A stretch of 64,000 nt of DNA, from NCBI GenBank assembly GCA_011391085.1, contig JAABRD010000031.1, positions 1-64,000 on the forward strand, given 5' to 3'. The notes beneath the pieces were generated by a model. It worked only from the letters and a program-made list of their open reading frames with translations. It was not told where the DNA came from and did no database searches. Shown here piece by piece: positions 1 to 64,000 of the stretch; position 1 is the stretch's first letter, and each line of letters starts with the position of its first letter. This DNA comes from Thiotrichaceae bacterium (GTDB taxonomy: Bacteria; Pseudomonadota; Gammaproteobacteria; Beggiatoales; Beggiatoaceae). The position numbers were made by a program, and so were the translations under genes.

Positions 1-345
1 TGACTAATCAGAGTCCATCTGAAAATCATTCTAATCAGAGTTCAAACAGTTAACCCACATTGCCTCACTACCCCATTCTTGATGATGTTGCAAAAGTCTG
101 GAACTTTGATTGGGATGATTAAATGAGGACTCTGAAAGGAGGCTTGACTAATCAGAGTCCATCTGAAAATCATTCTAATCAGAGTTCAAACAGTTAACCC
201 ACATTGCCTCACTACCCCATTCTTGATGATGTTGCAAAAGTCTTGAACTTTGATTGGGATGATTAAATGAGGACTCTGAAAGGAGGCTTGACTAATCAGA
301 GTCCATCTGAAAATCATTCTAATCAGAGTTCAGACAGTTAACCCT
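1..345. repeat. 144-bp direct tandem repeat, about 2.4 copies
   Basis: Near-identical units start at 1, 145 and 289, the last one partial; the left end may be cut by the window. Each unit holds a stop-start junction (TAAATGAGG). A short frame ending ...NFDWDD stops there, and a 24-codon frame beginning MRTLKGGLTNQ starts there and ends in TAA. The units could be duplications of the junction between two lost genes. No longer reading frame is visible. Confidence 0.85.
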
Positions 346-606
346 ACACATAGCGCTTAACTTAATGGCATGGAAGCGTTAGCCTCTAGTCCACCACGAC
401 TTTAATTCTTTCGCCACTTAAAGCCTCTACTCTAGCGTTTAATCAATAATAGGACTTACGCAATCACCCCACCCCCCCACCCTCCCCGCACGCGGGAAGG
501 GAGTGATTCCCCCCGTGTACGGGGGGATAGGGGGGTCTAAAATCAAAGAGTTACAAACATGGTTGCGTAAGTCCTGAATAAGTCGGAAGTTGCCCACAAG
601 ATCCGA
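346..606. other. non-coding stretch with a MITE-like element
   Basis: Between the tandem array and the patatin gene no gene is seen. It contains a degraded piece of the 'aagcctcta' repeat near 421 and the inverted-repeat element at 452-574. Confidence 0.6.
452..574. repeat. MITE-like element with GGACTTACGCAA ends, copy 1
   Basis: The ends are inverted copies: GGACTTACGCAA at 452-463 and TTGCGTAAGTCC at 563-574. The interior is C-run/G-run rich and contains its own hairpin (CCCCGCACGCGGG, then CCCCCGTGTACGGGGG). There is no coding capacity. A second copy lies at 4681-4815. The end sequence resembles the terminal repeats of insertion sequences, so a non-autonomous element is likely. Confidence 0.7.
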
Positions 607-3075
607 TTATGAGTTATTTAGGAGTTTTTCAAGCCATTCCTCAAGTTCCGCCAAACTGTTAATCTCATTCGGAAATACTTCTTGGGCACTGAGTTGTCCA
701 AGTTTCCGATAAGATTCGAATTGGTCTTCATCAAAAAATTGATTGGCTGTCGTTTGATGTGGAAAAGTGGGATTTTTACGACGATAAGCCAACACATCTT
801 GGTACATTTCGGTTCCCGTTATGGTTGCCTTGAGGTAAAGCAAGATTCCATCTGTGTCATCAGGATATTCTATTCTTCCTACCAGAAAACGTCTTTTGGT
901 CTGATGCTGTTTGTCCAAACCTAAATCGCCACCTGATTTTTTTCCCCAGATAATCTCGGTCCCCAAATCAATTCTCGCTTTCCGTTCCACGTTGGCCAAA
1001 TCGGACATGCTGAAATCGGGATCCGCCCCTGCATCGGAGGCAATAATGAGACGGCAATGACGTTTCAGAAGCGGAAGAACACCCAAATTCTCATGGTGTC
1101 CGCCGTCTGACATATTTAACAAAGTATCGTTTTCGGTACCTCGTCGTAACAGTTCTTTAAGCAAATAAGACGGCCAAAAAATATGTGGCATCTTATCCAG
1201 CTTGGGGTTGGGCAACCACTGGTGCAGACGTACATTGAGTAACGTCATGGCCGCGGCGAAAAACGGATTGGTACCACTCCCCATTTGTGGACTGGCGGCA
1301 GCCCCTGAAATGGCCATTGCCGTTGACAATTTGGTGCGCCCCTCTTGATAACTGGCAGTGCGTCGATAGCCCGTGACTTCTGCACCACAGTAGTATTTGG
1401 AGAACATAAACAAGTCGGCCCCCCGCCCATGTAATAAAGGATTTTTGGAGACAGGTACATTTAAAGTCACATTGACCAAATGATAAGGCCCATTATAATA
1501 GCGATGGAGATCCTTCAGTAGTAGGGCATGATTAGGCTGCATTTCCCCATTTAAACGTCTGACGAGAAAAGTCCCGCTGAGACGGTCTCGATAGAAGAAA
1601 TGTAAAGAGTTTTTGTTAATATCGATAAACACTCCCATGAGTAGCAGAACGACCGCCAGGGCCAGCAACGCCAGGCTAAGGGTGCGGCGAACAGTTTGAT
1701 GTTGACGATAATCGACTATAACGCCAAGTAACTTATTTCGTGTTACCTCGTCAAACTTCATTTCTACCTGAGGATCTTCCAATATGGTGACCACGTCGCG
1801 AAGATATCCGTCGGTTTCGACATATAGCTTCTCAAGTTCTGGTTTAACAACCTCGTCAATACACTTTTCCACAACTTTCACCGCTTCTGGTGTATGTAGT
1901 TGCTTACAGGTCTTGTCAGATAGAAACTGCATTTGAAAGCGAAACTCCACCTCATACACCAGTGCTAAAAATCCTATCGGCAAAGTAATAAATAGGATGG
2001 CTAAAGCACTGGATATGAGTAGTTGAGAGAGTTTTTGTTGTGCAGGGCTTTTAGAAGGAGAGACCTGTCCTACCAACATAACAGCAAAGGCCGCCATTGA
2101 TAGGTAAAAGAACATATCCATGATCTGGAAAGAACCTTCAACGTCCCCTACAACCCATCGCCAGGCCTGGGAGTAGATAAAATCAAGCAATAGAGACAAC
2201 GCGACCAGCGAGACTGCCAGTACGGTCCAATGAGATATTCGTGAACCGTCACGTTTACGTGATTCGTAAGAATGTTTCCACCAGGCAGACACTTGTCTCC
2301 AACGTGTTACCAAGACCACTATAATGGCAAGGATTGCCGCTATCCAGATAAGCGTGGATAAACTCACTACGGGAATGAATTCTATGAATTTAAAAATGCC
2401 TGAAGTGAAATCGCTATCCAGCAAATCCAAAAAATCTTTGTAAAAAGTGCTTTCACCGATATACAAAAGCAATGCAAGCAAAATTGTAAAAGACAGGGGG
2501 ATGGTATTCAGCACCACTTTGGCAGAGATATCGAGTCCAACAGCATGCCAATTATCTATATTAAATAGACTTCGGTTTAATCCCAAATAATTTTTAGAAG
2601 CACGCAGGTGGGTAACTTCTTTGCGTTCACGGGTTCTTTCGGACTGGTCACGCAGGGGAAATTCATTTGGTTTAGTGGAGGATTCTGGGGTATCTGTCAA
2701 CAGTGAACTCACGCAAGAACCAATATAACCACCACCAGACACGGTGGAAAGATAATCGCAATATTGCAAAACTTTCTTGTCTGCCAAGCCTTGAAGCAAT
2801 CCCAAGTTAAATGTAGCGGACCGAATTCCACCGCCGGAGAGTGCTAACCCTACCAAGCCTGCATTTGCACTGGGTGTAGCGAATCTTTTAGGAGACGATC
2901 TTTCCATATTCACGCGAGGTTTGTTTAATTCTTGACGTATTCGTTGTGTTTCCTGGATGACCTCGTCGGAAGACAAGCCCATCCGTTCACGCCGTTGTTT
3001 GATATAATCCAACTCTGCCAAACACACTTCAGTAAACTCTTTGGTATAGTCAGAATGTCTTTTGGCTGTGGCCAT
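607..3075 (-). CDS. Membrane-embedded patatin-like phospholipase
   Basis: Predicted serine lipid acyl hydrolase of the patatin family, 822 residues from the ATG at 3075, which has GGAG 11 bases upstream; an in-frame GTG at 3087 lacks a well-placed site. The N-terminal half carries the oxyanion-hole glycine run (LALSGGGIRSATFNLG, about residues 78-92) and the nucleophile elbow STVSGGGYIGS (about 110-120). The catalytic aspartate is in SDGGHHENLG, about 170 residues from the C terminus. Between the two halves of the active site lie about six hydrophobic stretches (roughly residues 190-215, 230-260, 285-305, 320-345, 350-380 and 465-490). The catalytic domain is therefore split by a multi-pass membrane insert, which is unusual because most bacterial patatins are soluble or secreted. 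Transcribed alone; substrate unknown. Confidence 0.8.
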   Translation of the reverse strand: MATAKRHSDYTKEFTEVCLAELDYIKQRRERMGLSSDEVIQETQRIRQELNKPRVNMERSSPKRFATPSANAGLVGLALSGGGIRSATFNLGLLQGLADKKVLQYCDYLSTVSGGGYIGSCVSSLLTDTPESSTKPNEFPLRDQSERTRERKEVTHLRASKNYLGLNRSLFNIDNWHAVGLDISAKVVLNTIPLSFTILLALLLYIGESTFYKDFLDLLDSDFTSGIFKFIEFIPVVSLSTLIWIAAILAIIVVLVTRWRQVSAWWKHSYESRKRDGSRISHWTVLAVSLVALSLLLDFIYSQAWRWVVGDVEGSFQIMDMFFYLSMAAFAVMLVGQVSPSKSPAQQKLSQLLISSALAILFITLPIGFLALVYEVEFRFQMQFLSDKTCKQLHTPEAVKVVEKCIDEVVKPELEKLYVETDGYLRDVVTILEDPQVEMKFDEVTRNKLLGVIVDYRQHQTVRRTLSLALLALAVVLLLMGVFIDINKNSLHFFYRDRLSGTFLVRRLNGEMQPNHALLLKDLHRYYNGPYHLVNVTLNVPVSKNPLLHGRGADLFMFSKYYCGAEVTGYRRTASYQEGRTKLSTAMAISGAAASPQMGSGTNPFFAAAMTLLNVRLHQWLPNPKLDKMPHIFWPSYLLKELLRRGTENDTLLNMSDGGHHENLGVLPLLKRHCRLIIASDAGADPDFSMSDLANVERKARIDLGTEIIWGKKSGGDLGLDKQHQTKRRFLVGRIEYPDDTDGILLYLKATITGTEMYQDVLAYRRKNPTFPHQTTANQFFDEDQFESYRKLGQLSAQEVFPNEINSLAELEEWLEKLLNNS

Positions 3076-3501
3076 GTTGAATGTCACTCCAATTGTGTAA
3101 AAGTAACTTTGTGTACAATATTATATAATTTGTAGTTATAAGATCGTGGAGTCCCAAAACACGTTTTGGGACAACTGATGGTGGTGTCCCAAAACGTGTT
3201 TTGGGACTCGGTGTGGACGCCGTAACAATGTGTTTGAGGGGAACTTCTTCGCCTCCCAAAACGTGTTTTGGGACTTCACCACCGCCACCGTCCGAAAACT
3301 TCACCATGGGATAATCACAGATTAGATAGTGTTGCACACAAGAATAAGTGAATATCACTATAAAATATGGGAGGGATGAAAAACCAAATTTGGGTAATGA
3401 TGCAATATGAGCGATGGACAAGGATTTGTTCTTACCCACATTGCATCATCACCAAAGGAAATTGGTTTTTTTATCTCACCCACATTAGATTCAGACGTGA
3501 A
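3076..3501. other. non-coding stretch with three GTCCCAAAAC palindromes
   Basis: No gene is seen. Three perfect or near-perfect palindromes (3151-3172, 3186-3207, 3254-3273) of the form GTCCCAAAAC-NN-GTTTTGGGAC lie in tandem, followed by a fragment of the 'GATGCAATATGAGCGAT / CACATTGCATCATCACC' repeat near 3397-3450. A 129-codon reading frame across these repeats is judged spurious. Confidence 0.7.
3151..3273. repeat. three tandem GTCCCAAAAC...GTTTTGGGAC palindromes
   Basis: Arms of 10 bases with a 2-base centre, at 3151-3172, 3186-3207 and 3254-3273. The same family (with two or three C/G in the arms) occurs at 16905-16961, 18084-18144, 32807-32834 and 59374-59433. Confidence 0.8.
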
Positions 3502-4545
3502 CTATGCTAACAAGGCATAATATTCTTTGAAGTGTTTAATACGGTCAGCTAATCCAATGGTACCGCCATTCACTCTCTTGGTAATGGTTGTCACCGCCGC
3601 ATCTGTTGCACCTTTGTCAGATTGGGTGTTGAGGGAATTAGAATCCCAGAACCAGGCGGCTGATAGAAGTGGGTATTTTTTAGCAACCAGGTCTGGGTTT
3701 GCCAAAATGTCATCATCGACTGCTTTGTCAAAGGCCGTGTAGTTGGTTTTACCAGTCAATTGGATGTAACCGCGGCCACGATATTTATATCCATCCTTGC
3801 TGGCTTCATTGCCATTTCCCATGCGATTGGCATACACGCGAGAAGCAATCTTTTCGGGTTGACGGGCATAACCGTCTGCATCACTGCCGGAGAAGTACTT
3901 TTTGAAAATCTTTCGTAGTCCATCAGCGGAATATTTGAGATTTTCTTCTGTCACTTTGAATCCACCACTTTCATGACCGCACTGTGCCAAGAAGTGCGCC
4001 AACCGTAGGGGAGTGTTGATTTGGAATTTGGCCGCACAGTCAGAAATTTGGGCCAATACTGCATCGGGGATGTGTCCCTTTAATTTGGTCAACTTGAGTG
4101 TACCGACATCTTTGACAGCGGCACCCGCGGGGGCTGCACTACCAGCATCAGCTTTTTTGGTAGCGGGGGCTGCTTCTTCTTCAACTGCTGGCGGAAACAG
4201 CTTATCCCACATTTCATGACGAAACACGCCGTCTGCATCGAAACCGTTGGTAGCCTGCCACTTTTTGAGTGCTTCCTCGGTACCAGCCCCAAAGTTTCCA
4301 TCCACCTTGAGACCCAATCCTTCTTGCAAATTTTTCACATCGTCCCCGGTTGCCCCCTTCCTTAATGAGAACAATTCACCCCACGTATCGCGTCCAACAA
4401 CCCCATCTGCGGTCAAGCCACTTTCGGCCTGCCATTTCTTAACTGCTTCTACGGTACCCTGCCCAAAGGTCCCGTCAGGGGTAAGCCCCAATTTCTCTTG
4501 CAATTCCTTTACATCGTCACCGGTTGAACCTAATTTTAACAGCAT
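3502..4545 (-). CDS. Peptidoglycan-binding GH19 chitinase/lysozyme-like protein
   Basis: Predicted muramidase/chitinase-type glycoside hydrolase, 347 residues. The start is placed at the ATG at 4545 (MLLKLGSTG), which has GGAGAA seven bases upstream; a longer frame to 4578 lacks a site. Two peptidoglycan-binding (PG_binding_1) repeats lie at about residues 4-58 and 62-116, each with the pattern 'G..GDDVK.LQE.LGL..DG.FG.GT.EA.KKWQ'. An Ala/Pro/Lys linker follows at about 120-150. The C-terminal domain of about 195 residues is GH19-like (COG3179 type), with the catalytic glutamate in FLAQCGHESGGF and the conserved YRGRGYIQLTGKTNY and NGGTIGLADR blocks. No signal peptide is visible. Such proteins are often phage endolysins or wall-remodelling enzymes; no phage genes flank it here. 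Confidence 0.85.
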   Translation of the reverse strand: MLLKLGSTGDDVKELQEKLGLTPDGTFGQGTVEAVKKWQAESGLTADGVVGRDTWGELFSLRKGATGDDVKNLQEGLGLKVDGNFGAGTEEALKKWQATNGFDADGVFRHEMWDKLFPPAVEEEAAPATKKADAGSAAPAGAAVKDVGTLKLTKLKGHIPDAVLAQISDCAAKFQINTPLRLAHFLAQCGHESGGFKVTEENLKYSADGLRKIFKKYFSGSDADGYARQPEKIASRVYANRMGNGNEASKDGYKYRGRGYIQLTGKTNYTAFDKAVDDDILANPDLVAKKYPLLSAAWFWDSNSLNTQSDKGATDAAVTTITKRVNGGTIGLADRIKHFKEYYALLA

Positions 4546-5138
4546 AACTTTTCTCCATCGCGTAAAGATTATTAACAATTACTGTCTAAAGACGACAGTG
4601 GTCGAAAGGGCGTTAGTAACCCTAGTTAAAAATAGAATTTACGCAAAATTCCTAAAGAAACTCAGTTTTTTAAACTCACAGGACTTACGCAACCGCCAGT
4701 ATTTACCCCACCCCAACCCTCCCCGCACGCGGGGAGGGAGTCCCCCCGTGTACGGGGGGGCGGGGGGGTGATAGTGTGTAAACTCAAATAATTACAAAAA
4801 CGGTTGCGTAAGTCCGAACTCAGTTTCTCGTCAGGTTTGAAAACAGGTCATTTGCGTAAATCCTGTAAAACTTAATATCTCCCCCTTAACTTAACTGTTA
4901 ACTTTACTAAGCCATGAGGGCTTAACAAAGCTGGGCGAGTAAAAACGTTCAGAATAAAGTATCTGAAACATGGTTTTCGTATGGCTTGCGGTTGGTCATC
5001 AAAATTTAGTTGTTTAATTACCTTAACCATACAAATGACGTGCAACATAGATTGATACTACGGCTACGTTAATAATTTTTTTTAGAATCGGTCAGTTTCA
5101 TTTCGAAGTTGAAAACCATGGTTATTCGTTTGGCGCCC
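4546..5138. other. non-coding stretch with a MITE-like element
   Basis: Holds the second GGACTTACGCAA element (4681-4815), flanked by fragments of the 'AAGAAACTCAGTTTTTT / AACTCAGTTTCTCG' repeat. Between about 4860 and 5138 nothing recognisable is seen. Confidence 0.6.
4681..4815. repeat. MITE-like element with GGACTTACGCAA ends, copy 2
   Basis: GGACTTACGCAACC at 4681-4694 is inverted as GGTTGCGTAAGTCC at 4802-4815. The interior again has the CCCCGCACGCGGGG and CCCCCGTGTACGGGGG hairpins of copy 1 (452-574), so the two are one family. Confidence 0.75.
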
Positions 5139-5273
5139 CTATAGCTTCCCGTAAGAACTATTTTCCCTTGTAGTTTGTTTTACCATCTCTGTGGCACTCA
5201 CTCTATCCATTTCAGCCCATACAGTTCCTACAAACACACTCCAAACCACCAGCAACATCATAATGTTCTTCAT
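5139..5273 (-). CDS. Small secreted peptide, 44 residues, coupled to the upstream HTH gene
   Basis: A 44-codon frame starts at the ATG at 5273, four bases after the TAA of the HTH-protein gene, with GGAG of that gene's last codons eight bases upstream. The product has a convincing Sec signal peptide: MKNIMMLLVVWSVFVGTVWA followed by E, with a typical AxA-like cleavage at V-W-A. It leaves a 24-residue hydrophilic mature peptide (EMDRVSATEMVKQTTRENSS plus YGKL). The tight spacing suggests translational coupling and a functional link with the regulator. Function unknown; it is not a family I recognise. It could also be the truncated start of a larger secreted protein. Confidence 0.6.
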   Translation of the reverse strand: MKNIMMLLVVWSVFVGTVWAEMDRVSATEMVKQTTRENSSYGKL

Positions 5274-5277
5274 AAAC

Positions 5278-6111
5278 TTACTCCGTCATTACTTGTTTTA
5301 CAAACCACACTAAATCGGAATCCTGGCGAAGCGAAGGCAACCATTGTGATGGCACAAAATCGAGATTTCCAAAATTCTTGTTTACCTTCTGCATGGCCTG
5401 CCAGAACCACCGACATTTTTCCAGATTCTGCAAAATCGACGCAGCTACTAGACCGTTCCGGGCTGCAACCCAATTCCACGTATCCTCAGTCACGACTGCT
5501 TCCACCAACTGCAAATAACCCATGTCGAGTAACCAATATCGTATTTCGTCACTGTTGGCACGATGATTCTGGTCACAACAGTTAAATTTAGTAGAAACGA
5601 GGCATTGTTGAATTTTGTACTTCTGCACCGTTAAACCTTTCCCCTCATGGCGATTTAGTACCTCTAATGCAGTTTGGTACCATACCGAGGCGGAATCAGC
5701 CATTTTCTTAACATTCGGTTCTTTCAGATAAAAAGCCCGGTCATAATAAGTATGCCCCAACAACCAACTCACCCGGCAGGCAATCAATTCGTGGGTCCCC
5801 AGGGCTTTGTGATTTAGCAACAATTGTTCTAACACATTGAGACACCGTGAAAACTCCTTTTTTGAAAAATTTTCTTTCCAATCATCATAGAGTTCAAACA
5901 AGTGCTCTATATAGGCTGGAAAAGGAGATTTCACCACTTCCCGATGTAACTGTTTGATAAGCCTGTTGGAAGTCTCGTTGCCTAAATACCCAGGCACTCG
6001 AAAAATCCTGCTTACGGTACTAATATGCAAGCCCGTCTCAGCACTGATTTGTTCTTGACTCCAACCCGTCGTTTTTTTTATTTCACAGGCATGTTCATAA
6101 AGTGAAACCAT
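5278..6111 (-). CDS. HTH-type regulator with a C-terminal helical domain
   Basis: 277 residues. The N terminus (about residues 5-35) is a helix-turn-helix of Cro/XRE or resolvase-like type: GWSQEQISAETGLHISTVSRIF reads as helix, turn and recognition helix. The remaining 200 residues are rich in Leu, Trp, Tyr and His and look all-helical, possibly TPR-like (WLLGHTYYDRAFYL, VWYQTALEVLNRH), but I do not recognise the family. The start ATG at 6111 has GGAGA ten bases upstream. It is followed four bases later by a 44-codon secreted-peptide gene. Two copies of an approximately 90-bp direct repeat (6124-6215 and 6247-6335) lie immediately upstream and could be its operators. Confidence 0.65.
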   Translation of the reverse strand: MVSLYEHACEIKKTTGWSQEQISAETGLHISTVSRIFRVPGYLGNETSNRLIKQLHREVVKSPFPAYIEHLFELYDDWKENFSKKEFSRCLNVLEQLLLNHKALGTHELIACRVSWLLGHTYYDRAFYLKEPNVKKMADSASVWYQTALEVLNRHEGKGLTVQKYKIQQCLVSTKFNCCDQNHRANSDEIRYWLLDMGYLQLVEAVVTEDTWNWVAARNGLVAASILQNLEKCRWFWQAMQKVNKNFGNLDFVPSQWLPSLRQDSDLVWFVKQVMTE

Positions 6112-6123
6112 AATTTCAGAATC

Positions 6124-6335
6124 TCCAAATTGGATTGCTTCCCCCTAACTATAAGGGTGAGAATATTGATGATACAGGGCGAGATAGCCCGTCAAATGCT
6201 ATATACAAAAGATGTGGTCAACTGACATCTCCTCAAATTAAGGAGGTCCAATTGGATTGGCTTATACAAATATAAGGGTAGGAATTTTGATAATACAGGG
6301 CGAGATAACCCGTCAAATGCGATATGCAAAAGACG
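6124..6335. repeat. paired direct repeat, possible operators
   Basis: Two copies start at 6124 and 6247. Their best-conserved core, ATACAGGGCGAGATA-CCC followed by GTCAAATGC, lies at 6172-6199 and 6293-6320, 121 bases apart. In the first copy the core contains a perfect small inverted repeat GGGC-GAGATA-GCCC; in the second it is imperfect. They sit directly upstream of the divergently facing HTH gene start (6111), the usual place for an autoregulatory operator. Operator function is inference only. Confidence 0.5.
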
Positions 6336-6487
6336 GTGATTCTTGCAAATTGATGAAGATATGTTAAAATGTTGCCCCATTGATGATGTCCAATTCCTAC
6401 GCTTAACTATACCATGTCATTATTCTCTCCTTGAAATCACCGAATGGATAGCTAAATAAGGGACTTCAAAAAAATAAATTGTCCACA

Positions 6488-6657
6488 CCGGGCGGGACTA
6501 GAGGCTTCAGCCGGGCGGGACGATAGAAGTCTCCCGGCTGAACCGGGCGGGACGATAGAAGTCTCCCGGCGGAAGCCTCTAGTCCCGCCCGGCCCCGGCG
6601 GAAGCCTCTAGTCCCGCCCGGCCCCGGCGGAAGCCTCTAGTCCCGCCCGGCCCCGGC
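6488..6657. repeat. array of CCGG..AAGCCTCTAGTCC repeats in both orientations
   Basis: Begins with forward copies (GGGACTAGAGGCTTCAGCCGG), passes through a variant (GGGACGATAGAAGTCTCCCGG), then three near-identical 29-bp tandem units in the opposite orientation with the core GGCGGAAGCCTCTAGTCCCG. It is the same family as the clusters at 8688, 12128, 14638, 27801, 50642 and 58430. Confidence 0.8.
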
Positions 6658-6800
6658 TAAAACCTCTGGATAATTTATTTATTTGAAGTCCCTAACCATT
6701 TGCTAGATGGTATTGAAAACGGAGGAGAACATTACGGAATTTATGTTATTTGTTGTTTTTATTTTAAAAATAGGTATATTACTATAATTGTTTAAAAGGC

Positions 6801-6948
6801 AAAACCACTATCCACTATCCACTATCCGTTAAAACCACTATCCGTTAAAACCACTATCCACTATCCACTATCCACTATCCACTATCCGTTAAAACCACTA
6901 TCCACTATCCACTATCCACTATCCGTTAAAACCACTATCCACTAAAAC
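6801..6948. repeat. short tandem array of CCACTAT / CCGTTAAAACCACTAT
   Basis: A microsatellite-like array mixing the heptamer CCACTAT with CCGTTAAAA interruptions. It ends two bases before the mocA start codon, so it occupies the whole expected leader and no Shine-Dalgarno is visible. Copy-number change could alter expression. Confidence 0.75.
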
Positions 6949-6950
6949 CC

Positions 6951-7532
6951 ATGCCCATCACTGGTATTCTACTCGCCGCAGGCTACAGTCGCCGCTTTGG
7001 ATGTGATAAACTCTTATATTCCTTAAATGATGGTACCCCCATTGTCCAGGCCTCAGCCCGTCCTTTAAAAATGACCGTTGACCACGCGGTGGCGGTGGTA
7101 CGCCCGGATTCCATTGCGTTAGCCAATTTACTACGTGAGGAAGGTTTTGAAGTGGTCACCGATGCCAACACGGTAAATGGTATGGGGGCCAGTCTGGCCT
7201 GTGGCATTCGGGCCAGTCGCGAGGCCCAGGCCTGGGTCATTGCCTTGGCAGATATGCCTTTTATCCAAACCGCCACCTTTCAAACCGTAGTGAACTTGTT
7301 ACGTCAAGGGGCAGGCATTGTTGCACCACAATATCGCGGCCGCCGCGGTCATCCAGTCGGTTTTCAACAATCCTTTGGAGAAGCATTAAGTACACTCACC
7401 GGCGACGTCGGTGCAAAGGTTTTATTAGAACGTTTTCAATCTCAACTGACAGTCTTTTCTTGTGAAGATAGAGGTATCCTGTGCGATATAGACACGCCCC
7501 AGGAATGCAAGTTATCACTGGCATTCCACTGA
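6951..7532 (+). CDS. mocA: Molybdenum cofactor cytidylyltransferase-like protein (MocA/NTP transferase)
   Basis: 193 residues, a single MobA-like NTP-transferase domain. The N-terminal nucleotide-binding signature is GILLAAGYSRRFGCDK (about residues 5-20). The metal-binding aspartate is in ALADMPFI (about 102-109). The end shows the family block RGHPVGF and CDIDTPQEC. MocA/PucB/CoxI-type enzymes transfer CMP or GMP to molybdopterin in Mo-cofactor maturation. The only other Mo-cofactor gene in the window is moaA, 40 kb away. No ribosome-binding site is seen because a TATCCAC array abuts the ATG. The last 28 bases overlap the start of the next gene in another frame. Confidence 0.8.
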   Translation: MPITGILLAAGYSRRFGCDKLLYSLNDGTPIVQASARPLKMTVDHAVAVVRPDSIALANLLREEGFEVVTDANTVNGMGASLACGIRASREAQAWVIALADMPFIQTATFQTVVNLLRQGAGIVAPQYRGRRGHPVGFQQSFGEALSTLTGDVGAKVLLERFQSQLTVFSCEDRGILCDIDTPQECKLSLAFH

Positions 7533-8686
7533 TTTTAATTTTTCTCATTCCATTTGTTCAGCCCCCTTCTGTCGAAGCCGCCGTGGCCCTGTCTTCAGGT
7601 GGCAGCCAAGACATTCCCGCCGGTTCCCCGTCGGAAGCGATTGGGTTTAAAGTTCTTGACGAATTGGGCCATCCAGATACGGGTGCCAAGATCGTCTTTA
7701 CCTTGGTTGATCCCGCTGGTCAAACGATCACTAACGGTCTCTCCACTCAGTTAGCGGAAACGGATGACTCTGGGCAAGTTTTCACGCATTTGAACGCGGT
7801 GAACATGGTAGGCATTTATACTGTCACGGCAACTTTGTGGACCAATGCGAATCAATTTGCCAGCACGTATGTCATTGTTTCTACAGGTATCCCAGCCTCA
7901 TTGTCTCTCGTCAATGGTGACCATCAAACTATTTCGTTGGGAGAGTCTTCGGGAGACTTGACGTTTCGATTGACAGACACTTTTGGAAATCCATTGATAG
8001 GTCTTCTGATTCGGTTTACCATGAAAATGCCCACCGGTGAACTCGTTTCTGACACTCTAGTCCCACCGCAAGCCAATACCAATGCGAAAGGCGAAGTCAG
8101 TACCCGGTTGGAAACGGTGGAGACAGAAGGTGAATACACAGTGATGGCGACTTTGGATACCGATAACCAAGTGATAGCCAGTGCCACCCTCTCGGTCACC
8201 ACCCCGTTGCCTAACTTACCCAGCCTCGGCTTTGGAAACGCACTCAATGCCAGTGGTGTATTTTTAGATTCGGACGCCATTTTTTACGGCGGAATTGCCA
8301 CGAATGGCAACGCTTTTGAACCAGAAGCCGTCTTGAATCTCAATGATTCCGTCGCTGTGGAAGGAATCATCAAAGCTGACAGTGGTCATCTTGGAGAGAC
8401 CGCAGATATTTTGGTCGTGGCAGGTTATAAACCCAATTTACCAACTTCTGACGAGTGGTACTACATGCTAGATCAGCGCGGCGATTACCAAAAATGGGAT
8501 GGCCAGATGGCCAACTTGGAATCATTTCAACGAAATGTCACCTTGTCCAAAGATGTCTTGGTCAAAATGTATGGAGGCAAGTTTATTGCGGAAGGACAAT
8601 TGAAAATTTACTTTGGTTATCGACTGCCAGAAGGAGTGGTTGTCTTTAACGGGGACCAGACGATTAATGTGCTGGTGAAAAAATAG
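7505..8686 (+). CDS. Secreted protein with two bacterial Ig-like domains
   Basis: 393 residues from the ATG at 7505, chosen because it begins a clean signal peptide (MQVITGIPLILIFLIPFVQ, then PPSVEA before AVALSSGG); a frame open to 7481 only adds charged residues. Two Ig-like repeats of invasin/Big_1 type lie at about residues 35-130 and 135-230, each with the pattern 'F.L.D..G.P..G..I.FT......G' and ending in '.G.Y.V.ATL'. The last 155 residues form a separate beta-rich domain (LGFGNALNASGVFLDSD...) resembling in style the end of the secreted protein at 50983. Role likely extracellular or cell-surface; ligand unknown. It overlaps mocA by 28 bases, an odd partner. Confidence 0.65.
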   Translation: MQVITGIPLILIFLIPFVQPPSVEAAVALSSGGSQDIPAGSPSEAIGFKVLDELGHPDTGAKIVFTLVDPAGQTITNGLSTQLAETDDSGQVFTHLNAVNMVGIYTVTATLWTNANQFASTYVIVSTGIPASLSLVNGDHQTISLGESSGDLTFRLTDTFGNPLIGLLIRFTMKMPTGELVSDTLVPPQANTNAKGEVSTRLETVETEGEYTVMATLDTDNQVIASATLSVTTPLPNLPSLGFGNALNASGVFLDSDAIFYGGIATNGNAFEPEAVLNLNDSVAVEGIIKADSGHLGETADILVVAGYKPNLPTSDEWYYMLDQRGDYQKWDGQMANLESFQRNVTLSKDVLVKMYGGKFIAEGQLKIYFGYRLPEGVVVFNGDQTINVLVKK

Positions 8687-8687
8687 T

Positions 8688-8774
8688 CACCGGCTGAAGC
8701 CTCTAGTCCACCATAGCCGGACTAGAGGCTTCAGCCGGAAAACGGGTGGTGGTGGACTAGAGGCTTCAGCCGGA
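8688..8774. repeat. three CCGGCTGAAGCC-family repeats
   Basis: One copy in the CCGGCTGAAGCCTCTAGTCC orientation faces two in the GGACTAGAGGCTTCAGCCGG orientation, giving potential for strong hairpins between the Ig-like gene and the next gene. Confidence 0.8.
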
Positions 8775-8787
8775 AGATTTAAGAAAC

Positions 8788-9423
8788 ATGAACATTCTCA
8801 AACACGAATTAATTTCTTTACCCGATTTATTATCCCGTTTCCAACAAACCCGTTTGAAAGGACACGGGCAACCGTCGATTTATGCCCATGCCCACTTGAC
8901 TTTAGAGGAGGCAGTGGCGCCAGATAGGTTGATGCCTGCACAACGATATGTTTTACAATCCGATTTCCGCACCGTTCTCGATTTGTATCAGACTTTTTTG
9001 GAGAAATCCATTGATATTTTCTCGCTAACAGGAGGACTGTTATTTTGGCGCGAAGAACCGGAAACAGGGTTAGAAGAAGGACCAATTCCCTTGACGCCTC
9101 CCATTGTAGAAGTGTCTCAGGAGGCTTTGGGAAAAGAAATTTGGTTAATCAGTGACGGGATGCACCGCGTTTATACCGCCCGCCAATTGGGGAAACCAAT
9201 CAATATTATTTTGGTGCAACAGGTACCCACGAAGTACCCCTATTATGCCTATCCACTCTCGAACGGCTGGACTGAGGTAATCGAGTTAGCCGAATTGCCG
9301 GACCTTTTTCAGAAAAAGGCATATCGAGAATCTAATTACAAGGAATTGTTTAGAAACTATAATGAAGTCTTCCCAGGGATTCAGAAACAACGGAAGCGAA
9401 CTAATCCCGTTCTATCTGGCTAG
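8788..9423 (+). CDS. Uncharacterised protein with a ParB/sulfiredoxin-like DGxHR motif
   Basis: 211 residues; not assigned to a named family. The middle contains WLISDGMHRVYTARQLGKPI (about residues 125-144). This is the D-G-x-H-R signature of the ParB/sulfiredoxin fold, where it binds a nucleotide. No helix-turn-helix or DNA-binding region follows, so a chromosome-partitioning role is not implied. The C terminus is basic (KQRKRTNPVLSG). Its last 23 bases overlap convergently with dcd. Sequence before the ATG shows no strong ribosome-binding site. Confidence 0.5.
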   Translation: MNILKHELISLPDLLSRFQQTRLKGHGQPSIYAHAHLTLEEAVAPDRLMPAQRYVLQSDFRTVLDLYQTFLEKSIDIFSLTGGLLFWREEPETGLEEGPIPLTPPIVEVSQEALGKEIWLISDGMHRVYTARQLGKPINIILVQQVPTKYPYYAYPLSNGWTEVIELAELPDLFQKKAYRESNYKELFRNYNEVFPGIQKQRKRTNPVLSG

Positions 9424-9976
9424 AGAGAGGACTGTCTTGATGACCATATTTCGCCCCCTTTTTTTCACAATATGGCTTGCTAGTGGGACCTGACAATGGT
9501 TCAAAACTGATGGCGCAAATTCTCATCTTAGGACGCAAAGCCAACGGCAGGCGGCCCACATTGACAAATTCCAACGTGATATGGCCATCCCAACCGGGGT
9601 CAATGGTATGGGCAGTGATATGCACCATCAATCCCAAGCGGGCGAGACTGCTACGTCCATCTAGCCAACCGGCAATGTCATTGGGAAGTGTGACACGTTC
9701 CACGGTGATGCCCAAAGCTAACTCACCGGGGTGAAGGTAAAAGGCTTCATTATCACCAATGATGACACTTTCCATCACTTCGTCAGACATCGCAAATACC
9801 TGGCTGGGGGAACCTAAATCCACAAATGGATATTCACGATGTTTAAAGACGCGAAAATGGTTGCCCAGGTGCAGATCAATGGAAAAGGAACCCATGCAGT
9901 CTTCGGAGACTGGGGGAGTGACAACGATTTGTCGTGATGCGAGTTTTTCGGAAATATGGAGATCGGAGAGTTTCAT
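9401..9976 (-). CDS. dcd: dCTP deaminase
   Basis: Deaminates dCTP to dUTP, supplying dUMP for thymidylate synthesis; cytosolic homotrimer in known members. 191 residues from the ATG at 9976 (MKLSDLHISEKL), close to the 193 of E. coli Dcd; the frame stays open for 29 more codons, but those are encoded by an intergenic repeat. Recognised by SIDLHLGNHFRVF (about residues 30-42), RSSLARLGL (about 110-118) and the active-site block THITA/DPGWDGHITLEFVN, whose glutamate is the catalytic base in the family. It overlaps the upstream convergent gene by 23 bases. Confidence 0.9.
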   Translation of the reverse strand: MKLSDLHISEKLASRQIVVTPPVSEDCMGSFSIDLHLGNHFRVFKHREYPFVDLGSPSQVFAMSDEVMESVIIGDNEAFYLHPGELALGITVERVTLPNDIAGWLDGRSSLARLGLMVHITAHTIDPGWDGHITLEFVNVGRLPLALRPKMRICAISFEPLSGPTSKPYCEKKGAKYGHQDSPLSSQIERD

Positions 9977-9992
9977 TTTGTACTGAACGAAT

Positions 9993-10099
9993 AAGGAAAG
10001 CAATGAATAATGAAACACCCAAGGCCGGAGTGGAGGCTTTAGCCGGTGGCAGGGGCACGTCACCGGCTAAAGCCTCCACTATTCATTATTCATTGCCTT
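9993..10099. repeat. nested palindrome: ATGAATAATGA arms around CCGGCTAAAGCC repeats
   Basis: The outer arms AAGCAATGAATAATGA and TCATTATTCATTGC enclose an inverted pair GGAGTGGAGGCTTTAGCCGGTG / CACCGGCTAAAGCCTCCACT. The whole element can fold as one long hairpin between dcd and the Nudix gene. Confidence 0.75.
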
Positions 10100-10102
10100 C
10101 AT

Positions 10103-10648
10103 TCATGCTGAAGAAGGAATCATCATATCCCCCAGATGCACCGGAAACTCTCCTGTCAAACGATCTTGAAAATAATAAGTTAACGTGCGATGTATGATTG
10201 GGAAAGCCAGTTGTTCCCACGGAATTTCGTCTTGACGAAACAATTTGGTCTCTAACGTTTCAGGCCCAGCGGAGAAGGTGAGGTCTTGTAAATTGGCACG
10301 AAATATTATATAAATTTGACTGATACGAGACAGACTCATGACGACATACAACTGGAGACGTTCTACCTGCGCGTGAGCCTCCTCCCAAGTCTCACGGGCC
10401 GCCGCTTGTTCCAAAGACTCTTTATTTTCCATAAAACCCGCGGGCAACGTCCACAAACCATAACGTGGTTCAATGGCCCGTTTGCAAAGGAGTACCTTGT
10501 CTTCCCATTGAGGCAAACATCCTGTGACAACTTTGGGGTTTTGATAATGAATGGTTTGACAGTCTTCACAAACAATCCGGGGTAAATGATCGCCGTCAGG
10601 GATTTTGGTGACCAGCCGTGCAGAACCACAATGGCTACAATAATTCAT
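10103..10648 (-). CDS. Nudix hydrolase with N-terminal zinc ribbon
   Basis: 181 residues. The N terminus has a four-cysteine zinc ribbon (CSHCG at residues 4-8 and CEDC at about 28-31), followed by a Nudix fold. The Nudix box runs G-x5-E-x7-RE-x2-EE, visible as GFMENKESLEQAAARETWEE (about residues 72-91), but the usual terminal glycine is replaced (EEAHA). These proteins hydrolyse nucleoside diphosphates linked to another moiety, with ADP-ribose or NADH-like substrates common in zinc-ribbon members; the substrate here is not predictable. It lies 39 bases from the tRNA-Glu gene on the same strand. Confidence 0.8.
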   Translation of the reverse strand: MNYCSHCGSARLVTKIPDGDHLPRIVCEDCQTIHYQNPKVVTGCLPQWEDKVLLCKRAIEPRYGLWTLPAGFMENKESLEQAAARETWEEAHAQVERLQLYVVMSLSRISQIYIIFRANLQDLTFSAGPETLETKLFRQDEIPWEQLAFPIIHRTLTYYFQDRLTGEFPVHLGDMMIPSSA

Positions 10649-10688
10649 GGATAGAGTATGATAGACAGGATTATTAGTGGCATGAGAA

Positions 10689-10764
10689 TGGCGCTCCCTA
10701 GGGGAATCGAACCCCTGTCGTCGCCGTGAGAGGGCGGTGTCCTAGGCCGCTAGACGAAGGGAGC
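10689..10764 (-). tRNA. tRNA-Glu (anticodon CTC)
   Basis: 76 nt including an encoded CCA (TGG at 10689-10691 on the plus strand). The acceptor stem GCTCCCT pairs with AGGGAGC. The anticodon arm reads CCGCC-CTCTCAC-GGCG with anticodon CTC. The T arm is AGGGG-TTCGATT-CCCCT. The sequence follows bacterial tRNA-Glu closely, including CTTCGTCTAG in the D region. The CTC isoacceptor is less common than TTC in gammaproteobacteria. Confidence 0.95.
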
Positions 10765-10921
10765 GTATGTTTGGCGTGACCTTAGTTTTAAAAAGGCTTG
10801 ATTGTCACAAGTAATCCCTTCTAATATAATTATGAAGGGGGAAAATTTCAAGTGTTATGGTGCAAATAAAAATTTGCAGTCCTACTTATTTTATTGATAA
10901 TCATGTATAAGGTGGTAGTTT

Positions 10922-10954
10922 AAACCTGACAAATCTCAAAAACCTGTCAGGTTT
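10922..10954. repeat. AAACCTGACA...TGTCAGGTTT palindrome
   Basis: Perfect 10-base arms (10922-10931 and 10945-10954) around a 13-base loop. A related palindrome (57806-57837) lies inside the restriction-modification gene. Here it could also act as a transcription barrier. Confidence 0.7.
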
Positions 10955-11014
10955 GGCACAGGTGTTATCACTGCCTCGTATATCACTACCTATTTTTTGG
11001 AGAGTCCTCTTTCT

Positions 11015-12106
11015 ATGAAAACAATATGGCAAGCAATTTTAATCGGGTGTTTTTTCGTGACAAATGCGTATGCAGAAGGGTACACATCGCCCATTGACAA
11101 AGATGAAACGGTGATTTTTTTCCCGACACTGGGCTATCCCGTGGCCAAAGGTGCCTTGTGGGAATTACACGTTCATGGATGGATTTACAACGCGCAATGG
11201 GGGACTTCGTGGCAGAATCAACTACGTGGTTGGTTTAATTTAGAACCAGAGGAGGAGGCGCAGGAGGCGAAAGAAGAGACCCAGGCGGAAGATAAAGGCA
11301 GGTCTCATGCCTTTTTTGTTGACAATCTACCAGACCAGCAAATCGCCGTGCGTTTCGGTAAAAAGCAATTTGTTCTCGATCCTTCCACACCTGACGGTCA
11401 TTTTTCGGGCCTGTTACACTTACCAGCCGCCGAAGTGGAATCCTTACGCAAAGGAAATATCGTTCATTTTGAGGCGGTCACTCGTGCCGAAAACTCACGA
11501 CCGTTTGGCGGCGACATCTATTTGGTGAGTGAACAAGGTGTGTCCGTCATTTCGGATATTGATGACACCGTGAAGATTTCAGAAGTAACAGATAAAAGCG
11601 CGTTTTTTGCCAATACTTTCTTGCGCCCGTTTCAAGCGGTGCCCAAAATGAGTACGCTTTACACAACTTGGTCAAAGCCAGGAAATGTGGCATTTCATTA
11701 TGTCTCCTCCAGTCCCTGGCAACTATATGTTCCGTTAACCGAACTGCTGTCCAAGTCTGGTTTTCCTGAAGGTACCTTTCATTTACGCTTATTTCGGTGG
11801 GGTAGCTTTGTTCACACGTCCCGATCACATAAGATTGACAACATTAGTTTTCTCATTGACCATAGTGGGGAACGGCATTTCATTTTGGTAGGCGATTCGG
11901 GCGAACGGGATCCTGAAGTTTATGGCATGATGGCCAAAAAGTATCCGCGTTCCGTGATAAAAATTTTGATCCGCAATGTTACTCAAGAAGAACCAGAAGG
12001 CCCCCGGTTTCAAGAAGCCTTCAAGGATTTACCAAAGTCACTATGGATGGTGTTTAGTGACCCGGATACCGTGGACACAGAATGGTCTAAATGGTTGCCT
12101 AAATAA
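11015..12106 (+). CDS. Secreted App1-like phosphatidate phosphatase (DUF2183)
   Basis: 363 residues from the ATG at 11015, which has GGAGAG ten bases upstream and begins a signal peptide (MKTIWQAILIGCFFVTNAYA then EG). The C-terminal domain is the App1/DUF2183 type. The HAD-like catalytic motif is SDIDDTVK (about residues 178-185), followed by FHYVSSSPWQLY, the GTFHLRLFRW block and the metal-binding LVGDSGERDPEVY (about 290-302). Yeast App1 dephosphorylates phosphatidic acid with the same DxDxT motif. The first half has an acidic low-complexity stretch (EPEEEAQEAKEETQAEDKG). A periplasmic lipid phosphatase role is inferred. Confidence 0.75.
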   Translation: MKTIWQAILIGCFFVTNAYAEGYTSPIDKDETVIFFPTLGYPVAKGALWELHVHGWIYNAQWGTSWQNQLRGWFNLEPEEEAQEAKEETQAEDKGRSHAFFVDNLPDQQIAVRFGKKQFVLDPSTPDGHFSGLLHLPAAEVESLRKGNIVHFEAVTRAENSRPFGGDIYLVSEQGVSVISDIDDTVKISEVTDKSAFFANTFLRPFQAVPKMSTLYTTWSKPGNVAFHYVSSSPWQLYVPLTELLSKSGFPEGTFHLRLFRWGSFVHTSRSHKIDNISFLIDHSGERHFILVGDSGERDPEVYGMMAKKYPRSVIKILIRNVTQEEPEGPRFQEAFKDLPKSLWMVFSDPDTVDTEWSKWLPK

Positions 12107-12426
12107 GAACCGCTTCCAAACATACAACGGTGGAGTGGAGGCGGAAGCCGGGGACAGGTGTTGGACTAGAGGCTTCAGCCGGGGGCAGTGCCCCGCTATT
12201 TCAATTCTGTTCCAACCCCCCGGCTAAAGCCTCTAGTCCACCTATCGTTAGCCGGGGGCAGGTGTTGGACTAGAGGCTTCAGCCGGGGACAGGTGTTGGA
12301 CTAGAGGCTTCAGCCGGGGGCCGTGCCCCGCTATTTCAATTCTGTTCCAACCCCCCGGCTAAAGCCTCTAGTCCACCTATCGTTTGATGGACTAGAAGCT
12401 TTAGCCGGGGGCAAGGCCCCGCAATT
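12107..12426. other. non-coding stretch filled with duplicated repeat blocks
   Basis: No gene is seen between the App1-like gene and the convergent dnaQ; the space consists of the duplicated CCGGCTAAAGCC blocks described at 12128-12440. Confidence 0.7.
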
Positions 12427-12440
12427 TCAATTCTGTAACC
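12128..12440. repeat. duplicated blocks of CCGGCTAAAGCC repeats with an 'ATTTCAATTCTG' spacer
   Basis: Two near-identical blocks (about 12150-12245 and 12276-12384) carry GGACTAGAGGCTTCAGCCGG, a GCCCCGCTATTTCAATTCTG spacer and the inverted repeat CCCCCGGCTAAAGCCTCTAG. A third, partial block ends in the dnaQ stop region (GCCCCGCAATTTCAATTCTG at 12415-12434). Similar spacer text recurs near 50615. Confidence 0.8.
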
Positions 12441-13131
12441 ATAAACACTTCCCCCCACTGGCTTTCTCAATCGCCGTCAACCGTTGCTGATGTGCCTGTA
12501 ATTCGACCTCAGTGGGAAGAATGATCGCCAACGGTGGTCGATCCGTCGAAATGCGTTTAATGGTGTTAACATCTGTGATTTGTCGATTCTCCTCCCCGGC
12601 TAACAAACTGACCTGTCCACCCGTCATCGCTAAATACACTTCCGCCAACAATTCCGCATCTAGCAAGGCGCCATGAAGTTGACGTTTAGAATTGTCAATG
12701 TTGTAACGTTTACATAAAGCATCCAGATTATTTTGCTGACCGGGATGACGTTCGCGTGCCAAACTCAAGGTATCCACAATCTTACAATAATGGGCTAACG
12801 GTTGCCAACCTTGTTTGAGGAGTTTCAATTCAGAGTTGATGAAACCGACATCAAATTTGGCATTATGGATAATCAATTCGGCCTCTTTGATAAAATCCAT
12901 CAGTTCGTTTACGATGTCTGCAAAACGTGGTTTGTCTTTCAAAAATTCATTCGTGATACCGTGAACATTCTCTGCCCCTGAGTCGATTTTACGGTCTGGC
13001 TGGAGATAACACTGAAAACGTTTGCCCGTGAGGCGACGATGCAACAGTTCTACACAACCGATTTCAATAATTCGATGTCCTTGTTCTGGTTCAAGACCAG
13101 TGGTTTCAGTGTCTAGGGTGACTTGACGCAT
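12427..13131 (-). CDS. dnaQ: DNA polymerase III epsilon subunit (proofreading exonuclease)
   Basis: 3'-5' exonuclease of the replicative polymerase, 234 residues. ExoI is LDTETTGLEP (about residues 6-15), ExoII is HNAKFDVGFINSE (about 93-105), and ExoIII is the HGALLDAELLAEVY region (about 153-166), giving the D-E-D-H-D catalytic set of DnaQ. The last 60 residues are the variable tail that contacts the alpha subunit. The final codons (Q, N, stop) coincide with the ATTTCAATTCTG spacer of the neighbouring repeat, so the 3' end may have been rebuilt by the repeat. The gene is alone, with no rnhA nearby. Confidence 0.9.
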   Translation of the reverse strand: MRQVTLDTETTGLEPEQGHRIIEIGCVELLHRRLTGKRFQCYLQPDRKIDSGAENVHGITNEFLKDKPRFADIVNELMDFIKEAELIIHNAKFDVGFINSELKLLKQGWQPLAHYCKIVDTLSLARERHPGQQNNLDALCKRYNIDNSKRQLHGALLDAELLAEVYLAMTGGQVSLLAGEENRQITDVNTIKRISTDRPPLAIILPTEVELQAHQQRLTAIEKASGGKCLWLQN

Positions 13132-13168
13132 GGGATAATGAAGAATGAGTAGTGTTAATAGAAAATAT

Positions 13169-13197
13169 AGGAGTCCAAAGCGTAGCTTTGGATTCCT
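13169..13197. repeat. AGGAGTCCAAAGCGTAGCTTTGG palindrome
   Basis: Nearly perfect palindrome AGGAGTCCAAAGC-GTA-GCTTTGGATTCCT. Relatives occur at 22371-22427, 26263-26320, 48212-48309 and 63341-63367, and as half copies at 34338, 41680 and 45960. Confidence 0.75.
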
Positions 13198-13324
13198 GGG
13201 TATGATGTACGATGAAACTATAAAATAGTCTTGAATTTTCCAATTTAAAGAATTATCATAAGAAACTCAAGACTCTCAACAATAATATCAACCAATAAAC
13301 TGCTTAATTTACAGGGTAGAAAAC

Positions 13325-14035
13325 ATGGATACCTTCATTTTCGTCATGTTATCTGGCGTGGCATTGCTAACTGCCTGGGTAGCAAGTAAAATCATGGGCT
13401 TCAAGGAACAAATTGAGGACCTTGAGAATCAATTTATGACTACAACTTTCTCCATGCTAGGCAAAATGGCCAAAGCCGATGGGGTGGTTTCGAAAGCCAC
13501 TCTAGTCGTGGTCGACCAGTATATGAGAAATGATCTGCAATTCAATGAAGTGCGGAGAAATCGCGCTATTAAGATTTTTAACGACGCCAAAGATTCCACC
13601 GTGTCTTTTGAACAGTATGCCCAACAGTTTTACGAGTCCTTCAAAGAGGCCAAAGCGATTCCTCAGCACATGTTTCAATTGTTAGTGCGCGTCGCCAGTG
13701 CGGATGGCCCGATTTCTGCAAATAGAGAACGACTCATTGCTTCTGCGGTGCGAATCTTTCAGATTGACCCTTACACCCATGCACAACTGCGTGGGTTTTA
13801 TTTTCCAGGGAGTGCAAGTGCAGATAGTATCGACAAGCATTATGCTGTTCTGAAATGCAAACCGGAAGATTCCATCGAGGAAATCAAAACCAAATATCGG
13901 AAGTTGACAATGGAATATCACCCTGATAGAATCCAGTCGAAGGGTTTGCCTGAAGACTTTATGAAGTTTTCCACACAAAAGTTTCAAGAGATTCAGAAGG
14001 CATACGAGACGGTAAAACGGGAAAGGGGTTTTTGA
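13325..14035 (+). CDS. djlA: DnaJ-like co-chaperone DjlA
   Basis: 236 residues. An N-terminal transmembrane anchor (TFIFVMLSGVALLTAWVAS, residues 3-21) is followed by a TerB-like helical domain (about 40-150, with GKMAKADGVVS and RVASADGPIS as its two acidic repeats). A C-terminal J domain follows (about 175-236) with the HPD tripeptide in MEYHPDRI. This order is that of DjlA, a membrane-anchored partner of DnaK. E. coli DjlA is somewhat longer (271). It is followed by a hairpin at 14048-14075. Confidence 0.9.
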   Translation: MDTFIFVMLSGVALLTAWVASKIMGFKEQIEDLENQFMTTTFSMLGKMAKADGVVSKATLVVVDQYMRNDLQFNEVRRNRAIKIFNDAKDSTVSFEQYAQQFYESFKEAKAIPQHMFQLLVRVASADGPISANRERLIASAVRIFQIDPYTHAQLRGFYFPGSASADSIDKHYAVLKCKPEDSIEEIKTKYRKLTMEYHPDRIQSKGLPEDFMKFSTQKFQEIQKAYETVKRERGF

Positions 14036-14047
14036 CGGCAGGACAGG

Positions 14048-14075
14048 TTTGACAACTTTAGTTAAGGTTGTCAAA
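14048..14075. terminator. hairpin after djlA
   Basis: TTTGACAACTT and AAGGTTGTCAAA form a stem with a short loop, followed by TTTACC. A relative is at 51891-51915, so it may be a dispersed palindrome doing terminator duty. Confidence 0.4.
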
Positions 14076-14166
14076 TTTACCGTCGAATCTGCGTTTAGGA
14101 TTCATTGACAACACTCATTAACAACTACTACTACTATAACTTATACCACCTGGAGGACCATCAATT

Positions 14167-14631
14167 ATGTCGAACTTAGCAGATGTGCTTAAACACAAAA
14201 AGCAAGAATTGCTTAAACAGTATGAAAAATTCGGCGCCGACGCCAGTTATTGGGGTGAGGAAGTCAATGCCCTGTATCAACAGATTCGTGCCTGGTTTAA
14301 CCCGTTGGCCCAAGAAGGGTTGTTGTCATTTGAACGACATACGGAGGAATTCGAAGTTCCCTTCGTCGGTCGCAGAGGGTTAGATTCGTTGGTTATCAAA
14401 TTTTTCAACGGACAAATCATCACTTTCAAGAACATTGGGTTACACATTGGTGGTGCGTTTGGCCGGTTGGAAATGAAAATGGGGACTCGTTTGATTAGAA
14501 TTATTCTCAACGAGAAAAAAGGTAACTGGACGATGTCGGAACGGGGCCGGCCCAGGGAACCTGAAATCACTTATGAGTTCAATCGCGACAATTTTGAGAA
14601 GATTGTAACTCAGTTTGTTGAGAATTTCTAG
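14167..14631 (+). CDS. Uncharacterised 154-residue protein
   Basis: A clear gene: TGGAGG lies 12 bases before the ATG and codon use matches neighbours, but I do not recognise the family. The N terminus is helical and charged (residues 5-55). The centre is beta-rich with GRRGLDSLVIKFFNGQIITF (about 75-94) and a Gly-rich GGAFGRLEMKMGTRLIRI stretch. No signal peptide or membrane segment is seen. It is co-oriented with djlA, 131 bases downstream, beyond a hairpin. Confidence 0.55.
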   Translation: MSNLADVLKHKKQELLKQYEKFGADASYWGEEVNALYQQIRAWFNPLAQEGLLSFERHTEEFEVPFVGRRGLDSLVIKFFNGQIITFKNIGLHIGGAFGRLEMKMGTRLIRIILNEKKGNWTMSERGRPREPEITYEFNRDNFEKIVTQFVENF

Positions 14632-14637
14632 CTATCC

Positions 14638-14862
14638 CACCGGCTGAAGCCTCAATGCCATTCAGTTAAGGCACGGTGGAGTGGAGGCTTTAGCCGGCCG
14701 GCAGTAGGCGCCCCGCAATTTGAGTGGGGGGTGATGCCTACTGCCGGCCGGCTAAAGCCTCCACTCCAACGGGGGTTTCCTTAACTTAATGGCATTCCGG
14801 CTAAAGCCTCTAGTCCGGCATTAGTCGAGAAAAAACGAACGCTGGACTAGAGGCTTCAGCCG
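14638..14862. repeat. CCGGCTGAAGCC-family cluster with a 32-bp perfect inverted repeat
   Basis: The core is a perfect inverted repeat with 32-base arms at 14678-14709 and 14736-14767 (GGAGTGGAGGCTTTAGCCGG... against ...CCGGCTAAAGCCTCCACTCC) and a 26-base loop. Family copies flank it on both sides. It separates the convergent 14167 gene and prfB and may stop transcription from both. Confidence 0.85.
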
Positions 14863-14891
14863 GGAGGGCCGGCACCAATATTTGGCAACCT

Positions 14892-15990
14892 TCACAACCC
14901 ACTTTTCAAACTCGCCTCCATAAACTCCTGTAAATCTCCATCTAACACCGTTTGCGTATCCGTTCTCTCAATCCCCGTCCGTAAATCTTTAATTCGAGAC
15001 TGATCTAACACATACGAACGGATTTGATGACCCCAACCAATATCAGACTTACTGTCCTCGACTTCTTGCTGTTGAGAACGACGTTTTTGAATTTCCAATT
15101 CGTACAGTTTCGCCTTCAACTGTTTCATCGCCGTCGATTTGTTCTTATGTTGAGATCGGTCATTTTGACATTGGACCACGGTGCCAGTCGGTAAATGCGT
15201 GATGCGCACGGCAGATTCGGTACGATTGACATGTTGCCCACCTGCGCCGCTGGCACGAAACACGTCAATTCGTAAGTCGACAGGATTGACTTGAACATCT
15301 ATGTCATCATCCACCTCAGGCGCCACAAACACGGCGGCAAAAGACGTATGACGTTGATTACTGGCATTAAAGGGCGATTTGCGTACCAACCGATGAATCC
15401 CGGTTTCCGTGCGCAACCAACCATAAGCGTAATCACCTTCCACTTTCACCGTCGCACTTTTAATCCCGGCCACTTCACCGGGTGAAATATCGATGACTTC
15501 GGCTTTAAAACCATGCTTATCGGCCCAACGCAAATACATGCGCAATAACATTTCGGCCCAATCTTGCGCCTCCGTGCCCCCTGATCCCGCTTGAATGTCT
15601 AAAAAAGCATGATGAGAATCCATTTCTCCAGGGAACATGCTAGTAAATTCCAAATGCGCCAAATGCGCTTCCAAACGTTGCAAGTCTTGATAAACCACTT
15701 CGACAATTTGGGAATCGGCTTCTTGTTTGGCCAATTCCAACAACTCGCCTTCTTCTATCAATCCTTTTGCCAGTTGATCGATAGTAAGTACTACTTTCTC
15801 TAAGGCAACCCGTTGGCGCCCTAATTGTTGCGCCCGTTCTGGATCATCCCATAAATGAGGGTCTTCCAGTTCACGATTGACCTCAATTAAACGTTCATAT
15901 TGAGTCGGATAGTCAAAGATACCTCCGTAACTTATCTAAACGATTTTGCATATTTGTAATGTGTTGAAAAAATGGATTTAATTCCGTCAT
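14892..15990 (-). CDS. prfB: Peptide chain release factor 2 with programmed +1 frameshift
   Basis: Class-I release factor reading UAA and UGA. The ORF starts at the ATG at 15990 (GAGG eight bases upstream), runs 25 codons ([10 protein letters not shown]...RRYL) and meets an in-frame TGA at 15915-15913. A +1 shift at CTT-T-GAC, preceded by the internal Shine-Dalgarno GGAGG three bases before the CTT, joins it to the 340-residue second frame; the total of 365 residues equals E. coli RF2. The codon-recognition region and the GGQ tripeptide ([16 protein letters not shown], second half) are intact. RF2 regulates its own synthesis through this UGA. The serine of the usual SPF tripeptide reads as SPFNAS within the RKSPFN block. 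Confidence 0.95.
15913..15925 (-). promoter_or_regulatory. prfB: prfB programmed +1 frameshift site
   Basis: On the minus strand the text is GGAGG-TAT-CTT-TGA-C. It has the internal Shine-Dalgarno, the slippery CTT and the in-frame UGA followed by C, matching the classical bacterial RF2 autoregulatory site. Low RF2 favours shifting and so more RF2. Confidence 0.93.
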
Positions 15991-16175
15991 TGAGTTATCC
16001 TCATTTTACTTTATCAATGTGTTGCGGTAAAGTGTAACCAGGAAAGTTTTGATTGTACACTCACTGAAATACTGCAAGATTCTATTTTTAATCTTTAACA
16101 TATTGATAACACTCAAAAAAATAAATCTCTAGTGATTGATAAATTTTAAATATAGCGTTTAACCAGAAATTTGAA

Positions 16176-16892
16176 ATGTCTAGTTTGTCTCATACTATTT
16201 ATACCCCCGCATTTGAATTAAAAGGCAGTTTGACAACCATAATGGTATTGCGTTTATTGGACAACAACAATGAACAAATTGCCGAACAATTTGCGGAAAA
16301 GGTTGCTAAAGTACCGCACTTTTTTCAAAATGCACCGCTGGTCATTGACCTGTATGCCGTGCGTGACGAAAATATCGATATGCCTTATTTGGTCAACTTC
16401 TTGCGGACCGCGGGTCTTATCCCAGTCGCGGTACGTGGCGGCAGTGAACTGCAACATAATCTGGCTTTGAATATGGGTTTAGGATGGTTGCCTGATAGCA
16501 AATCCAAAGACCATCCACGTCGTCCTATTGGACCCGAATCAACCGCCGTCCCATCAGGTTCTTCACCTGCTAAAATCATCACGCAACCCGTTCGGTCTGG
16601 ACAACAAGTGGTGGCCATGCAAGGTGATTTAGTCGTATTAGCCGCCGTCAGCCACGGTGCCGAAATTTTAGCCCAAGGACATATTCATGTCTATGGTGCC
16701 TTACGTGGCCGGGCGTTGGCAGGTGTCAATGGTGATCGGGACGCACGCATTTTTTGTCAATCTTTGGAAGCAGAACTGGTCTCGATTGCAGGACAATATC
16801 AAATTAACGAAGACTTACCAGAATCATTACGCAATCAGCCAGTTCAAGTATATTTGGAAAGTGAACAATTAAAGATTGAAAGCCTCTATTGA
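16176..16892 (+). CDS. minC: Septum site-determining protein MinC
   Basis: 238 residues; inhibitor of FtsZ ring assembly, acting with MinD at the membrane away from mid-cell. An N-terminal MinC_N domain (about residues 8-105) is followed by a Ser/Pro linker. The C-terminal beta-helix (about 130-235) contains the MinD-interacting RSGQ motif in VRSGQQVVAMQGDL and the G-rich repeats VYGALRGRALAGVNGD. It is first of a minC-minD-minE cluster, divergent from prfB with a 185-base gap. The 107 bases to minD contain palindromes. Confidence 0.93.
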   Translation: MSSLSHTIYTPAFELKGSLTTIMVLRLLDNNNEQIAEQFAEKVAKVPHFFQNAPLVIDLYAVRDENIDMPYLVNFLRTAGLIPVAVRGGSELQHNLALNMGLGWLPDSKSKDHPRRPIGPESTAVPSGSSPAKIITQPVRSGQQVVAMQGDLVVLAAVSHGAEILAQGHIHVYGALRGRALAGVNGDRDARIFCQSLEAELVSIAGQYQINEDLPESLRNQPVQVYLESEQLKIESLY

Positions 16893-16904
16893 GTCCAAAA
16901 CCGA

Positions 16905-16961
16905 AGTCCAAAACAGGTTTTGGACTCCAACTTTAGGAGTCCAAAACCTATTTTGGACTCC
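16905..16961. repeat. two AGTCCAAAAC...GTTTTGGACT palindromes between minC and minD
   Basis: AGTCCAAAACAGGTTTTGGACT (16905-16926) has its arms extended by imperfect pairing. GGAGTCCAAAACC-TA-TTTTGGACTCC follows at 16936-16961. They are followed by a short direct duplication of AACTGAAAAATCACC that leads into the minD start. Confidence 0.8.
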
Positions 16962-16999
16962 TAAAACTGAAAAATCACCCTTTTAACTGAAAAATCACC

Positions 17000-17800
17000 G
17001 TGAGTAAAATTATCGTTGTTACCTCTGGCAAAGGTGGCGTAGGCAAGACCACCACCAGTGCTGCATTTGCTACCGGACTTGCCCTCCGTGGCCACAAAAC
17101 GGCGGTCATTGACTTTGACGTAGGACTCCGTAATCTTGACCTAGTAATGGGTTGTGAACGTCGCGTCGTCTATGACTTTATCAACGTCATCAATGGCGAA
17201 GGTTCTTTAAACCAAGCCCTCATCAAAGATAAACGAGTGGAAACTCTCTACATTCTTCCCGCTTCCCAAACTCGCAACAAAGAGGCCCTCACTCTCAAGG
17301 GCGTGGAAAAGGTCATAAAAGTTTTACAAGATCGATTCGAATATATTGTCTGTGACTCTCCCGCGGGCATTGAACACGGCGCCATCATGGCCATGTATTT
17401 TGCCGACATTGCCATCGTCGTCACCAATCCCGAAGTCTCCTCCGTGCGCGACTCGGACCGCATGATTGGACTACTTTCGAGTAAAACGCGCCGGGCCATA
17501 GAAAATCAACCCCCTATCAAAGAACACCTCCTAATCACCCGCTACTCCCCCAAACGAGTCAATAAAGGAGAAATGCTAAGTGCCCAAGATGTTCAAGAAA
17601 TTTTGGCCATCCCACTGCTAGGTATTATTCCCGAATCCACTTCAGTTTTGCAAGCCTCCAATGCTGGAGTTCCCGTCACCCTGGATAAAGACAGTGACGC
17701 AGGCCTGGCCTACTTGGACGTGGTAGCACGTTTCTTAGGAGAAGAACCCTCACCACCACGCAAGAAAAGTTTTCTGACCACACTTTTTGGGAAAAAATAA
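17000..17800 (+). CDS. minD: Septum site-determining ATPase MinD
   Basis: 266 residues with a GTG start at 17000. The deviant Walker A motif is TSGKGGVGKTTT (residues 8-19) and the switch block VIDFDVGLRNLDLVMG follows. The C-terminal amphipathic membrane-targeting helix is KKSFLTTLFGKK. MinD dimerises with ATP on the inner membrane, recruits MinC and is released by MinE. No good Shine-Dalgarno precedes the GTG; the region is a 15-base duplication next to palindromes. minE follows after three bases. Confidence 0.95.
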   Translation: MSKIIVVTSGKGGVGKTTTSAAFATGLALRGHKTAVIDFDVGLRNLDLVMGCERRVVYDFINVINGEGSLNQALIKDKRVETLYILPASQTRNKEALTLKGVEKVIKVLQDRFEYIVCDSPAGIEHGAIMAMYFADIAIVVTNPEVSSVRDSDRMIGLLSSKTRRAIENQPPIKEHLLITRYSPKRVNKGEMLSAQDVQEILAIPLLGIIPESTSVLQASNAGVPVTLDKDSDAGLAYLDVVARFLGEEPSPPRKKSFLTTLFGKK

Positions 17801-17803
17801 ATT

Positions 17804-18085
17804 ATGAGTCTCCTTAACTATTTTCGCCTCTCGCCACCCCGAAGCAGTGCGGCGGTAGCGAAGGAACGCCTACGCATTATTGTAGAACATGAACGCAACC
17901 TGGGTAGTTCCACCCTTAGCTACTTACCCATGTTACAAAAAGAACTATTGGCAGTGGTGAGAAAATACGTTGTCATTGAGGAAGACAAGATTTCCATCAA
18001 CGTCGAAAAAAGTGGCGACTATGAGGTATTAGAACTCAATATTACCTTGCCAGACGAAGAGATTCGCCCAATCAAAAAAAAGTAG
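17804..18085 (+). CDS. minE: Cell division topological specificity factor MinE
   Basis: 93 residues. The N-terminal membrane-binding segment is MSLLNYFR, the MinD-stimulating stretch is SSAAVAKERLRIIVEHER (about 14-31), and the C-terminal dimerisation domain follows. It drives MinCD oscillation. It lies three bases after minD, so they are surely co-transcribed. Its TAG stop overlaps the first base pairs of a downstream AGTCCAAAAC palindrome. Confidence 0.95.
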   Translation: MSLLNYFRLSPPRSSAAVAKERLRIIVEHERNLGSSTLSYLPMLQKELLAVVRKYVVIEEDKISINVEKSGDYEVLELNITLPDEEIRPIKKK

Positions 18086-18144
18086 TCCAAAACCTGTTTT
18101 GGATTCCACTCACCATACGGAGTCCAAAACACGTTTTGGACTCC
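18084..18144. repeat. two AGTCCAAAAC palindromes after minE
   Basis: 18084-18105 (AGTCCAAAACCTGTTTTGGATT) and 18119-18144 (GGAGTCCAAAACACGTTTTGGACTCC). They fill the gap to the secretin gene and form possible terminator or mRNA-stabilising hairpins for the min cluster. Confidence 0.8.
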
Positions 18145-18156
18145 AAGTTCACATTT

Positions 18157-19800
18157 ATGATTTGTTTGGTTAAGTTATATAAACGCGAATTTACCTATCT
18201 GTTAGGACTCTGGTTGCTAACCGCCTGTGCGCCCCAACCACCGTTGCCATCGCCTGGACATCTTAACCAGATTTCGGCCACTTTACCACCAAAGGAGGAC
18301 ATTCCACCGACCATTCAACAAGTACCCTTTCTGCCCCCACCTTCTCTTTCTGCACCGCAGGAAGTGTATACCGTGGTAGTCAATGAAATCCCAGTGGACA
18401 AACTCTTATTCACCGTGGCCCGCGATGCCAAATTGGATGTCGACATTCAACCTGGCATCACAGGCACCGTGACCCTCAATGCGATCAATCAAACCTTACC
18501 ACAGTTACTTGATCGAATCGCCAAACAAGTTAATTTGCGTTATGAAATCAATGATAAACTCTTGACCGTAGGACCTGACTTACCTTATCTTAAAACGTAT
18601 AAAATTGGTTATGTGAATATCAGCCGCGATAGTCAAACCGAAATGGCAGTCTCTACCCAAATTATCGGTGACACCAAATACACGGTAGCCGGTGGCGGTG
18701 GTGGCGGTGGTGGCGGGAGTGGTGGCACCGGCGAAAACAATTCACAAATCGGCGTTAAAAATTCTTCTAACCATCGCTTCTGGCAAACCCTGGGTAAAAA
18801 TATTAATGCTATCTTGGGACATGACAGCCCCGCCGGGGGAGGTGGAGACACCGCAAACGAGAGTAATGTGATCTCAACCCCCGACGTTATTTTTAACCCC
18901 GAAAGTGGAATCATTAACATTCGCGCCACTCATAAGCAACATAAAGAAATTCAACATTTTCTTGACCAGGTGTTGACCAGTGCCCAACGCCAAGTCTTGA
19001 TTGAAGCCACGATTGTAGAAGTCAACTTGAACGATCGTTATCAAGCAGGTATTGACTGGCAACGGATCGCCGGCGACTTTAGTTACGTGCAAACCATGAT
19101 GGGAGGCAATCTAGGCAAACCGCCTTTTTACTCGTTTGAATATAAAAATCCAAACAGCCCCTTTGGAAATATTTCCGCCACCCTACGCTTGCTAGAACAA
19201 TTTGGAAATGTTAAAGTCTTATCGAGTCCCAGAATCATGGCCTTAAACAACCAAACTGCAATTCTTAAAGTCGTCGACAACCGCGTCTATTTTAGTGTGG
19301 CCGCCATCCCCACGACTCTAACCAACTTACGTGGCGATTTAGTAACTTCTTTTTCGTATGCAACCACCCCCAACGTCTTACCAGTGGGATTGATAATGAA
19401 TGTCACTCCCCAAATCAGCGAAGAGGAAATTGTCATCTTGAATGTGAGACCCACCATCTCTCGCATCATTGGCTTTCAACAAGACCCCAACCCTGATTTA
19501 GCGCGGGCGGGCGTCATCAGTCAAGTGCCAGAAGTACAGGTCCGCGAAATGGAATCGATTCTGAAAATTAACAACGGAGACATTGCCATCATTGGCGGAC
19601 TCATGCAAGACACCGCAGAACAAAATAAAATCAGTGTCCCGGTCTTATCAGAACTGCCCTTAGTAGGAGATTTATTCAGCTACCGTGACGACAGTTACAA
19701 GAAAACCGAATTGGTCATTTTTTTACGCCCTGTGGTCATCAAAGAAGCGAGTGTGACGGATGATTTGAAAGAATATAAGAAGTATTTACCTAGTGAATAG
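18157..19800 (+). CDS. mshL: MSHA-type pilus secretin lipoprotein (MshL-like)
   Basis: 547 residues from the ATG at 18157; an upstream TTG lies inside a palindrome. The N terminus is a lipoprotein signal (LLGLWLLTAC, lipobox LTAC), then a Pro-rich linker and an N1/secretin-and-TonB short domain (about residues 75-150, NEIPVDKLLFTVARDAKLDV). A Gly-rich insertion (about nine Gly in a row) follows near 180-195. The secretin core runs from about 250 to 535, ending in LPLVGDLFSYRDDSYKKTELVIFLRP, the conserved secretin block. It should form the outer-membrane ring for a type IV pilus. No other msh genes sit beside it; a GspF-type gene is at the right edge. Confidence 0.82.
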   Translation: MICLVKLYKREFTYLLGLWLLTACAPQPPLPSPGHLNQISATLPPKEDIPPTIQQVPFLPPPSLSAPQEVYTVVVNEIPVDKLLFTVARDAKLDVDIQPGITGTVTLNAINQTLPQLLDRIAKQVNLRYEINDKLLTVGPDLPYLKTYKIGYVNISRDSQTEMAVSTQIIGDTKYTVAGGGGGGGGGSGGTGENNSQIGVKNSSNHRFWQTLGKNINAILGHDSPAGGGGDTANESNVISTPDVIFNPESGIINIRATHKQHKEIQHFLDQVLTSAQRQVLIEATIVEVNLNDRYQAGIDWQRIAGDFSYVQTMMGGNLGKPPFYSFEYKNPNSPFGNISATLRLLEQFGNVKVLSSPRIMALNNQTAILKVVDNRVYFSVAAIPTTLTNLRGDLVTSFSYATTPNVLPVGLIMNVTPQISEEEIVILNVRPTISRIIGFQQDPNPDLARAGVISQVPEVQVREMESILKINNGDIAIIGGLMQDTAEQNKISVPVLSELPLVGDLFSYRDDSYKKTELVIFLRPVVIKEASVTDDLKEYKKYLPSE

Positions 19801-19852
19801 CGGAAAGTAGAGAATGGAGAGTGGAAAGTGGAGGAAGAATATATCGGTACCG

Positions 19853-19914
19853 GACTAGAGGCTTTAGCCGGTGGGGGGTGGTACGTCACCGGCTAAAGCC
19901 TCCAGTCCGGCTTT
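19853..19914. repeat. inverted pair of CCGGCTAAAGCC-family repeats
   Basis: CCGGACTAGAGGCTTTAGCCGG and its inverse CACCGGCTAAAGCCTCCAGTCCGG form a hairpin, with AGTGGAAAGTGG / CCACTATAA text outside it, after the secretin gene. Confidence 0.75.
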
Positions 19915-19942
19915 TGTTTATCCGCTATCCACTATAATAATT

Positions 19943-20170
19943 ATGTCCGGATTTGAACTGTTCCTCTGGATTATTTTTACCCTATTATTTTCCCTAATTC
20001 CACTTAAGCCTCTGTTTAGACTATTTTTGGAACCATTCTGGATAAAGGACACCACCCCTTTTTTATACGAAGCCGGTGAACATGAACACTATTCACAACT
20101 CTATCGCCCCGGTGACCGAAAATACAAACATATTATTGAGTTATGTAAAAAGGCTAAACCTATCAACTAA
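19943..20170 (+). CDS. Small membrane protein, 75 residues
   Basis: Starts at the ATG at 19943 (MSGFELFLWIIFTLLFSLIP); a longer frame reaching 19871 is repeat translation. One or two N-terminal hydrophobic helices (residues 4-22 and perhaps 25-33) are followed by a soluble tail (EAGEHEHYSQLYRPGDRKYKHI). Family not recognised; no Shine-Dalgarno is obvious. Confidence 0.45.
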   Translation: MSGFELFLWIIFTLLFSLIPLKPLFRLFLEPFWIKDTTPFLYEAGEHEHYSQLYRPGDRKYKHIIELCKKAKPIN

Positions 20171-20179
20171 GTTTCATCG

Positions 20180-20275
20180 GTAGTGATGCAATCTGGGTGA
20201 TATGTTTCCCCACACCCCCGGCCCCTCTCCCAGGGGGAGAGGGCAACATGAATATCACCCAGATTGCATCATTAC
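20180..20275. repeat. GTAGTGATGCAATCTGGGTGATAT palindromic element, copy 1
   Basis: The outer arms GTGATGCAATCTGGGTGATAT and ATATCACCCAGATTGCATCA enclose a CCCCCGGCCCCTCTCCC-AGGG-GGAGAGGGC inner hairpin. The same architecture recurs at 22428-22588, and the inner part alone at 41571-41667. Confidence 0.85.
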
Positions 20276-20365
20276 CCAACTAAGTTTCATCTTTACCCAA
20301 CGTGCCCTCTTTCTCACCATCGAGAAGACGGCACCAACGTGCGACTCAAAAGGAGATTCCTCATT

Positions 20366-22363
20366 ATGTTACCTATCCAAAAAGTAGTCCTCTTCAAACA
20401 TGGCGTCGGTCATTTTGAACGCGAAGGACAAATCAGCGGCGACACGTCTATAGATTTATATTTTCGCACCGCTGAAATGAACGATGTACTAAAATCTCTA
20501 ACGGTGCTAGACCTAGACGGCGGCTTAATTACCAGCATCAGTTACGAATCCACCTTGTCGGTTGAAGAACAATTGAAAGACATTGCCATTGAACTCCCCG
20601 AAAAGGAAGCTTTGACAGGCTTATTAGCCCAGTTACAAGGGGCGCATATTGCCGTTGACATCGGTTCAAACATCGTGACGGGAACCGTGACAGGCATCCA
20701 AACGGTGAAACATCAAGTCAGCAAGACTATTCTCGAAAACACCTATGTGTCATTGTTAGTCAATGAAGATTCCCTGCAAATTTTTGATTTGATGGAAATC
20801 AAGCAAATTACCTTGCTAGACGAGAACATGAAAAAGGACTTACAACACCTTCTAGGTGTGTTGATTGCCACCAAGAAAAAGGATTTGAAAAAACTGACCG
20901 TGTTTCTCAAAGGCAAAGGCGAACGCACTCTCAACATCAGCTACGTTGTAGAGGCCCCCGTCTGGAAAACCTCCTACCGCCTCCTCCTGAATGAAGACAC
21001 TTCCCTCATGCAAGGGTGGGCACTGGTGGACAACACCCAAGATGAAGATTGGGAAAATGTCTCCCTCTCTCTCGTCGCCGGCTTGCCAGTGTCGTTTATC
21101 CACGATTTGTATTCCCCCCGTCATCAACCCCGCCCCGTGGTACAAATCACCGAAAAAACCGCCTATGCACCACCTCAATCAGAACCTGCGCTAGAAACTT
21201 ACCTCGCTGACGATAACTTGTCTTTAGACCTAGAGGAAGAAAGTGAACCCATGATGGGCGCAACACCTCCCCCCCTGGTCAATTTTTTTGGCTTGTCAAG
21301 TACCCCAGTAGAAGAACGGATCCGCAAACTGACCCTAAAAAAGGCTGCCTTAGAACATTCTGTGCCTGTGCAAACGCGCACTGTCGAAGTGGGTGACCTG
21401 TTCCAATATGAGATTCAAAATCCCGTCACCGTGCGTCGTCAACAATCCGCATTAGTGCCGATTTTACAAGCCAGTTTTACCGCGAAACGAGTCGCCGTAT
21501 ATAACCCCGAAGTGCGCCTTCACAATCCGATGTCGGCGGTATTATTCAAGAATACCACAGGACTCACCTTGGAGGGAGGCCCCATCACTCTCTTTGAAAA
21601 CGATGCCTATGTGGGAGAGGCCATGTTAAACACCCTCAAGCCGCTAGAAGAACAATTGGTGTCTTTTTCGGTAGAACTGGGTTGTGTCATCAGCATTGAC
21701 CCTCGCAGTGACAGACAAGATGTTCATCAAGTTCAGATTAAACAAGGCAATCTGTACTTGTATCACTATGAACTGGCCTTTAAGACCTATGTCATCGTCA
21801 ATAAAAATGACCGTGATTTGGATTTATTCATGGAACACCGGTTTAGACCTGGATGGGAATTGACGGACACCGCCGAACCAGTCGAACGTACCGAACATTT
21901 TTATCGCTTCCGACTCACGGTACCAGCCAAGAAAACCACGCCCTTCACCGTCACCGAAAGCATTGAACGAAAGTCCTCCTGGCTACTTCGCAACACGTCA
22001 CGAGACACGTTGAAACTGTGGATGGACAAAAAGTACATTGACAAGAAAACTCAACGTGCCTTAGAAAGCGTGGTCACCTTGACCGAACAACTGGTTCAAC
22101 TTCAGCGAGATATAGAATCCCGTGAACGAGACATCAAAGCGATTTTCCAAAACCAAGAACGACTCCGCCAAAATTTGAAAGCATTGGGGAACACCGCAGA
22201 TGAAAAAAGTTTGCGTGAACGCTACCTCAATAGCCTGGCCAAAGAAGAAGATAAGCTGACAGAATATCAAGAAGACATCCTGTCGCTGACCGACCAGAAA
22301 AAGACTTGCGAAAAAAATTTGCAAAGTCAGATGAATGGGATTGAGTGGAACGTAAAACTGTAA
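20366..22363 (+). CDS. DUF4139 (MuiA-like) family protein
   Basis: 665 residues from the ATG at 20366, with AGGAG ten bases upstream. A DUF4139-type region is marked by YVVEAPVWKTSYRLLL and GWALVDNTQDEDWENVSLSL (about residues 195-235), the conserved core of the family. A Pro-rich break (about 270-330) follows, then a second beta-rich part. The last 90 residues form a heptad-like coiled coil (VVTLTEQLVQLQRDIESRER). No signal peptide is visible. MuiA relatives are named for mucoidy inhibition but the biochemistry is unknown. The first residues (IQKVVLFKHGVGHFEREGQI) resemble the DUF4140 N-terminal module. Confidence 0.65.
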   Translation: MLPIQKVVLFKHGVGHFEREGQISGDTSIDLYFRTAEMNDVLKSLTVLDLDGGLITSISYESTLSVEEQLKDIAIELPEKEALTGLLAQLQGAHIAVDIGSNIVTGTVTGIQTVKHQVSKTILENTYVSLLVNEDSLQIFDLMEIKQITLLDENMKKDLQHLLGVLIATKKKDLKKLTVFLKGKGERTLNISYVVEAPVWKTSYRLLLNEDTSLMQGWALVDNTQDEDWENVSLSLVAGLPVSFIHDLYSPRHQPRPVVQITEKTAYAPPQSEPALETYLADDNLSLDLEEESEPMMGATPPPLVNFFGLSSTPVEERIRKLTLKKAALEHSVPVQTRTVEVGDLFQYEIQNPVTVRRQQSALVPILQASFTAKRVAVYNPEVRLHNPMSAVLFKNTTGLTLEGGPITLFENDAYVGEAMLNTLKPLEEQLVSFSVELGCVISIDPRSDRQDVHQVQIKQGNLYLYHYELAFKTYVIVNKNDRDLDLFMEHRFRPGWELTDTAEPVERTEHFYRFRLTVPAKKTTPFTVTESIERKSSWLLRNTSRDTLKLWMDKKYIDKKTQRALESVVTLTEQLVQLQRDIESRERDIKAIFQNQERLRQNLKALGNTADEKSLRERYLNSLAKEEDKLTEYQEDILSLTDQKKTCEKNLQSQMNGIEWNVKL

Positions 22364-22370
22364 TGCTTCA

Positions 22371-22427
22371 AGAGTCCAACACGCAACTTTGTTCGTGCCA
22401 TGGCAAAGCTACGCCTTGGATTCCTGG
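22371..22427. repeat. AGAGTCC...GGATTCCT hairpin repeat
   Basis: An imperfect member of the GGAGTCCAAAGC family. The internal text GTTCGTGCCATGGCAAAGCTACG lies in a long inverted arrangement, and the repeat is directly followed by the next element. Confidence 0.6.
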
Positions 22428-22588
22428 GTAGTGATGCAATGTGGGTGATATGTTTACCCTCACCCCCGGCCCCTCTCCCAGAGGGAGAGGGGAGAAAACC
22501 GTTGGTTCCGCCACACTCCCCTCTCCCTCTGGGAGAGGGGCCGGGGGTGAGGGCAACTCCATGAATATCACCCAGATTGCATCACTAC
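22428..22588. repeat. GTAGTGATGCAATGTGGGTGATAT palindromic element, copy 2
   Basis: A 161-bp nested palindrome. The outer arms are GTAGTGATGCAATGTGGGTG and its inverse ending ATTGCATCACTAC. Inside is CCCTCACCCCCGGCCCCTCT...GAGGGGCCGGGGGTGAGGG. It ends 32 bases before the DUF2784 start codon. Confidence 0.85.
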
Positions 22589-22620
22589 CGATTCCTGGAC
22601 CCGATCAGCAAGAGAAGAAC

Positions 22621-23010
22621 ATGATGACTTATTCCTTTTTTGCCGACCTCACCGTCCTCCTTCACGCCCTCTTTGTTCTCTTCGTAGTGCTAGGACAACT
22701 TCTCATCCTTTTGGGTTGGTGGAGAAATTGGCAATGGACTAAAAATCGATGGTTTAGATACTCACATCTGGTTGCCATTGGCTACGTTGTATTTGAAGCC
22801 TGGATGGGAATCACTTGCCCGTTAACCTTATTAGAAAATTACTTGCGAACGAGGGCGGGCGAGGTGATGTATGGCACCAGCTTTATTGGCTATTGGCTAC
22901 ATTATTTCCTATTTTATTCGGCACCAGAATGGGTGTTTACTCTCACTTATTCCGGATTTGGACTGTTAGTGTTGTTAAGTGTTTGGAAATATCCACCATC
23001 GTCCGGCTGA
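22621..23010 (+). CDS. DUF2784 membrane protein
   Basis: 129 residues from the first ATG of MMTYSFFADL; a longer frame to 22441 is translated repeat. Four hydrophobic segments are visible (about residues 10-30, 48-62, 90-100 and 105-122), with the DUF2784 signatures LLHALFVLFVVLG and GITCPLTLLENYLRTRAG. It is an inner-membrane protein of unknown function. The stop codon (TGA at 23008-23010) and last two codons lie within a CCGGCTGAAGCCTCTAGTCC repeat, giving the tail SSG. Confidence 0.75.
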   Translation: MMTYSFFADLTVLLHALFVLFVVLGQLLILLGWWRNWQWTKNRWFRYSHLVAIGYVVFEAWMGITCPLTLLENYLRTRAGEVMYGTSFIGYWLHYFLFYSAPEWVFTLTYSGFGLLVLLSVWKYPPSSG

Positions 23011-23025
23011 AGCCTCTAGTCCACC
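23002..23025. repeat. CCGGCTGAAGCC repeat forming the DUF2784 gene end
   Basis: TCCGGCTGAAGCCTCTAGTC, then CACC. The frame TCC-GGC-TGA is the terminal reading of the upstream gene. Confidence 0.8.
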
Positions 23026-23069
23026 TATCGATTCGGGTGACCTTTTTCCTTAACTTAATGGCATTGACG

Positions 23070-24248
23070 CTATAACTGATTGTAAAGTTTGGTCACCTCC
23101 AACGAGACTTGTTTAATATCAAACAGTTGCATAAATCTACGGAACCCTGCTTGACCTAATTGAATGCAGTATGATGGAGCATCAGCCATCTGCTGCACCG
23201 CCTGGATCATGGCCGGGACATTCGCAGGAGGCACTAATAACCCCGTTTGTTTATCTTGCACCACCCAAGTTACACCAGAACCTGGAATCGCTGTTGCAAG
23301 GATAGGTTTCGCATAACGCATGGCTTCTAACAGAACCAGGCCAAAGGCTTCCGTTCTTTCCACCGAAGGGAGACAGAAGCAGTCACAAGTTGAAAATAGG
23401 GCCGTCAGTTGTTCATCATGACAGTAACCAAGTAGTTTCACTCTATTTTTGAGATTCAAAGCGGTGATAAGACTTTCCAACTGTGAACGCAGTTCACCTT
23501 GACCGATCATCAATAATTGGGCATCTTCTATTTGCGCAAAGGCGTTCAGGAGAGTTTCATGGCCCTTATAATAAGTTAAACGACCGACACAAAGAAATTT
23601 AGTTCGAGATGGATTCCATTGTTGCATTGCCCACTGTGTGGTTTGGTAAGGGGCTTGTTCTGGCAACCGGTCGAAAGACAGTCCCAGCGGGATAACATGA
23701 CATTTTTCTCGCCACGGTTGCAAAGCTAAACTAGAGGCTAAATAGGGTGCAGAAGTGGCTATGATAGCTTGGGCGTGGGCTAACATATTTTGTTCAAATG
23801 GACGATAAGCATGATAGGCCATTGACAATGACGAATTGACTTCCGAAATGACATCCGCGTGCCAATGAATCACCCAAGGAAGACGTCGTGCGTGAGGCGA
23901 TAACAACGCCCAAAAAGCTGACGTGTTGGGCAAGTGGAGATGTAAAATATCTGGTTGAAAATCTTGTAACACTCGTCGCAACCAGAAGGGAAAATGAGGA
24001 CTGACAGGGGCATAGAGGAGGCGACCATAAGAAGGAACGCGGTAAATGGGTACTGAATGAGACTGTGATGATAACGTCTCTGGTTGCACAGATGCCCCCA
24101 ATCGTGACCACTGTGATTGATGGTCATGAACCAAAGCGGCCACGGTTTGACCTTGTTGAATTTGGGCTACCAGAAGGTCCGCCAGAAAGTTCTCCATGCC
24201 ACCTGCAAAGGGTGGAAAGTATTTACCAAGGTGAAGAATACGAGGCAT
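23070..24248 (-). CDS. GT4-family glycosyltransferase
   Basis: 392 residues, GT-B fold. The N-terminal acceptor domain starts with ILHLGKYFPPFAGGMENF (glycine-rich loop). The C-terminal domain has FLCVGRLTYYKGHETLLNAF (about residues 223-242) and the nucleotide-sugar binding ERTEAFGLVLLEAMRYAKP (about 302-320, the E-x7-E motif). It probably acts in cell-surface polysaccharide or glycolipid synthesis at the cytoplasmic face. It precedes no obvious operon partner; the nearby HAD-UbiA and NudC-like genes are on the same strand but separated by repeats. Confidence 0.85.
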   Translation of the reverse strand: MPRILHLGKYFPPFAGGMENFLADLLVAQIQQGQTVAALVHDHQSQWSRLGASVQPETLSSQSHSVPIYRVPSYGRLLYAPVSPHFPFWLRRVLQDFQPDILHLHLPNTSAFWALLSPHARRLPWVIHWHADVISEVNSSLSMAYHAYRPFEQNMLAHAQAIIATSAPYLASSLALQPWREKCHVIPLGLSFDRLPEQAPYQTTQWAMQQWNPSRTKFLCVGRLTYYKGHETLLNAFAQIEDAQLLMIGQGELRSQLESLITALNLKNRVKLLGYCHDEQLTALFSTCDCFCLPSVERTEAFGLVLLEAMRYAKPILATAIPGSGVTWVVQDKQTGLLVPPANVPAMIQAVQQMADAPSYCIQLGQAGFRRFMQLFDIKQVSLEVTKLYNQL

Positions 24249-24281
24249 ATTGTTTCGTGAATTGATTAATGAATAATGTTG

Positions 24282-24334
24282 TTGGACTGGAGGCGAAAGC
24301 CGGTAGACCGGACTAGAGGCTTCAGCCGGTGGTA
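24282..24334. repeat. CCGG..AAGCCTC-family repeats forming the nudC-like gene end
   Basis: GGACTGGAGGCGAAAGCCGG and GGACTAGAGGCTTCAGCCGG in tandem. The second one contains the TGA stop of the minus-strand NudC-like gene (ACC-GGC-TGA). Confidence 0.8.
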
Positions 24335-24750
24335 ATAAACGCCTCTATCATTTGCCGTGCAATACTGTTAACCGATGGCAACGGTGGTAAATTATCTACT
24401 GTATACCACCCCGCATCTTCCAATTCAGCTTCAGCATAGTTAATCTTCAATTCTCCTCCCGCATATTCCGCAGTAAAGGCTATCATTAGCTGACTTGGAA
24501 ACGGCCACGGCTGGCTTCCAAAATAACGAATATTGTTAATTTCCAATCCCACCTCTTCCCGAATTTCACGTCGCACGGCTTCTTCTAAAGTCTCACCCAC
24601 TTCCACAAACCCTGCTTGTACCGCATATCTGCTGGGAGGATGATGGTAGGCACGGGACAACAACAGTTCATGACCACGAGTGATTAACATAATCACCGCC
24701 GGCGCCAGACGTGGATAATGAGTCAAACCACAAGTTGGACATTGTTTCAT
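24322..24750 (-). CDS. nudC: Compact NADH pyrophosphatase-like Nudix hydrolase (NudC-type)
   Basis: 142 residues, the C-terminal part of a NudC enzyme. A two-cysteine remnant of the zinc site (CPTCG, residues 4-8) and HYPRLAPAVIMLI lead into a perfect Nudix box GFVEVGETLEEAVRREIREE VG (about residues 47-68). The NudC hallmark SQPWPFPSQLMIAF follows (about 82-95). Typical NudC is about 260 residues, so the N-terminal domain is missing while the catalytic part is intact. NudC hydrolyses NADH and removes NAD caps from RNA. Start ATG at 24750 with AGGA nine bases upstream; it lies 31 bases behind the HAD-UbiA gene. The final codons (TTG, stop) come from a CCGGCTGAAGCC repeat. Confidence 0.8.
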   Translation of the reverse strand: MKQCPTCGLTHYPRLAPAVIMLITRGHELLLSRAYHHPPSRYAVQAGFVEVGETLEEAVRREIREEVGLEINNIRYFGSQPWPFPSQLMIAFTAEYAGGELKINYAEAELEDAGWYTVDNLPPLPSVNSIARQMIEAFITTG

Positions 24751-24781
24751 AACTTATTTTCCTGTAAAGAGGGTAAATGAA

Positions 24782-26203
24782 TCAAACCGAAACAAACTTC
24801 GCCAGTAACATACATCCGACACTACAACCGATGATAAACCAACTGGCTAAATCTGTCAAGGCAAATTCGATGGGATCATCTGACATTTGTCCACGTCTGG
24901 CTAGAAACCACATACGTGTTACCCAGTAGAGTAACAAAGGGCAAATCATCCATAACATGAAGGGGGCCTCGTAAAGCATTTTAACTTCTCTGCTGTTGAT
25001 ATACAGAGAAAACACTAAGACGGCTAAATAGCCACTGGTGGGACCAACACTGGCTATCAGTTCGCGGTCATCGACGGTGTAGTTACGATGTTTAATCGAT
25101 TTGCGCCCCGTCAGTTGCAACAGTTCCACATAGCGTTTGAGGAAGGCTAAACTGATAAAGATAAACATCGAAAATGCGAGTAGCCAAGCCGAAATATCTA
25201 AATCTACGGCTATCGTTCCGGCAATAATGCGAAGGGTGTATAAACCAGCTAACACAATGATGTCAATTATCATTTTACCTTTTAGATAAAAGGAGTAACT
25301 GAGGGTTGTCAACAGGTACACACCTAACATTCCGCTAAACAACTCAGAAAGTTTCCATAGAGAAATGGTGAAACTACAGACCACTAAAAAAGTGAAGAGA
25401 AGGAGACCATATTGGATGGGTAACTGTCCAGACGCAAAGGGACGATGTTTTTTTTTGGTATGAATCCGATCCGCCGCGAGGTCGAGTAGGTCATTTAAAA
25501 TGTAACCGGCAGAGGCCACGAGACTGAAAGTCAGAAAAGCTAACAACGCTTCCGTTATTTTGGTGAAATCCATGAATTGATGAGATAACGCCAGCGGGAC
25601 GAACACCAGAATATTTTTAACCCACTGGTGGACCCGCAGTGCTTTTAGCCACACTTTAAAATTGCGTGGGGGCGTGGTAAAAAGCCGTTCCGGGGGACAA
25701 GGAATCTGTTTTAACAAGGCGCGACTTGGGGCCACCAGGAAGCAGTGACGGGCTGCTTGAAAAATGGGTACATCTGCGTTGGAATCGCCCATATAGTCGT
25801 ATTCCCCAAAACGTTGTAACAAAGCGTCGCGTTTGGTGACGCCTTTCATATTGGTATGGGCATTGCTGGCTATCACTTCCTCAAAAAATTTTAAGTGGTT
25901 AGCTACCGCCATCGCAATACTTTCGTGGGCTGCGGTGGCCAATACCAATTTCTGACCTTTGGCCAGTTGTTGCTGTAAAAACTCTACTACACTGTCATGG
26001 TAGGGCAGAAGGGTGACGTTCAATGATACCCGTTGGGCAATTTGATGTTTCAAATAAGCTTTGCCTTTGAGTAACCAAATCGGAAGCCAAAATAGGAAGA
26101 GAGGGTTTCTCCTCAATAACAACATCAAACTTTCATAGAGGGTATCTGTGGCAACGAGAGTACCATCGAGGTCAACGCATAGAGGGGGAAGAGTGTTTTT
26201 CAT
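24782..26203 (-). CDS. HAD-phosphatase / UbiA prenyltransferase fusion
   Basis: About 473 residues. The N-terminal HAD domain (about residues 1-190) has CVDLDGTLVATD (nucleophile DxDGT), the LATAAHES threonine motif and GDSNADVPIF (metal-binding aspartates). The C-terminal UbiA domain has about nine transmembrane helices and the Asp-rich prenyl-diphosphate site NDLLDLAADRIHTKKKHRP (about 237-255). The UbiA part resembles decaprenyl-phosphate phosphoribosyltransferase. HAD-UbiA fusions suggest a coupled transfer-and-dephosphorylation step on a polyprenyl-linked sugar, relevant to surface glycans. No DprE1/DprE2-like genes are in the window. Confidence 0.8.
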   Translation of the reverse strand: MKNTLPPLCVDLDGTLVATDTLYESLMLLLRRNPLFLFWLPIWLLKGKAYLKHQIAQRVSLNVTLLPYHDSVVEFLQQQLAKGQKLVLATAAHESIAMAVANHLKFFEEVIASNAHTNMKGVTKRDALLQRFGEYDYMGDSNADVPIFQAARHCFLVAPSRALLKQIPCPPERLFTTPPRNFKVWLKALRVHQWVKNILVFVPLALSHQFMDFTKITEALLAFLTFSLVASAGYILNDLLDLAADRIHTKKKHRPFASGQLPIQYGLLLFTFLVVCSFTISLWKLSELFSGMLGVYLLTTLSYSFYLKGKMIIDIIVLAGLYTLRIIAGTIAVDLDISAWLLAFSMFIFISLAFLKRYVELLQLTGRKSIKHRNYTVDDRELIASVGPTSGYLAVLVFSLYINSREVKMLYEAPFMLWMICPLLLYWVTRMWFLARRGQMSDDPIEFALTDLASWFIIGCSVGCMLLAKFVSV

Positions 26204-26262
26204 GGTCAATGAGAAATAGAGTGAATAAGAAATGGAGTGAATAAAAAACGAGATAATAGTTC

Positions 26263-26320
26263 AGGAGTCCAAAACGTAGCTGTGTGTGTGCCATCGACAA
26301 AACTACGCTTTGGACTCCTG
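26263..26320. repeat. AGGAGTCCAAAACGTAG...CTACGCTTTGGACTCCT hairpin
   Basis: Inverted arms of about 17 bases around a GTGTGTGTGCCATCGAC interior. It sits between the UbiA gene start and the small gene at 26338. Confidence 0.75.
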
Positions 26321-26337
26321 GAGTTGAAGTGTACCCC

Positions 26338-26601
26338 TCAGTGGTTTAGAACTTCATATTGCGACTGTTTGTCCCGTACTTCCTGCGCTAAGGTTCGCAA
26401 TCCACTTAACACTTTTACAAAGGCTTGCCGTCTTTGTTCTTGCGCTTGAGTTATCAACATTTCAAACACACTGTCTGCTTCATCAGTCAATAATTGTGGA
26501 TGTTGCAAGAACACCTGAACACTCTCTTGAGGCGTAGAAACTTGCAGTAATTTTTGTAAAGCCACTTGAATGGCTTGCCGATCATTTGGGTCTAAGTTCA
26601 C
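26338..26601 (-). CDS. Small LLTDEAD-motif protein, 87 residues
   Basis: All-helical, hydrophilic, with the motif VQVFLQHPQLLTDEADSVFE (about residues 28-47) and A..Q.RRQAFVKVLSGLRTL after it. It is a paralogue of the gene immediately upstream (26668-26946), which has the same core in 'VLQKYPVLLTDEADLLL'. This helical repeat is commonly seen preceding TPR/CHAT domains in multicellular bacteria; here it is free-standing. Function unknown; possibly a protein-interaction module. It lies 66 bases downstream of its paralogue. Confidence 0.6.
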   Translation of the reverse strand: MNLDPNDRQAIQVALQKLLQVSTPQESVQVFLQHPQLLTDEADSVFEMLITQAQEQRRQAFVKVLSGLRTLAQEVRDKQSQYEVLNH

Positions 26602-26667
26602 AAAGTATCCTTTTATGGTTGCAGGTAACGGTGGCTATTGTCCAACGATTTAAGCGGGTCAGTAACC

Positions 26668-26946
26668 CTAAGATGATTTCGACATAGTGGAGGTTTTCTC
26701 CTCCTGTTCTTGTCGCACACTACGAATGAAATTCCGACGTTCATCCAATCCTGATGCGGCATCTTCCATGCCTTGTTGTCTGGCATCATGGATCAGAGAA
26801 GACAATAACAGGTCAGCTTCATCCGTGAGTAACACCGGATATTTTTGTAAGACCTTCTCCGCCTGTTTTAAGGTCGTCGTTTTCATAAAACTGGTCAAAG
26901 CCGTCGACACATTTTGTGAACCTTCTGAAAAGTTGTGTGGTTCCAT
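26668..26946 (-). CDS. Small LLTDEAD-motif protein, 92 residues
   Basis: Starts at the ATG at 26946 with GGAG seven bases upstream; the frame continues to a TTG at 26958. The core EKVLQKYPVLLTDEADLLLS (about residues 33-52) aligns with the neighbouring 87-residue protein, followed by DARQQGMEDAASGLDERRNF. The C-terminal tail is Lys/Ser-rich. The hydrogenase-like gene at 27006 ends 59 bases before its start, so the three may be one transcript. Function unknown. Confidence 0.6.
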   Translation of the reverse strand: MEPHNFSEGSQNVSTALTSFMKTTTLKQAEKVLQKYPVLLTDEADLLLSSLIHDARQQGMEDAASGLDERRNFIRSVRQEQEEKTSTMSKSS

Positions 26947-27005
26947 AACTTTCTCCAAAATTCCTAAGTGTTTGGGTGGTCAGGTAGGCAACGTCGTTAC
27001 CTACC

Positions 27006-27512
27006 CTACTTTTGCGAAATCAATCCAAGAATCCCCTTGACCAATTCCAAGGGAGTGGGGGGACAACCTTTAACTATTCCATCTACTGGAATGACATTGT
27101 GTACTGCACCGCAACTGGCATAAGAGGCCCCAAATTCTCCTCCATCGGCAGCACAGGTGCCTGCGGCTAAGACTAACTTAGGATGGGGCGTGGCCTCGTA
27201 AGTGCGCAATAAAGCAGTTTCCATGTGTTTAGACACAGGACCAGTCACTAACAACATATCGGCATGACGTGGGGACGCCACAAAATGTATTCCAAAGCGT
27301 TCCACGTCATAATAAGAATTATTCAGCGCGTGAATTTCTAATTCACAGCCATTACAAGAACCGGCATCAACTTGACGAATGGCTAAACTGCCGGCAAAAC
27401 AACGTTTTATCTCGTCATGGAGTTGAATGCCCAGAGGTTCCAACGTCTCGTCTTTAGGAAGCGGTTCTGTGATGATACCAACTTTGCGAATTTTATTGAA
27501 GATTCTAAGCAT
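27006..27512 (-). CDS. Orphan hydrogenase/complex-I-type small subunit (HyfI/HycG/NuoB-like)
   Basis: 168 residues. Four cysteines ligate a proximal [4Fe-4S] cluster in this family: C53 and C56 (GSCNGCELEI), C120 (AAGTCAADGG) and C150 (VKGCPPTP). The sequence ERFGIHFVASPRHADMLLVT is closer to membrane-bound group-4 hydrogenases (HyfI/HycG/MbhJ) than to standard NuoB. Partners (large catalytic subunit, antiporter-like subunits) are not in the window; upstream are only repeats. It could be the last gene of an interrupted operon, a relic or a free regulatory subunit. No clear Shine-Dalgarno. Confidence 0.75.
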   Translation of the reverse strand: MLRIFNKIRKVGIITEPLPKDETLEPLGIQLHDEIKRCFAGSLAIRQVDAGSCNGCELEIHALNNSYYDVERFGIHFVASPRHADMLLVTGPVSKHMETALLRTYEATPHPKLVLAAGTCAADGGEFGASYASCGAVHNVIPVDGIVKGCPPTPLELVKGILGLISQK

Positions 27513-27574
27513 GTTTGTCTGGTCTATTTTGAAAAAGATAAAAATGACAAGAATTATGGATTAGATATAAATAG

Positions 27575-27630
27575 TCTGGAACGCAATAAGCATGATTGCG
27601 AACAGTGCAATCATTTTTATTGCACTCCAG
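27575..27630. repeat. TCTGGAACGCAATAAG inverted-repeat element, copy 1
   Basis: The ends TCTGGAACGCAATAAGCATG and ATTTTTATTGCACTCCAG are imperfect inverse copies, with ATTGCG-AACA-GTGCAAT in the centre. A more complete copy lies at 49198-49271. Confidence 0.6.
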
Positions 27631-27800
27631 TCACGTTTGAGTATACGTCAAAACTCGCTAGAACGCAATAAGCATGATTACAATTTTCCAGAAACTACCT
27701 CTAAATAATTGAAAAATGGTTATGACTACTTTATATTTAGACGACATCCATAATGCGATCAGAAACTGAGTTTCTTTGATATTTTTGCAAATCCTATTAT

Positions 27801-28004
27801 GGTGGACTAGAGGCGGAAGCCGGTGGCAAGGGCACGTTACCCAGCCGGTGGACTAGAGGCGGAAGCCGGTGGCAAGGGCACGTTACCCAGCCGGTGGACT
27901 AGAGGCTTCAGCCGGTGGCAAGGGCACGTTACCCAGCCGGTGGACTAGAGGCGGAAGCCGGTGGCAAGGGCACGTTACCTGGCTAAAGCCTCCACTCCAG
28001 CCGG
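27801..28004. repeat. four 46-bp tandem units of the GGACTAGAGGC repeat
   Basis: Units start at 27801, 27847, 27893 and 27939, each GGTGGACTAGAGGCGGAAGC, then CGGTGGCAAGGGCACGTTAC, then CCAGCC. They are followed by an inverted copy (GGCTAAAGCCTCCACTCCAGCCGG). They end about 55 bases before the TPR-glycosyltransferase start. Confidence 0.85.
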
Positions 28005-28060
28005 ATTTTATTCATTATTCATTATCCGTTATCCATTTTCAACTCACTTCATTAAAAAAT

Positions 28061-30346
28061 ATGAACAACCGTAATCAACCCTGCCCCTGTGGCAGTGGTA
28101 AAAAATTTAAACACTGTTGTGGCGACCTCAATAAACAAGCCGCCGTAGCCTCCGCACCGACTGGTCAAGAAGTGACTATTCCAAACGCCCTAGTAATGGC
28201 CTTGCAATGTCAAGAGAACGGACAGTGGCGAGAAGCAGAGTACATCTATCGGCAAGTTTTACAGGCGAGACCTGATTTGGCCGAGGCCCATAATGAATTA
28301 GGGAATGTCTTGGAAGCCCAAAATCGAATTGAAGAAGCGATTCGGTCTTATCAACAGGCGGTACAAGTCAACCCCAAGTTTGCCATCGCTTACAGTAGTC
28401 TAGGGTACGTTCTAGGCAAGCGAGGAAACTTTAAAGACGCCATCACCGCCTATCGACATGCCATTGACCTAGAACCTGACTTTGTCGAAGTTCAAAATAA
28501 TTTGGGGTGTGCATTGCATCTTCAGAACCAGTTTGAAGAAGCGATTGCGCATCTGGAGAAAGCGTTGCAACTGCGTCCTGATTTTGTCGAAGCCTCTAAT
28601 AATTTGGGCAACGTCTTCCTATCCCAAGGTCAATTTGCGAAAGCTGAATTGTGTTATCGACATGCCCTGCAAATCAAACCGGATTTTGCCGAAGCTTGGA
28701 GTAATCTCGGTTCTGCCCTGATCAATCAAGAGAAATATGAAGAAGCCGTCACCGCCTACCAACAAACGTTACAATGGCAACCGGAACGGGCCAATGCCTA
28801 TCGTGGTTTGGGTGATGTGTATCGCTTGCAAGGCTTGCTTGAAGAAGCGAAAGCCAGTTACGGTCAAGCCTTGATTTTGAAACCTAGCGACGTGGGTGCC
28901 CAGATTCGCCGGGCGACCTTGGTGCCAGTCATCATGGAATCTAAAAAAGACATCGCCAAATCTCGTGAGGCTGTGGTGGAAGGTATCAACCAGTTGTTAA
29001 ACAGCAATATTCACTTCCAAGACCCTTTTGAAGAAGGCGGAGTCACCCATTTTTTCCTCGTCTATCAAGGTCAAAATGATCGGAACTTGCAAGTGAATCT
29101 GGCAATTCTGTATGAATATGCCTGCCCCTCACTCTTGTACACTGCCCCCCATTGCCCGCCAGATATAAAGGCCCGCCATGACCAGAAACCGTCGGGAAAC
29201 TTTTTGACTCTCCTTCTCGACAATTTTGGACCTTCCTTCTTACGCAAAAGCGTTTCACCACCGTCGCGTAAAATCAAAATTGGTTTCATGTCTCACTTCT
29301 TTAAGAATCATACCATTGGTAAAGTGTTTCGTGGACTGATTGCCAACTTGTCCCGTGACTGGTTTACCGTCCACGTCTTTTTTGTGTCACCTGTGCAGGA
29401 TGACATTTACCAGTTTATTCAAGAACATGCCGATGCTACCACCACTTTACCTCTCCAGTTAACTGAAGCCAGACAACTCATTGCCAATCAACAATTAGAT
29501 GTGTTAGTCTATACTGACATTGGCATGGATACGTTCACCTATTTCTTAGCTTTTGCTAGACTCGCGCCTGTGCAATGTACGACTTGGGGACATCCGGTGA
29601 CGACAGGGATTCGGAACATAGATTATTATATCTCCAGCCGCTACCTAGAACCACCTGAAGACTATCAAACGCATTACAGTGAACGAGTGGAGTTGTTAAA
29701 CAGTTTGTTGACTTTCTACTACAAACCTACCTTCCCTGCGCCTCTGAAACCGCGCAGTCATTTCGGGTTGACCGACCCGCAACATATTTATTTATGTCCT
29801 CAAACGCTGTTTAAATTGCACCCCGATTTTGACCTAATGATGGCTGATATTCTCAAAGGTGACCCACAAGGTCAAGTCGTCTTAGTAGAAGGACTGGATC
29901 GTCATTGGGGTGAGTCACTGAAAACCCGTTTGCAACGCACGGTGCCAGAGGTGATAGAACGTATCGTGTTTCTCCCCAGACAAACTTTTGACGACTATCT
30001 CAATTTGATAGCCATCGCCGACGTGATGCTAGACCCTTGTTATTTTGGTGGCGGTAGCACCACGTATGAAGCCATTGCGGTGGGCATTCCCATCGTCACC
30101 TACCCCTCCGCTTTCATGCGGGGACGTTTTGCGTATGGTTGTTACAAACGCATGGGCGTATTAGATTGTGTAGCAGACTCGCCACAACGTTATGTAGAAA
30201 TTGCCCTCCAGTTGGGAACTGACCCCTCTTATCGCGAAAAAATTCGCAACAAATTGTTGAAACACCATCACCTCCTCTATGAGGACAAGGAAGTGATACG
30301 GGAATTTGAACGATTTTTTGTAGAAACTTGGCGGAAAGTACAATGA
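28061..30346 (+). CDS. SEC-C / TPR / GT41 O-GlcNAc-transferase-like protein
   Basis: 761 residues from the ATG at 28061; the longer frame upstream is translated repeats. Order: a SEC-C zinc motif (PCPCGSGKKFKHCCG, residues 7-21); about eight TPR repeats (about 45-290, consensus 'A...LG..L..Q...EEAI..Y..AL...PD'); then a GT41 catalytic region (about 395-755). That region has IKIGFMSHFFKNHTIGKVFRG, the VDY/IDYYISSRYLEP block and DPCYFGGGSTTYEAIAVGIP, the UDP-GlcNAc binding region of OGT enzymes. It is likely a cytosolic protein glycosyltransferase whose TPRs select substrates. The SEC-C addition, more usual in SecA and nuclease-associated proteins, is uncommon here. Confidence 0.8.
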   Translation: MNNRNQPCPCGSGKKFKHCCGDLNKQAAVASAPTGQEVTIPNALVMALQCQENGQWREAEYIYRQVLQARPDLAEAHNELGNVLEAQNRIEEAIRSYQQAVQVNPKFAIAYSSLGYVLGKRGNFKDAITAYRHAIDLEPDFVEVQNNLGCALHLQNQFEEAIAHLEKALQLRPDFVEASNNLGNVFLSQGQFAKAELCYRHALQIKPDFAEAWSNLGSALINQEKYEEAVTAYQQTLQWQPERANAYRGLGDVYRLQGLLEEAKASYGQALILKPSDVGAQIRRATLVPVIMESKKDIAKSREAVVEGINQLLNSNIHFQDPFEEGGVTHFFLVYQGQNDRNLQVNLAILYEYACPSLLYTAPHCPPDIKARHDQKPSGNFLTLLLDNFGPSFLRKSVSPPSRKIKIGFMSHFFKNHTIGKVFRGLIANLSRDWFTVHVFFVSPVQDDIYQFIQEHADATTTLPLQLTEARQLIANQQLDVLVYTDIGMDTFTYFLAFARLAPVQCTTWGHPVTTGIRNIDYYISSRYLEPPEDYQTHYSERVELLNSLLTFYYKPTFPAPLKPRSHFGLTDPQHIYLCPQTLFKLHPDFDLMMADILKGDPQGQVVLVEGLDRHWGESLKTRLQRTVPEVIERIVFLPRQTFDDYLNLIAIADVMLDPCYFGGGSTTYEAIAVGIPIVTYPSAFMRGRFAYGCYKRMGVLDCVADSPQRYVEIALQLGTDPSYREKIRNKLLKHHHLLYEDKEVIREFERFFVETWRKVQ

Positions 30347-30460
30347 AGCAGTATCCTCACACTCATCACACCCATCATAGTTCCCCTACTTCACTCCCGT
30401 TGGAGGGAGTGAGGCAATGTGGGTGATATAGTGATATTCCTACCGTTGTATACCATCCTC

Positions 30461-30535
30461 GTAGGGTGGATTAAGCGAAGCGTATCCACCATCTGTCAGG
30501 AGTCTGGTGGATACGCTTCGCTTAATCCACCCTAC
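30461..30535. repeat. GTAGGGTGGATTAAGCGAAG inverted repeat, copy 1
   Basis: Perfect 30-base arms (30461-30490 and 30506-30535; GTAGGGTGGATTAAGCGAAG then CGTATCCACC) around a 15-base loop. A second copy is at 37381-37482. It is preceded at about 30400 by a 'GAGGCAATGTGGGTGATAT' fragment. Confidence 0.9.
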
Positions 30536-30592
30536 TTTAGAAGAATGAATGGTACAAAAGCAGAGGAATATCACTCACCAAGGTAACCCAAA

Positions 30593-31939
30593 ATGAAACT
30601 AAAATCCATCACTATAGAAAATTTCCGCGCCATTTCGAAAATGGAACTCCCGTTACATCCCCAACTGACTGTGCTAGTCGGCGACAACGCCGCCGGTAAG
30701 ACCACTATTCTCGACGCCATTGCGACAGGATTAGGCTTGATACCTACGCACTTAGGTGTCAAAGGGAAAACTTTTAACCAAAATGATATTCGTAAAATGA
30801 CCATTGATACCCAAGGAGAAGGGTCAAAAATCCAATTGATAGCAAGTAAAATCGCACCTTATGCCAGAATCACTTTGGAAAGTACCAATCAACTGATATG
30901 GGCTGTCACCAAAAAACGGAATAACGATGACCGAAACATTCCTGCGACCCCAGGTAAGAAAGCATTGTTTGCCTATTTGGATAACCTTCTCAATGACCTT
31001 GAGGAAGACAAACCCACTTTGTTACCTGCGATAGCCTATTATGGTACTGACCGTATGATATTGACTGCGACTTTCAAAAGGAATTTGAACAAGCTATTTT
31101 CTCGTGTGCAAGCCTTAGAAAACGCCCTCGCAGCGGCACCAAGTTTCACAACCATGTTGGAATGGTTTGCGCTATATGAGGACCTGGAACGTCGAGAACG
31201 AGAACGGGTCCGCGATTTCGGTTATACTTCCCCCTGGTTAAATGCGTTTCGAGATGCGGTCAAGTCAATGCTACCCGCTTGTTCCAACCCACGTACTCTG
31301 GTGCGTCCCACGCGCTTTGTCGCGGATTTTCAATATCTAAAAAACCGAACCGAAGTATTAAACATTGACAAACTCAGCGATGGTTATCGCGCCGCCTTAG
31401 TTGTAGTTATGGACCTCGCCCGGCGCATGATTCAAGCTAATTCGCATTTGGAAGAGAAAGCAGTTGTTGAATCGGAAGCGGTCGTGTTGATTGATGAAGT
31501 GGATTTACATTTACATCCGCAATGGCAACAACGAGTATTGGTGGACTTGATGCGCACGTTTCCCAAGGCGCAGTTCATTGTGACAACACATAGTCCACAG
31601 GTGTTGACCACCATCGATTCACAACACATTGTCATAGTAAAACGCGACGAAGGAATAACTGTTCATTCCCCCTCTTCCTCTTCTTATGGCGCAGAGAGTG
31701 GCAGAATGTTAGAAGAAATCCAGGGTGTTAGTCAAAGACCACCCGCCGATGTGAATGAGTTCTCCAAATGGCTTGAGGAATATCGTGACCTCATCAAACG
31801 AGGCGAAGGTGAATCTGACCTAGCTAAAGAAAAACGCCTGGAACTGAATCGTTTATCTCCACGAGACCCGGAATTATTGGCGGCTGATATGGAAATTCGG
31901 CGCAGACGGGTGCAACAACGGCTACTACAACCATCATGA
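30593..31939 (+). CDS. ptuA: Septu-like AAA/ABC-type ATPase (PtuA-like)
   Basis: 448 residues, an SMC/RecF-class ATPase. The N terminus IKNFRAI-like IENFRAISKMELPL precedes Walker A LVGDNAAGKTTIL (about residues 28-40). The ABC-like signature is LSDGYRA (about 262-268). Walker B is VVLIDEVDLHLHP (about 300-312) and the switch histidine is in FIVTTHSPQVL (about 330-340). The downstream gene overlaps by ATGA and encodes an HNH protein, the arrangement of Septu PtuA-PtuB anti-phage systems, where the ATPase restrains or activates the nuclease. No reverse transcriptase or retron RNA is seen beside it. An OLD/AbiEii-like ATPase is the alternative without the partner. Confidence 0.75.
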   Translation: MKLKSITIENFRAISKMELPLHPQLTVLVGDNAAGKTTILDAIATGLGLIPTHLGVKGKTFNQNDIRKMTIDTQGEGSKIQLIASKIAPYARITLESTNQLIWAVTKKRNNDDRNIPATPGKKALFAYLDNLLNDLEEDKPTLLPAIAYYGTDRMILTATFKRNLNKLFSRVQALENALAAAPSFTTMLEWFALYEDLERRERERVRDFGYTSPWLNAFRDAVKSMLPACSNPRTLVRPTRFVADFQYLKNRTEVLNIDKLSDGYRAALVVVMDLARRMIQANSHLEEKAVVESEAVVLIDEVDLHLHPQWQQRVLVDLMRTFPKAQFIVTTHSPQVLTTIDSQHIVIVKRDEGITVHSPSSSSYGAESGRMLEEIQGVSQRPPADVNEFSKWLEEYRDLIKRGEGESDLAKEKRLELNRLSPRDPELLAADMEIRRRRVQQRLLQPS

Positions 31940-32799
31940 AAAAGGTTAAGCAACTATCCGCGGCACCACCGAGTTTGTCGTCGAAACCCAATTTGTCGGA
32001 TTTTCTTAAAGACTATCCTCATACGACACGACACACCAATGATTGGGACGCCTTTAACAATCATCCAGCCAAAAAAGATTTACTGCAAGCATTGCATAAG
32101 GTTCAACATGGTCTATGTGCTTATTGTGAAATCAGTCTGATGGTGTCAAGCAATGGAACGTCTATTGATGACCGCCAAATTGAACATTTCCACCCTAAAT
32201 CAGACATCCCTCATGCGACAGATTGGATGTTTGAGTTAAGCAATCTCTTTGCAACTTGCTTGGGTGGTGAATCAAAGAATCGGTTCGGCGTAGGGTCAAA
32301 ATTTAAGGACGAAGGACATTATTTGGAACCTGCTAAAGACAACTATTCCTGCGGTAAAGCGAAGGAAGCTGAGGTTTTAGATACTAAGATTTTAAAACCC
32401 AGCGAATTGCCGGCTTCACCTCCATTATTCACCTTTTCTACCATGGATGGTTCAATCAATGTAAATCAAGCCAACTGCAAAGTGGCAGAGATTGAGTCGC
32501 AAAAGGTTCAAAACACCATAGACAAATTAAATCTTGATTGTCGACGCCTGCGCAATCAACGCAAGAAACTCTTGCAAAGTTTAGAAAAGGAAGTCAGAGA
32601 ATTAGGTAAGGAAGTTCTGTCTAAACCTGGCGAAGAGTTGAGTGATGAAGAACTGGAATGGTTAAAGGCCGAGTTGGTTAAGGAGTTTTTTCAGATGGAA
32701 AAAGACGGTTCAATACCTGAATTTTTCTCGACGGTTCGTGATTTTTTTGGGAATCATGCAGAAACCATTCTCTCGCAACCTCCCCAAGAGTGGATATAA
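31936..32799 (+). CDS. ptuB: Septu-like HNH endonuclease (PtuB-like)
   Basis: 287 residues, overlapping the ATPase gene by four bases (ATGA), so translation is coupled. The HNH fold is marked by GLCAYCEISL (zinc or structural CxxC, about residues 56-65), RQIEHFHPKS (catalytic His, about 79-88), and ELSNLFATCLG (the N of HNH, about 96-106), followed by a later cysteine in YSCGKAKE. The C-terminal 90 residues are charged and helical. In known Septu systems PtuB cleaves nucleic acids upon phage infection. Assignment rests on motif plus neighbour and would be secured by profile search. Confidence 0.75.
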   Translation: MKKVKQLSAAPPSLSSKPNLSDFLKDYPHTTRHTNDWDAFNNHPAKKDLLQALHKVQHGLCAYCEISLMVSSNGTSIDDRQIEHFHPKSDIPHATDWMFELSNLFATCLGGESKNRFGVGSKFKDEGHYLEPAKDNYSCGKAKEAEVLDTKILKPSELPASPPLFTFSTMDGSINVNQANCKVAEIESQKVQNTIDKLNLDCRRLRNQRKKLLQSLEKEVRELGKEVLSKPGEELSDEELEWLKAELVKEFFQMEKDGSIPEFFSTVRDFFGNHAETILSQPPQEWI

Positions 32800-32806
32800 G
32801 TGAAAT

Positions 32807-32834
32807 GGAGTCCCAAAACCGGTTTTGGGACTCC
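32807..32834. terminator. perfect 28-bp palindrome after the Septu-like genes
   Basis: GGAGTCCCAAAACC joined directly to GGTTTTGGGACTCC, eight bases after the ptuB-like stop. It is a member of the dispersed AGTCCCAAAAC family placed where a bidirectional terminator for ptuB and purD would be. Confidence 0.5.
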
Positions 32835-32854
32835 TAAATAACACCTGTTCCATC

Positions 32855-32878
32855 GGACTAGAGGCTTCAGCCGGTGGT
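32855..32878. repeat. GGACTAGAGGCTTCAGCCGG repeat forming the purD gene end
   Basis: A single copy. On the minus strand its ACC-GGC-TGA is the last codons and stop of purD. Confidence 0.8.
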
Positions 32879-34168
32879 TTTACCCTTCGTCTCCCTAGCC
32901 ACCGCCCGATACCCAATATCACTCCGATAAAACATCCCTTCCCAAGAGACCTGTTTCACCAATTCATAACACTTGGATTTAGCAATACTTGTAGTATTCC
33001 CCATCGCACATGCACATAACACTCGACCACCCGCCGTCACTGTTTGGCCATCCTTCTCCAATGTCCCCGCATGAAAAATTTTTCCCTCCAACTTTTTCGC
33101 TTCCTCCAACCCCTGAATGACAAACCCTTTTGCATAACTCTCCGGATACCCTTTGGAAGCCAGTACCACCCCCACCGCAGGCCGCGGTTCCCACTCTGCC
33201 TTCACTTGATGCAAACGCTTCTCAAGGGCCGCGATACACAACTCTGCCAAATTCGAACGCAAGCGCATCATCAATGGTTGCGTTTCCGGGTCACCTAATC
33301 GACAATTATATTCCAATACCTTCGGATTCCCGTGGGCATCAATCATCAACCCGGCATACAAAAATCCCGTATAGGGACAACCTTCCTCCGCCAAACAACG
33401 CACCGTCGGTTCCATCACTTTGGTCATAATCCGGGCATGAATATCGGGAGTGACAATCGGTGCCGGCGAATATGCCCCCATCCCACCCGTATTGGGCCCC
33501 TTATCTCCATCATCCCGCGCTTTATGGTCCTGAGAAGTCACCAAAGGCAAGATATGTTCCCCATCCACCATACCAATAAAACTGACCTCCTCCCCCCGTA
33601 GAAATTGTTCAATGACAACCCGCCGACCTGCTTCACCAAACGTATTGTCTGCCAACATCTGTTGCACGGCCCTAATCGCTTCCGCTTCCGTCTGTGCCAC
33701 GACTACACCTTTGCCAGCGGCCAAACCATCGGCTTTCACTACAATCGGCGCCCCCATTTGACGAATATACGCAATGGCTGGGTCAACCTCGGTAAAGTTT
33801 TTATAAGCAGCGGTAGGAATATGATGTCGCGCCAAAAAATCTTTCGCAAATGCCTTTGAACCTTCCAACCGGGCCGCGGCTTGTGAAGGGCCGAAACAAC
33901 GCAATCCAGCTTGTTGAAACTGGTCGGTGATGCCGGCCACTAATGGCGCCTCAGGACCAACGATAGTTAAATCAATAGCCTGTTGTTGTGCAAAAGCGAG
34001 AAGGGCAGAAATGTCTTCTGCTGGAATGGATACATTTTCCACTTTGACTTCTTTAGCCGTTCCTGCATTGCCTGGGGCAACGAAAACTTTTTGTATCTTT
34101 TCAGATTGGGCGACTCTCCAAGCCAACGCATGTTCACGTCCGCCGTTGCCGATAATTAAGACTTTCAT
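32867..34168 (-). CDS. purD: Phosphoribosylamine-glycine ligase
   Basis: Second step of de novo purine synthesis: joins glycine to phosphoribosylamine using ATP. 433 residues, normal for the family. The N-terminal MKVLIIGNGGREHALAW block, the ATP-grasp core with VVKADGLAAGKGVVVA (about residues 142-157) and GPNTGGMGAYSPAP, and the metal-binding LEYNCRLGDPETQ (about 287-299) are present. Monocistronic here (no purH beside it). The C-terminal GKTTG and TGA stop are provided by a CCGGCTGAAGCC repeat, and E. coli PurD ends a few residues earlier. Confidence 0.95.
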   Translation of the reverse strand: MKVLIIGNGGREHALAWRVAQSEKIQKVFVAPGNAGTAKEVKVENVSIPAEDISALLAFAQQQAIDLTIVGPEAPLVAGITDQFQQAGLRCFGPSQAAARLEGSKAFAKDFLARHHIPTAAYKNFTEVDPAIAYIRQMGAPIVVKADGLAAGKGVVVAQTEAEAIRAVQQMLADNTFGEAGRRVVIEQFLRGEEVSFIGMVDGEHILPLVTSQDHKARDDGDKGPNTGGMGAYSPAPIVTPDIHARIMTKVMEPTVRCLAEEGCPYTGFLYAGLMIDAHGNPKVLEYNCRLGDPETQPLMMRLRSNLAELCIAALEKRLHQVKAEWEPRPAVGVVLASKGYPESYAKGFVIQGLEEAKKLEGKIFHAGTLEKDGQTVTAGGRVLCACAMGNTTSIAKSKCYELVKQVSWEGMFYRSDIGYRAVARETKGKTTG

Positions 34169-34585
34169 GGGGAATTAAGTAATTATATTAATCTAGTGAG
34201 TGAAATAATATGCAAAAGAGGTATGAATAGCCAAAAATTCAACGATACTCAACATGCACTTTTTTAAAAATAAGTCACTGGTGTTGCGACGCGGATATTT
34301 TACACACTCTTGCATAATTGTCAACACATCACAATCCAGGAGTCCAAAGCGTAGCTTTGTCATTCAGATGTTTTTAATATTTAACACAATAAATATAATT
34401 TATATTTTAAATATTTGTAATTATTGAATAATAAAATTTTTTATCAAATTCTATTGACGCAAAAAAAAAAGCGTATTATACCAAGATGTAATTGTCCGAA
34501 AACGTTTTAAACCCGGATACCAACAGATTTTCCAAATCATTTAAGACTTAGAAAATCTCTGTAAATTAACCTTCAGAGGTGCTTC
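34169..34585. other. A+T-rich intergenic region, likely promoter of the NTPase module
   Basis: A 417-base divergent gap between purD and the dynamin-like gene. It contains half of a GGAGTCCAAAGCGTAGC repeat (34338-34361). After it comes a strongly A+T-rich tract (34370-34450) and a promoter-like TTGACG (34454-34459) with TATTAT (34474-34479), but the 14-base spacer is short. No gene is seen. Confidence 0.4.
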
Positions 34586-37327
34586 ATGTCAAACGCACTG
34601 ATCCAAAAACTGGGAAAGAAAAGCAAATCCTCACCTGCACTTATTTCTGAGGTTGCTACCAAACTTAAATCAGACCTCCTGTTGATTTTAGAAGAAGACC
34701 TTGCGCAAGGATTTTTCCTGGGCGACTTTCGAGGTGACCATGAATTTGATCAAACCGAGATAGAAGGACTGATTGCTAAGGTCAACAAAGCCTTGGGGGA
34801 AGCGATAGAGAAAAGCCAATCTCCATTACGGGTCTCGTTGATTGGACCGTTTAGTTCTGGCAAAACGGTGACCCTCAATGCCTTGTTGAACCAACCCAAT
34901 CTGTTGCCCAGTGCCCAAGAACCGACTAGCGGGAATGTGGTCGAAATCCAAATCGTGTCGCCCCATTCTAACCCAGACTCTCGCCGTTTGAAATGTCTGT
35001 TATTTTCTTTGGCCGAACTAGAAATGATGTTGCGCGACTACTATGGTTGGTTGCGTTTACAACTTCCACAAGTGAAACCCCTGCCAGAAAAAGAAGGCTT
35101 CTTAAAACAGCAACTCAGTCAATTGCGGCAAGAGATGAGGCAACATTTGGATAAAAAATGGCTGGACCACATGCGAGGGTCCCTCCAACCCGATCTCGTG
35201 AAAAGTCTTGCCCATCTCTACCGTCTGTTAATCACTGCGGAAAAATTTTTGGTTTCTTATCCACACCTCAACCTGACTGACCGTGTGGAACTGTCTCTGC
35301 CCTATCAGGTGGCGGAGGACTCTTCTAGGCAACGACTCAAAACTGTCGTGGTCCTGGGGCAAGCCACCAATATAGAGGATTCGAATCCTGAGAAACTCGA
35401 AGCAGAATTGGATAAGTTGTGGAAGCCAATGCCTACGGACCTTCAGCAACTGATGCAACACTGTCAAGCCGGCACCATTGCCAACGATGCGTTGCGTGTC
35501 CTATTCCCTCTGTATCGGCGCATTGTGCTGACGTTGCCCATGGAACTGCCAGAATGGGAAGTGACGGAAGCCATTTCGTTCCTGGATTTTCCTGGCATCG
35601 ACAGTCCCAATCAGCGGGATACCTATTTGTCTCAAAAAGAGATTCAGTTAGCCCATGTCAACATCTTGTTTTTTCTAGCGAATCGTCAAGATGATCGGGC
35701 TGCCAATAAGTTGGTTAAATTCATTACAGATGCCAAAACTCATCTTACCCAACTGCATGACCGCCTCATTCCGGTCATCAACTTTTTTGATGACTATGCC
35801 AGATTACCTGACCTCGTTGCCCATGACGCAACCGAAGAACCTCAACAAGCCCTGGCGCGGGTTCGACAATTTTTTAACCCAGGAAACACTGAAGTGGGTT
35901 TTGATAACTTCGACAAAAATTTGTTGGGTAATTTGTTTCCAGGGGATTCAAAAAGGGAATATTTTCTACTTTCCCCTGTAGCGGCCATAGACCCTCAAAT
36001 GCTGACTGGTAACGATAAGAACTACCGGGAACGTTATGAACAGCGAAAGGACCGTTGTAAACAATTGCTAAATGACCTCGGAGTGTCATTAAAGCTGTTG
36101 GCAAATACGGACGTGGAACGGCCTAAATATGGACGTCTTAAAAATGCTTTAGAAGGGTATATGGACGCTGGTGGAATTGGCGACTTACGTGAAAAGGTGG
36201 TGGAGCGCCTAAAAATTAATGGTCGCCGGTTAATTGCCGAGGATGCCCGTCCACCTTTGGAAGAAGCGATTGAGACGTTGACCACTCAACTCCTAGACAA
36301 TCTACCCGAGGAGGTAGATTTAGATGAAGAGACTGGCACTAGCGTGGACGCCCAAGAAGCCAAGCGAAAAGTGCTGGACTTGTGGAAACAAATGGTAGAA
36401 CTGACGAACAAATGGAATTCTCAACAACGAGACTTAGTGGTGCTTCAAATCAAGGATACCACCGCAGGCCCTGCCAAGAAGACCGAAGTTAAATACCTCT
36501 CCCCTCTGGAATGGTGTCAGGCGCAAGTATTGGAGACGGTGTTAGCTGACGAGTTTTGGCAAAAATGGGGCAAATGCTGTTGGCCTTATGAGGCTGCGGA
36601 CCTAAAGGAAGAAACCCCCTTGTCGGACCTGGCAACCAGGTATCACCAGATGGAACAAGAATTGGAAAATTGGACCCAAAAGGCCCTGGAAGACACTCTC
36701 AGAGACACCTTGACCAAACTGGATAACCATCCCTTGCCCTTAAAATCTGGGGAAAGCCACTCTTTTCAAGAATTACGGGAGACCCTGTTTAGTGACTATG
36801 TGGATCGGGCCGACGGTGTCACCTCTGAGGAGACCGCGGTGTTGAACGAGTTCTTTAGTTTGTCTTCCTTACAGAAGCCACTTTCGCAACGTTTGGCGAC
36901 CCTGCATAAACAATGGCAGGAACAACAAGGACAAGAACAGTTGTCGAATACCAAGGTACCCTTCAACGAGACTCTCAGTATGAAGTGGCAGCCAGAGGAA
37001 ATCATGCGTATTCAGCGGCAAATGATTCTCACATTACAACGCCGAATAGCGCGGCCTGTTGCTTTTTACATGTCGGTGTTCTTGAACACGTTCCAAGGAA
37101 TGTTAACTCAACGTTTGCAGTTTGATCCAAGCCGGACGATTTCCTCATTGGAACAGGAGTATCACAAAGAAGGACAGTTATTTGACAAACTGGCGCAAGT
37201 TCCCCCTCAAGAACATGAACTGGTGAATAAAGACCAGTTGAGTCGCCTCGAACGCCGAAAGAAAGCCGCGGGAGTGGTAGCCAATTTGAAAAATGCGTGG
37301 GGTGCCATAGAGGGATTGCTTAAATAA
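34586..37327 (+). CDS. Dynamin-like GTPase, first gene of a four-gene NTPase module (SrfC-like?)
   Basis: 913 residues, AGAGG seven bases before the ATG. P-loop GPFSSGKT at residues 87-94; a candidate G2 threonine in EPTSGNVVEI (about 112-121); the DxxG motif DFPG at 334-337 in SFLDFPGIDSPNQRDTYL; G4 altered to NFFDDY (399-404) in place of NKxD. About 215 residues, mostly helical, separate G2 from G3, far more than in ordinary GTPases. The C-terminal 500 residues look helical with a coiled coil, as in dynamin-like proteins, but no membrane segment is visible. It resembles the Virul_Fac/SrfC family in layout; I cannot confirm that without a profile search. Followed by an Hsp70-like ATPase. Confidence 0.7.
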   Translation: MSNALIQKLGKKSKSSPALISEVATKLKSDLLLILEEDLAQGFFLGDFRGDHEFDQTEIEGLIAKVNKALGEAIEKSQSPLRVSLIGPFSSGKTVTLNALLNQPNLLPSAQEPTSGNVVEIQIVSPHSNPDSRRLKCLLFSLAELEMMLRDYYGWLRLQLPQVKPLPEKEGFLKQQLSQLRQEMRQHLDKKWLDHMRGSLQPDLVKSLAHLYRLLITAEKFLVSYPHLNLTDRVELSLPYQVAEDSSRQRLKTVVVLGQATNIEDSNPEKLEAELDKLWKPMPTDLQQLMQHCQAGTIANDALRVLFPLYRRIVLTLPMELPEWEVTEAISFLDFPGIDSPNQRDTYLSQKEIQLAHVNILFFLANRQDDRAANKLVKFITDAKTHLTQLHDRLIPVINFFDDYARLPDLVAHDATEEPQQALARVRQFFNPGNTEVGFDNFDKNLLGNLFPGDSKREYFLLSPVAAIDPQMLTGNDKNYRERYEQRKDRCKQLLNDLGVSLKLLANTDVERPKYGRLKNALEGYMDAGGIGDLREKVVERLKINGRRLIAEDARPPLEEAIETLTTQLLDNLPEEVDLDEETGTSVDAQEAKRKVLDLWKQMVELTNKWNSQQRDLVVLQIKDTTAGPAKKTEVKYLSPLEWCQAQVLETVLADEFWQKWGKCCWPYEAADLKEETPLSDLATRYHQMEQELENWTQKALEDTLRDTLTKLDNHPLPLKSGESHSFQELRETLFSDYVDRADGVTSEETAVLNEFFSLSSLQKPLSQRLATLHKQWQEQQGQEQLSNTKVPFNETLSMKWQPEEIMRIQRQMILTLQRRIARPVAFYMSVFLNTFQGMLTQRLQFDPSRTISSLEQEYHKEGQLFDKLAQVPPQEHELVNKDQLSRLERRKKAAGVVANLKNAWGAIEGLLK

Positions 37328-37353
37328 ACTCATCTGGTCTGTCATCTGTCATC

Positions 37354-37482
37354 TGTAGGGTGGATTAAGCGAAGTAATCTGTAGGGTGGATTAAGCGAAG
37401 CGTATCCACCAGAAAAGTCTACTCCACCAGAAAAGTCTACATGCTACCATTTGGTGGATACGCTTCGCTTAATCCACCCTAC
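37354..37482. repeat. GTAGGGTGGATTAAGCGAAG inverted repeat, copy 2
   Basis: Perfect 30-base arms at 37381-37410 and 37453-37482, with a truncated extra copy at 37355-37374 and the duplicated CCACCAGAAAAGTCTAC in the loop. It sits inside the four-gene module between the GTPase and Hsp70-like genes. Confidence 0.85.
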
Positions 37483-37555
37483 ATTGGACCACAAATATTA
37501 AATTCGTTTGACATAGGCACTTGCCAGAACCAAAACCGTTCATATCACAACAACT

Positions 37556-40500
37556 ATGGAAACACCATCGCCTAGAGAATGCCTATTAACTTTAGTGGTC
37601 ACACCACCGAAAGATGCCCGTTTTCACTTAAGCATCACCAATCAGGGAAAATCCAAAATTGTCATCTCCGCTTCGGAAGCCAAAGTAAAGGTCTCTGGAC
37701 TGGATCAAAATACCAGTCCAGATTCAGAACTTTGTCGGTGTATCCGCGACGAAATTGAAAAGCAACTGAGAAGTTTCTTGGATAAACATAGCAGTAAAAT
37801 TGGCTATCTTCGTGTTCAAAAAAAAGGAATGCCCGTTGCCCCTAAAGGTCGAGAAACTATCGCCATCCCTATCGACCTAAGTCGCTTCTTACATTCTCCT
37901 TACTTTAAAATTCCAAATCGCTTTGGAGTCACCATCACGATTCAAGAAGCCACTAAAGAATTTACTCTGGAGTTGCCTCCACCGAAAAACGACCCTAAAC
38001 CTAAACCACTTTTTCACGAGGATTTAAACATGATACTTTACGACGGTCCCAAACCTTGTTATATTGATCTCACCACTCACAATACCTTGAAACTACGTTT
38101 TAAGGATAGCGAAGCAGACTGGGTAAACCTGGCTAGTCAACCCCCGTCTCTCAAAGCCAAGGTGGAAGTCGAACTGGTTGACAATGGTCAGTTGGAAGCC
38201 AGTGTCAAAGAATCCGTCAAAACAGCTTTTAATACCGAGAAGATCACGGTAATCAAACAGCAGGGCGGTTGCGTAATTCAGTTCCAACCACAGAGACTCA
38301 ACGAAGCACTGTTAACCAAAGACGTGGAGATAAACCTCAAAGTGCGGTTTATCCATCAGGAACAGCCCAACAAGTCACTGACTGGCGAGGTCCCTGTCAT
38401 CTTGCAACGCCCGGCTTTTATTGGCCATGCCGCGTTAGACTTTGGCACCACCAATTCCGCCGTGGTTTATCACAACCGTCAAGGTGAAATGGCTAATTTT
38501 CCAAAACGCGCCTTTTCGCCTCCCCAATTACGTGCTTTACAAACTACTTTGGAATGGTTAATAACTACTCTCAAAAGTGACTCACTCAAGCAACCCAAAC
38601 AGCGTCCCCTCGAAGACCGTATGTTGGAATTGGCGCAACCACTCTGGGCCGCTGAAGGTCTCCGAGAAGTGAACACGTTAGATGACATTCGTGGGTCTCT
38701 GCGTGATGAACGTCGCGTCGCAAAAGCGAATCAGTTGCGGGTAAAACTGCTAGTCGCCTGGGGGAACCTCGCCTATTCCCAGTTTCGGCGCGACCATCCA
38801 GAATTGGCCAAGGTACTGGCCAAATACTATGATCAGTGTCTTAACCAAATCATTGACATCGACATTCAGGAAGATGCGAAAATGTTCTTACCAGCCCTCG
38901 AACCCGGCAAATCCGGCAAAGGTAAAGATGGTCGGATTTCTTCCACGGTCTTGATGGAAGAATTGCGGACCCAGCCGGAAAAGGAGAAACATCCCTATCC
39001 CCCCATAGATGCCTTTAAATCGGTCGTTCAGATGGGGACTCTCATAGAAGAATCCATGAAAGACACGGCCGTGGGGAAACTCTCCATAGAAAACTTGCCT
39101 CATCGCAACTGGCGGGAACTTCACAACCTCTACGTGACGGGTGGCAAACGTTGGTTGGGACAATCCAAAGAGTGGGCCTATTTCATTGGCAAACAACCAC
39201 CGCAGAAGGTGTTTGAAGACAATTACGATGCGATTTGCACCGCCACCATCAAACACTTGTTGGCACAGACAGAGAAACATATTGGGGCCAGTTCCCATTT
39301 GCAAGAATTGGTCGTCACTTACCCGGCCAACTTTTCACAATCGCGTCGGCAACGCTTGAAAGAGATGGTTGCGTCCTTGGGGATTCAGAAAAAGGTGGAT
39401 ATGGGATTTGATGAAGCCACCGCGGGCGCGTTGTATTATGTGTGGCGAGAGTTGTTCACCGACCTGTTTGCCGGGATCGATGGTTTTCTCGCCCGTAGCC
39501 ATCTTCGTCAAGAAGGGGACCGTACCATTTACTACCAAAACCTCCTGCTTTACGATATGGGGGGAGGCACCACTGATATTGCTTTATTGGAAATTGGCGT
39601 GGAAGAATTGAGAAACCTTCCCAAGTGTCCGCCGGCGGCCAAACGTGGACGTTATTTTGTGATACGGCCGAAACTCCTGGGTCTCACGGGCAACGATAAT
39701 TTTGCCGGCGATAACGTGACCTTAGCGGTATTTCGCATTCTGAAATGCAAATTGGCCATACGGGTGGCGGACCTGTTACTTCAACGTTTCTATGAGGAAA
39801 AGAAGGATGACAAGGGTTTTCAGGTTTCCATGGAGATTAAGGAAGAACTGAAAAAATACCACGAGTGGAAAGAGAAACAGACCCAAGAACCGGCAGAGAA
39901 TGATGACACTCTGTCTCCTTTGGAACTTTGGCTGAGACAGGCCGGTGCCGGTCGTAGCTACCACCATGACGAATTCCGCTGGCGCCGGCTGATTGATTTG
40001 TTGGTTCCCACCGATTTTCACAACGACCCCAAACGACAATCGGCCTTCTTTGAGTTGTGGAAGGAAGCCCAAGACATCAAAGAACATTTAAGCCGTTTGC
40101 CTAAAAAAGACCAAATGCGGAGACGGCTGGCCAACGACGACCGCCTCTTACCGGCCTTAAAATTGTCGGGTCTCAACTTCTCTGTAGAAGACCAAAACAC
40201 GCTGGTTCGCGGACTGGAGGTGTTGGAAAGCGAGATGGAGAGGGTGGTGGAACAAGACATTGAAAACACGTTTATCCAAGCCCGCGAGTTGTGTGTGGGA
40301 CAACGAGATAAACTCGAAAAGGTAGGCGACCAAGAGAAACTCTCTTCAGAATTGTTTGTCAAACACTACATAGACCGGGTCATTTTGGCCGGCAGTAGTT
40401 CACAACTGCGTCTGGTACGGGAAGTCAAGCCAAAAGAAATTTTGGGCCAGGAATTTGTCCCATCGATGGGAGAATCGGGCCGATCAAAATTGCCGGCGCC

Positions 40501-41557
40501 CTTTAAGTATGACGATTATAACTTGGTGTTTGAACCCAATGAAGCCAAATTAGCGGTGGTGCGGGGGGCTTGTTTGGCCTATCAGTTTGGCGAACATGGT
40601 AAGGTGGCGCCTGATGATCCTGAGATTCACAAACTCCTGAGAGATGAAGATAACACGCTACTGGATTTTAAAATAGACAACCTCCGCAATCATGTGCCGT
40701 TCACCTTGGTTTATCCGAGGGATCCCAGCGTCGGAAAACTCTTTGAAGCAGGGGAACCCCTACCGTTTGAACGCCAGGGAAAAAAGGTAGCCCGTAACTT
40801 TGTGCCCAGAGTGGGAACGCTTACTTGTTATCGCGTGGAAAACCTCAGTCAAAAAGATGGTCCCTTTTACGATGAATTTGACATCGAGGCTAAAATTAAC
40901 CAGCTTGCCCAGGACCGCTTTAATTGGGATAAGTCCACGGACCCGGAGAAGATTGAGGCGTTTGCCAAAGCCTGTCGCTATTACGTGGAGTTTGATGTGG
41001 AACGTAACTTACAGTGTTGGGTGTACACGAATCCGGACGGTAACTCGGATGACCGAGTGATTAACCAAACCGCCTCCCTCCTGTTAGGCAAACACAAAGC
41101 GGCGGAAGTTGTAGAAGTGTTATGTGAACAAACGGGGGAAGAGTGGGTTTGGAAATCGGACCTCCCAGAACGCTTGACTTGTGACTTGAATGACCTGAGT
41201 GGAAAAGGCGGGAAGGTAGAGTTTGAGAACTTTTCGCCGACAACTGCGAAATTGACAGGAAAAGTCGTGGGAATGCGAAAAACGTTCTCATTTCGGGCGC
41301 CTGCGCCTACCGCCTCCCAGGCAACGCAATTATTACTGTGGGAAGTGTCACTGCCTCCCGATTACAAGGTCAAAAGTCGCGAGATTGCCGAGTTGAGATT
41401 TACTTTGGAACGGTTGCCAATAGACCACAAAGTGGTTTTGAAATACTCGTTGTATGACCCCGATTTTGAGAGTGAGAAGGACAATCATGAAGTTCCACCG
41501 CGTCCTACGGAACCTAGGGGAACCGAACGGGTTAATCCGTTTAGTGGGAGGGAATGA
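37556..41557 (+). CDS. Giant Hsp70/actin-fold ATPase (SrfB-like)
   Basis: 1333 residues. The first 285 residues are beta-rich with a Pro/Lys stretch and have no recognised domain. An actin/Hsp70-type ATPase fold follows. Phosphate-1 motif is ALDFGTTNSAV (about 293-303). The connecting block TYPANFSQSRRQRLK (about 588-602) precedes DEATAGALYYVW (about 619-630). Phosphate-2 is LLYDMGGGTTDIALLEIG (about 664-681) and the adenosine motif is VILAGSSSQLRLVREV (about 942-957). Large insertions separate these. The last 250 residues are another beta-rich part. Layout recalls 'virulence factor SrfB' proteins (about 1000 residues). Likely an ATP-dependent scaffold or chaperone working with the adjacent GTPase. 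No signal peptide or membrane helix. Confidence 0.7.
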   Translation: METPSPRECLLTLVVTPPKDARFHLSITNQGKSKIVISASEAKVKVSGLDQNTSPDSELCRCIRDEIEKQLRSFLDKHSSKIGYLRVQKKGMPVAPKGRETIAIPIDLSRFLHSPYFKIPNRFGVTITIQEATKEFTLELPPPKNDPKPKPLFHEDLNMILYDGPKPCYIDLTTHNTLKLRFKDSEADWVNLASQPPSLKAKVEVELVDNGQLEASVKESVKTAFNTEKITVIKQQGGCVIQFQPQRLNEALLTKDVEINLKVRFIHQEQPNKSLTGEVPVILQRPAFIGHAALDFGTTNSAVVYHNRQGEMANFPKRAFSPPQLRALQTTLEWLITTLKSDSLKQPKQRPLEDRMLELAQPLWAAEGLREVNTLDDIRGSLRDERRVAKANQLRVKLLVAWGNLAYSQFRRDHPELAKVLAKYYDQCLNQIIDIDIQEDAKMFLPALEPGKSGKGKDGRISSTVLMEELRTQPEKEKHPYPPIDAFKSVVQMGTLIEESMKDTAVGKLSIENLPHRNWRELHNLYVTGGKRWLGQSKEWAYFIGKQPPQKVFEDNYDAICTATIKHLLAQTEKHIGASSHLQELVVTYPANFSQSRRQRLKEMVASLGIQKKVDMGFDEATAGALYYVWRELFTDLFAGIDGFLARSHLRQEGDRTIYYQNLLLYDMGGGTTDIALLEIGVEELRNLPKCPPAAKRGRYFVIRPKLLGLTGNDNFAGDNVTLAVFRILKCKLAIRVADLLLQRFYEEKKDDKGFQVSMEIKEELKKYHEWKEKQTQEPAENDDTLSPLELWLRQAGAGRSYHHDEFRWRRLIDLLVPTDFHNDPKRQSAFFELWKEAQDIKEHLSRLPKKDQMRRRLANDDRLLPALKLSGLNFSVEDQNTLVRGLEVLESEMERVVEQDIENTFIQARELCVGQRDKLEKVGDQEKLSSELFVKHYIDRVILAGSSSQLRLVREVKPKEILGQEFVPSMGESGRSKLPAPFKYDDYNLVFEPNEAKLAVVRGACLAYQFGEHGKVAPDDPEIHKLLRDEDNTLLDFKIDNLRNHVPFTLVYPRDPSVGKLFEAGEPLPFERQGKKVARNFVPRVGTLTCYRVENLSQKDGPFYDEFDIEAKINQLAQDRFNWDKSTDPEKIEAFAKACRYYVEFDVERNLQCWVYTNPDGNSDDRVINQTASLLLGKHKAAEVVEVLCEQTGEEWVWKSDLPERLTCDLNDLSGKGGKVEFENFSPTTAKLTGKVVGMRKTFSFRAPAPTASQATQLLLWEVSLPPDYKVKSREIAELRFTLERLPIDHKVVLKYSLYDPDFESEKDNHEVPPRPTEPRGTERVNPFSGRE

Positions 41558-41570
41558 ACTGTGGATGATA

Positions 41571-41667
41571 CCCTCACCCCCGGCCCCTCTCCCAGAGGGA
41601 GAGGGGGGAAAACCACGAGTGCCGCCTTTCTCCCCTCTCCCTCTGGGAGAGGGGCCGGGGGTGAGGG
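41571..41667. repeat. CCCTCACCCCCGGCCCCTCT hairpin element, copy 3
   Basis: An inverted repeat CCCTCACCCCCGGCCCCTCT...AGAGGGGCCGGGGGTGAGGG, without the outer GATGCAATCTGGGTGAT arms of the copies at 20180 and 22428. A half copy of the GGAGTCCAAAGC family follows at 41680-41702. It occupies the gap between the second and third genes of the NTPase module. Confidence 0.85.
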
Positions 41668-41743
41668 CAACTCTCAGATTAAGCTGCGCTTTGGACTCCT
41701 GGTCTCAGGTTTTTTTACAAACTAAACTGATTGGTACCACATT

Positions 41744-43291
41744 ATGTCTAATCAACTTTTGGAATTTCAAGAAATTTTAACCAACTGGATGGCATCCATT
41801 TTACCACAACTGTCAGCCGACCCCATAGCGGTTTCGAAAATCAAAAGTGGTGCAAAACTGCTGATAGAGGGTATTTCGGTGGCTATGCCCCATTTCTGTG
41901 AGGAACCGGACAACTTCAAGAAATGTTGTCAGGACCAGTTACGATTGGTAAAACTGGCGGAACAATGGGAAGGTGAAGGTCCTAACCCCTTCCTGGGACA
42001 AATCAAACAACGGTTACTAACGTCTTTGACGAAAGCGGCAAGTTTAGAGGCACCGATACCCTCACCTCCTCTTTCCGCCACGGCCCCAGACGAGGTAGCC
42101 AATTGCACATCTCCAGTGATGCCTAAACCTGTGATAGAAAATCAGGGTGCTGTGACATTACCAGAACCCGTGATTGCCAAAGAGAGTGAGTCTAAACAGT
42201 CGGTGGAAAATGATTCTTCCTCACCACTTCCATTGGTCCCGGTCTCGTCCCCCAAAATCAAGACCGCCACAGCCGATAAGAAGACCAAAGATAAATCCAA
42301 AAAATCCGAACCGGTTTGGAGTCGTTCCCAACGGTCAGAGGAGGAATATCGGAACTATTGCTGGGAATTGGCAACCTATTCGGATTCCTACTCCAAAAAA
42401 CTCAAGGACAAAATCAAGAATTGGGACCAAGCCCCGTCGGTTCTTCCACGTCCAGGGGATGTGGTCATCCACGGCACCCTCTTCAACGGAGGTGAAGGGT
42501 TTCCACCGGTTTGGATAGGTCCCAGCAAGGGAATTGCCGGTTTTGCTGAATTTATGACCAAAGTTCTTCCGCAATTTAGTAGCGATGGACATATTTGGTT
42601 ATCTTTTGCGGAATTATCGGATGATTATACCGCTTACTACTTTGAACCAAAGGTTGCCAACGAATTTGCGATGACCATCCCGCCAAGGTATATGAATCAT
42701 GAAGGCACTTTGGCTTTCTGGTGCCGTTGTCTGGACCTGTTAGGATGGGCTTGGTTGGCCCCCGATGCCGATTTTTTTGCCTATCCACAACACGAAACGT
42801 TAAGCCAAAATCGAGAGGCTATTTGTAACACTTTGTGGGAACTACATGCCAGATTCCAGTTTGAGTTGACCAAACCGGCGGTGCTTGAAAGCTATTATCT
42901 TGCCAAGGAACTCCACAAAGTTTATTCAACCTTTTATCGATTCCTGTTTCCTGAAGATTTACAAATCAGTCAATCACAGGTTGACCAACCCTTTTCCCGC
43001 CTCCAACAAGTTGCCAGCGAGGAAGTTAAAGTTTGGCAACAACTTTTGCAAATTGAGGAATTGCAACCCGCTGGTGTGTTAATCGACCCGGTCTCTTATC
43101 GCGATATAAAAGATCAGACCGACAACTCATCACGGATTGCCAGTGACAGCCCCTTTTTACAGGGAGTGGGACGGTCAATTGAGAAAAGTCAGGTGTTATA
43201 CTGGTTACAACCGGTTTGGAAATTAAACGGGTTTCCTTCTGATTCCAGGTTCACTAGGGATTTAAAAGGTAGCGTACTCTATTGCAACTGA
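41744..43291 (+). CDS. Uncharacterised third protein of the NTPase module
   Basis: 515 residues; not a family I recognise. Residues 1-105 are helical (MSNQLLEFQEILTNWMASIL). Residues about 105-200 form a Ser/Pro/Lys-rich linker (KTATADKKTKDKSKKSEP). Residues about 200-515 are a globular, Trp/Tyr-rich domain with RPGDVVIHGTLFNGGEGFPP, FCRCLDLLGWAWLAPDADF and a C terminus RDLKGSVLYCN. No P-loop, signal peptide or membrane helix is visible. It is separated by 13 bases from the next gene, so it surely shares that gene's transcript, and it follows the Hsp70-like gene by 186 bases containing a hairpin. Possibly an adaptor between the ATPase and the membrane protein; inference only. Confidence 0.6.
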   Translation: MSNQLLEFQEILTNWMASILPQLSADPIAVSKIKSGAKLLIEGISVAMPHFCEEPDNFKKCCQDQLRLVKLAEQWEGEGPNPFLGQIKQRLLTSLTKAASLEAPIPSPPLSATAPDEVANCTSPVMPKPVIENQGAVTLPEPVIAKESESKQSVENDSSSPLPLVPVSSPKIKTATADKKTKDKSKKSEPVWSRSQRSEEEYRNYCWELATYSDSYSKKLKDKIKNWDQAPSVLPRPGDVVIHGTLFNGGEGFPPVWIGPSKGIAGFAEFMTKVLPQFSSDGHIWLSFAELSDDYTAYYFEPKVANEFAMTIPPRYMNHEGTLAFWCRCLDLLGWAWLAPDADFFAYPQHETLSQNREAICNTLWELHARFQFELTKPAVLESYYLAKELHKVYSTFYRFLFPEDLQISQSQVDQPFSRLQQVASEEVKVWQQLLQIEELQPAGVLIDPVSYRDIKDQTDNSSRIASDSPFLQGVGRSIEKSQVLYWLQPVWKLNGFPSDSRFTRDLKGSVLYCN

Positions 43292-43304
43292 GGATTAAGT
43301 AACT

Positions 43305-45011
43305 ATGTCAAATCCTGTGTCTCTTCCGATTCCTATTCTTATCACCCTCTTGGGTCCTAGTGGCGTGGGAAAATCTTACTACCTATTCTCATTGGGTTTG
43401 GCTTTGCGCCGGTATCTGGTTAACCATCCTCCACTAAGGGAACAGTGGCAGGTGCAAGAACTTGGTGAGAGTTATTGGGAACAACTTGAACGCTGGGAAA
43501 CACAACAGAATAACCAGGGTACCTTGGAAAAAACTGGTCGAGAAGTGGTGTCGCCCTTTTGGTTTGACATTGAACAAACTGAATCCAAACATCGGTATCG
43601 TGTTTTTCTGATAGAGATGGCGACGGAGGAGATGGTAAATGGCGTGTTTCAACCCGCCGCTGGTCCTTTCACCCCGTGGAGTTATCTTCGCCAACTCTAT
43701 TCTACAAGCAGTGCTAACACCTTGTTGATGTTCGATTCCAAAGCCATTCAAGAATCCCGTTTTACGGATGCAGAACGCGCCAGTTTGAAACAGATAGAAG
43801 GTTTTTTGCAAACCCGTCCGCCCGTTAAACCGGCGATGGTGAGTGTTTGCTTAATGAAAGCCGAAGGCTTGGAGGAGGTTCACGAAAGACTGCTATCCAA
43901 ACGAAAAGAGATGGAACAGTCCCTAAAAAAATCAGGTGACACCCTGTTAGGGGATATTCTTGACGATACCCAGTATCGTCAGGAAAGTGTCAAAGGACGT
44001 TTTGATAATAACGCCCATACGGTAGAAATCGTGTTTTTACTCAAGAACTACGAAGAAGACCGTCTTCGCTATTATTCTATTTCGTCTGTGGGTCTGCAAC
44101 TGGATAAGGAGATAGATAAGGAAATCTTCAATAAGTCCAGATGTTTTGTGGCTTATAACTTGTTTAAGCCCATTCTGGATATATTAGAGGTTGTAGAACA
44201 GCATTTTAAGCAAGCAGAAGAAACCAAAAACAGGGGTATTCGGATGATATTCAAATCGCAACCTCCCCAAGAGGAATATTGTAAAACTTTGGTTGACCAA
44301 ATTCAGAAAATCCAGGCTGAACAAGCGCGTTTTTTAGAGGGCCAGGCCAACTCTCTGAATGAGAGGGAAAACAAGCTGAAAGTAGCTGAGGAACACAATA
44401 AAAGTGAAGCTAGTCGGTTGGCGGAGGCCAGAGGGAAAATCGCCGAACGTAATGCCGAATTGCAACAGGTGATTGACAAAAAAGCGAAGAAATATCAACA
44501 ATTTGAACAACTGTTGATGGAGAAAGACAAAGAAAAACGCAAGTTGGCGGAAGGGTTGATGGAAGAATTGAAAAAAGCCAATTCTTTCTGGCGACCACTG
44601 AGATGGATAGGAGGATGCCTACTGTCATTATTCTGTCTCAGTGCGATAGGCACCTACTTCTATCTTGCCGATAACCAACTAGAGATGCTATGCGTCGGTT
44701 CCGCAAGTCAGCCGTTAGATTGTCAATTGCCTAATCTGATAACTGTTCCAAAATCTCCAGTGAACTTTAAGCTATCTCCTGTTATCTCCATGCCTAATTG
44801 GCTTACCTTTGAGAAACAAAGTTTGAAATTAAGTGATACTCCATTTTCTCCAGGGGAACTTAGGTTAACGTTCTCGGTGACAAACGACAAAGGGGGAGGT
44901 CTATTTATTTTAGATACTTCCGCTACTCTATGGAAAGGGCGCAATGTGTTTGGGGTGGTGGGCATGGGAAAAGAATTAAGGGTAGAAGTTTGGGTAGTGT
45001 TGTACAAGTAA
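43305..45011 (+). CDS. Membrane-anchored P-loop NTPase with coiled coil and cadherin/Ig-like outer domain
   Basis: 568 residues. P-loop LLGPSGVGKSYYLFSL (about residues 15-30) starts a cytosolic NTPase domain. A TRAFAC-like strand FLIEMATEE (about 105-113) sits where DxxG would be, so the nucleotide is uncertain. A long coiled coil follows (about 325-430, AEQARFLEGQANSLNERENK). One transmembrane helix lies near 432-455 (WIGGCLLSLFCLSAIGTYFY). The last 110 residues contain MPNWLTFEKQSLKLSDTPFS followed by LRLTFSVTNDKGG, the signature of cadherin-like/He_PIG Ig-fold domains, which would lie outside the inner membrane. It is the last gene of the module and possibly its sensor. GAGG precedes the ATG. 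Confidence 0.65.
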   Translation: MSNPVSLPIPILITLLGPSGVGKSYYLFSLGLALRRYLVNHPPLREQWQVQELGESYWEQLERWETQQNNQGTLEKTGREVVSPFWFDIEQTESKHRYRVFLIEMATEEMVNGVFQPAAGPFTPWSYLRQLYSTSSANTLLMFDSKAIQESRFTDAERASLKQIEGFLQTRPPVKPAMVSVCLMKAEGLEEVHERLLSKRKEMEQSLKKSGDTLLGDILDDTQYRQESVKGRFDNNAHTVEIVFLLKNYEEDRLRYYSISSVGLQLDKEIDKEIFNKSRCFVAYNLFKPILDILEVVEQHFKQAEETKNRGIRMIFKSQPPQEEYCKTLVDQIQKIQAEQARFLEGQANSLNERENKLKVAEEHNKSEASRLAEARGKIAERNAELQQVIDKKAKKYQQFEQLLMEKDKEKRKLAEGLMEELKKANSFWRPLRWIGGCLLSLFCLSAIGTYFYLADNQLEMLCVGSASQPLDCQLPNLITVPKSPVNFKLSPVISMPNWLTFEKQSLKLSDTPFSPGELRLTFSVTNDKGGGLFILDTSATLWKGRNVFGVVGMGKELRVEVWVVLYK

Positions 45012-45020
45012 TGGTATAGC

Positions 45021-45146
45021 GGTTTTGGAGTACGGAATTAATTCCGTTGGAGTACGGAATTAATTCCGTTGGAGTACGGAATTAATTCCGTTGGAGTACG
45101 GAATTGATTCCGTTGGAGTACGGAATTAATTCCGTACTCCAAAACC
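45021..45146. repeat. five 22-bp units GGAGTACGGAATTAATTCCGTT, palindrome of palindromes
   Basis: Units start at 45027, 45049, 45071, 45093 and 45115. Each contains the 14-base perfect palindrome CGGAATTAATTCCG (one has a G substitution). The ends GGTTTTGGAGTACGG and CCGTACTCCAAAACC are also inverse, so the whole array is self-complementary. Confidence 0.9.
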
Positions 45147-45228
45147 CATAACCATTACCTTTGCAACACTACCGAAGTTCGTATCTTAGTTAAGTAGATA
45201 ATGCCAGTGGCAACACTCTCAAAGTATA

Positions 45229-45311
45229 GTAGGGTGGGCAACGCGGTTTACCGTTACCCACCTATTTCACCACCTAAATGGTGGGCAACAAAAAGACGTT
45301 GCCCACCCTAC
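45229..45311. repeat. GTAGGGTGGGCAACG...GTTGCCCACCCTAC inverted repeat
   Basis: Outer arms of 14 bases; internal TACCGTTACCCACC and TGGTGGGCAACA extend the symmetry imperfectly. Confidence 0.8.
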
Positions 45312-45312
45312 T

Positions 45313-45366
45313 TGGCTAGAGGCTTCAGCCGGGGGCCGTTCCCACCGGCTGAAGCCTCTAGTCCAC
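45313..45366. repeat. inverted pair of CCGGCTGAAGCC-family repeats
   Basis: TTGGCTAGAGGCTTCAGCCGG and ACCGGCTGAAGCCTCTAGTCC face each other around GGGGCCGTTCCC. They lie ten bases beyond the rsmD stop. Confidence 0.8.
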
Positions 45367-45376
45367 CAATGTTTTG

Positions 45377-45931
45377 TTACCTCCTCCTCACTAGCAAACT
45401 CGTCACCTGTCCCGCATTCAAACGCCGCACCACTTGCCAAGTGGAAGGTAAAAATGTCGGTTCCCCTAACTGCCGTTCCATTTCTATATAAACCATGGCT
45501 TCAGGAGACAACCAGCCTTGTTCCTCTAGTAAAGTACAACAAAGTGGTAATAAATTATATCCAAATGGCGGGTCTAAAAAGACTATCTCAAAGGGAGTTG
45601 GGGGACGTTTCAAGAAGACCAACGCATCAGTATGAATCACCTTCACTTGACTCGCCCCAAACGTCAAAATGTGTTGATGTAACGTCTGAACTATCTCGCG
45701 GTCTTTCTCTACCAACACCACCTCTCGCGCCCCCCGCGACGCGGCTTCCAGACCCAATGCGCCAGAACCGGCAAACAGGTCTAAACAACGACGGCCGGGG
45801 AGGTCAACCGTCAACCAATTAAATAACGTTTCACGAACCCGATCTGGGGTGGGACGTAACCCTGGTTTATCGGGAACCAGTAATTTACGACCACGCCATT
45901 GACCGGCAATAATGCGGATTTTGCCTAGCAT
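45377..45931 (-). CDS. rsmD: 16S rRNA (guanine-966 N2)-methyltransferase
   Basis: 184 residues; SAM-dependent methylation of G966 in 16S rRNA. Recognised by the N-terminal IIAGQWRGRKLLVPDKPGLR and RPTPDRVRETLFNWL, the SAM-binding CLDLFAGSGALGLEAASRGA (about residues 49-68) and the catalytic FLDPPFGYN (D-P-P-F, about 118-126). It lies 76 bases downstream of tgt on the same strand, possibly co-transcribed. Length is close to E. coli RsmD (198). Confidence 0.93.
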   Translation of the reverse strand: MLGKIRIIAGQWRGRKLLVPDKPGLRPTPDRVRETLFNWLTVDLPGRRCLDLFAGSGALGLEAASRGAREVVLVEKDREIVQTLHQHILTFGASQVKVIHTDALVFLKRPPTPFEIVFLDPPFGYNLLPLCCTLLEEQGWLSPEAMVYIEMERQLGEPTFLPSTWQVVRRLNAGQVTSLLVRRR

Positions 45932-46007
45932 GGGAAATGAAAAAGGAATTGATTAAGGTTGCAAAGCTGCGCTTTGGACTCCTGGTGAATTCTTGTGATT
46001 GTTGGAG

Positions 46008-47141
<1,134 letters not shown>

Positions 47142-47195
47142 TTACACTTGAAGTTAAAAATTTAGTTCGTGACTTACAAAATTAAGGTTAATCGA

Positions 47196-48203
47196 GTGAA
47201 AATCCCCCTTTTTCCTTCTCAACTGATAGACAAATTTAATCGAAAAGTCACTTACTTGCGCATTTCAGTGACCGATCGTTGTGACTTTCGCTGCATTTAC
47301 TGCATGGGCGAAAACATGACTTTTCTACCACGCGCCCAATTGTTGACTTTAGAAGAACTCGAATGGGTCGCCCGCGCTTTTGTGGAATTGGGTGTAACCA
47401 AAATTCGCATCACTGGTGGCGAACCCTTGTTGCGCAAAAATGTCTTACAATTATTTCAAGCCTTGGGTAAAATGGAGGGCTTAAAAGAATTGGTGATGAC
47501 CACCAATGGATCACAATTGGAAAAAATGGCTAAACCCTTGCAAGAAGCGGGTATCAAACGAATCAATATTAGTTTGGACAGCCTTAAACCGGACCGGTTC
47601 CAAAAAATTTCTCGTGTTGGTCAACTGGACAAGGTATTACGAGGCATTGAAGCGGCTATTCAAACAGGATTTAAGCGCGTCAAACTCAATTCAGTCATTA
47701 TCAAAAATCGTAACCATGACGAGATTATAGACTTAGTGAAGTTTGCCATTGCCAGAGACATTGACATCAGTTTTATTGAAGAAATGCCTTTGGGAGTGCT
47801 GGAAAATCGTGACCGTAGCGAGGCTTTTTATTCTAATCAACAGATTCGTCAAGACCTTCAACAAGTCTTTCTGTTGATACCTTCTACAGAAACCACGGGG
47901 GGACCCTCTAAATATTACCAAGTCGCCCACACTCACACTCGCGTTGGTTTTATTTCACCACACAGTCATAATTTTTGCGACACCTGTAATCGCGTCCGCT
48001 TGACCCCAGATGGTCACTTACTATTGTGTTTAGGACAAGAACATTCAGTGGACTTGCGACGGGTGATCCGGGCTTATCCGGGGGAGATGGACCGACTTAA
48101 ACAAACGATTATTACCGCCATGGAACACAAGCCCAAAAGTCACGAATTTGAAATCACCAGGCCACCGCAGATTTTGCGATATATGAATGTGACTGGCGGT
48201 TAA
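47196..48203 (+). CDS. moaA: GTP 3',8-cyclase (molybdopterin synthesis)
   Basis: Radical-SAM enzyme that starts molybdopterin synthesis from GTP. The N-terminal cluster CDFRCIYC (C-x3-C-x2-C in VTDRCDFRCIYCM) binds the SAM [4Fe-4S]; the C-terminal second cluster is CDTCNRVRLTPDG with a following CLG. The last residues NVTGG form the GG tail required in MoaA. Start taken at the GTG at 47196 (VKIPLFPSQLIDKFNRKVTY, AAGG nine bases upstream); the frame is open to another GTG at 47169. About 335 residues. No other moa genes lie next to it. Confidence 0.92.
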   Translation: MKIPLFPSQLIDKFNRKVTYLRISVTDRCDFRCIYCMGENMTFLPRAQLLTLEELEWVARAFVELGVTKIRITGGEPLLRKNVLQLFQALGKMEGLKELVMTTNGSQLEKMAKPLQEAGIKRINISLDSLKPDRFQKISRVGQLDKVLRGIEAAIQTGFKRVKLNSVIIKNRNHDEIIDLVKFAIARDIDISFIEEMPLGVLENRDRSEAFYSNQQIRQDLQQVFLLIPSTETTGGPSKYYQVAHTHTRVGFISPHSHNFCDTCNRVRLTPDGHLLLCLGQEHSVDLRRVIRAYPGEMDRLKQTIITAMEHKPKSHEFEITRPPQILRYMNVTGG

Positions 48204-48211
48204 TCTCATTT

Positions 48212-48309
48212 CAGGAGTCCAAGCCAAAGCTTTGTCGGTTGCCTGGCAAAGTTGCGCTTTGGACTCCAGCACTACACAGCCCCACGGAGTCCAAAGCGTT
48301 AGCTTTGAT
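48212..48309. repeat. GGAGTCCAAAGC-family repeats upstream of the queuosine transporter
   Basis: AGGAGTCCAAGCCAAAGCTTTG...GCAAAGTTGCGCTTTGGACTCC, then CGGAGTCCAAAGCGTTAGCTTTG. A reading frame starting inside it is rejected in favour of the ATG at 48340. Confidence 0.7.
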
Positions 48310-48339
48310 GAGAATATTATGCTAGAAGAGGACAAACAA

Positions 48340-49131
48340 ATGGAATCAGCTTCGCCTTTAGACAACAAGGCCAATATGCTATTTATCTCTATCGGCGGCT
48401 TTTTCATTGCCAATGCCATCATTGCCGAGTTTATTGGCGTCAAAGTGTTTTCGCTAGAAAAAACCCTGGGGTATGAACCTCTCAACTATCCTCTATTTGG
48501 TGCAGAAACCGTCATTTCTTTGAACCTAACCGCAGGGGCTTTACTTTGGCCCTTAGAATTTGCCATTAGCGACATCATCAATGAATATTTTGGCCGCCGT
48601 GGCGTTAAAGTGTTGACCTACATTACCATTATATTTGTCACTTACGCCTTCCTGATGGTGTTTTCGACCATGCAGTTGACTCCCACCGAATATTGGATCA
48701 CACGAAACACCGCAGAATATGGACCTGTCAATATGGAGGCCGCATTCAATACGATTTTTGGACAGGGACTGTGGATTATTATTGGTTCTCTAGTCGCCTT
48801 CTTCATTGGACAATTAGTCGATGTCACTATCTTTTACCAAGTGAAAAAATATACGGGAGAGAAATATCTATGGTTACGCACCACCGGTTCCACCTTGGTT
48901 TCTCAATTCGTGGACAGTTTCGTCGTGTTACTCATTTCTTTTTACTTTAATCCTGCCACCCAATGGGGATTCTATACCGTCATGATGTTGGGTGTGGTAA
49001 AATACTTTTACAAGTTCATCATGGCCATTCTATTAACTCCCTTGATTTATTTCTTGCACAATGTGATTGACGACTACTTGGGAGAGTCGTTGGCCAAGGA
49101 GATGAAAAAAAATGCGATGCGACGGAAGTAA
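48340..49131 (+). CDS. yhhQ: Queuosine precursor transporter (VUT/YhhQ family)
   Basis: 263 residues, with AGAGGA eight bases before the ATG at 48340. Six or so membrane helices. The family signatures are SDIINEYFGRRGVKVLTYI (about residues 70-88) and STLVSQFVDSFVVLLISFYF (about 186-205). YhhQ-type proteins import preQ0/preQ1 or related precursors. With tgt close by, the cell seems able to salvage queuosine precursors. The YhhQ assignment is by family resemblance. Confidence 0.85.
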   Translation: MESASPLDNKANMLFISIGGFFIANAIIAEFIGVKVFSLEKTLGYEPLNYPLFGAETVISLNLTAGALLWPLEFAISDIINEYFGRRGVKVLTYITIIFVTYAFLMVFSTMQLTPTEYWITRNTAEYGPVNMEAAFNTIFGQGLWIIIGSLVAFFIGQLVDVTIFYQVKKYTGEKYLWLRTTGSTLVSQFVDSFVVLLISFYFNPATQWGFYTVMMLGVVKYFYKFIMAILLTPLIYFLHNVIDDYLGESLAKEMKKNAMRRK

Positions 49132-49134
49132 AAT

Positions 49135-49330
49135 GAATAATGGATAATGGATAATGAATAATGGGGACCGGCCTGACAGTTTTAGCAAACTTTTTCTTCT
49201 GGGGCGCAATAAGAATTATTGCGCCGCCGTCACGCGGGCGCACCGCGCAATAATTCTTATTGCGTTCCAGAGGATATGTAGCGGTAGCATCAGAGTTTAT
49301 TCATTATTCATTATTTATTATTCATTAACA
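49135..49330. repeat. nested composite palindrome upstream of carA
   Basis: AATGAATAATGGATAATGGA (from 49135) is inverse to TTATTCATTATTCATT (ending about 49326). Inside lies a TCTGGGGCGCAATAAGAATT element with the inverse end ATTCTTATTGCGTTCCAGA (49198-49271), related to the element at 27575. It ends about eight bases before the carA ATG. Confidence 0.75.
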
Positions 49331-49333
49331 AAA

Positions 49334-50455
49334 ATGAAACATCCAGCCCTCTTAGCCCTTGCCGACGGTACCCTTTTCCATGGTCAATCCATCGGCGTTG
49401 CCAGTGTCAGTGTGGGAGAAGTCGTCTTCAACACTTCTATCACTGGCTATCAAGAAATACTGACCGATCCCTCTTATTACAAACAAATCGTCACTCTAAC
49501 TTATCCCCATATTGGCAATGTTGGCACCAATCCAGAAGACGAAGAATCTGGACGAGTCTATGCCGCGGGACTGGTCATTCGTGACCTCCCCCTCATGGAA
49601 AGTAACTGGCGGTCCAAAGAATCTTTGGAAGACTATTTACAACGGTGCAACGTGGTGGCGATTACAGGTATTGACACGCGCCGTCTCACCCGCTTATTAC
49701 GTGAAAAAGGCGCCCAAAATGGTTGCCTGGTGGCCGGCGAAAATATTGACATTCCAGCCGCTATTTCCGCCGCGAAGAACTTCCCTGGACTCAAAGGTAT
49801 GGACTTAGCCAAAGAAGTCACCACTAGCCAACCTTATGTTTGGGAAGAGGGACTCTGGCGACTTAACCCCCCCGTCACTCCCCAATGGAAAGTGTTTGCC
49901 TACGATTATGGCATCAAAAGAAATATTCTACGCATGTTAGTCCATCACGGTTGCCAAGTCACCGTCATCCCTGCCAAGATGCCAGCCAGTGACATATTAG
50001 CCCAACAACCTGACGGCGTCTTCCTGTCCAATGGCCCTGGCGACCCCGAACCTTGTGACTATGCCATTGCCACCATTCAAGAAATTGTCAACGCCGGCGT
50101 GCCTACTTTTGGTATTTGTTTAGGACACCAATTGTTAGGATTGGCCAGTGGTGCGAAAACCAGCAAAATGAAATTTGGTCATCACGGCGCCAATCATCCC
50201 GTCCAAGATTTAAGCACCGGCTGGGTGATGATTACTAGCCAAAATCACGGCTTTGCAGTAAATGAAGCGACTTTGCCACCGACCTTACAAGCCACTCATC
50301 GTTCCCTGTTTGACCGTTCTCTACAAGGAATAAAACGTCTCGACCAACCCGCTTTTAGCTTTCAAGGACACCCTGAAGCCAGTCCCGGTCCGCACGATAT
50401 TTCATCGTTATTTCAACAATTTATAGAATTGATGGAGGAACGGGTTGGCAGTTGA
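49334..50455 (+). CDS. carA: Carbamoyl-phosphate synthase small subunit
   Basis: 373 residues from the ATG at 49334; the longer frame to 49154 is translated repeat. The glutaminase subunit makes ammonia for carbamoyl phosphate (arginine and pyrimidine synthesis). The N-terminal CarA domain begins [20 protein letters not shown]. The class-I amidotransferase triad has Cys in [11 protein letters not shown] (about residues 263-273) and His/Glu in [13 protein letters not shown] (about 343-355). carB is not downstream within the window, which is unusual. The start codon is eight bases after the long palindrome and lacks a clear Shine-Dalgarno. Confidence 0.95.
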
Positions 50456-50982
50456 TAGAAAAGGTGCTATAATTTGCTTATACCGAACCTAAAACCAAAA
50501 TGATTTTCTCCTTATTCATGTTACCGTAGGGAATGCCAGAAGGTGAAGCACTGGTGGACTAGAGGCTTCAGCCGGTGAGGTGCCGGTGGACTAGAGGCTT
50601 CAGCCGGGGGGACTCGCGATTTCAATTATGTTCCACGCCCTCCGGCTAAAGCCTCTAGTCCACCAATGCCACCGGCTAAAGCCTCTAGTCCACCAATGCC
50701 ACCGGCTAAAGCCTCTAGTCCACCAATGCCACCGGCTAAAGCCTCTAGTCCACCAATGCCACCGGCTAAAGCCTCTAGTCCACCAATGCCACCGGCTAAA
50801 GCCTCTAGTCCACCAATGTCACCGGCTAAAGCCTCTAGTCCACCAATGTCACCGGCTAAAGCCTCTAGTCCAGCAGCGCATTTTTGGAATAGGTTCAAAA
50901 TTTTGACGACCTTTTTTTGAGAATTGCCAATTCTCACTCACATTCTTCTTCAATGGCCCCACGATTTAGATGACCGAATCTT
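50456..50982. other. non-coding stretch dominated by a repeat array
   Basis: Contains two forward GGACTAGAGGCTTCAGCCGG repeats (50550-50609), a GCGATTTCAATTATGTTCCA spacer and the eight-unit array at 50642-50873. A 103-codon minus-strand frame repeating GLEALAGGIG is rejected. Nothing else is seen. Confidence 0.75.
50642..50873. repeat. eight 30-bp tandem units of the CCGGCTAAAGCC repeat
   Basis: Units begin every 30 bases from 50642 to 50852. Each is CCGGCTAAAGCCTCTAGTCC followed by ACCAATGCCA (the later ones have ACCAATGTCA). There are no variable spacers, so it is not CRISPR. Because the unit is divisible by three it stays open as a ten-residue repeat on the minus strand. Confidence 0.92.
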
Positions 50983-51801
50983 ATGAAAAAGCACACCAAA
51001 TTTTCCATTGCCCTAGTCGGTTCCACTCTCCTTGGCAGTAGTTCAACGACCTTAGCAGACAATCCTTTTACCCCCAAATCACCACCGGCCAATGACTCCT
51101 TTCTTAGCAAACTCGGCAGCCACTCGGCAGACTTGATGATAGCCCGTTCAACCTTAACTTACAATCAGGGATTTCGAGACATTCGGGCTGGTGCAAGTGC
51201 CGGTACGCCACCCACATCAACAGGTGAAACTTCACCACCTACACCCGACGCCAAAGCCAGTGCTACCCCTCCACCTACAACCGGCACAGAAACGCCAGAC
51301 CCTGGCACCTCTCCTCCAGAAACTTCGGCCAGTGGAACAATCGGCACCGAACAACCTTCTACCGGAGAAACGGGTACCTCTCCCACCACCACGGCCAGCG
51401 GAGGTCCTCCAGTGATGAGTACCCTGGGATTTGCCGGCTTGAAAGAACGTTATGCCGTAGGTGAGACCGTCAACGTTGTTGCCACTCTCTCCCCCGAATC
51501 CCAGAATGCCACTGGTAAAGTCGATTTATGGGTAGCCATCACCATTCCCAATGTTCCAGATTTCATCTTCTTCACTGGAACTGCCGAACAACCCCAATTT
51601 AGTGTCCAACCTCAACCCTTCCTCCGTGGCGTGAGTGTGACTGACAGCAGTCACCCCATCTTAATTTTTCCCGTCCCCCCCGGCATAGGTGGCACCTACA
51701 CTTTCTATGCTCTGCTAGTAGAAAAAGGGAAGAATCCGTTGGAAGGACTTATGTATAATCGATCCAATTTGCCGAGTCAGGTGACGACGTTGGATAATTA
51801 A
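50983..51801 (+). CDS. Secreted low-complexity protein with C-terminal beta domain
   Basis: 272 residues. Signal peptide MKKHTKFSIALVGSTLLGSS followed by STTLA before DNPFTP. Residues about 75-145 are Pro/Thr/Ser/Gly-rich (TPPTSTGETSPPTPDAKASA), typical of extracellular linkers. The last 125 residues form a beta-rich domain (LGFAGLKERYAVGETVNVVA) resembling the end of the Ig-like protein at 7505. Likely a surface or exported protein; no catalytic motif. It is followed by two hairpins (51825-51858 and 51891-51915). Confidence 0.55.
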   Translation: MKKHTKFSIALVGSTLLGSSSTTLADNPFTPKSPPANDSFLSKLGSHSADLMIARSTLTYNQGFRDIRAGASAGTPPTSTGETSPPTPDAKASATPPPTTGTETPDPGTSPPETSASGTIGTEQPSTGETGTSPTTTASGGPPVMSTLGFAGLKERYAVGETVNVVATLSPESQNATGKVDLWVAITIPNVPDFIFFTGTAEQPQFSVQPQPFLRGVSVTDSSHPILIFPVPPGIGGTYTFYALLVEKGKNPLEGLMYNRSNLPSQVTTLDN

Positions 51802-51824
51802 TAGTGAGAACGCAACGGCACAAC

Positions 51825-51858
51825 AGAAACTCAGTTTCTTTAAGAAACTGAGTTTCTT
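51825..51858. terminator. AGAAACTCAGTTTCTT hairpin
   Basis: AGAAACTCAGTTTCTT then TAAGAAACTGAGTTTCTT form a strong hairpin after the secreted-protein stop. Similar text occurs near 4660, 4818 and 27766, so it is also a dispersed repeat. Confidence 0.5.
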
Positions 51859-51890
51859 ACCACCTCTTGCGTAAGATGAATGAGAAAAAT

Positions 51891-51915
51891 TTGACAACTT
51901 TTTGAAAGTTGTCAA
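51891..51915. terminator. TTGACAACTTT hairpin
   Basis: TTGACAACTTTTTGAAAGTTGTCAA, perfect arms of about 11 bases. Related to the hairpin at 14048-14075. Confidence 0.45.
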
Positions 51916-51969
51916 ATCACACCCACATTTCAGGACTACCAAAACTCCAAATCAAAAGGAGACTCTCTT

Positions 51970-53016
51970 ATGACGACAGCTTACGCATTTTGGAATAACA
52001 AAGGTGGCGTTGGCAAAAGTTTTTTATGCTTTGTGGCCGCTTGTGAATATGCCTATCAACATCCTCACACGGATGTTTACATACTGGATTTGTGTCCCCA
52101 GGCAAACGTGTCAGAAATTTTGCTAGGTGGATATTCTAACCATCCTAATGGTAAGATGCCCATTGACTCACTGACTAGAAAAACCCCAAGGGCAACGGTA
52201 GCAGGCTACCTGGAGGCCCGTCTCAATTCCCCCTTCCGGATGATTGACGACATCACCCCCTTTTTATGTCATCCGCAACAGTTCAATACCCATCTCCCAC
52301 CCAATCTCAAGTTAGTGTGTGGTGATAACCTGCTAGAAATACTGGCGGAAGCCATTCGTCAAACCTCCCAACTGGCTATTCCGATAGACGCCTGGAAACA
52401 AGTTTTAACTTGGCTTAAAGACTTGATGGGCGCCCTTTGTGAAACCAGTGGCGACCGCGATACCCTCTTCCTGTTAGACTGCAATCCCAGCTTTTCTGTC
52501 TATACTCAACTGGCCCTGGTTGCTTCTGACTACTTAGTCGTTCCCTTTACTGCCGACGACAGTTCTTTACGAGGTGTGGAAAATTTAGTGGCCTTACTCT
52601 ATGGAATTGGCGATTCGCGCACAACCATGTACGCCCGTATCAATTTTGCCAAACGCGCCAAAGAAGAGAATGTCAATGTACCCAAACTGCATACCTTTGT
52701 CAGTAACCGGGCAACGATGTTCAAGAAAAAACCGAGTGCCGCGTTTGCCGCCATGAGTAAAGAAATTAAACAGAGGATGGATGATATTCACCGTACCCAT
52801 AGAACCGTGTTTTCCAATCCCAAAACCGTTCCTAGTCAAAACTTTATTGATATTCCAGATTACCATAATGCCTGTGTTGTTGCCACTACCACCGGCACTC
52901 CGTTACGGCACCTCAAAGCGGGTCCTCACACTATTTTTGCAGAACGAGTTCAAATTAATCAAACTCCCCTAGACAACTATCGCAAGGCTTTGACAGAGTT
53001 TGTATCCTGCTTATAG
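51970..53016 (+). CDS. ParA/MinD-type ATPase paired with a HEPN protein
   Basis: 348 residues, AAGGAG nine bases before the ATG. The deviant Walker A is NNKGGVGKSFL (about residues 9-19), with VYILDLCPQANVSEILLGG (switch I region, DxxPQ, about 36-54) and the hydrophobic LFLLDCNPSFSVYTQLALVA (about 165-184, Walker B). A C-terminal domain of about 150 residues exceeds normal ParA. No parB or centromere-like repeats are nearby. The next gene, 15 bases on, encodes a HEPN-type protein, so the pair is probably a functional unit (toxin control or defence) and not a partition system. Context is inference. Confidence 0.75.
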   Translation: MTTAYAFWNNKGGVGKSFLCFVAACEYAYQHPHTDVYILDLCPQANVSEILLGGYSNHPNGKMPIDSLTRKTPRATVAGYLEARLNSPFRMIDDITPFLCHPQQFNTHLPPNLKLVCGDNLLEILAEAIRQTSQLAIPIDAWKQVLTWLKDLMGALCETSGDRDTLFLLDCNPSFSVYTQLALVASDYLVVPFTADDSSLRGVENLVALLYGIGDSRTTMYARINFAKRAKEENVNVPKLHTFVSNRATMFKKKPSAAFAAMSKEIKQRMDDIHRTHRTVFSNPKTVPSQNFIDIPDYHNACVVATTTGTPLRHLKAGPHTIFAERVQINQTPLDNYRKALTEFVSCL

Positions 53017-53031
53017 AAAGGAGATAATCCG

Positions 53032-53616
53032 ATGCCCTCCCCAGCCGCAACCAAATATTTTCAGGACCTCCAAAAAGCCAAAATCCTTAGAGAATTAGCC
53101 AATGATAAACGTTTAAAATCGGATTCTCTACGCAAAGAAGTCTGTCGCCACGCCTCTTTGGCGGCTTATGTTGCGGCATGGGATGCCTATGTCAATAACC
53201 TAGTGAGAATTTTTTTTGAAGTCACCTCTGACTCTTCGGTGACCAAATTTCAGGCGTTGCATCAGATGGCTAAAAAAATTACTGACCAAGCCCTCGACAA
53301 ATTTAATACACCTAATTGGGAAAATACCAGAAACTTACTGCTTCAATATACTGGCTATGACCCTAGCAACGATTGGAATTGGCCAGGATATAATAGTATA
53401 CAAGTCAAAGAACGACTTAACCAAATTTTAAAAGTACGTCACAGTTTTGCCCACGGCTTTGCTATTCCAGCCTACTCATGGACACAGTCCACCAGCACTG
53501 GAAATACCGAGTTAACTGACTTAGCATTGGGTGAAAATGACAGCTTTTTTGAAAATCTCGTGATTAAAACGGACAATGGCATGAAACAACACATTAGTAC
53601 AACTTACGGAGTGTGA
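53032..53616 (+). CDS. HEPN-domain protein, putative ribonuclease (RiboL-PSP-HEPN-like)
   Basis: 194 residues, AAGGAGATAATCCG before the ATG and 15 bases after the ParA-like gene. The putative HEPN motif R-x4-H is VRHSFAHGF (about residues 143-151), with the upstream helices EVCRHASLAAYVAAWDAYVN (about 36-55) typical of HEPN proteins. Many HEPN proteins are toxins or abortive-infection RNases. The family level (RiboL-PSP-HEPN versus MAE_28990-type) is not certain. The C terminus (KQHISTTYGV) is ordinary. Confidence 0.65.
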   Translation: MPSPAATKYFQDLQKAKILRELANDKRLKSDSLRKEVCRHASLAAYVAAWDAYVNNLVRIFFEVTSDSSVTKFQALHQMAKKITDQALDKFNTPNWENTRNLLLQYTGYDPSNDWNWPGYNSIQVKERLNQILKVRHSFAHGFAIPAYSWTQSTSTGNTELTDLALGENDSFFENLVIKTDNGMKQHISTTYGV

Positions 53617-53655
53617 CTCTCATTTGGTAGGCACTCATCCTCAAAAACCACTCCC

Positions 53656-55170
53656 ATGCCCACCCTCACCCTCATTTACAGCACCCGTCATCCCGACCCC
53701 ACTTTTCGCCACCATCTTCAAGACACTTGCGGTCTTCCTGACGTGGAAATTCTGGCCTACACCAACCCTGGTCAAGATTCCCTCAGTACCCTTTATAATC
53801 GCGGACTTGCGGTGGCCAGTCATTCTATTGTGGTCTTCCTCCATGACGACCTTCGTTTTGAAACCCCCAACTGGGGACCTCTCCTCCTCCAACATTTTCA
53901 ACATTCCAATTTTGGCATTTTGGGAATCGCAGGCACCACTGAGTTACCTCAATCCGGTCAATGGTGGCAACCTCCTCTCACCACTTTGGGTATCGTCAAA
54001 CATCAGTCCCAACAACAGGTTTGGACCTCCAAATACTCCGGCGATTTTCAACACCATATCCTCCCCGCTGTTTGTGTTGATGGCGTCTTCATGGCGGTCA
54101 ATAAAAACCTCCTCCAAGAAAATTTCAATGAACAACTCCCAGGTTTTCATTTTTATGATGTTGACTTTTGTCTGAACAACCATCTGGCGGGAGTGAAAGT
54201 AGGCGTTATCTTCAATCTCTCCATTCTGCATAAATCCATCGGTCAACCCACCGCCGCTTGGGAACAGGCACGGTTACAATTTCTCACTTATCACCAGTAT
54301 AACCTCCCCTGTGCTATTCAACCTGACCTTATTTTTGAAAATACTCTGGTGCCACTCAATCGTTACCCTAAAGTCACCGTGATTATTCTCCACAAGTCCA
54401 AGAACACGCTACTATTTAACTGTCTCAACTCCTTTGCAGAAATCTGTCGCTATCCGCACTATGAGATTCTCATTGCCGATACCGGTTCGACTCCATTAGA
54501 ATTAGAAGAAATTTATCAACTGGTACACACTTCCACCCTCCAAATAAAAGTGATAGAATTTGACCAATACCACTTTGGTCAGATTAACAATACCGTCGTG
54601 TTTCAACATACCGACGCCAGCAGTGACTTGCTTCTCTTCTGTAACAACGACATTGAATTGATTAACGACGCCCTGACTCGAATGGTGAAAGTTTATCTTG
54701 ACCATCCAAACCAATGTGGTACAATTGGATGTCGCCTCCACTTTGCCGATAACAAAATTCAACATGCAGGGATTCACTTGACGTTTAACCCATTGCAACC
54801 TCTGCAAATTGGACACCGCGGTTATCAATCCGATTACCAGTATTCGAACGCAGGCGTCGAGGCCGGTGTGATAGGTTCCACCGCGGCTTTTTTACTGATG
54901 GAAAGGTCACTGTTTGAACAAATTGGAGGCTTTAACACCGCTTACACCGAATGTTTAGAAGATGTGGAACTGAATCTAACTTGCTTACAACACCAGCGGA
55001 TTAACTATCTTGTCAATGATGCCGTCTGTTATCATTTTGAATCGCAGACTCGTACTCAAAAGGGAGTTATGACAAAAGATGGAGAACGGTTAAAACAATT
55101 TTTGCAGAAAGTTCGTTATTCTGCCGGACTAGAGGCTTTAGCCGGTGACTGGGGCACGTTTTCCGGCTAA
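53656..55170 (+). CDS. GT2-family glycosyltransferase with two catalytic-type domains
   Basis: 504 residues. An N-terminal GT2-like domain (about residues 1-225) has HSIVVFLHDDLRFETP (DDx) and FYDVDFCLNNHLAG. The second (about 233-490) begins KVTVIILHKSKNTLLFNCLN, has LLLFCNNDIELI (D-x-D-like) and ends with ECLEDVELNLTCLQHQRINY (ED, acceptor site). It is probably involved in surface polysaccharide or O-antigen building. The final 16 residues (AGLEALAGDWGTFSG) and the TAA stop are encoded by an inverted pair of the intergenic repeat, so the native C terminus was lost or extended. Confidence 0.8.
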   Translation: MPTLTLIYSTRHPDPTFRHHLQDTCGLPDVEILAYTNPGQDSLSTLYNRGLAVASHSIVVFLHDDLRFETPNWGPLLLQHFQHSNFGILGIAGTTELPQSGQWWQPPLTTLGIVKHQSQQQVWTSKYSGDFQHHILPAVCVDGVFMAVNKNLLQENFNEQLPGFHFYDVDFCLNNHLAGVKVGVIFNLSILHKSIGQPTAAWEQARLQFLTYHQYNLPCAIQPDLIFENTLVPLNRYPKVTVIILHKSKNTLLFNCLNSFAEICRYPHYEILIADTGSTPLELEEIYQLVHTSTLQIKVIEFDQYHFGQINNTVVFQHTDASSDLLLFCNNDIELINDALTRMVKVYLDHPNQCGTIGCRLHFADNKIQHAGIHLTFNPLQPLQIGHRGYQSDYQYSNAGVEAGVIGSTAAFLLMERSLFEQIGGFNTAYTECLEDVELNLTCLQHQRINYLVNDAVCYHFESQTRTQKGVMTKDGERLKQFLQKVRYSAGLEALAGDWGTFSG

Positions 55171-55263
55171 AGCCTCTAGTCCACCCGTAAGTTGATTCTG
55201 CTGGACTAGAGGCTTCAGCCGGTGGCAGGGGCACGTTTTCCGGCTGAAGCCTCTAGTCCACCC
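55123..55263. repeat. four alternating CCGGCTAAAGCC-family repeats, the first overlapping a coding region
   Basis: CCGGACTAGAGGCTTTAGCCGG, then TTTTCCGGCTAAAGCCTCTAG, GGACTAGAGGCTTCAGCCGG and TTTTCCGGCTGAAGCCTCTAG. The first two form the last 16 codons and stop of the GT2 gene. Confidence 0.85.
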
Positions 55264-55304
55264 ATATTTTTTTCGCAATCATTCATTGCTAAATACAAAC
55301 ACCT

Positions 55305-58300
55305 ATGTCCAACCTACTCATTCAAACCTACTATCAACAACTCGACGACCTCCTCCGCTTCGGTGGCGCTACCCATGAAACGGCCCTGCGGAATCCCTTT
55401 TTTACTCTTCTCGATGCGTATTGTCGTCAGAAGCAATTGCGTTTAGTTCCAGAATTGGCTTTAAAAACGGCAAAGGGGGCGTTAGTGCGGCCCGATGGGA
55501 CAGTGCGTGACCTGTTGCAACAAGATTGGGGCTACTGGGAAAGTAAAGATGAGGATGACGATTTGGCTGAGGAGATTCGGAAAAAATTTGCCAAGGGTTA
55601 TCCACAAAGCAACATCTTGTTTGAAGATTCCCAAACCGCTATTTTGATTCGCGAAGGTCAAGAAATCATGCGGGTGAGGATGCGGGAGGCCGAGGCGTTA
55701 GATAAATTATTAATTGCTTTCGTCAGTTATGAACGTTCCGAAATTAAAGAATTTCGGCAAGCGATTGCGGCGTTTAAGGAACAGGTGCCGAAATTAGCCA
55801 GTGAGTTGCGTAAGTTCATTGATAGCGTGACCGCCCCCGCATTTCTGGCGGCACGGGATAAATTTTTAGCCCTCTGTCAGAAGTCAGTCAATCCCGATTT
55901 CACGGCAGAGAATGTCCGCGAGATGATGATTCAGCATCTCTTGACAGAGGAGATTTTTTTGACGATTTTTGAGGAGTCGCAATTTCATCGTGAAAATAAT
56001 ATTGCCAAAGAATTGCAACAGGTGGTGGAGACCTTTTTTGTGGGGGCAGTGAAGCGACGCACATTGGAAAATATGCGGCATTATTATCAAGTTATCAAAG
56101 CGCGGGCCGCCGAGATTGCGGACCATCACGAGAAGCAAAGTTTTCTTAAAGTGATTTACGAGGAGTTTTACAAAGCCTATAATCCCAAGGGTGCCGATCG
56201 GTTGGGAATTGTCTATACACCACAAGAAATCGTGCGCTTTATGATTGAGAGTACCGATTTTTTGCTACATAAACATTTTCGCCGGGTGTTGGCGGATCCG
56301 CAGGTGGAGATTTTGGACCCGGCGACGGGGACAGGGACGTTTATCAGTGAGTTGATTGAATATTTGCCACGTCATCAGTTGCTATATAAGTATCAGGAGG
56401 AGATTCATTGCAATGAAGTGGCGATTTTGCCTTATTATATTGCGAATCTGAATATTGAGTTCACTTATAAGCAGAAGATGGGGGAGTATGAGGAGTTTCG
56501 GCATATTTGTTTGATGGATACCTTGGATAACACCGCGATGTTGAATTATGCAGGGAAGCAAGCCCGGTTAGGGTTTTCGGGGGAGAATGCGGCGCGGATT
56601 TTGGGGCAGAATCAACGGGAGATTTCGGTCATCATTGGGAATCCCCCGTATAATGCCAATCAGCAGAATGAGAATGACAATAACAAGAATCGCGAGTATA
56701 AAGAGGTTGACAAGCGAATTAAGGAGACGTATGTGGCCCACAGTCGGGCGCAAAAGACCAAAGTGTATGATATGTATGCCCGCTTTTTGCGCTGGGCCAG
56801 TGATCGGGTCGCGCCCAATGGAATCGTGGCGTTTGTCACGAATAACTCGTTTATCAATGCCAAGACGTTTGATGGGTTTAGAAAGTGTGTTGCGGAGGAG
56901 TTCAATGAGATTTATATCATTGATTTGAAAGGTGATGCCCATACCAGTGGGGAACGTCGGAAGCAGGAAGCTGGGAATGTTTTTGATGACAAGATTCGGG
57001 TCGGGGTAGCGGTTTATTTCCTAGTACGTAAGGAGAATGCGTCAGGGTGTAAAATTTTTTACACCGCCGTGGCCGATTTTTTGACCGCAACCGAGAAGAA
57101 GGCGTTCTTGCATCAACAGAAATTTGCTGACTTGCGCTTTGACCACGTCATTCCGGATGCCAACCACAACTGGATTCAGTTGGTGGAGAACGATTTTAAC
57201 AGTTTGTTGCCCTTGGTCAGTAAGGAAGTCAAGGCTGGGAAGAGTGAGGAGGCCGTGTTTGAGTTGTTTTCATTGGGGGTGGTGACTACACGGGATGAAT
57301 GGGTTTATGATTTCGACAAGAAAAATCTAGCCGCCAAGGTTAAGTTTTTCTGCGAATTTTATGAACGGGAAAAAGTGAGATGGAAGACTGCCAAACAGGA
57401 TGTGTCGGTCACTGATTTTGTTGACAGAACCATCAAATGGACCGCCGAATTGGAAACTCATCTGAAGAAAGGGTCGATGTTGCACTTCAACAAAAAGTGT
57501 ATCGTCACTTCTTTGTACAGACCTTTTGTCAAACAACTTTTCTATTTCGATAGAATCATCACTCATAGGATTTATCAAAACGAAGACATTTTTGGTTTTA
57601 GAAACCAATATCAAAATTTGGTTATCTACTTTTCCGGTTTGTCCGCCTCAAAACCTTTTCAGTGTCTGGTGACAAACCAAATTACGGGACTTGACTTTTT
57701 GGAAAAAACACAGTGCCTCCCCCTCTATCGCTACGACCAAAACGGCGAACGACTAGATAACATCACAGATTGGGCGTTGCAACGGTTTAAAGACCACTAT
57801 TCGTCAAACCTGACAAGTCTTGAAGACCTGTCAGGCTTAAAGAAACTCGACATTTTCCATTATGTCTATGCAGTCCTCCACTGCCCCACTTATCGGCAAC
57901 GGTATGAAGTGAATTTAAAGCGCGACTTCCCGCGGATTCCCTTCTATCCCAATTTCTGGCAATGGGGGAAGTGGGGGAAGCGATTAATGGACTTGCATGT
58001 GAATTATGAGAAGGCCAAACCTTCTCCTTGGGTACGTCTTGACCATCCCACTGCCAAAACCGTTTCCCCCAAACCGAAATTGAAAGCTGACCCGCAGGCC
58101 GGGCAAATTATCATTGATGACCAGACCACCTTAACGCAGATTCCAACGATTGCCTGGGCTTATAAACTGGGCAATCGGAGTGCGTTGGACTGGATTTTAG
58201 ACCAGTATAAGGAGAAGACGCCTAAAGATAAAACGATAGCGGCGAAGTTCCATACCTATCGATTTGCCAATTATAAGGAAGAGGTGATAGAATTGTTGCA

Positions 58301-58358
58301 ACGGGTGGGGACGGTGAGTGTGGAGACGATGAAAATTGTGGAAGAGATGAAAGAGTAA
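55305..58358 (+). CDS. Single-chain restriction-modification enzyme (N6-adenine methylase with nuclease-like N terminus)
   Basis: 1017 residues. The N terminus has a possible PD-(D/E)xK nuclease core: VRPDGTVRDLLQ, then WGYWESKDEDDD (E-x-K, about residues 63-85). A helical linker of about 200 residues follows. The methylase has SAM motif I EILDPATGTGTFISELIEYL (about 340-359) and catalytic motif IV IIGNPPYNANQQ (about 445-456). The last 450 residues would hold the target-recognition region. It resembles the methylase half of type ISP enzymes or type IIG enzymes; no helicase motifs are seen. An in-frame palindrome (57806-57837) encodes NLTSLEDLSGL near residues 836-846, yet the frame is preserved. 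No separate methylase or specificity gene lies nearby. Confidence 0.75.
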   Translation: MSNLLIQTYYQQLDDLLRFGGATHETALRNPFFTLLDAYCRQKQLRLVPELALKTAKGALVRPDGTVRDLLQQDWGYWESKDEDDDLAEEIRKKFAKGYPQSNILFEDSQTAILIREGQEIMRVRMREAEALDKLLIAFVSYERSEIKEFRQAIAAFKEQVPKLASELRKFIDSVTAPAFLAARDKFLALCQKSVNPDFTAENVREMMIQHLLTEEIFLTIFEESQFHRENNIAKELQQVVETFFVGAVKRRTLENMRHYYQVIKARAAEIADHHEKQSFLKVIYEEFYKAYNPKGADRLGIVYTPQEIVRFMIESTDFLLHKHFRRVLADPQVEILDPATGTGTFISELIEYLPRHQLLYKYQEEIHCNEVAILPYYIANLNIEFTYKQKMGEYEEFRHICLMDTLDNTAMLNYAGKQARLGFSGENAARILGQNQREISVIIGNPPYNANQQNENDNNKNREYKEVDKRIKETYVAHSRAQKTKVYDMYARFLRWASDRVAPNGIVAFVTNNSFINAKTFDGFRKCVAEEFNEIYIIDLKGDAHTSGERRKQEAGNVFDDKIRVGVAVYFLVRKENASGCKIFYTAVADFLTATEKKAFLHQQKFADLRFDHVIPDANHNWIQLVENDFNSLLPLVSKEVKAGKSEEAVFELFSLGVVTTRDEWVYDFDKKNLAAKVKFFCEFYEREKVRWKTAKQDVSVTDFVDRTIKWTAELETHLKKGSMLHFNKKCIVTSLYRPFVKQLFYFDRIITHRIYQNEDIFGFRNQYQNLVIYFSGLSASKPFQCLVTNQITGLDFLEKTQCLPLYRYDQNGERLDNITDWALQRFKDHYSSNLTSLEDLSGLKKLDIFHYVYAVLHCPTYRQRYEVNLKRDFPRIPFYPNFWQWGKWGKRLMDLHVNYEKAKPSPWVRLDHPTAKTVSPKPKLKADPQAGQIIIDDQTTLTQIPTIAWAYKLGNRSALDWILDQYKEKTPKDKTIAAKFHTYRFANYKEEVIELLQRVGTVSVETMKIVEEMKE
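57806..57837. repeat. palindromic repeat inside the restriction-modification gene
   Basis: AAACCTGACAAGTCTT and AAGACCTGTCAGGCTT pair in 14 of 16 positions. The same palindrome type (AAACCTGACA...TGTCAGGTTT) occurs between genes at 10922-10954. Confidence 0.8.
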
Positions 58359-58429
58359 AGTGTGGTAAACCAGAGGGTTTTGGATTAGTACCCCTTCGTG
58401 TACGGGAGGCAGGGGAGGTACAAGATTTC

Positions 58430-58594
58430 GGTGGACTAGAGGCTTCAGCCGGGGGCATGGCACCTTCATTCAAACCACCGGCTAAAGCCTCTAGTCCACC
58501 CATTCACCGGCTAAAGCCTCTAGTCCACCCATTCACCGGCTAAAGCCTCTAGTCCACCCATTCACCGGCTAAAGCCTCTAGTCCACCCATTCAC
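58430..58594. repeat. CCGGCTAAAGCC-family cluster with four 30-bp tandem units
   Basis: One forward copy (GGACTAGAGGCTTCAGCCGG at about 58433) and then four tandem ACCGGCTAAAGCCTCTAGTC-family units of 30 bases, each followed by CACCCATTC. They end about 35 bases before the ABC ATPase start. Confidence 0.9.
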
Positions 58595-58627
58595 TTTAAT
58601 TCAAATTCCAAAACACAATATTATTTC

Positions 58628-59371
58628 ATGACCGATTCCAAACCCATTGTTATTGAAATGCAAGACGTCCACAAATGGTACCAGCAATTTCACGTTCTGA
58701 AAAATATCAATCTCACTGTTTGTCAAGGAGAACACCTTGTCATCTGCGGCCCCTCGGGTTCTGGCAAATCTACCCTACTGCGTTGCCTGAATCGTCTGGA
58801 AAGTCATCAACAAGGGAAAATTATCGTGGTCGGAACAGAACTGACCGATAATGTAAAACATATAGATCGAATCCGTCGAGAAGTCGGCATGGTCTTTCAA
58901 CAATTCAACCTTTTTCCCCATCTCACTGTCTTGGAAAACTGTTGTCTAGCGCCCATCTGGGTGCGCAAAATGCCAAAACGCAAGGCTGAGGAGTTGGCAA
59001 TGAAATATTTGGAACGGGTTCATATTCCAGAACAAGCCCATAAGTACCCCGGTCAGTTATCGGGTGGTCAACAACAGCGCGTTGCGATTGCCCGCAGTCT
59101 CTGCATGAATCCTCAAATTATGCTGTTTGATGAACCCACTTCCGCCTTGGATCCGGAGATGATTAAGGAAGTGTTGGATGTGATGATTGAACTGGCCTTG
59201 GAGGGGATGACCATGTTGTGTGTCACCCATGAAATGGGATTTGCGAAAACGGTGGCAAATCGCATTATTTTCATGGATGGGGGAGAGATTATGGAAGAGA
59301 GTTCACCAGAGATTTTCTTCACGCAACCGCAAACAGAAAGGGCGAAACAGTTTTTGGGGCAGATTCTTTAA
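58628..59371 (+). CDS. Polar amino acid ABC transporter ATPase (GlnQ/AapP-like), orphan
   Basis: 247 residues, the normal size. Walker A is [14 protein letters not shown] (about residues 40-53), the Q-loop is [13 protein letters not shown] (about 84-96), the signature is [14 protein letters not shown] (about 143-156), Walker B is [13 protein letters not shown] (about 163-175) and the H-loop is [10 protein letters not shown]. This is closest to GlnQ/HisP/AapP. The permease and binding-protein genes are absent on both sides, so the transporter is completed elsewhere or the ATPase serves several permeases. Confidence 0.88.
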
Positions 59372-59373
59372 AA

Positions 59374-59433
59374 GGAGTCCAAAACACGTTTTGGACAACG
59401 TTAACCCGGAGTCCAAAACATCTATTGGACTCC
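59374..59433. repeat. two AGTCCAAAAC palindromes after the ABC ATPase gene
   Basis: GGAGTCCAAAACACGTTTTGGAC (59374-59396) and GGAGTCCAAAACATCTATTGGACTCC (59408-59433), just after the stop codon. Likely hairpins separating the ABC gene and galE. Confidence 0.8.
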
Positions 59434-59460
59434 TCCAAACTTTATTAAAATCAACATAAT

Positions 59461-61097
<1,637 letters not shown>

Positions 61098-61104
61098 CGA
61101 ACAG

Positions 61105-61136
61105 AAACTAAGGGGCTTCCAAAAACTTAGTTTCGC
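61105..61136. terminator. AGAAACTAAG...CTTAGTTTC hairpin
   Basis: AGAAACTAAGG and CTTAGTTTCG face each other around GGGCTTCCAAAAA after the SIS-domain gene. It shares text with the AGAAACTCAGTTTCTT family. Confidence 0.4.
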
Positions 61137-61159
61137 GTCTCAAACAAGGAGAAATAACA

Positions 61160-62182
61160 ATGCAACTACGCTGGAACCCCATTTTTATTTCGGTCCTCAT
61201 AGTCGGTACCATTCTCATCCTGGGCAGTGCTGTCTTCTCGTTAGAACAACGAGTGGCGATGCTATCAAACCAGCTTGGTGAACTGGAAAAACGGCTATCT
61301 ACACCACAGGTCAGTCAGACGGAAGTGAATCAGATACGAGAACATTTGGAACGGTCTTTGATTTCTCAGGAGAATCAATTCAAAGTTCAACTGGAACAGA
61401 CTCATCAAGCCATTCTGAAACATATTCAGGAACTCAACGAGACTTCCAAAACAACGCTGTCTGACTTTGCGCAAAAAAAATTGGAAAACTATCTCAAGTT
61501 GAAAACTCAGGTTGAAAATTCTCAGACCGTTTTGGAAACGCTACTGGGGACCGTCAAACACAACGGTGTTCTGACCCATACGGCGGTCCCGCCAGGGGTC
61601 GTGATGGCTTATGCAGGGCCGCTTACGGTGGCAGGGCAACAAGAATTGTCGAAGGCTGGTTGGTTAATTTGTGATGGTCGTGAATTATCCACGGATCAGT
61701 ATTCGGCTTTGTATCAAGCCATTCAAAATACTTACGGCGGACAAACCCCGAAGACGTTTAAGTTGCCCGATTTCAGGGGTGTCTTTTTACGTGGACTGGA
61801 TTTAGAGAAACAGTTGGATCCGCAACGTCAGTTAGGTAGTTATCAGGAGGACACGAATCAAGCCCATGTTCACGAAGCCCAAATCACGATGGGTGGTTTG
61901 CACGAACATAAGGGTACGACGGACGAAACTGGAAAACATCGGCATCGTTTGGAAGCGCAAGGGTATTGGTTTACGTCGAAACTCCAAAATGAACGGGCCG
62001 CGATAACGAATGCGGTAGATGATAATCAACAATATTGGACCACGTTGGATGGTTTACACTCTCATACATTTCAAACGACTACCAATGGGGAACATAATCA
62101 TACGTTGGAAATGAAGACCAGTGGGGGTGGACAGGAGGCCAGGCCGAAAAATTATGCGGTGGTGTATATTATCAAGTTTTAG
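61160..62182 (+). CDS. Membrane-anchored coiled-coil protein with phage tail-collar domain
   Basis: 340 residues; AAGGAG lies nine bases before the ATG. One N-terminal transmembrane helix (residues 8-28), then a coiled coil (about 30-140, LEQRVAMLSNQLGELEKRLS). A tail-collar-like domain follows (about 150-215): AGWLICDGRELSTDQYSALY and FKLPDFRGVFLRGLD. A histidine-rich beta segment precedes the terminus (VHEAQITMGGLHEHKG, HSHTFQTTTNGEHNH), and the end PKNYAVVYIIKF is the usual tail-fibre finish. There are no other phage genes here. The N-terminal anchor makes it a surface or periplasmic trimer rather than a virion part. Confidence 0.7.
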   Translation: MQLRWNPIFISVLIVGTILILGSAVFSLEQRVAMLSNQLGELEKRLSTPQVSQTEVNQIREHLERSLISQENQFKVQLEQTHQAILKHIQELNETSKTTLSDFAQKKLENYLKLKTQVENSQTVLETLLGTVKHNGVLTHTAVPPGVVMAYAGPLTVAGQQELSKAGWLICDGRELSTDQYSALYQAIQNTYGGQTPKTFKLPDFRGVFLRGLDLEKQLDPQRQLGSYQEDTNQAHVHEAQITMGGLHEHKGTTDETGKHRHRLEAQGYWFTSKLQNERAAITNAVDDNQQYWTTLDGLHSHTFQTTTNGEHNHTLEMKTSGGGQEARPKNYAVVYIIKF

Positions 62183-62208
62183 GATTTGAAAACGGAATCT
62201 CAGATGCT

Positions 62209-62264
62209 GGACTAGAGGCTTCAGCCGGGGGGCAGCCACCGGCTGAAGCCTTTAGTCCAACCGG
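62209..62264. repeat. inverted pair of CCGGCTGAAGCC-family repeats
   Basis: TGGACTAGAGGCTTCAGCCGG and CACCGGCTGAAGCCTTTAGTCC form a hairpin between the convergent tail-collar and phytase-like genes. Confidence 0.85.
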
Positions 62265-62303
62265 CGAAATGGGATAACCTTCCCGTTATAAGAGTGCATC
62301 CAT

Positions 62304-63302
62304 TCAATTCTCCACCAATTCAAAATAATTTAACAAAGTACGTTGCAAAAAGTTATCATTGTCATCACTGACTATAAAAAAGTATGCCCCTTGATGATGG
62401 GTCAAACCTTCAAAATTATCTAAATTCCACCCTTCGCCATTGTTCCAGTTCACCACTGGTTGAACATCCAAAACTGGCTGGGAATCGGCGGGACAGGTTT
62501 GACAAGCAGATAACCAAATTCGTCGCAAACTGATGGTGAAAGGTCGAAAAATAGACACCCAGGCCCGTTCTAAAATGAGTATAGAACCGTCGGTTAAGGT
62601 TTCCATGGCGACTACGGCACTGTTAGGTTCGGATTGCTGAGGAATATGCCATTGTTGGCCGGTCAAGGAATAAATAATAACTTCTCCCGAATGATTTTTC
62701 AAGGGTCGTTCTGGAGAGGTGAGAATATCAAATTGTGGATGCCTGGTCACGGCCTCTAATGCTTGGTTAGAATCAGAATAGTTCTGGCGGTTTCCCAACA
62801 GTTTGGGTAATGAGTACCTCTTAATTAATTTACCTTGAGGAGTAAAACGGGCAATGGTGGGGGAACGTTCAAACGAAATAATCAATTTGCTATCCCCTGG
62901 TTTGCCATTATCACTGTTTTGAATGGCTAACCCCTCGGCATCTTTGTTGCCCAGCCGTTTGCCTTGATTGTTCGTCAACGGAAAGGCGGATAATAACACG
63001 GCACTGGTCAAAGTATGGTCGGTTATCACAGGACGTAAATGAAACAGATAACCTTGGTCAGAAACGGCATAGAGTAACTTCTCGTCGGCATCCCAGGCAA
63101 GACCCGACAATTCGGTGAGTTTGATTCCATTCACTTCTAGGTTAGGCAATTTGACTGTACCACGCAACCGAATCCCCATGAAGGTGTCACCCACTTGATA
63201 GGTGGTAGAAAATATGACCGGTTGAATGGAAGCACTGGTGCAAGCCAGGGTAATGCTTCCTAACCAGAGGAGAAGAGAGAGTTGAAGGATGCGGAAGGAC
63301 AT
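62304..63302 (-). CDS. Phytase-like esterase-domain lipoprotein
   Basis: About 332 residues from the ATG at 63302 (MSFRILQLSLLLWLG); the frame is open to 63323. Lipoprotein signal with lipobox TLAC after LLLWLGSITLAC. The mature part is a six-bladed-propeller-type 'esterase-like activity of phytase' domain (PF13449 type) with LSGLAWDADEKLLYAVSDQG (about residues 70-90), GNKDAEGLAIQ (about 128-138) and NLDNFEGLTHH at the end. Periplasmic or outer-membrane location is inferred. Substrate not predictable. Confidence 0.75.
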   Translation of the reverse strand: MSFRILQLSLLLWLGSITLACTSASIQPVIFSTTYQVGDTFMGIRLRGTVKLPNLEVNGIKLTELSGLAWDADEKLLYAVSDQGYLFHLRPVITDHTLTSAVLLSAFPLTNNQGKRLGNKDAEGLAIQNSDNGKPGDSKLIISFERSPTIARFTPQGKLIKRYSLPKLLGNRQNYSDSNQALEAVTRHPQFDILTSPERPLKNHSGEVIIYSLTGQQWHIPQQSEPNSAVVAMETLTDGSILILERAWVSIFRPFTISLRRIWLSACQTCPADSQPVLDVQPVVNWNNGEGWNLDNFEGLTHHQGAYFFIVSDDNDNFLQRTLLNYFELVEN

Positions 63303-63340
63303 ACGGTATTTTAGTATATTCATACAGAAATCTCAAATCC

Positions 63341-63367
63341 AGGAGTCCAAAGCGATGCTTTGGACTT
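63341..63367. repeat. AGGAGTCCAAAGCGATGCTTTGGACT palindrome
   Basis: The last copy of the GGAGTCCAAAGC family in the window, between the phytase-like and GspF-type genes. Confidence 0.75.
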
Positions 63368-63380
63368 TTGGATCATTATT

Positions 63381-64000
63381 TTATTTCACTAATTGATTTA
63401 ATTCAAACACAGGCATCAGAATGGCTAACACAATTGTTAATACCATCCCCCCCATGAGGAGGATGAGTAACGGTTCAAACAGGTTCAACAAAATGCCTAT
63501 CCAAGTCTCCAGTTCGCGTTCTTGAATAATGGCGGCCCGTTCTAACATATCATTTAAATTTCCACTGGTCTCGCCACTGGCAATCAAATAGAGAGTCATA
63601 GCAGGAAATAGACCACTTTGCCGTAACGCATCATGGAGACTACTGCCTTCTCGAACTTTAGTCGTGGCTTGTATGACGGCTTGTCGCAAGGGACGATTGG
63701 AAATCACTTGGGTGGAGATTCGCAACGCTTCTAACATGGGGACCCCACTGTCTAGCAGAATACTCAAAGTCCGCGAGAATCTAGCCACTTGAGTCCCTTT
63801 TTCTAAACGAGAGAGTAGGGGGATTTGTAAGAGGAAGTGATGATAAATGGTCAGCGGTTTTTCAAAGCGCAATAGGTAACGTAGTCCTGCCACGACGAGA
63901 GTGAGGAGGAGAAATAGCCAGAGTCCCCATTGTTGTAAAAATTCACTGGTGGCAATGAGGGCGCGGGTCAACCACGGGAGTTCTTGATGCAAGTGACTGA
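63381..64000 (-). CDS. gspF: Type II secretion/type IV pilus inner-membrane platform protein, partial (GspF/PilC-like)
   Basis: The C-terminal part (about 206 residues); the gene continues beyond the right edge. Contains the second T2SF domain: VARFSRTLSILLDSGVPMLE (about residues 69-88 of this piece), SLHDALRQSGLFPAMTLYLI and IASGETSGNLNDMLERAA. The last transmembrane helix (FEPLLILLMGGMVLTIVLAI) and the end VFELNQLVK are as in GspF. A TTG at about 63992 is internal, not a real start. GspF spans the inner membrane and connects with the assembly ATPase. With the MshL-like secretin (18157) the cell has at least some pilus or T2SS parts in this region. Confidence 0.88.
   Translation of the reverse strand, partial: SHLHQELPWLTRALIATSEFLQQWGLWLFLLLTLVVAGLRYLLRFEKPLTIYHHFLLQIPLLSRLEKGTQVARFSRTLSILLDSGVPMLEALRISTQVISNRPLRQAVIQATTKVREGSSLHDALRQSGLFPAMTLYLIASGETSGNLNDMLERAAIIQERELETWIGILLNLFEPLLILLMGGMVLTIVLAILMPVFELNQLVK

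Follow-up and report, generated by a model that had tools for sequence, protein, structure and literature searches.

Palindromes lying in frame inside genes are known from RPEs and from some REPs, and a case in which REPs occupy the same site in recB is in print. According to the available text of PMC10969869, Rickettsia and Wolbachia palindromic elements (the former here RPEs) occur in frame within pre-existing open reading frames (ORFs) of unrelated genes. REPs are described in the accessible portion of PMC3733652 as high-copy palindromes of 20–40 bp that also form dimers and sometimes lie inside genes; the same text reports that two Xanthomonas recB genes contain different REPs at nearly the same position, and it also mentions REP-like families that have no conserved terminal motif. 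In Ca. Thiomargarita nelsonii, from a genus for which PMC4853749 uses the family name Beggiatoaceae, the consulted sections of that paper describe many MITEs, among them one in hupL with 10-bp direct repeats, and eight repeat consensuses that are typically palindromic, several of them unidentified.

The palindrome considered here resembles RPEs in behavior, with 14 of 102 copies, spread over 11 genes, lying in frame within ORFs that already existed and differ in function, but it measures 33 nt and comes from Beggiatoaceae, whereas RPEs are 100–150 bp long and rickettsial. The analogy with RPEs drawn in a preliminary description of this locus holds for behavior and fails for membership. With the Thiomargarita MITEs the palindrome has its bacterial family in common, but the cases recounted in those sections disrupt genes (PMC4853749). 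Palindromic DNA that codes for a peptide is also a feature of PARCEL (palindromic amphipathic repeat coding elements), judging from the accessible part of PMC2996958. Searches by sequence and for Beggiatoa or Thiothrix palindromes found no published description of this element in the literature text they reached.

Results

The window (the whole 64,000-nt stretch of DNA that was analyzed) contains two copies of the palindrome, one of them inside a gene for a restriction-modification (R-M) enzyme:

57806..57838, + strand: dispersed palindrome copy, 33 nt, AAACCTGACAAGTCTTGAAGACCTGTCAGGCTT, read as NLTSLEDLSGL (codons 57807-57839)
10922..10954, + strand: second palindrome copy, AAACCTGACAAATCTCAAAAACCTGTCAGGTTT, intergenic, more decayed than the R-M copy
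55305..58358, + strand: host gene, DrdV-like type IIG / type ISP-C R-M enzyme, 1017 aa (Pfam, PADLOC, PDB)
57255..58295, + strand: Type_ISP_C specificity domain, residues 651-997 (Pfam, E=1.5e-96)
57801..57851, + strand: loop Y832-I850 (both residues invariant), 17 residues here, 9 in 84/109 homologues

The copy at 57806-57838 is a near-palindrome with a 3-nt center and 2 of its 15 arm pairs mismatched, and it encodes residues N835-L845 in frame. The preliminary description had reported a palindrome in frame within this gene, and the 1017-residue ORF bears this out; its extent of about 32 bp (57806-57837) fell short of the actual 33 nt by omitting the central G. The intergenic copy was likewise correctly placed; its neighbors are a minus-strand tRNA gene (10692-10764) and, on the other side, the next ATG (about 11015). 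Rfam, applied to the window at gathering threshold, reported a tRNA and nothing else.

The host is a predicted enzyme, assigned from its sequence. Pfam finds ISP_coupler, N6_Mtase, Eco57I and Type_ISP_C, placing a coupler, an N6-adenine methylase and Type_ISP_C in one chain; PADLOC reports REase_MTase_IIG at 1021.5 bits; N446-P447-P448-Y449 and D64, E79 and K81 are invariant across a 19-sequence alignment (A1). Residues 2-1015 align with DrdV (PDB 7lo5, E=0), a full-length match, but the loop is 8 residues longer at the palindrome, where DrdV shows an 8-residue gap. An AlphaFold2 model of middling quality (mean pLDDT 71, pTM 0.50) also has DrdV as its top two structural matches (7lo5: Z 40.0, rmsd 25.4, 874 aligned; 7lvv: Z 38.5, rmsd 25.9, 881 aligned), and predicts the loop as coil between helices 820-835 and 847-858, with pLDDT <50 at residues 836-840.

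The C-terminal domain is common to the host, LlaGI and LlaBIII. In phmmer the insert falls opposite LlaBIII residues ~1394-1402, a weak stretch of the alignment, within the core subdomain (1291-1448). The available text of PMC4872093 ends the core and begins the guide of LlaBIII at 1448, places the recognition elements of LlaGI in loops IV-VI (1223-1230, 1324-1331, 1365-1374) and a helix (1286-1294), and puts LlaBIII numbering about eight lower than LlaGI at the last loop. By alignment, the insert would thus lie in the core of the specificity domain and outside the recognition loops published there. The suggestion that it sits in the region reading the DNA target is upheld as regards the Type_ISP_C domain and, on this weak alignment, is not upheld as regards the recognition loops.

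Alignment was possible for 109 of 110 homologous R-M loci (L040 did not align), and an NLTSLEDLSGL-like peptide occurs in none of the 109. The preliminary description had proposed this alignment with orthologues and had named the same residues in them as the result that would speak against an insertion; the residues are absent. In L042, which at 60% identity is the nearest paralogue within this genome, the loop has 9 residues. The change from 9 to 17 residues is a net gain of 8, not the clean addition of about 11 first estimated.

Elsewhere in the 5.77-Mb genome, the pattern CCTGACAN{6,20}TGTCAGG gives 112 perfect-arm matches versus 0 for the reversed pattern, and the 27-nt form with at most 3 mismatches gives 116–121 matches per strand versus 0 in the control. 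A chance palindrome was rejected, as all reversed-pattern controls were 0. The anatomy of the family was described from 75 fetched genome stretches holding 102 copies, including the 2 in the window; 86 have perfect arms, compared with 112 genome-wide. The commonest form is AAACCTGACAGGTCT-nnn-AGACCTGTCAGGTTT, 33 nt, and a second form has the outer and inner triplets exchanged (AGA...TCT). Ends are oriented in 57/102 copies (C before and A after, or the reverse complement), the window R-M copy being of this C...A type.

In some variants of the family, a change in the core triplet is matched by one in its partner. Related palindromes with CCG, GCT, TGA or other triplets are built on the layout R-ACCT-xyz-AGGT-Y-nnn-R-ACCT-z'y'x'-AGGT-Y, and this general form has 103 matches per strand genome-wide, versus 0 in the control. 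Among 125 near-consensus pairs at fetched loci of this genome, which were picked mainly around GAC copies and with a few overlapping loci counted twice, the two triplets are complementary in 116 (11 with a triplet other than GAC) and unmatched in 9. The palindrome has no match in plasmid or phage collections, and six viral contigs match it.

Copy number was surveyed in 57 genomes, the window's own and 56 relatives, with 36 in the window's family and 21 in other families. A match was present in 33/36 Beggiatoaceae genomes, 12 of the 36 had at least 20 copies, and the maximum was 470; in the other families 4/21 genomes had one or two matches and never more, which is chance level because the backward control reaches 3. 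Among these 57 genomes, the palindrome is abundant only in Beggiatoaceae, represented among others by Ca. Thiomargarita nelsonii (G016), Ca. Parabeggiatoa HSG14 (G032) and Ca. Halobeggiatoa HSG11 (G033). The insertion event itself was not seen at high identity because the window's genus has no second member among the genomes searched, and in the copies taken from other genera the flanks are different. In a search for empty sites between congeners, most flanks gave no clean alignment. In one intergenic pair (G027/G003), with flanks 92% identical, one genome has the palindrome and its congener has another hairpin at the corresponding place, a single case that hints at replacement of one hairpin by the other. 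G027 also contains a long reading frame with NLTGFQNLSGLKNLSGL (L357:16686-16718), apparently overlapping tandem palindrome units, followed downstream by a stretch that we take, as a domain guess, to resemble a ketoreductase.

Further in-frame copies, which the preliminary description had proposed to look for, do exist. Counting a copy as in-gene when a long reading frame spans it, 14/102 copies lie in frame in 11 genes; ten more passed a looser ORF filter and were left out because their frames are short, because they sit close to a frame end or because they belong to a MITE. The 14 share a length of 33 nt, and none of the 11 copies of 32, 34 or 35 nt is in a gene, a contrast that is suggestive only. 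Ten are read as NLTGLxDLSGL-like and four as KPDRSxRPVRF-like peptides, and the third phase always contains TGA. By Pfam, the hosts are two type ISP-C R-M enzymes, FeoB, CbiA, an NRPS (two copies), two PKS proteins (two copies and one), a hybrid histidine kinase, a reverse-transcriptase protein (two copies), a DNA methylase and a nucleoside-phosphorylase/TPR protein. Since stop-to-stop frames of at least 150 aa cover 86% of the window, random placement would give far more than 14, and most in-gene insertions have therefore been lost or avoided.

The length gained differs from gene to gene. Among the matches listed, at most 30 loci per search, the peptide was found in 0/29 aligned loci of relatives at FeoB (L102) and in 0/29 at CbiA (L103); FeoB is exactly 10 residues longer than 21 of its 29 listed relatives, and the CbiA linker is 18–26 residues longer than in its 29. 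The R-M paralogue C108 carries a palindrome as well, at a different variable site, where it is longer by about 1 residue net. Compared with one module of LgrA (linear gramicidin synthase), the NRPS shows 8-residue gaps at both palindrome copies; against another LgrA module, the displayed portion of the alignment is ungapped at the first copy. With gains of 8 (window R-M), ~10, ~1 and 18–26 residues, a simple 33-nt insertion fits none exactly, and these alignments suggest that insertion was accompanied or followed by loss or replacement of native codons.

Host genes also hold other in-frame repeat-like peptides (LTPGPSPRGRGE-like in L112, LPLGEGRGEG-like in L058, and tandem FLSLEGLGKLREG in L065), and these proteins may each tolerate more than one repeat family.

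The loop Y832-I850 takes most of the long inserts of this R-M protein. It was surveyed in 101 homologues of suitable length plus the window's enzyme, 9 of 111 coding sequences having been left out by length. Loop length is 9 in 78 of the survey, inserts of at least 20 residues are present in 15 of the 101 homologues besides the window, and insertions of at least 15 residues at all other places of these proteins number 10. For inserts of at least 8 residues, a site at 915-920 is struck oftener than the loop (19/102 sequences). Sources of the long loop inserts include cyanobacteria, a betaproteobacterium, a member of Ignavibacteria, an acidobacterium (L287, Pyrinomonadaceae) and a Bacteroidetes genome.

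Six of the 15 loop inserts (L290, L272, L024, L287, L279, L270) fold more stably than every control segment from the same gene, two (L259, L293) more stably than ~96% of controls, and seven (L276, L292, L248, L298, L030, L277, L299) are unremarkable by energy. The perfect arms of the L277 and L293 inserts exceed those in any control. Of the ten non-loop insertions of at least 15 residues, three are as extreme as hairpins and three more rank ≤0.032. Hairpin-rich inserts at sites other than the loop lie in L231 near query residue 173, L242 near 647 and L275 near 915.

Eight loop inserts were searched for second copies within the fetched loci. Three have them: for L290 the second copy falls inside the span of the same R-M gene, and this insert also resembles window sequence (89.7% over 39 nt); the L272 insert recurs as two identical 25-nt segments upstream of its gene; for L024 there is a 26-nt match in another Beggiatoaceae member. 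At E 1e-4 no second copy was found in these loci for L293, L270, L259, L279 or L030. A portion of the L293 insert is similar to sequence found in 115 plasmid records, and the cyanobacterial L270 insert has no plasmid match; L259 and L270, from related cyanobacteria, may represent a single event.

Discussion

We consider it likely that a short, non-autonomous dispersed palindrome spread in this genome and that the R-M enzyme received one copy, in a loop that tolerates changes in length. In such a history, the 33-nt unit would have multiplied through the genome, probably by way of a DNA hairpin and partly carried by a 93-bp MITE, and one copy would have entered a loop tolerant of length change, with about three native codons lost or replaced. 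The R-M copy could have survived because the palindrome supplies a whole number of codons, 11, and two of its three phases are free of a fixed stop, so that a stop there would depend on the letters of its loop, and also because it reads nearly alike in either orientation. The change to the enzyme was presumably near neutral in function. The dispersal of the element, its in-frame position in 11 genes, its absence from the compared homologues, its place in the loop where the protein has most of its long inserts, and an R-M gene that is otherwise open are direct observations. Counting against this explanation are the unequal gains among host genes, the 82 solo copies (those outside the MITE), which show no evident target-site duplication (5-nt direct repeats in 5, versus 2.35 in shuffles, and none longer), and the window's own loop, whose folding energy falls short of extreme (fraction 0.051 of controls).

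Whether the loop has drawn palindromes repeatedly is a separate matter. A tentative proposal, to which we give slightly less than even chances, is that unrelated dispersed palindromes have landed in it repeatedly in different phyla, each in frame, with the Beggiatoaceae case one of several independent ones. If this is true, restriction enzymes collect mobile hairpins at a defined spot. Weighing against this landing-site proposal are the long inserts at other sites, some of them hairpins, the greater number of shorter inserts at 915-920, the seven long loop inserts that are unremarkable by energy, and second copies for only three of the eight inserts searched. A loop that gathers unrelated inserts, several of them hairpins, offers a natural replicate series for asking whether such inserts are neutral, targeted or used.

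Among other explanations, solo copies could be worn-down centers of the 93-bp MITE, with a transposase acting on the MITE ends accounting for the whole family. About 20 of the 102 copies do sit in this longer repeat or its remnants. The full-length carrier has the palindrome at its center, ends in GGTAGTGATGCACAAGGTAGTG, and has both terminal inverted repeats and a target-site duplication; its ends, at ≤2 mismatches, match 30 and 34 times per strand in this genome (control 0), and 8-bp direct repeats outside the two-ended copies listed are exact in 10/16, have one mismatch in 1/16 and are lacking in 5/16. Its oriented C...A ends are often shared by solo copies. However, MITE ends are missing from solo copies such as the window's, which also show no clear target-site duplication, in-gene copies preserve an exact 33-nt core, and copies in other genera have other flanks (the MITE ends having been searched in this genome only). 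We regard this account as unlikely for the family as a whole. A transposase acting on the MITE ends is plausible for MITE-borne copies only, and no transposase was linked to solo copies.

Within the MITE, the center of one copy carries compensating changes in both arms (CCTGCTAGG / CCTAGCAGG), and in six copies the center arms are unmatched, with GCCTTCTGG or a near variant on the left versus CCTGTCAGG. At L084:3775-4179, a MITE-borne copy is found close to where a short reading frame ends; this frame contains the start of an AbiEii domain (PF08843), which the copy possibly truncates.

The palindrome might instead be a REP element moved by a RAYT tyrosine transposase, the window copy being an ordinary GTAG- or CGTC-type REP. 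Its 33-nt size, its dispersal, the close pairs 45–57 nt apart and its occasional in-gene copies all resemble REPs as characterized in the accessible portion of PMC3733652. CGTC precedes the window copy at 57806-57838, but the tag is that copy's and not the family's: within the 7 bases next to an end, CGTC occurs in 6/102 copies and GTAG in 2/102, and a tagged REP was rejected at these frequencies. The genome's one Y1_Tnp match (C75; 30 bits, E=2e-6) has two palindromes of the same 33-nt layout nearby, at L302:22-54 and 372-404, with core triplets CGA and CCG; against this, that match is the only one in the genome, and no GAC copy lies in the surrounding 4 kb. Of eight Y1 loci in this and related genomes, one (L303, G001) has a single GAC palindrome in its 3.5 kb, two (L302 in the window's genome and L304 in G001) have palindromes with other core triplets, and five have neither; an association with RAYT was not accepted on this record. 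A RAYT origin is not supported, and we judge the REP account quite improbable.

It is also conceivable that the insert is adaptive, retuning the specificity or activity of the enzyme, and that loop inserts are selected. Unrelated inserts at the same loop in several phyla, the place of the loop within the core subdomain of the specificity domain, and the palindrome that the same-genome paralogue has at another variable site would all fit such a role. Yet the loop lies, by alignment, outside the recognition loops given in the text of PMC4872093 that was available, its length and sequence vary freely, and copies of the palindrome also occupy unrelated enzymes and linkers. These observations leave adaptation a very unlikely explanation.

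That the residues are native, their resemblance to the repeat being coincidence or codon bias, was rejected and keeps almost no probability: NLTGLxDLSGL does resemble what we take to be a short leucine-rich motif, as in a leucine-rich-repeat-like peptide, but dispersal far exceeds the control of 0, most of the 102 copies lie outside long reading frames, another phase of the same DNA is read as KPDRSxRPVRF, and no aligned homologue has the peptide.

The dispersed palindrome, with one copy in the R-M loop, provides a clear in-frame case in a free-living lineage beyond Rickettsia, built on a frame-neutral 33-nt unit whose hosts range from FeoB to NRPS.

The window holds other repeats as well. A second dense family, around GGACTAGAGGCTTNAGCCGG, occurs 24 times in one orientation and 26 times in the opposite one (at least 65% identity), for example at 6492-6652, 12160-12416, 50553-50880, 55123-55268 and 58430-58593, and TTGGAGTACGGAATTAATTCCG units stand in tandem at 45003-45157 with a period of 22.
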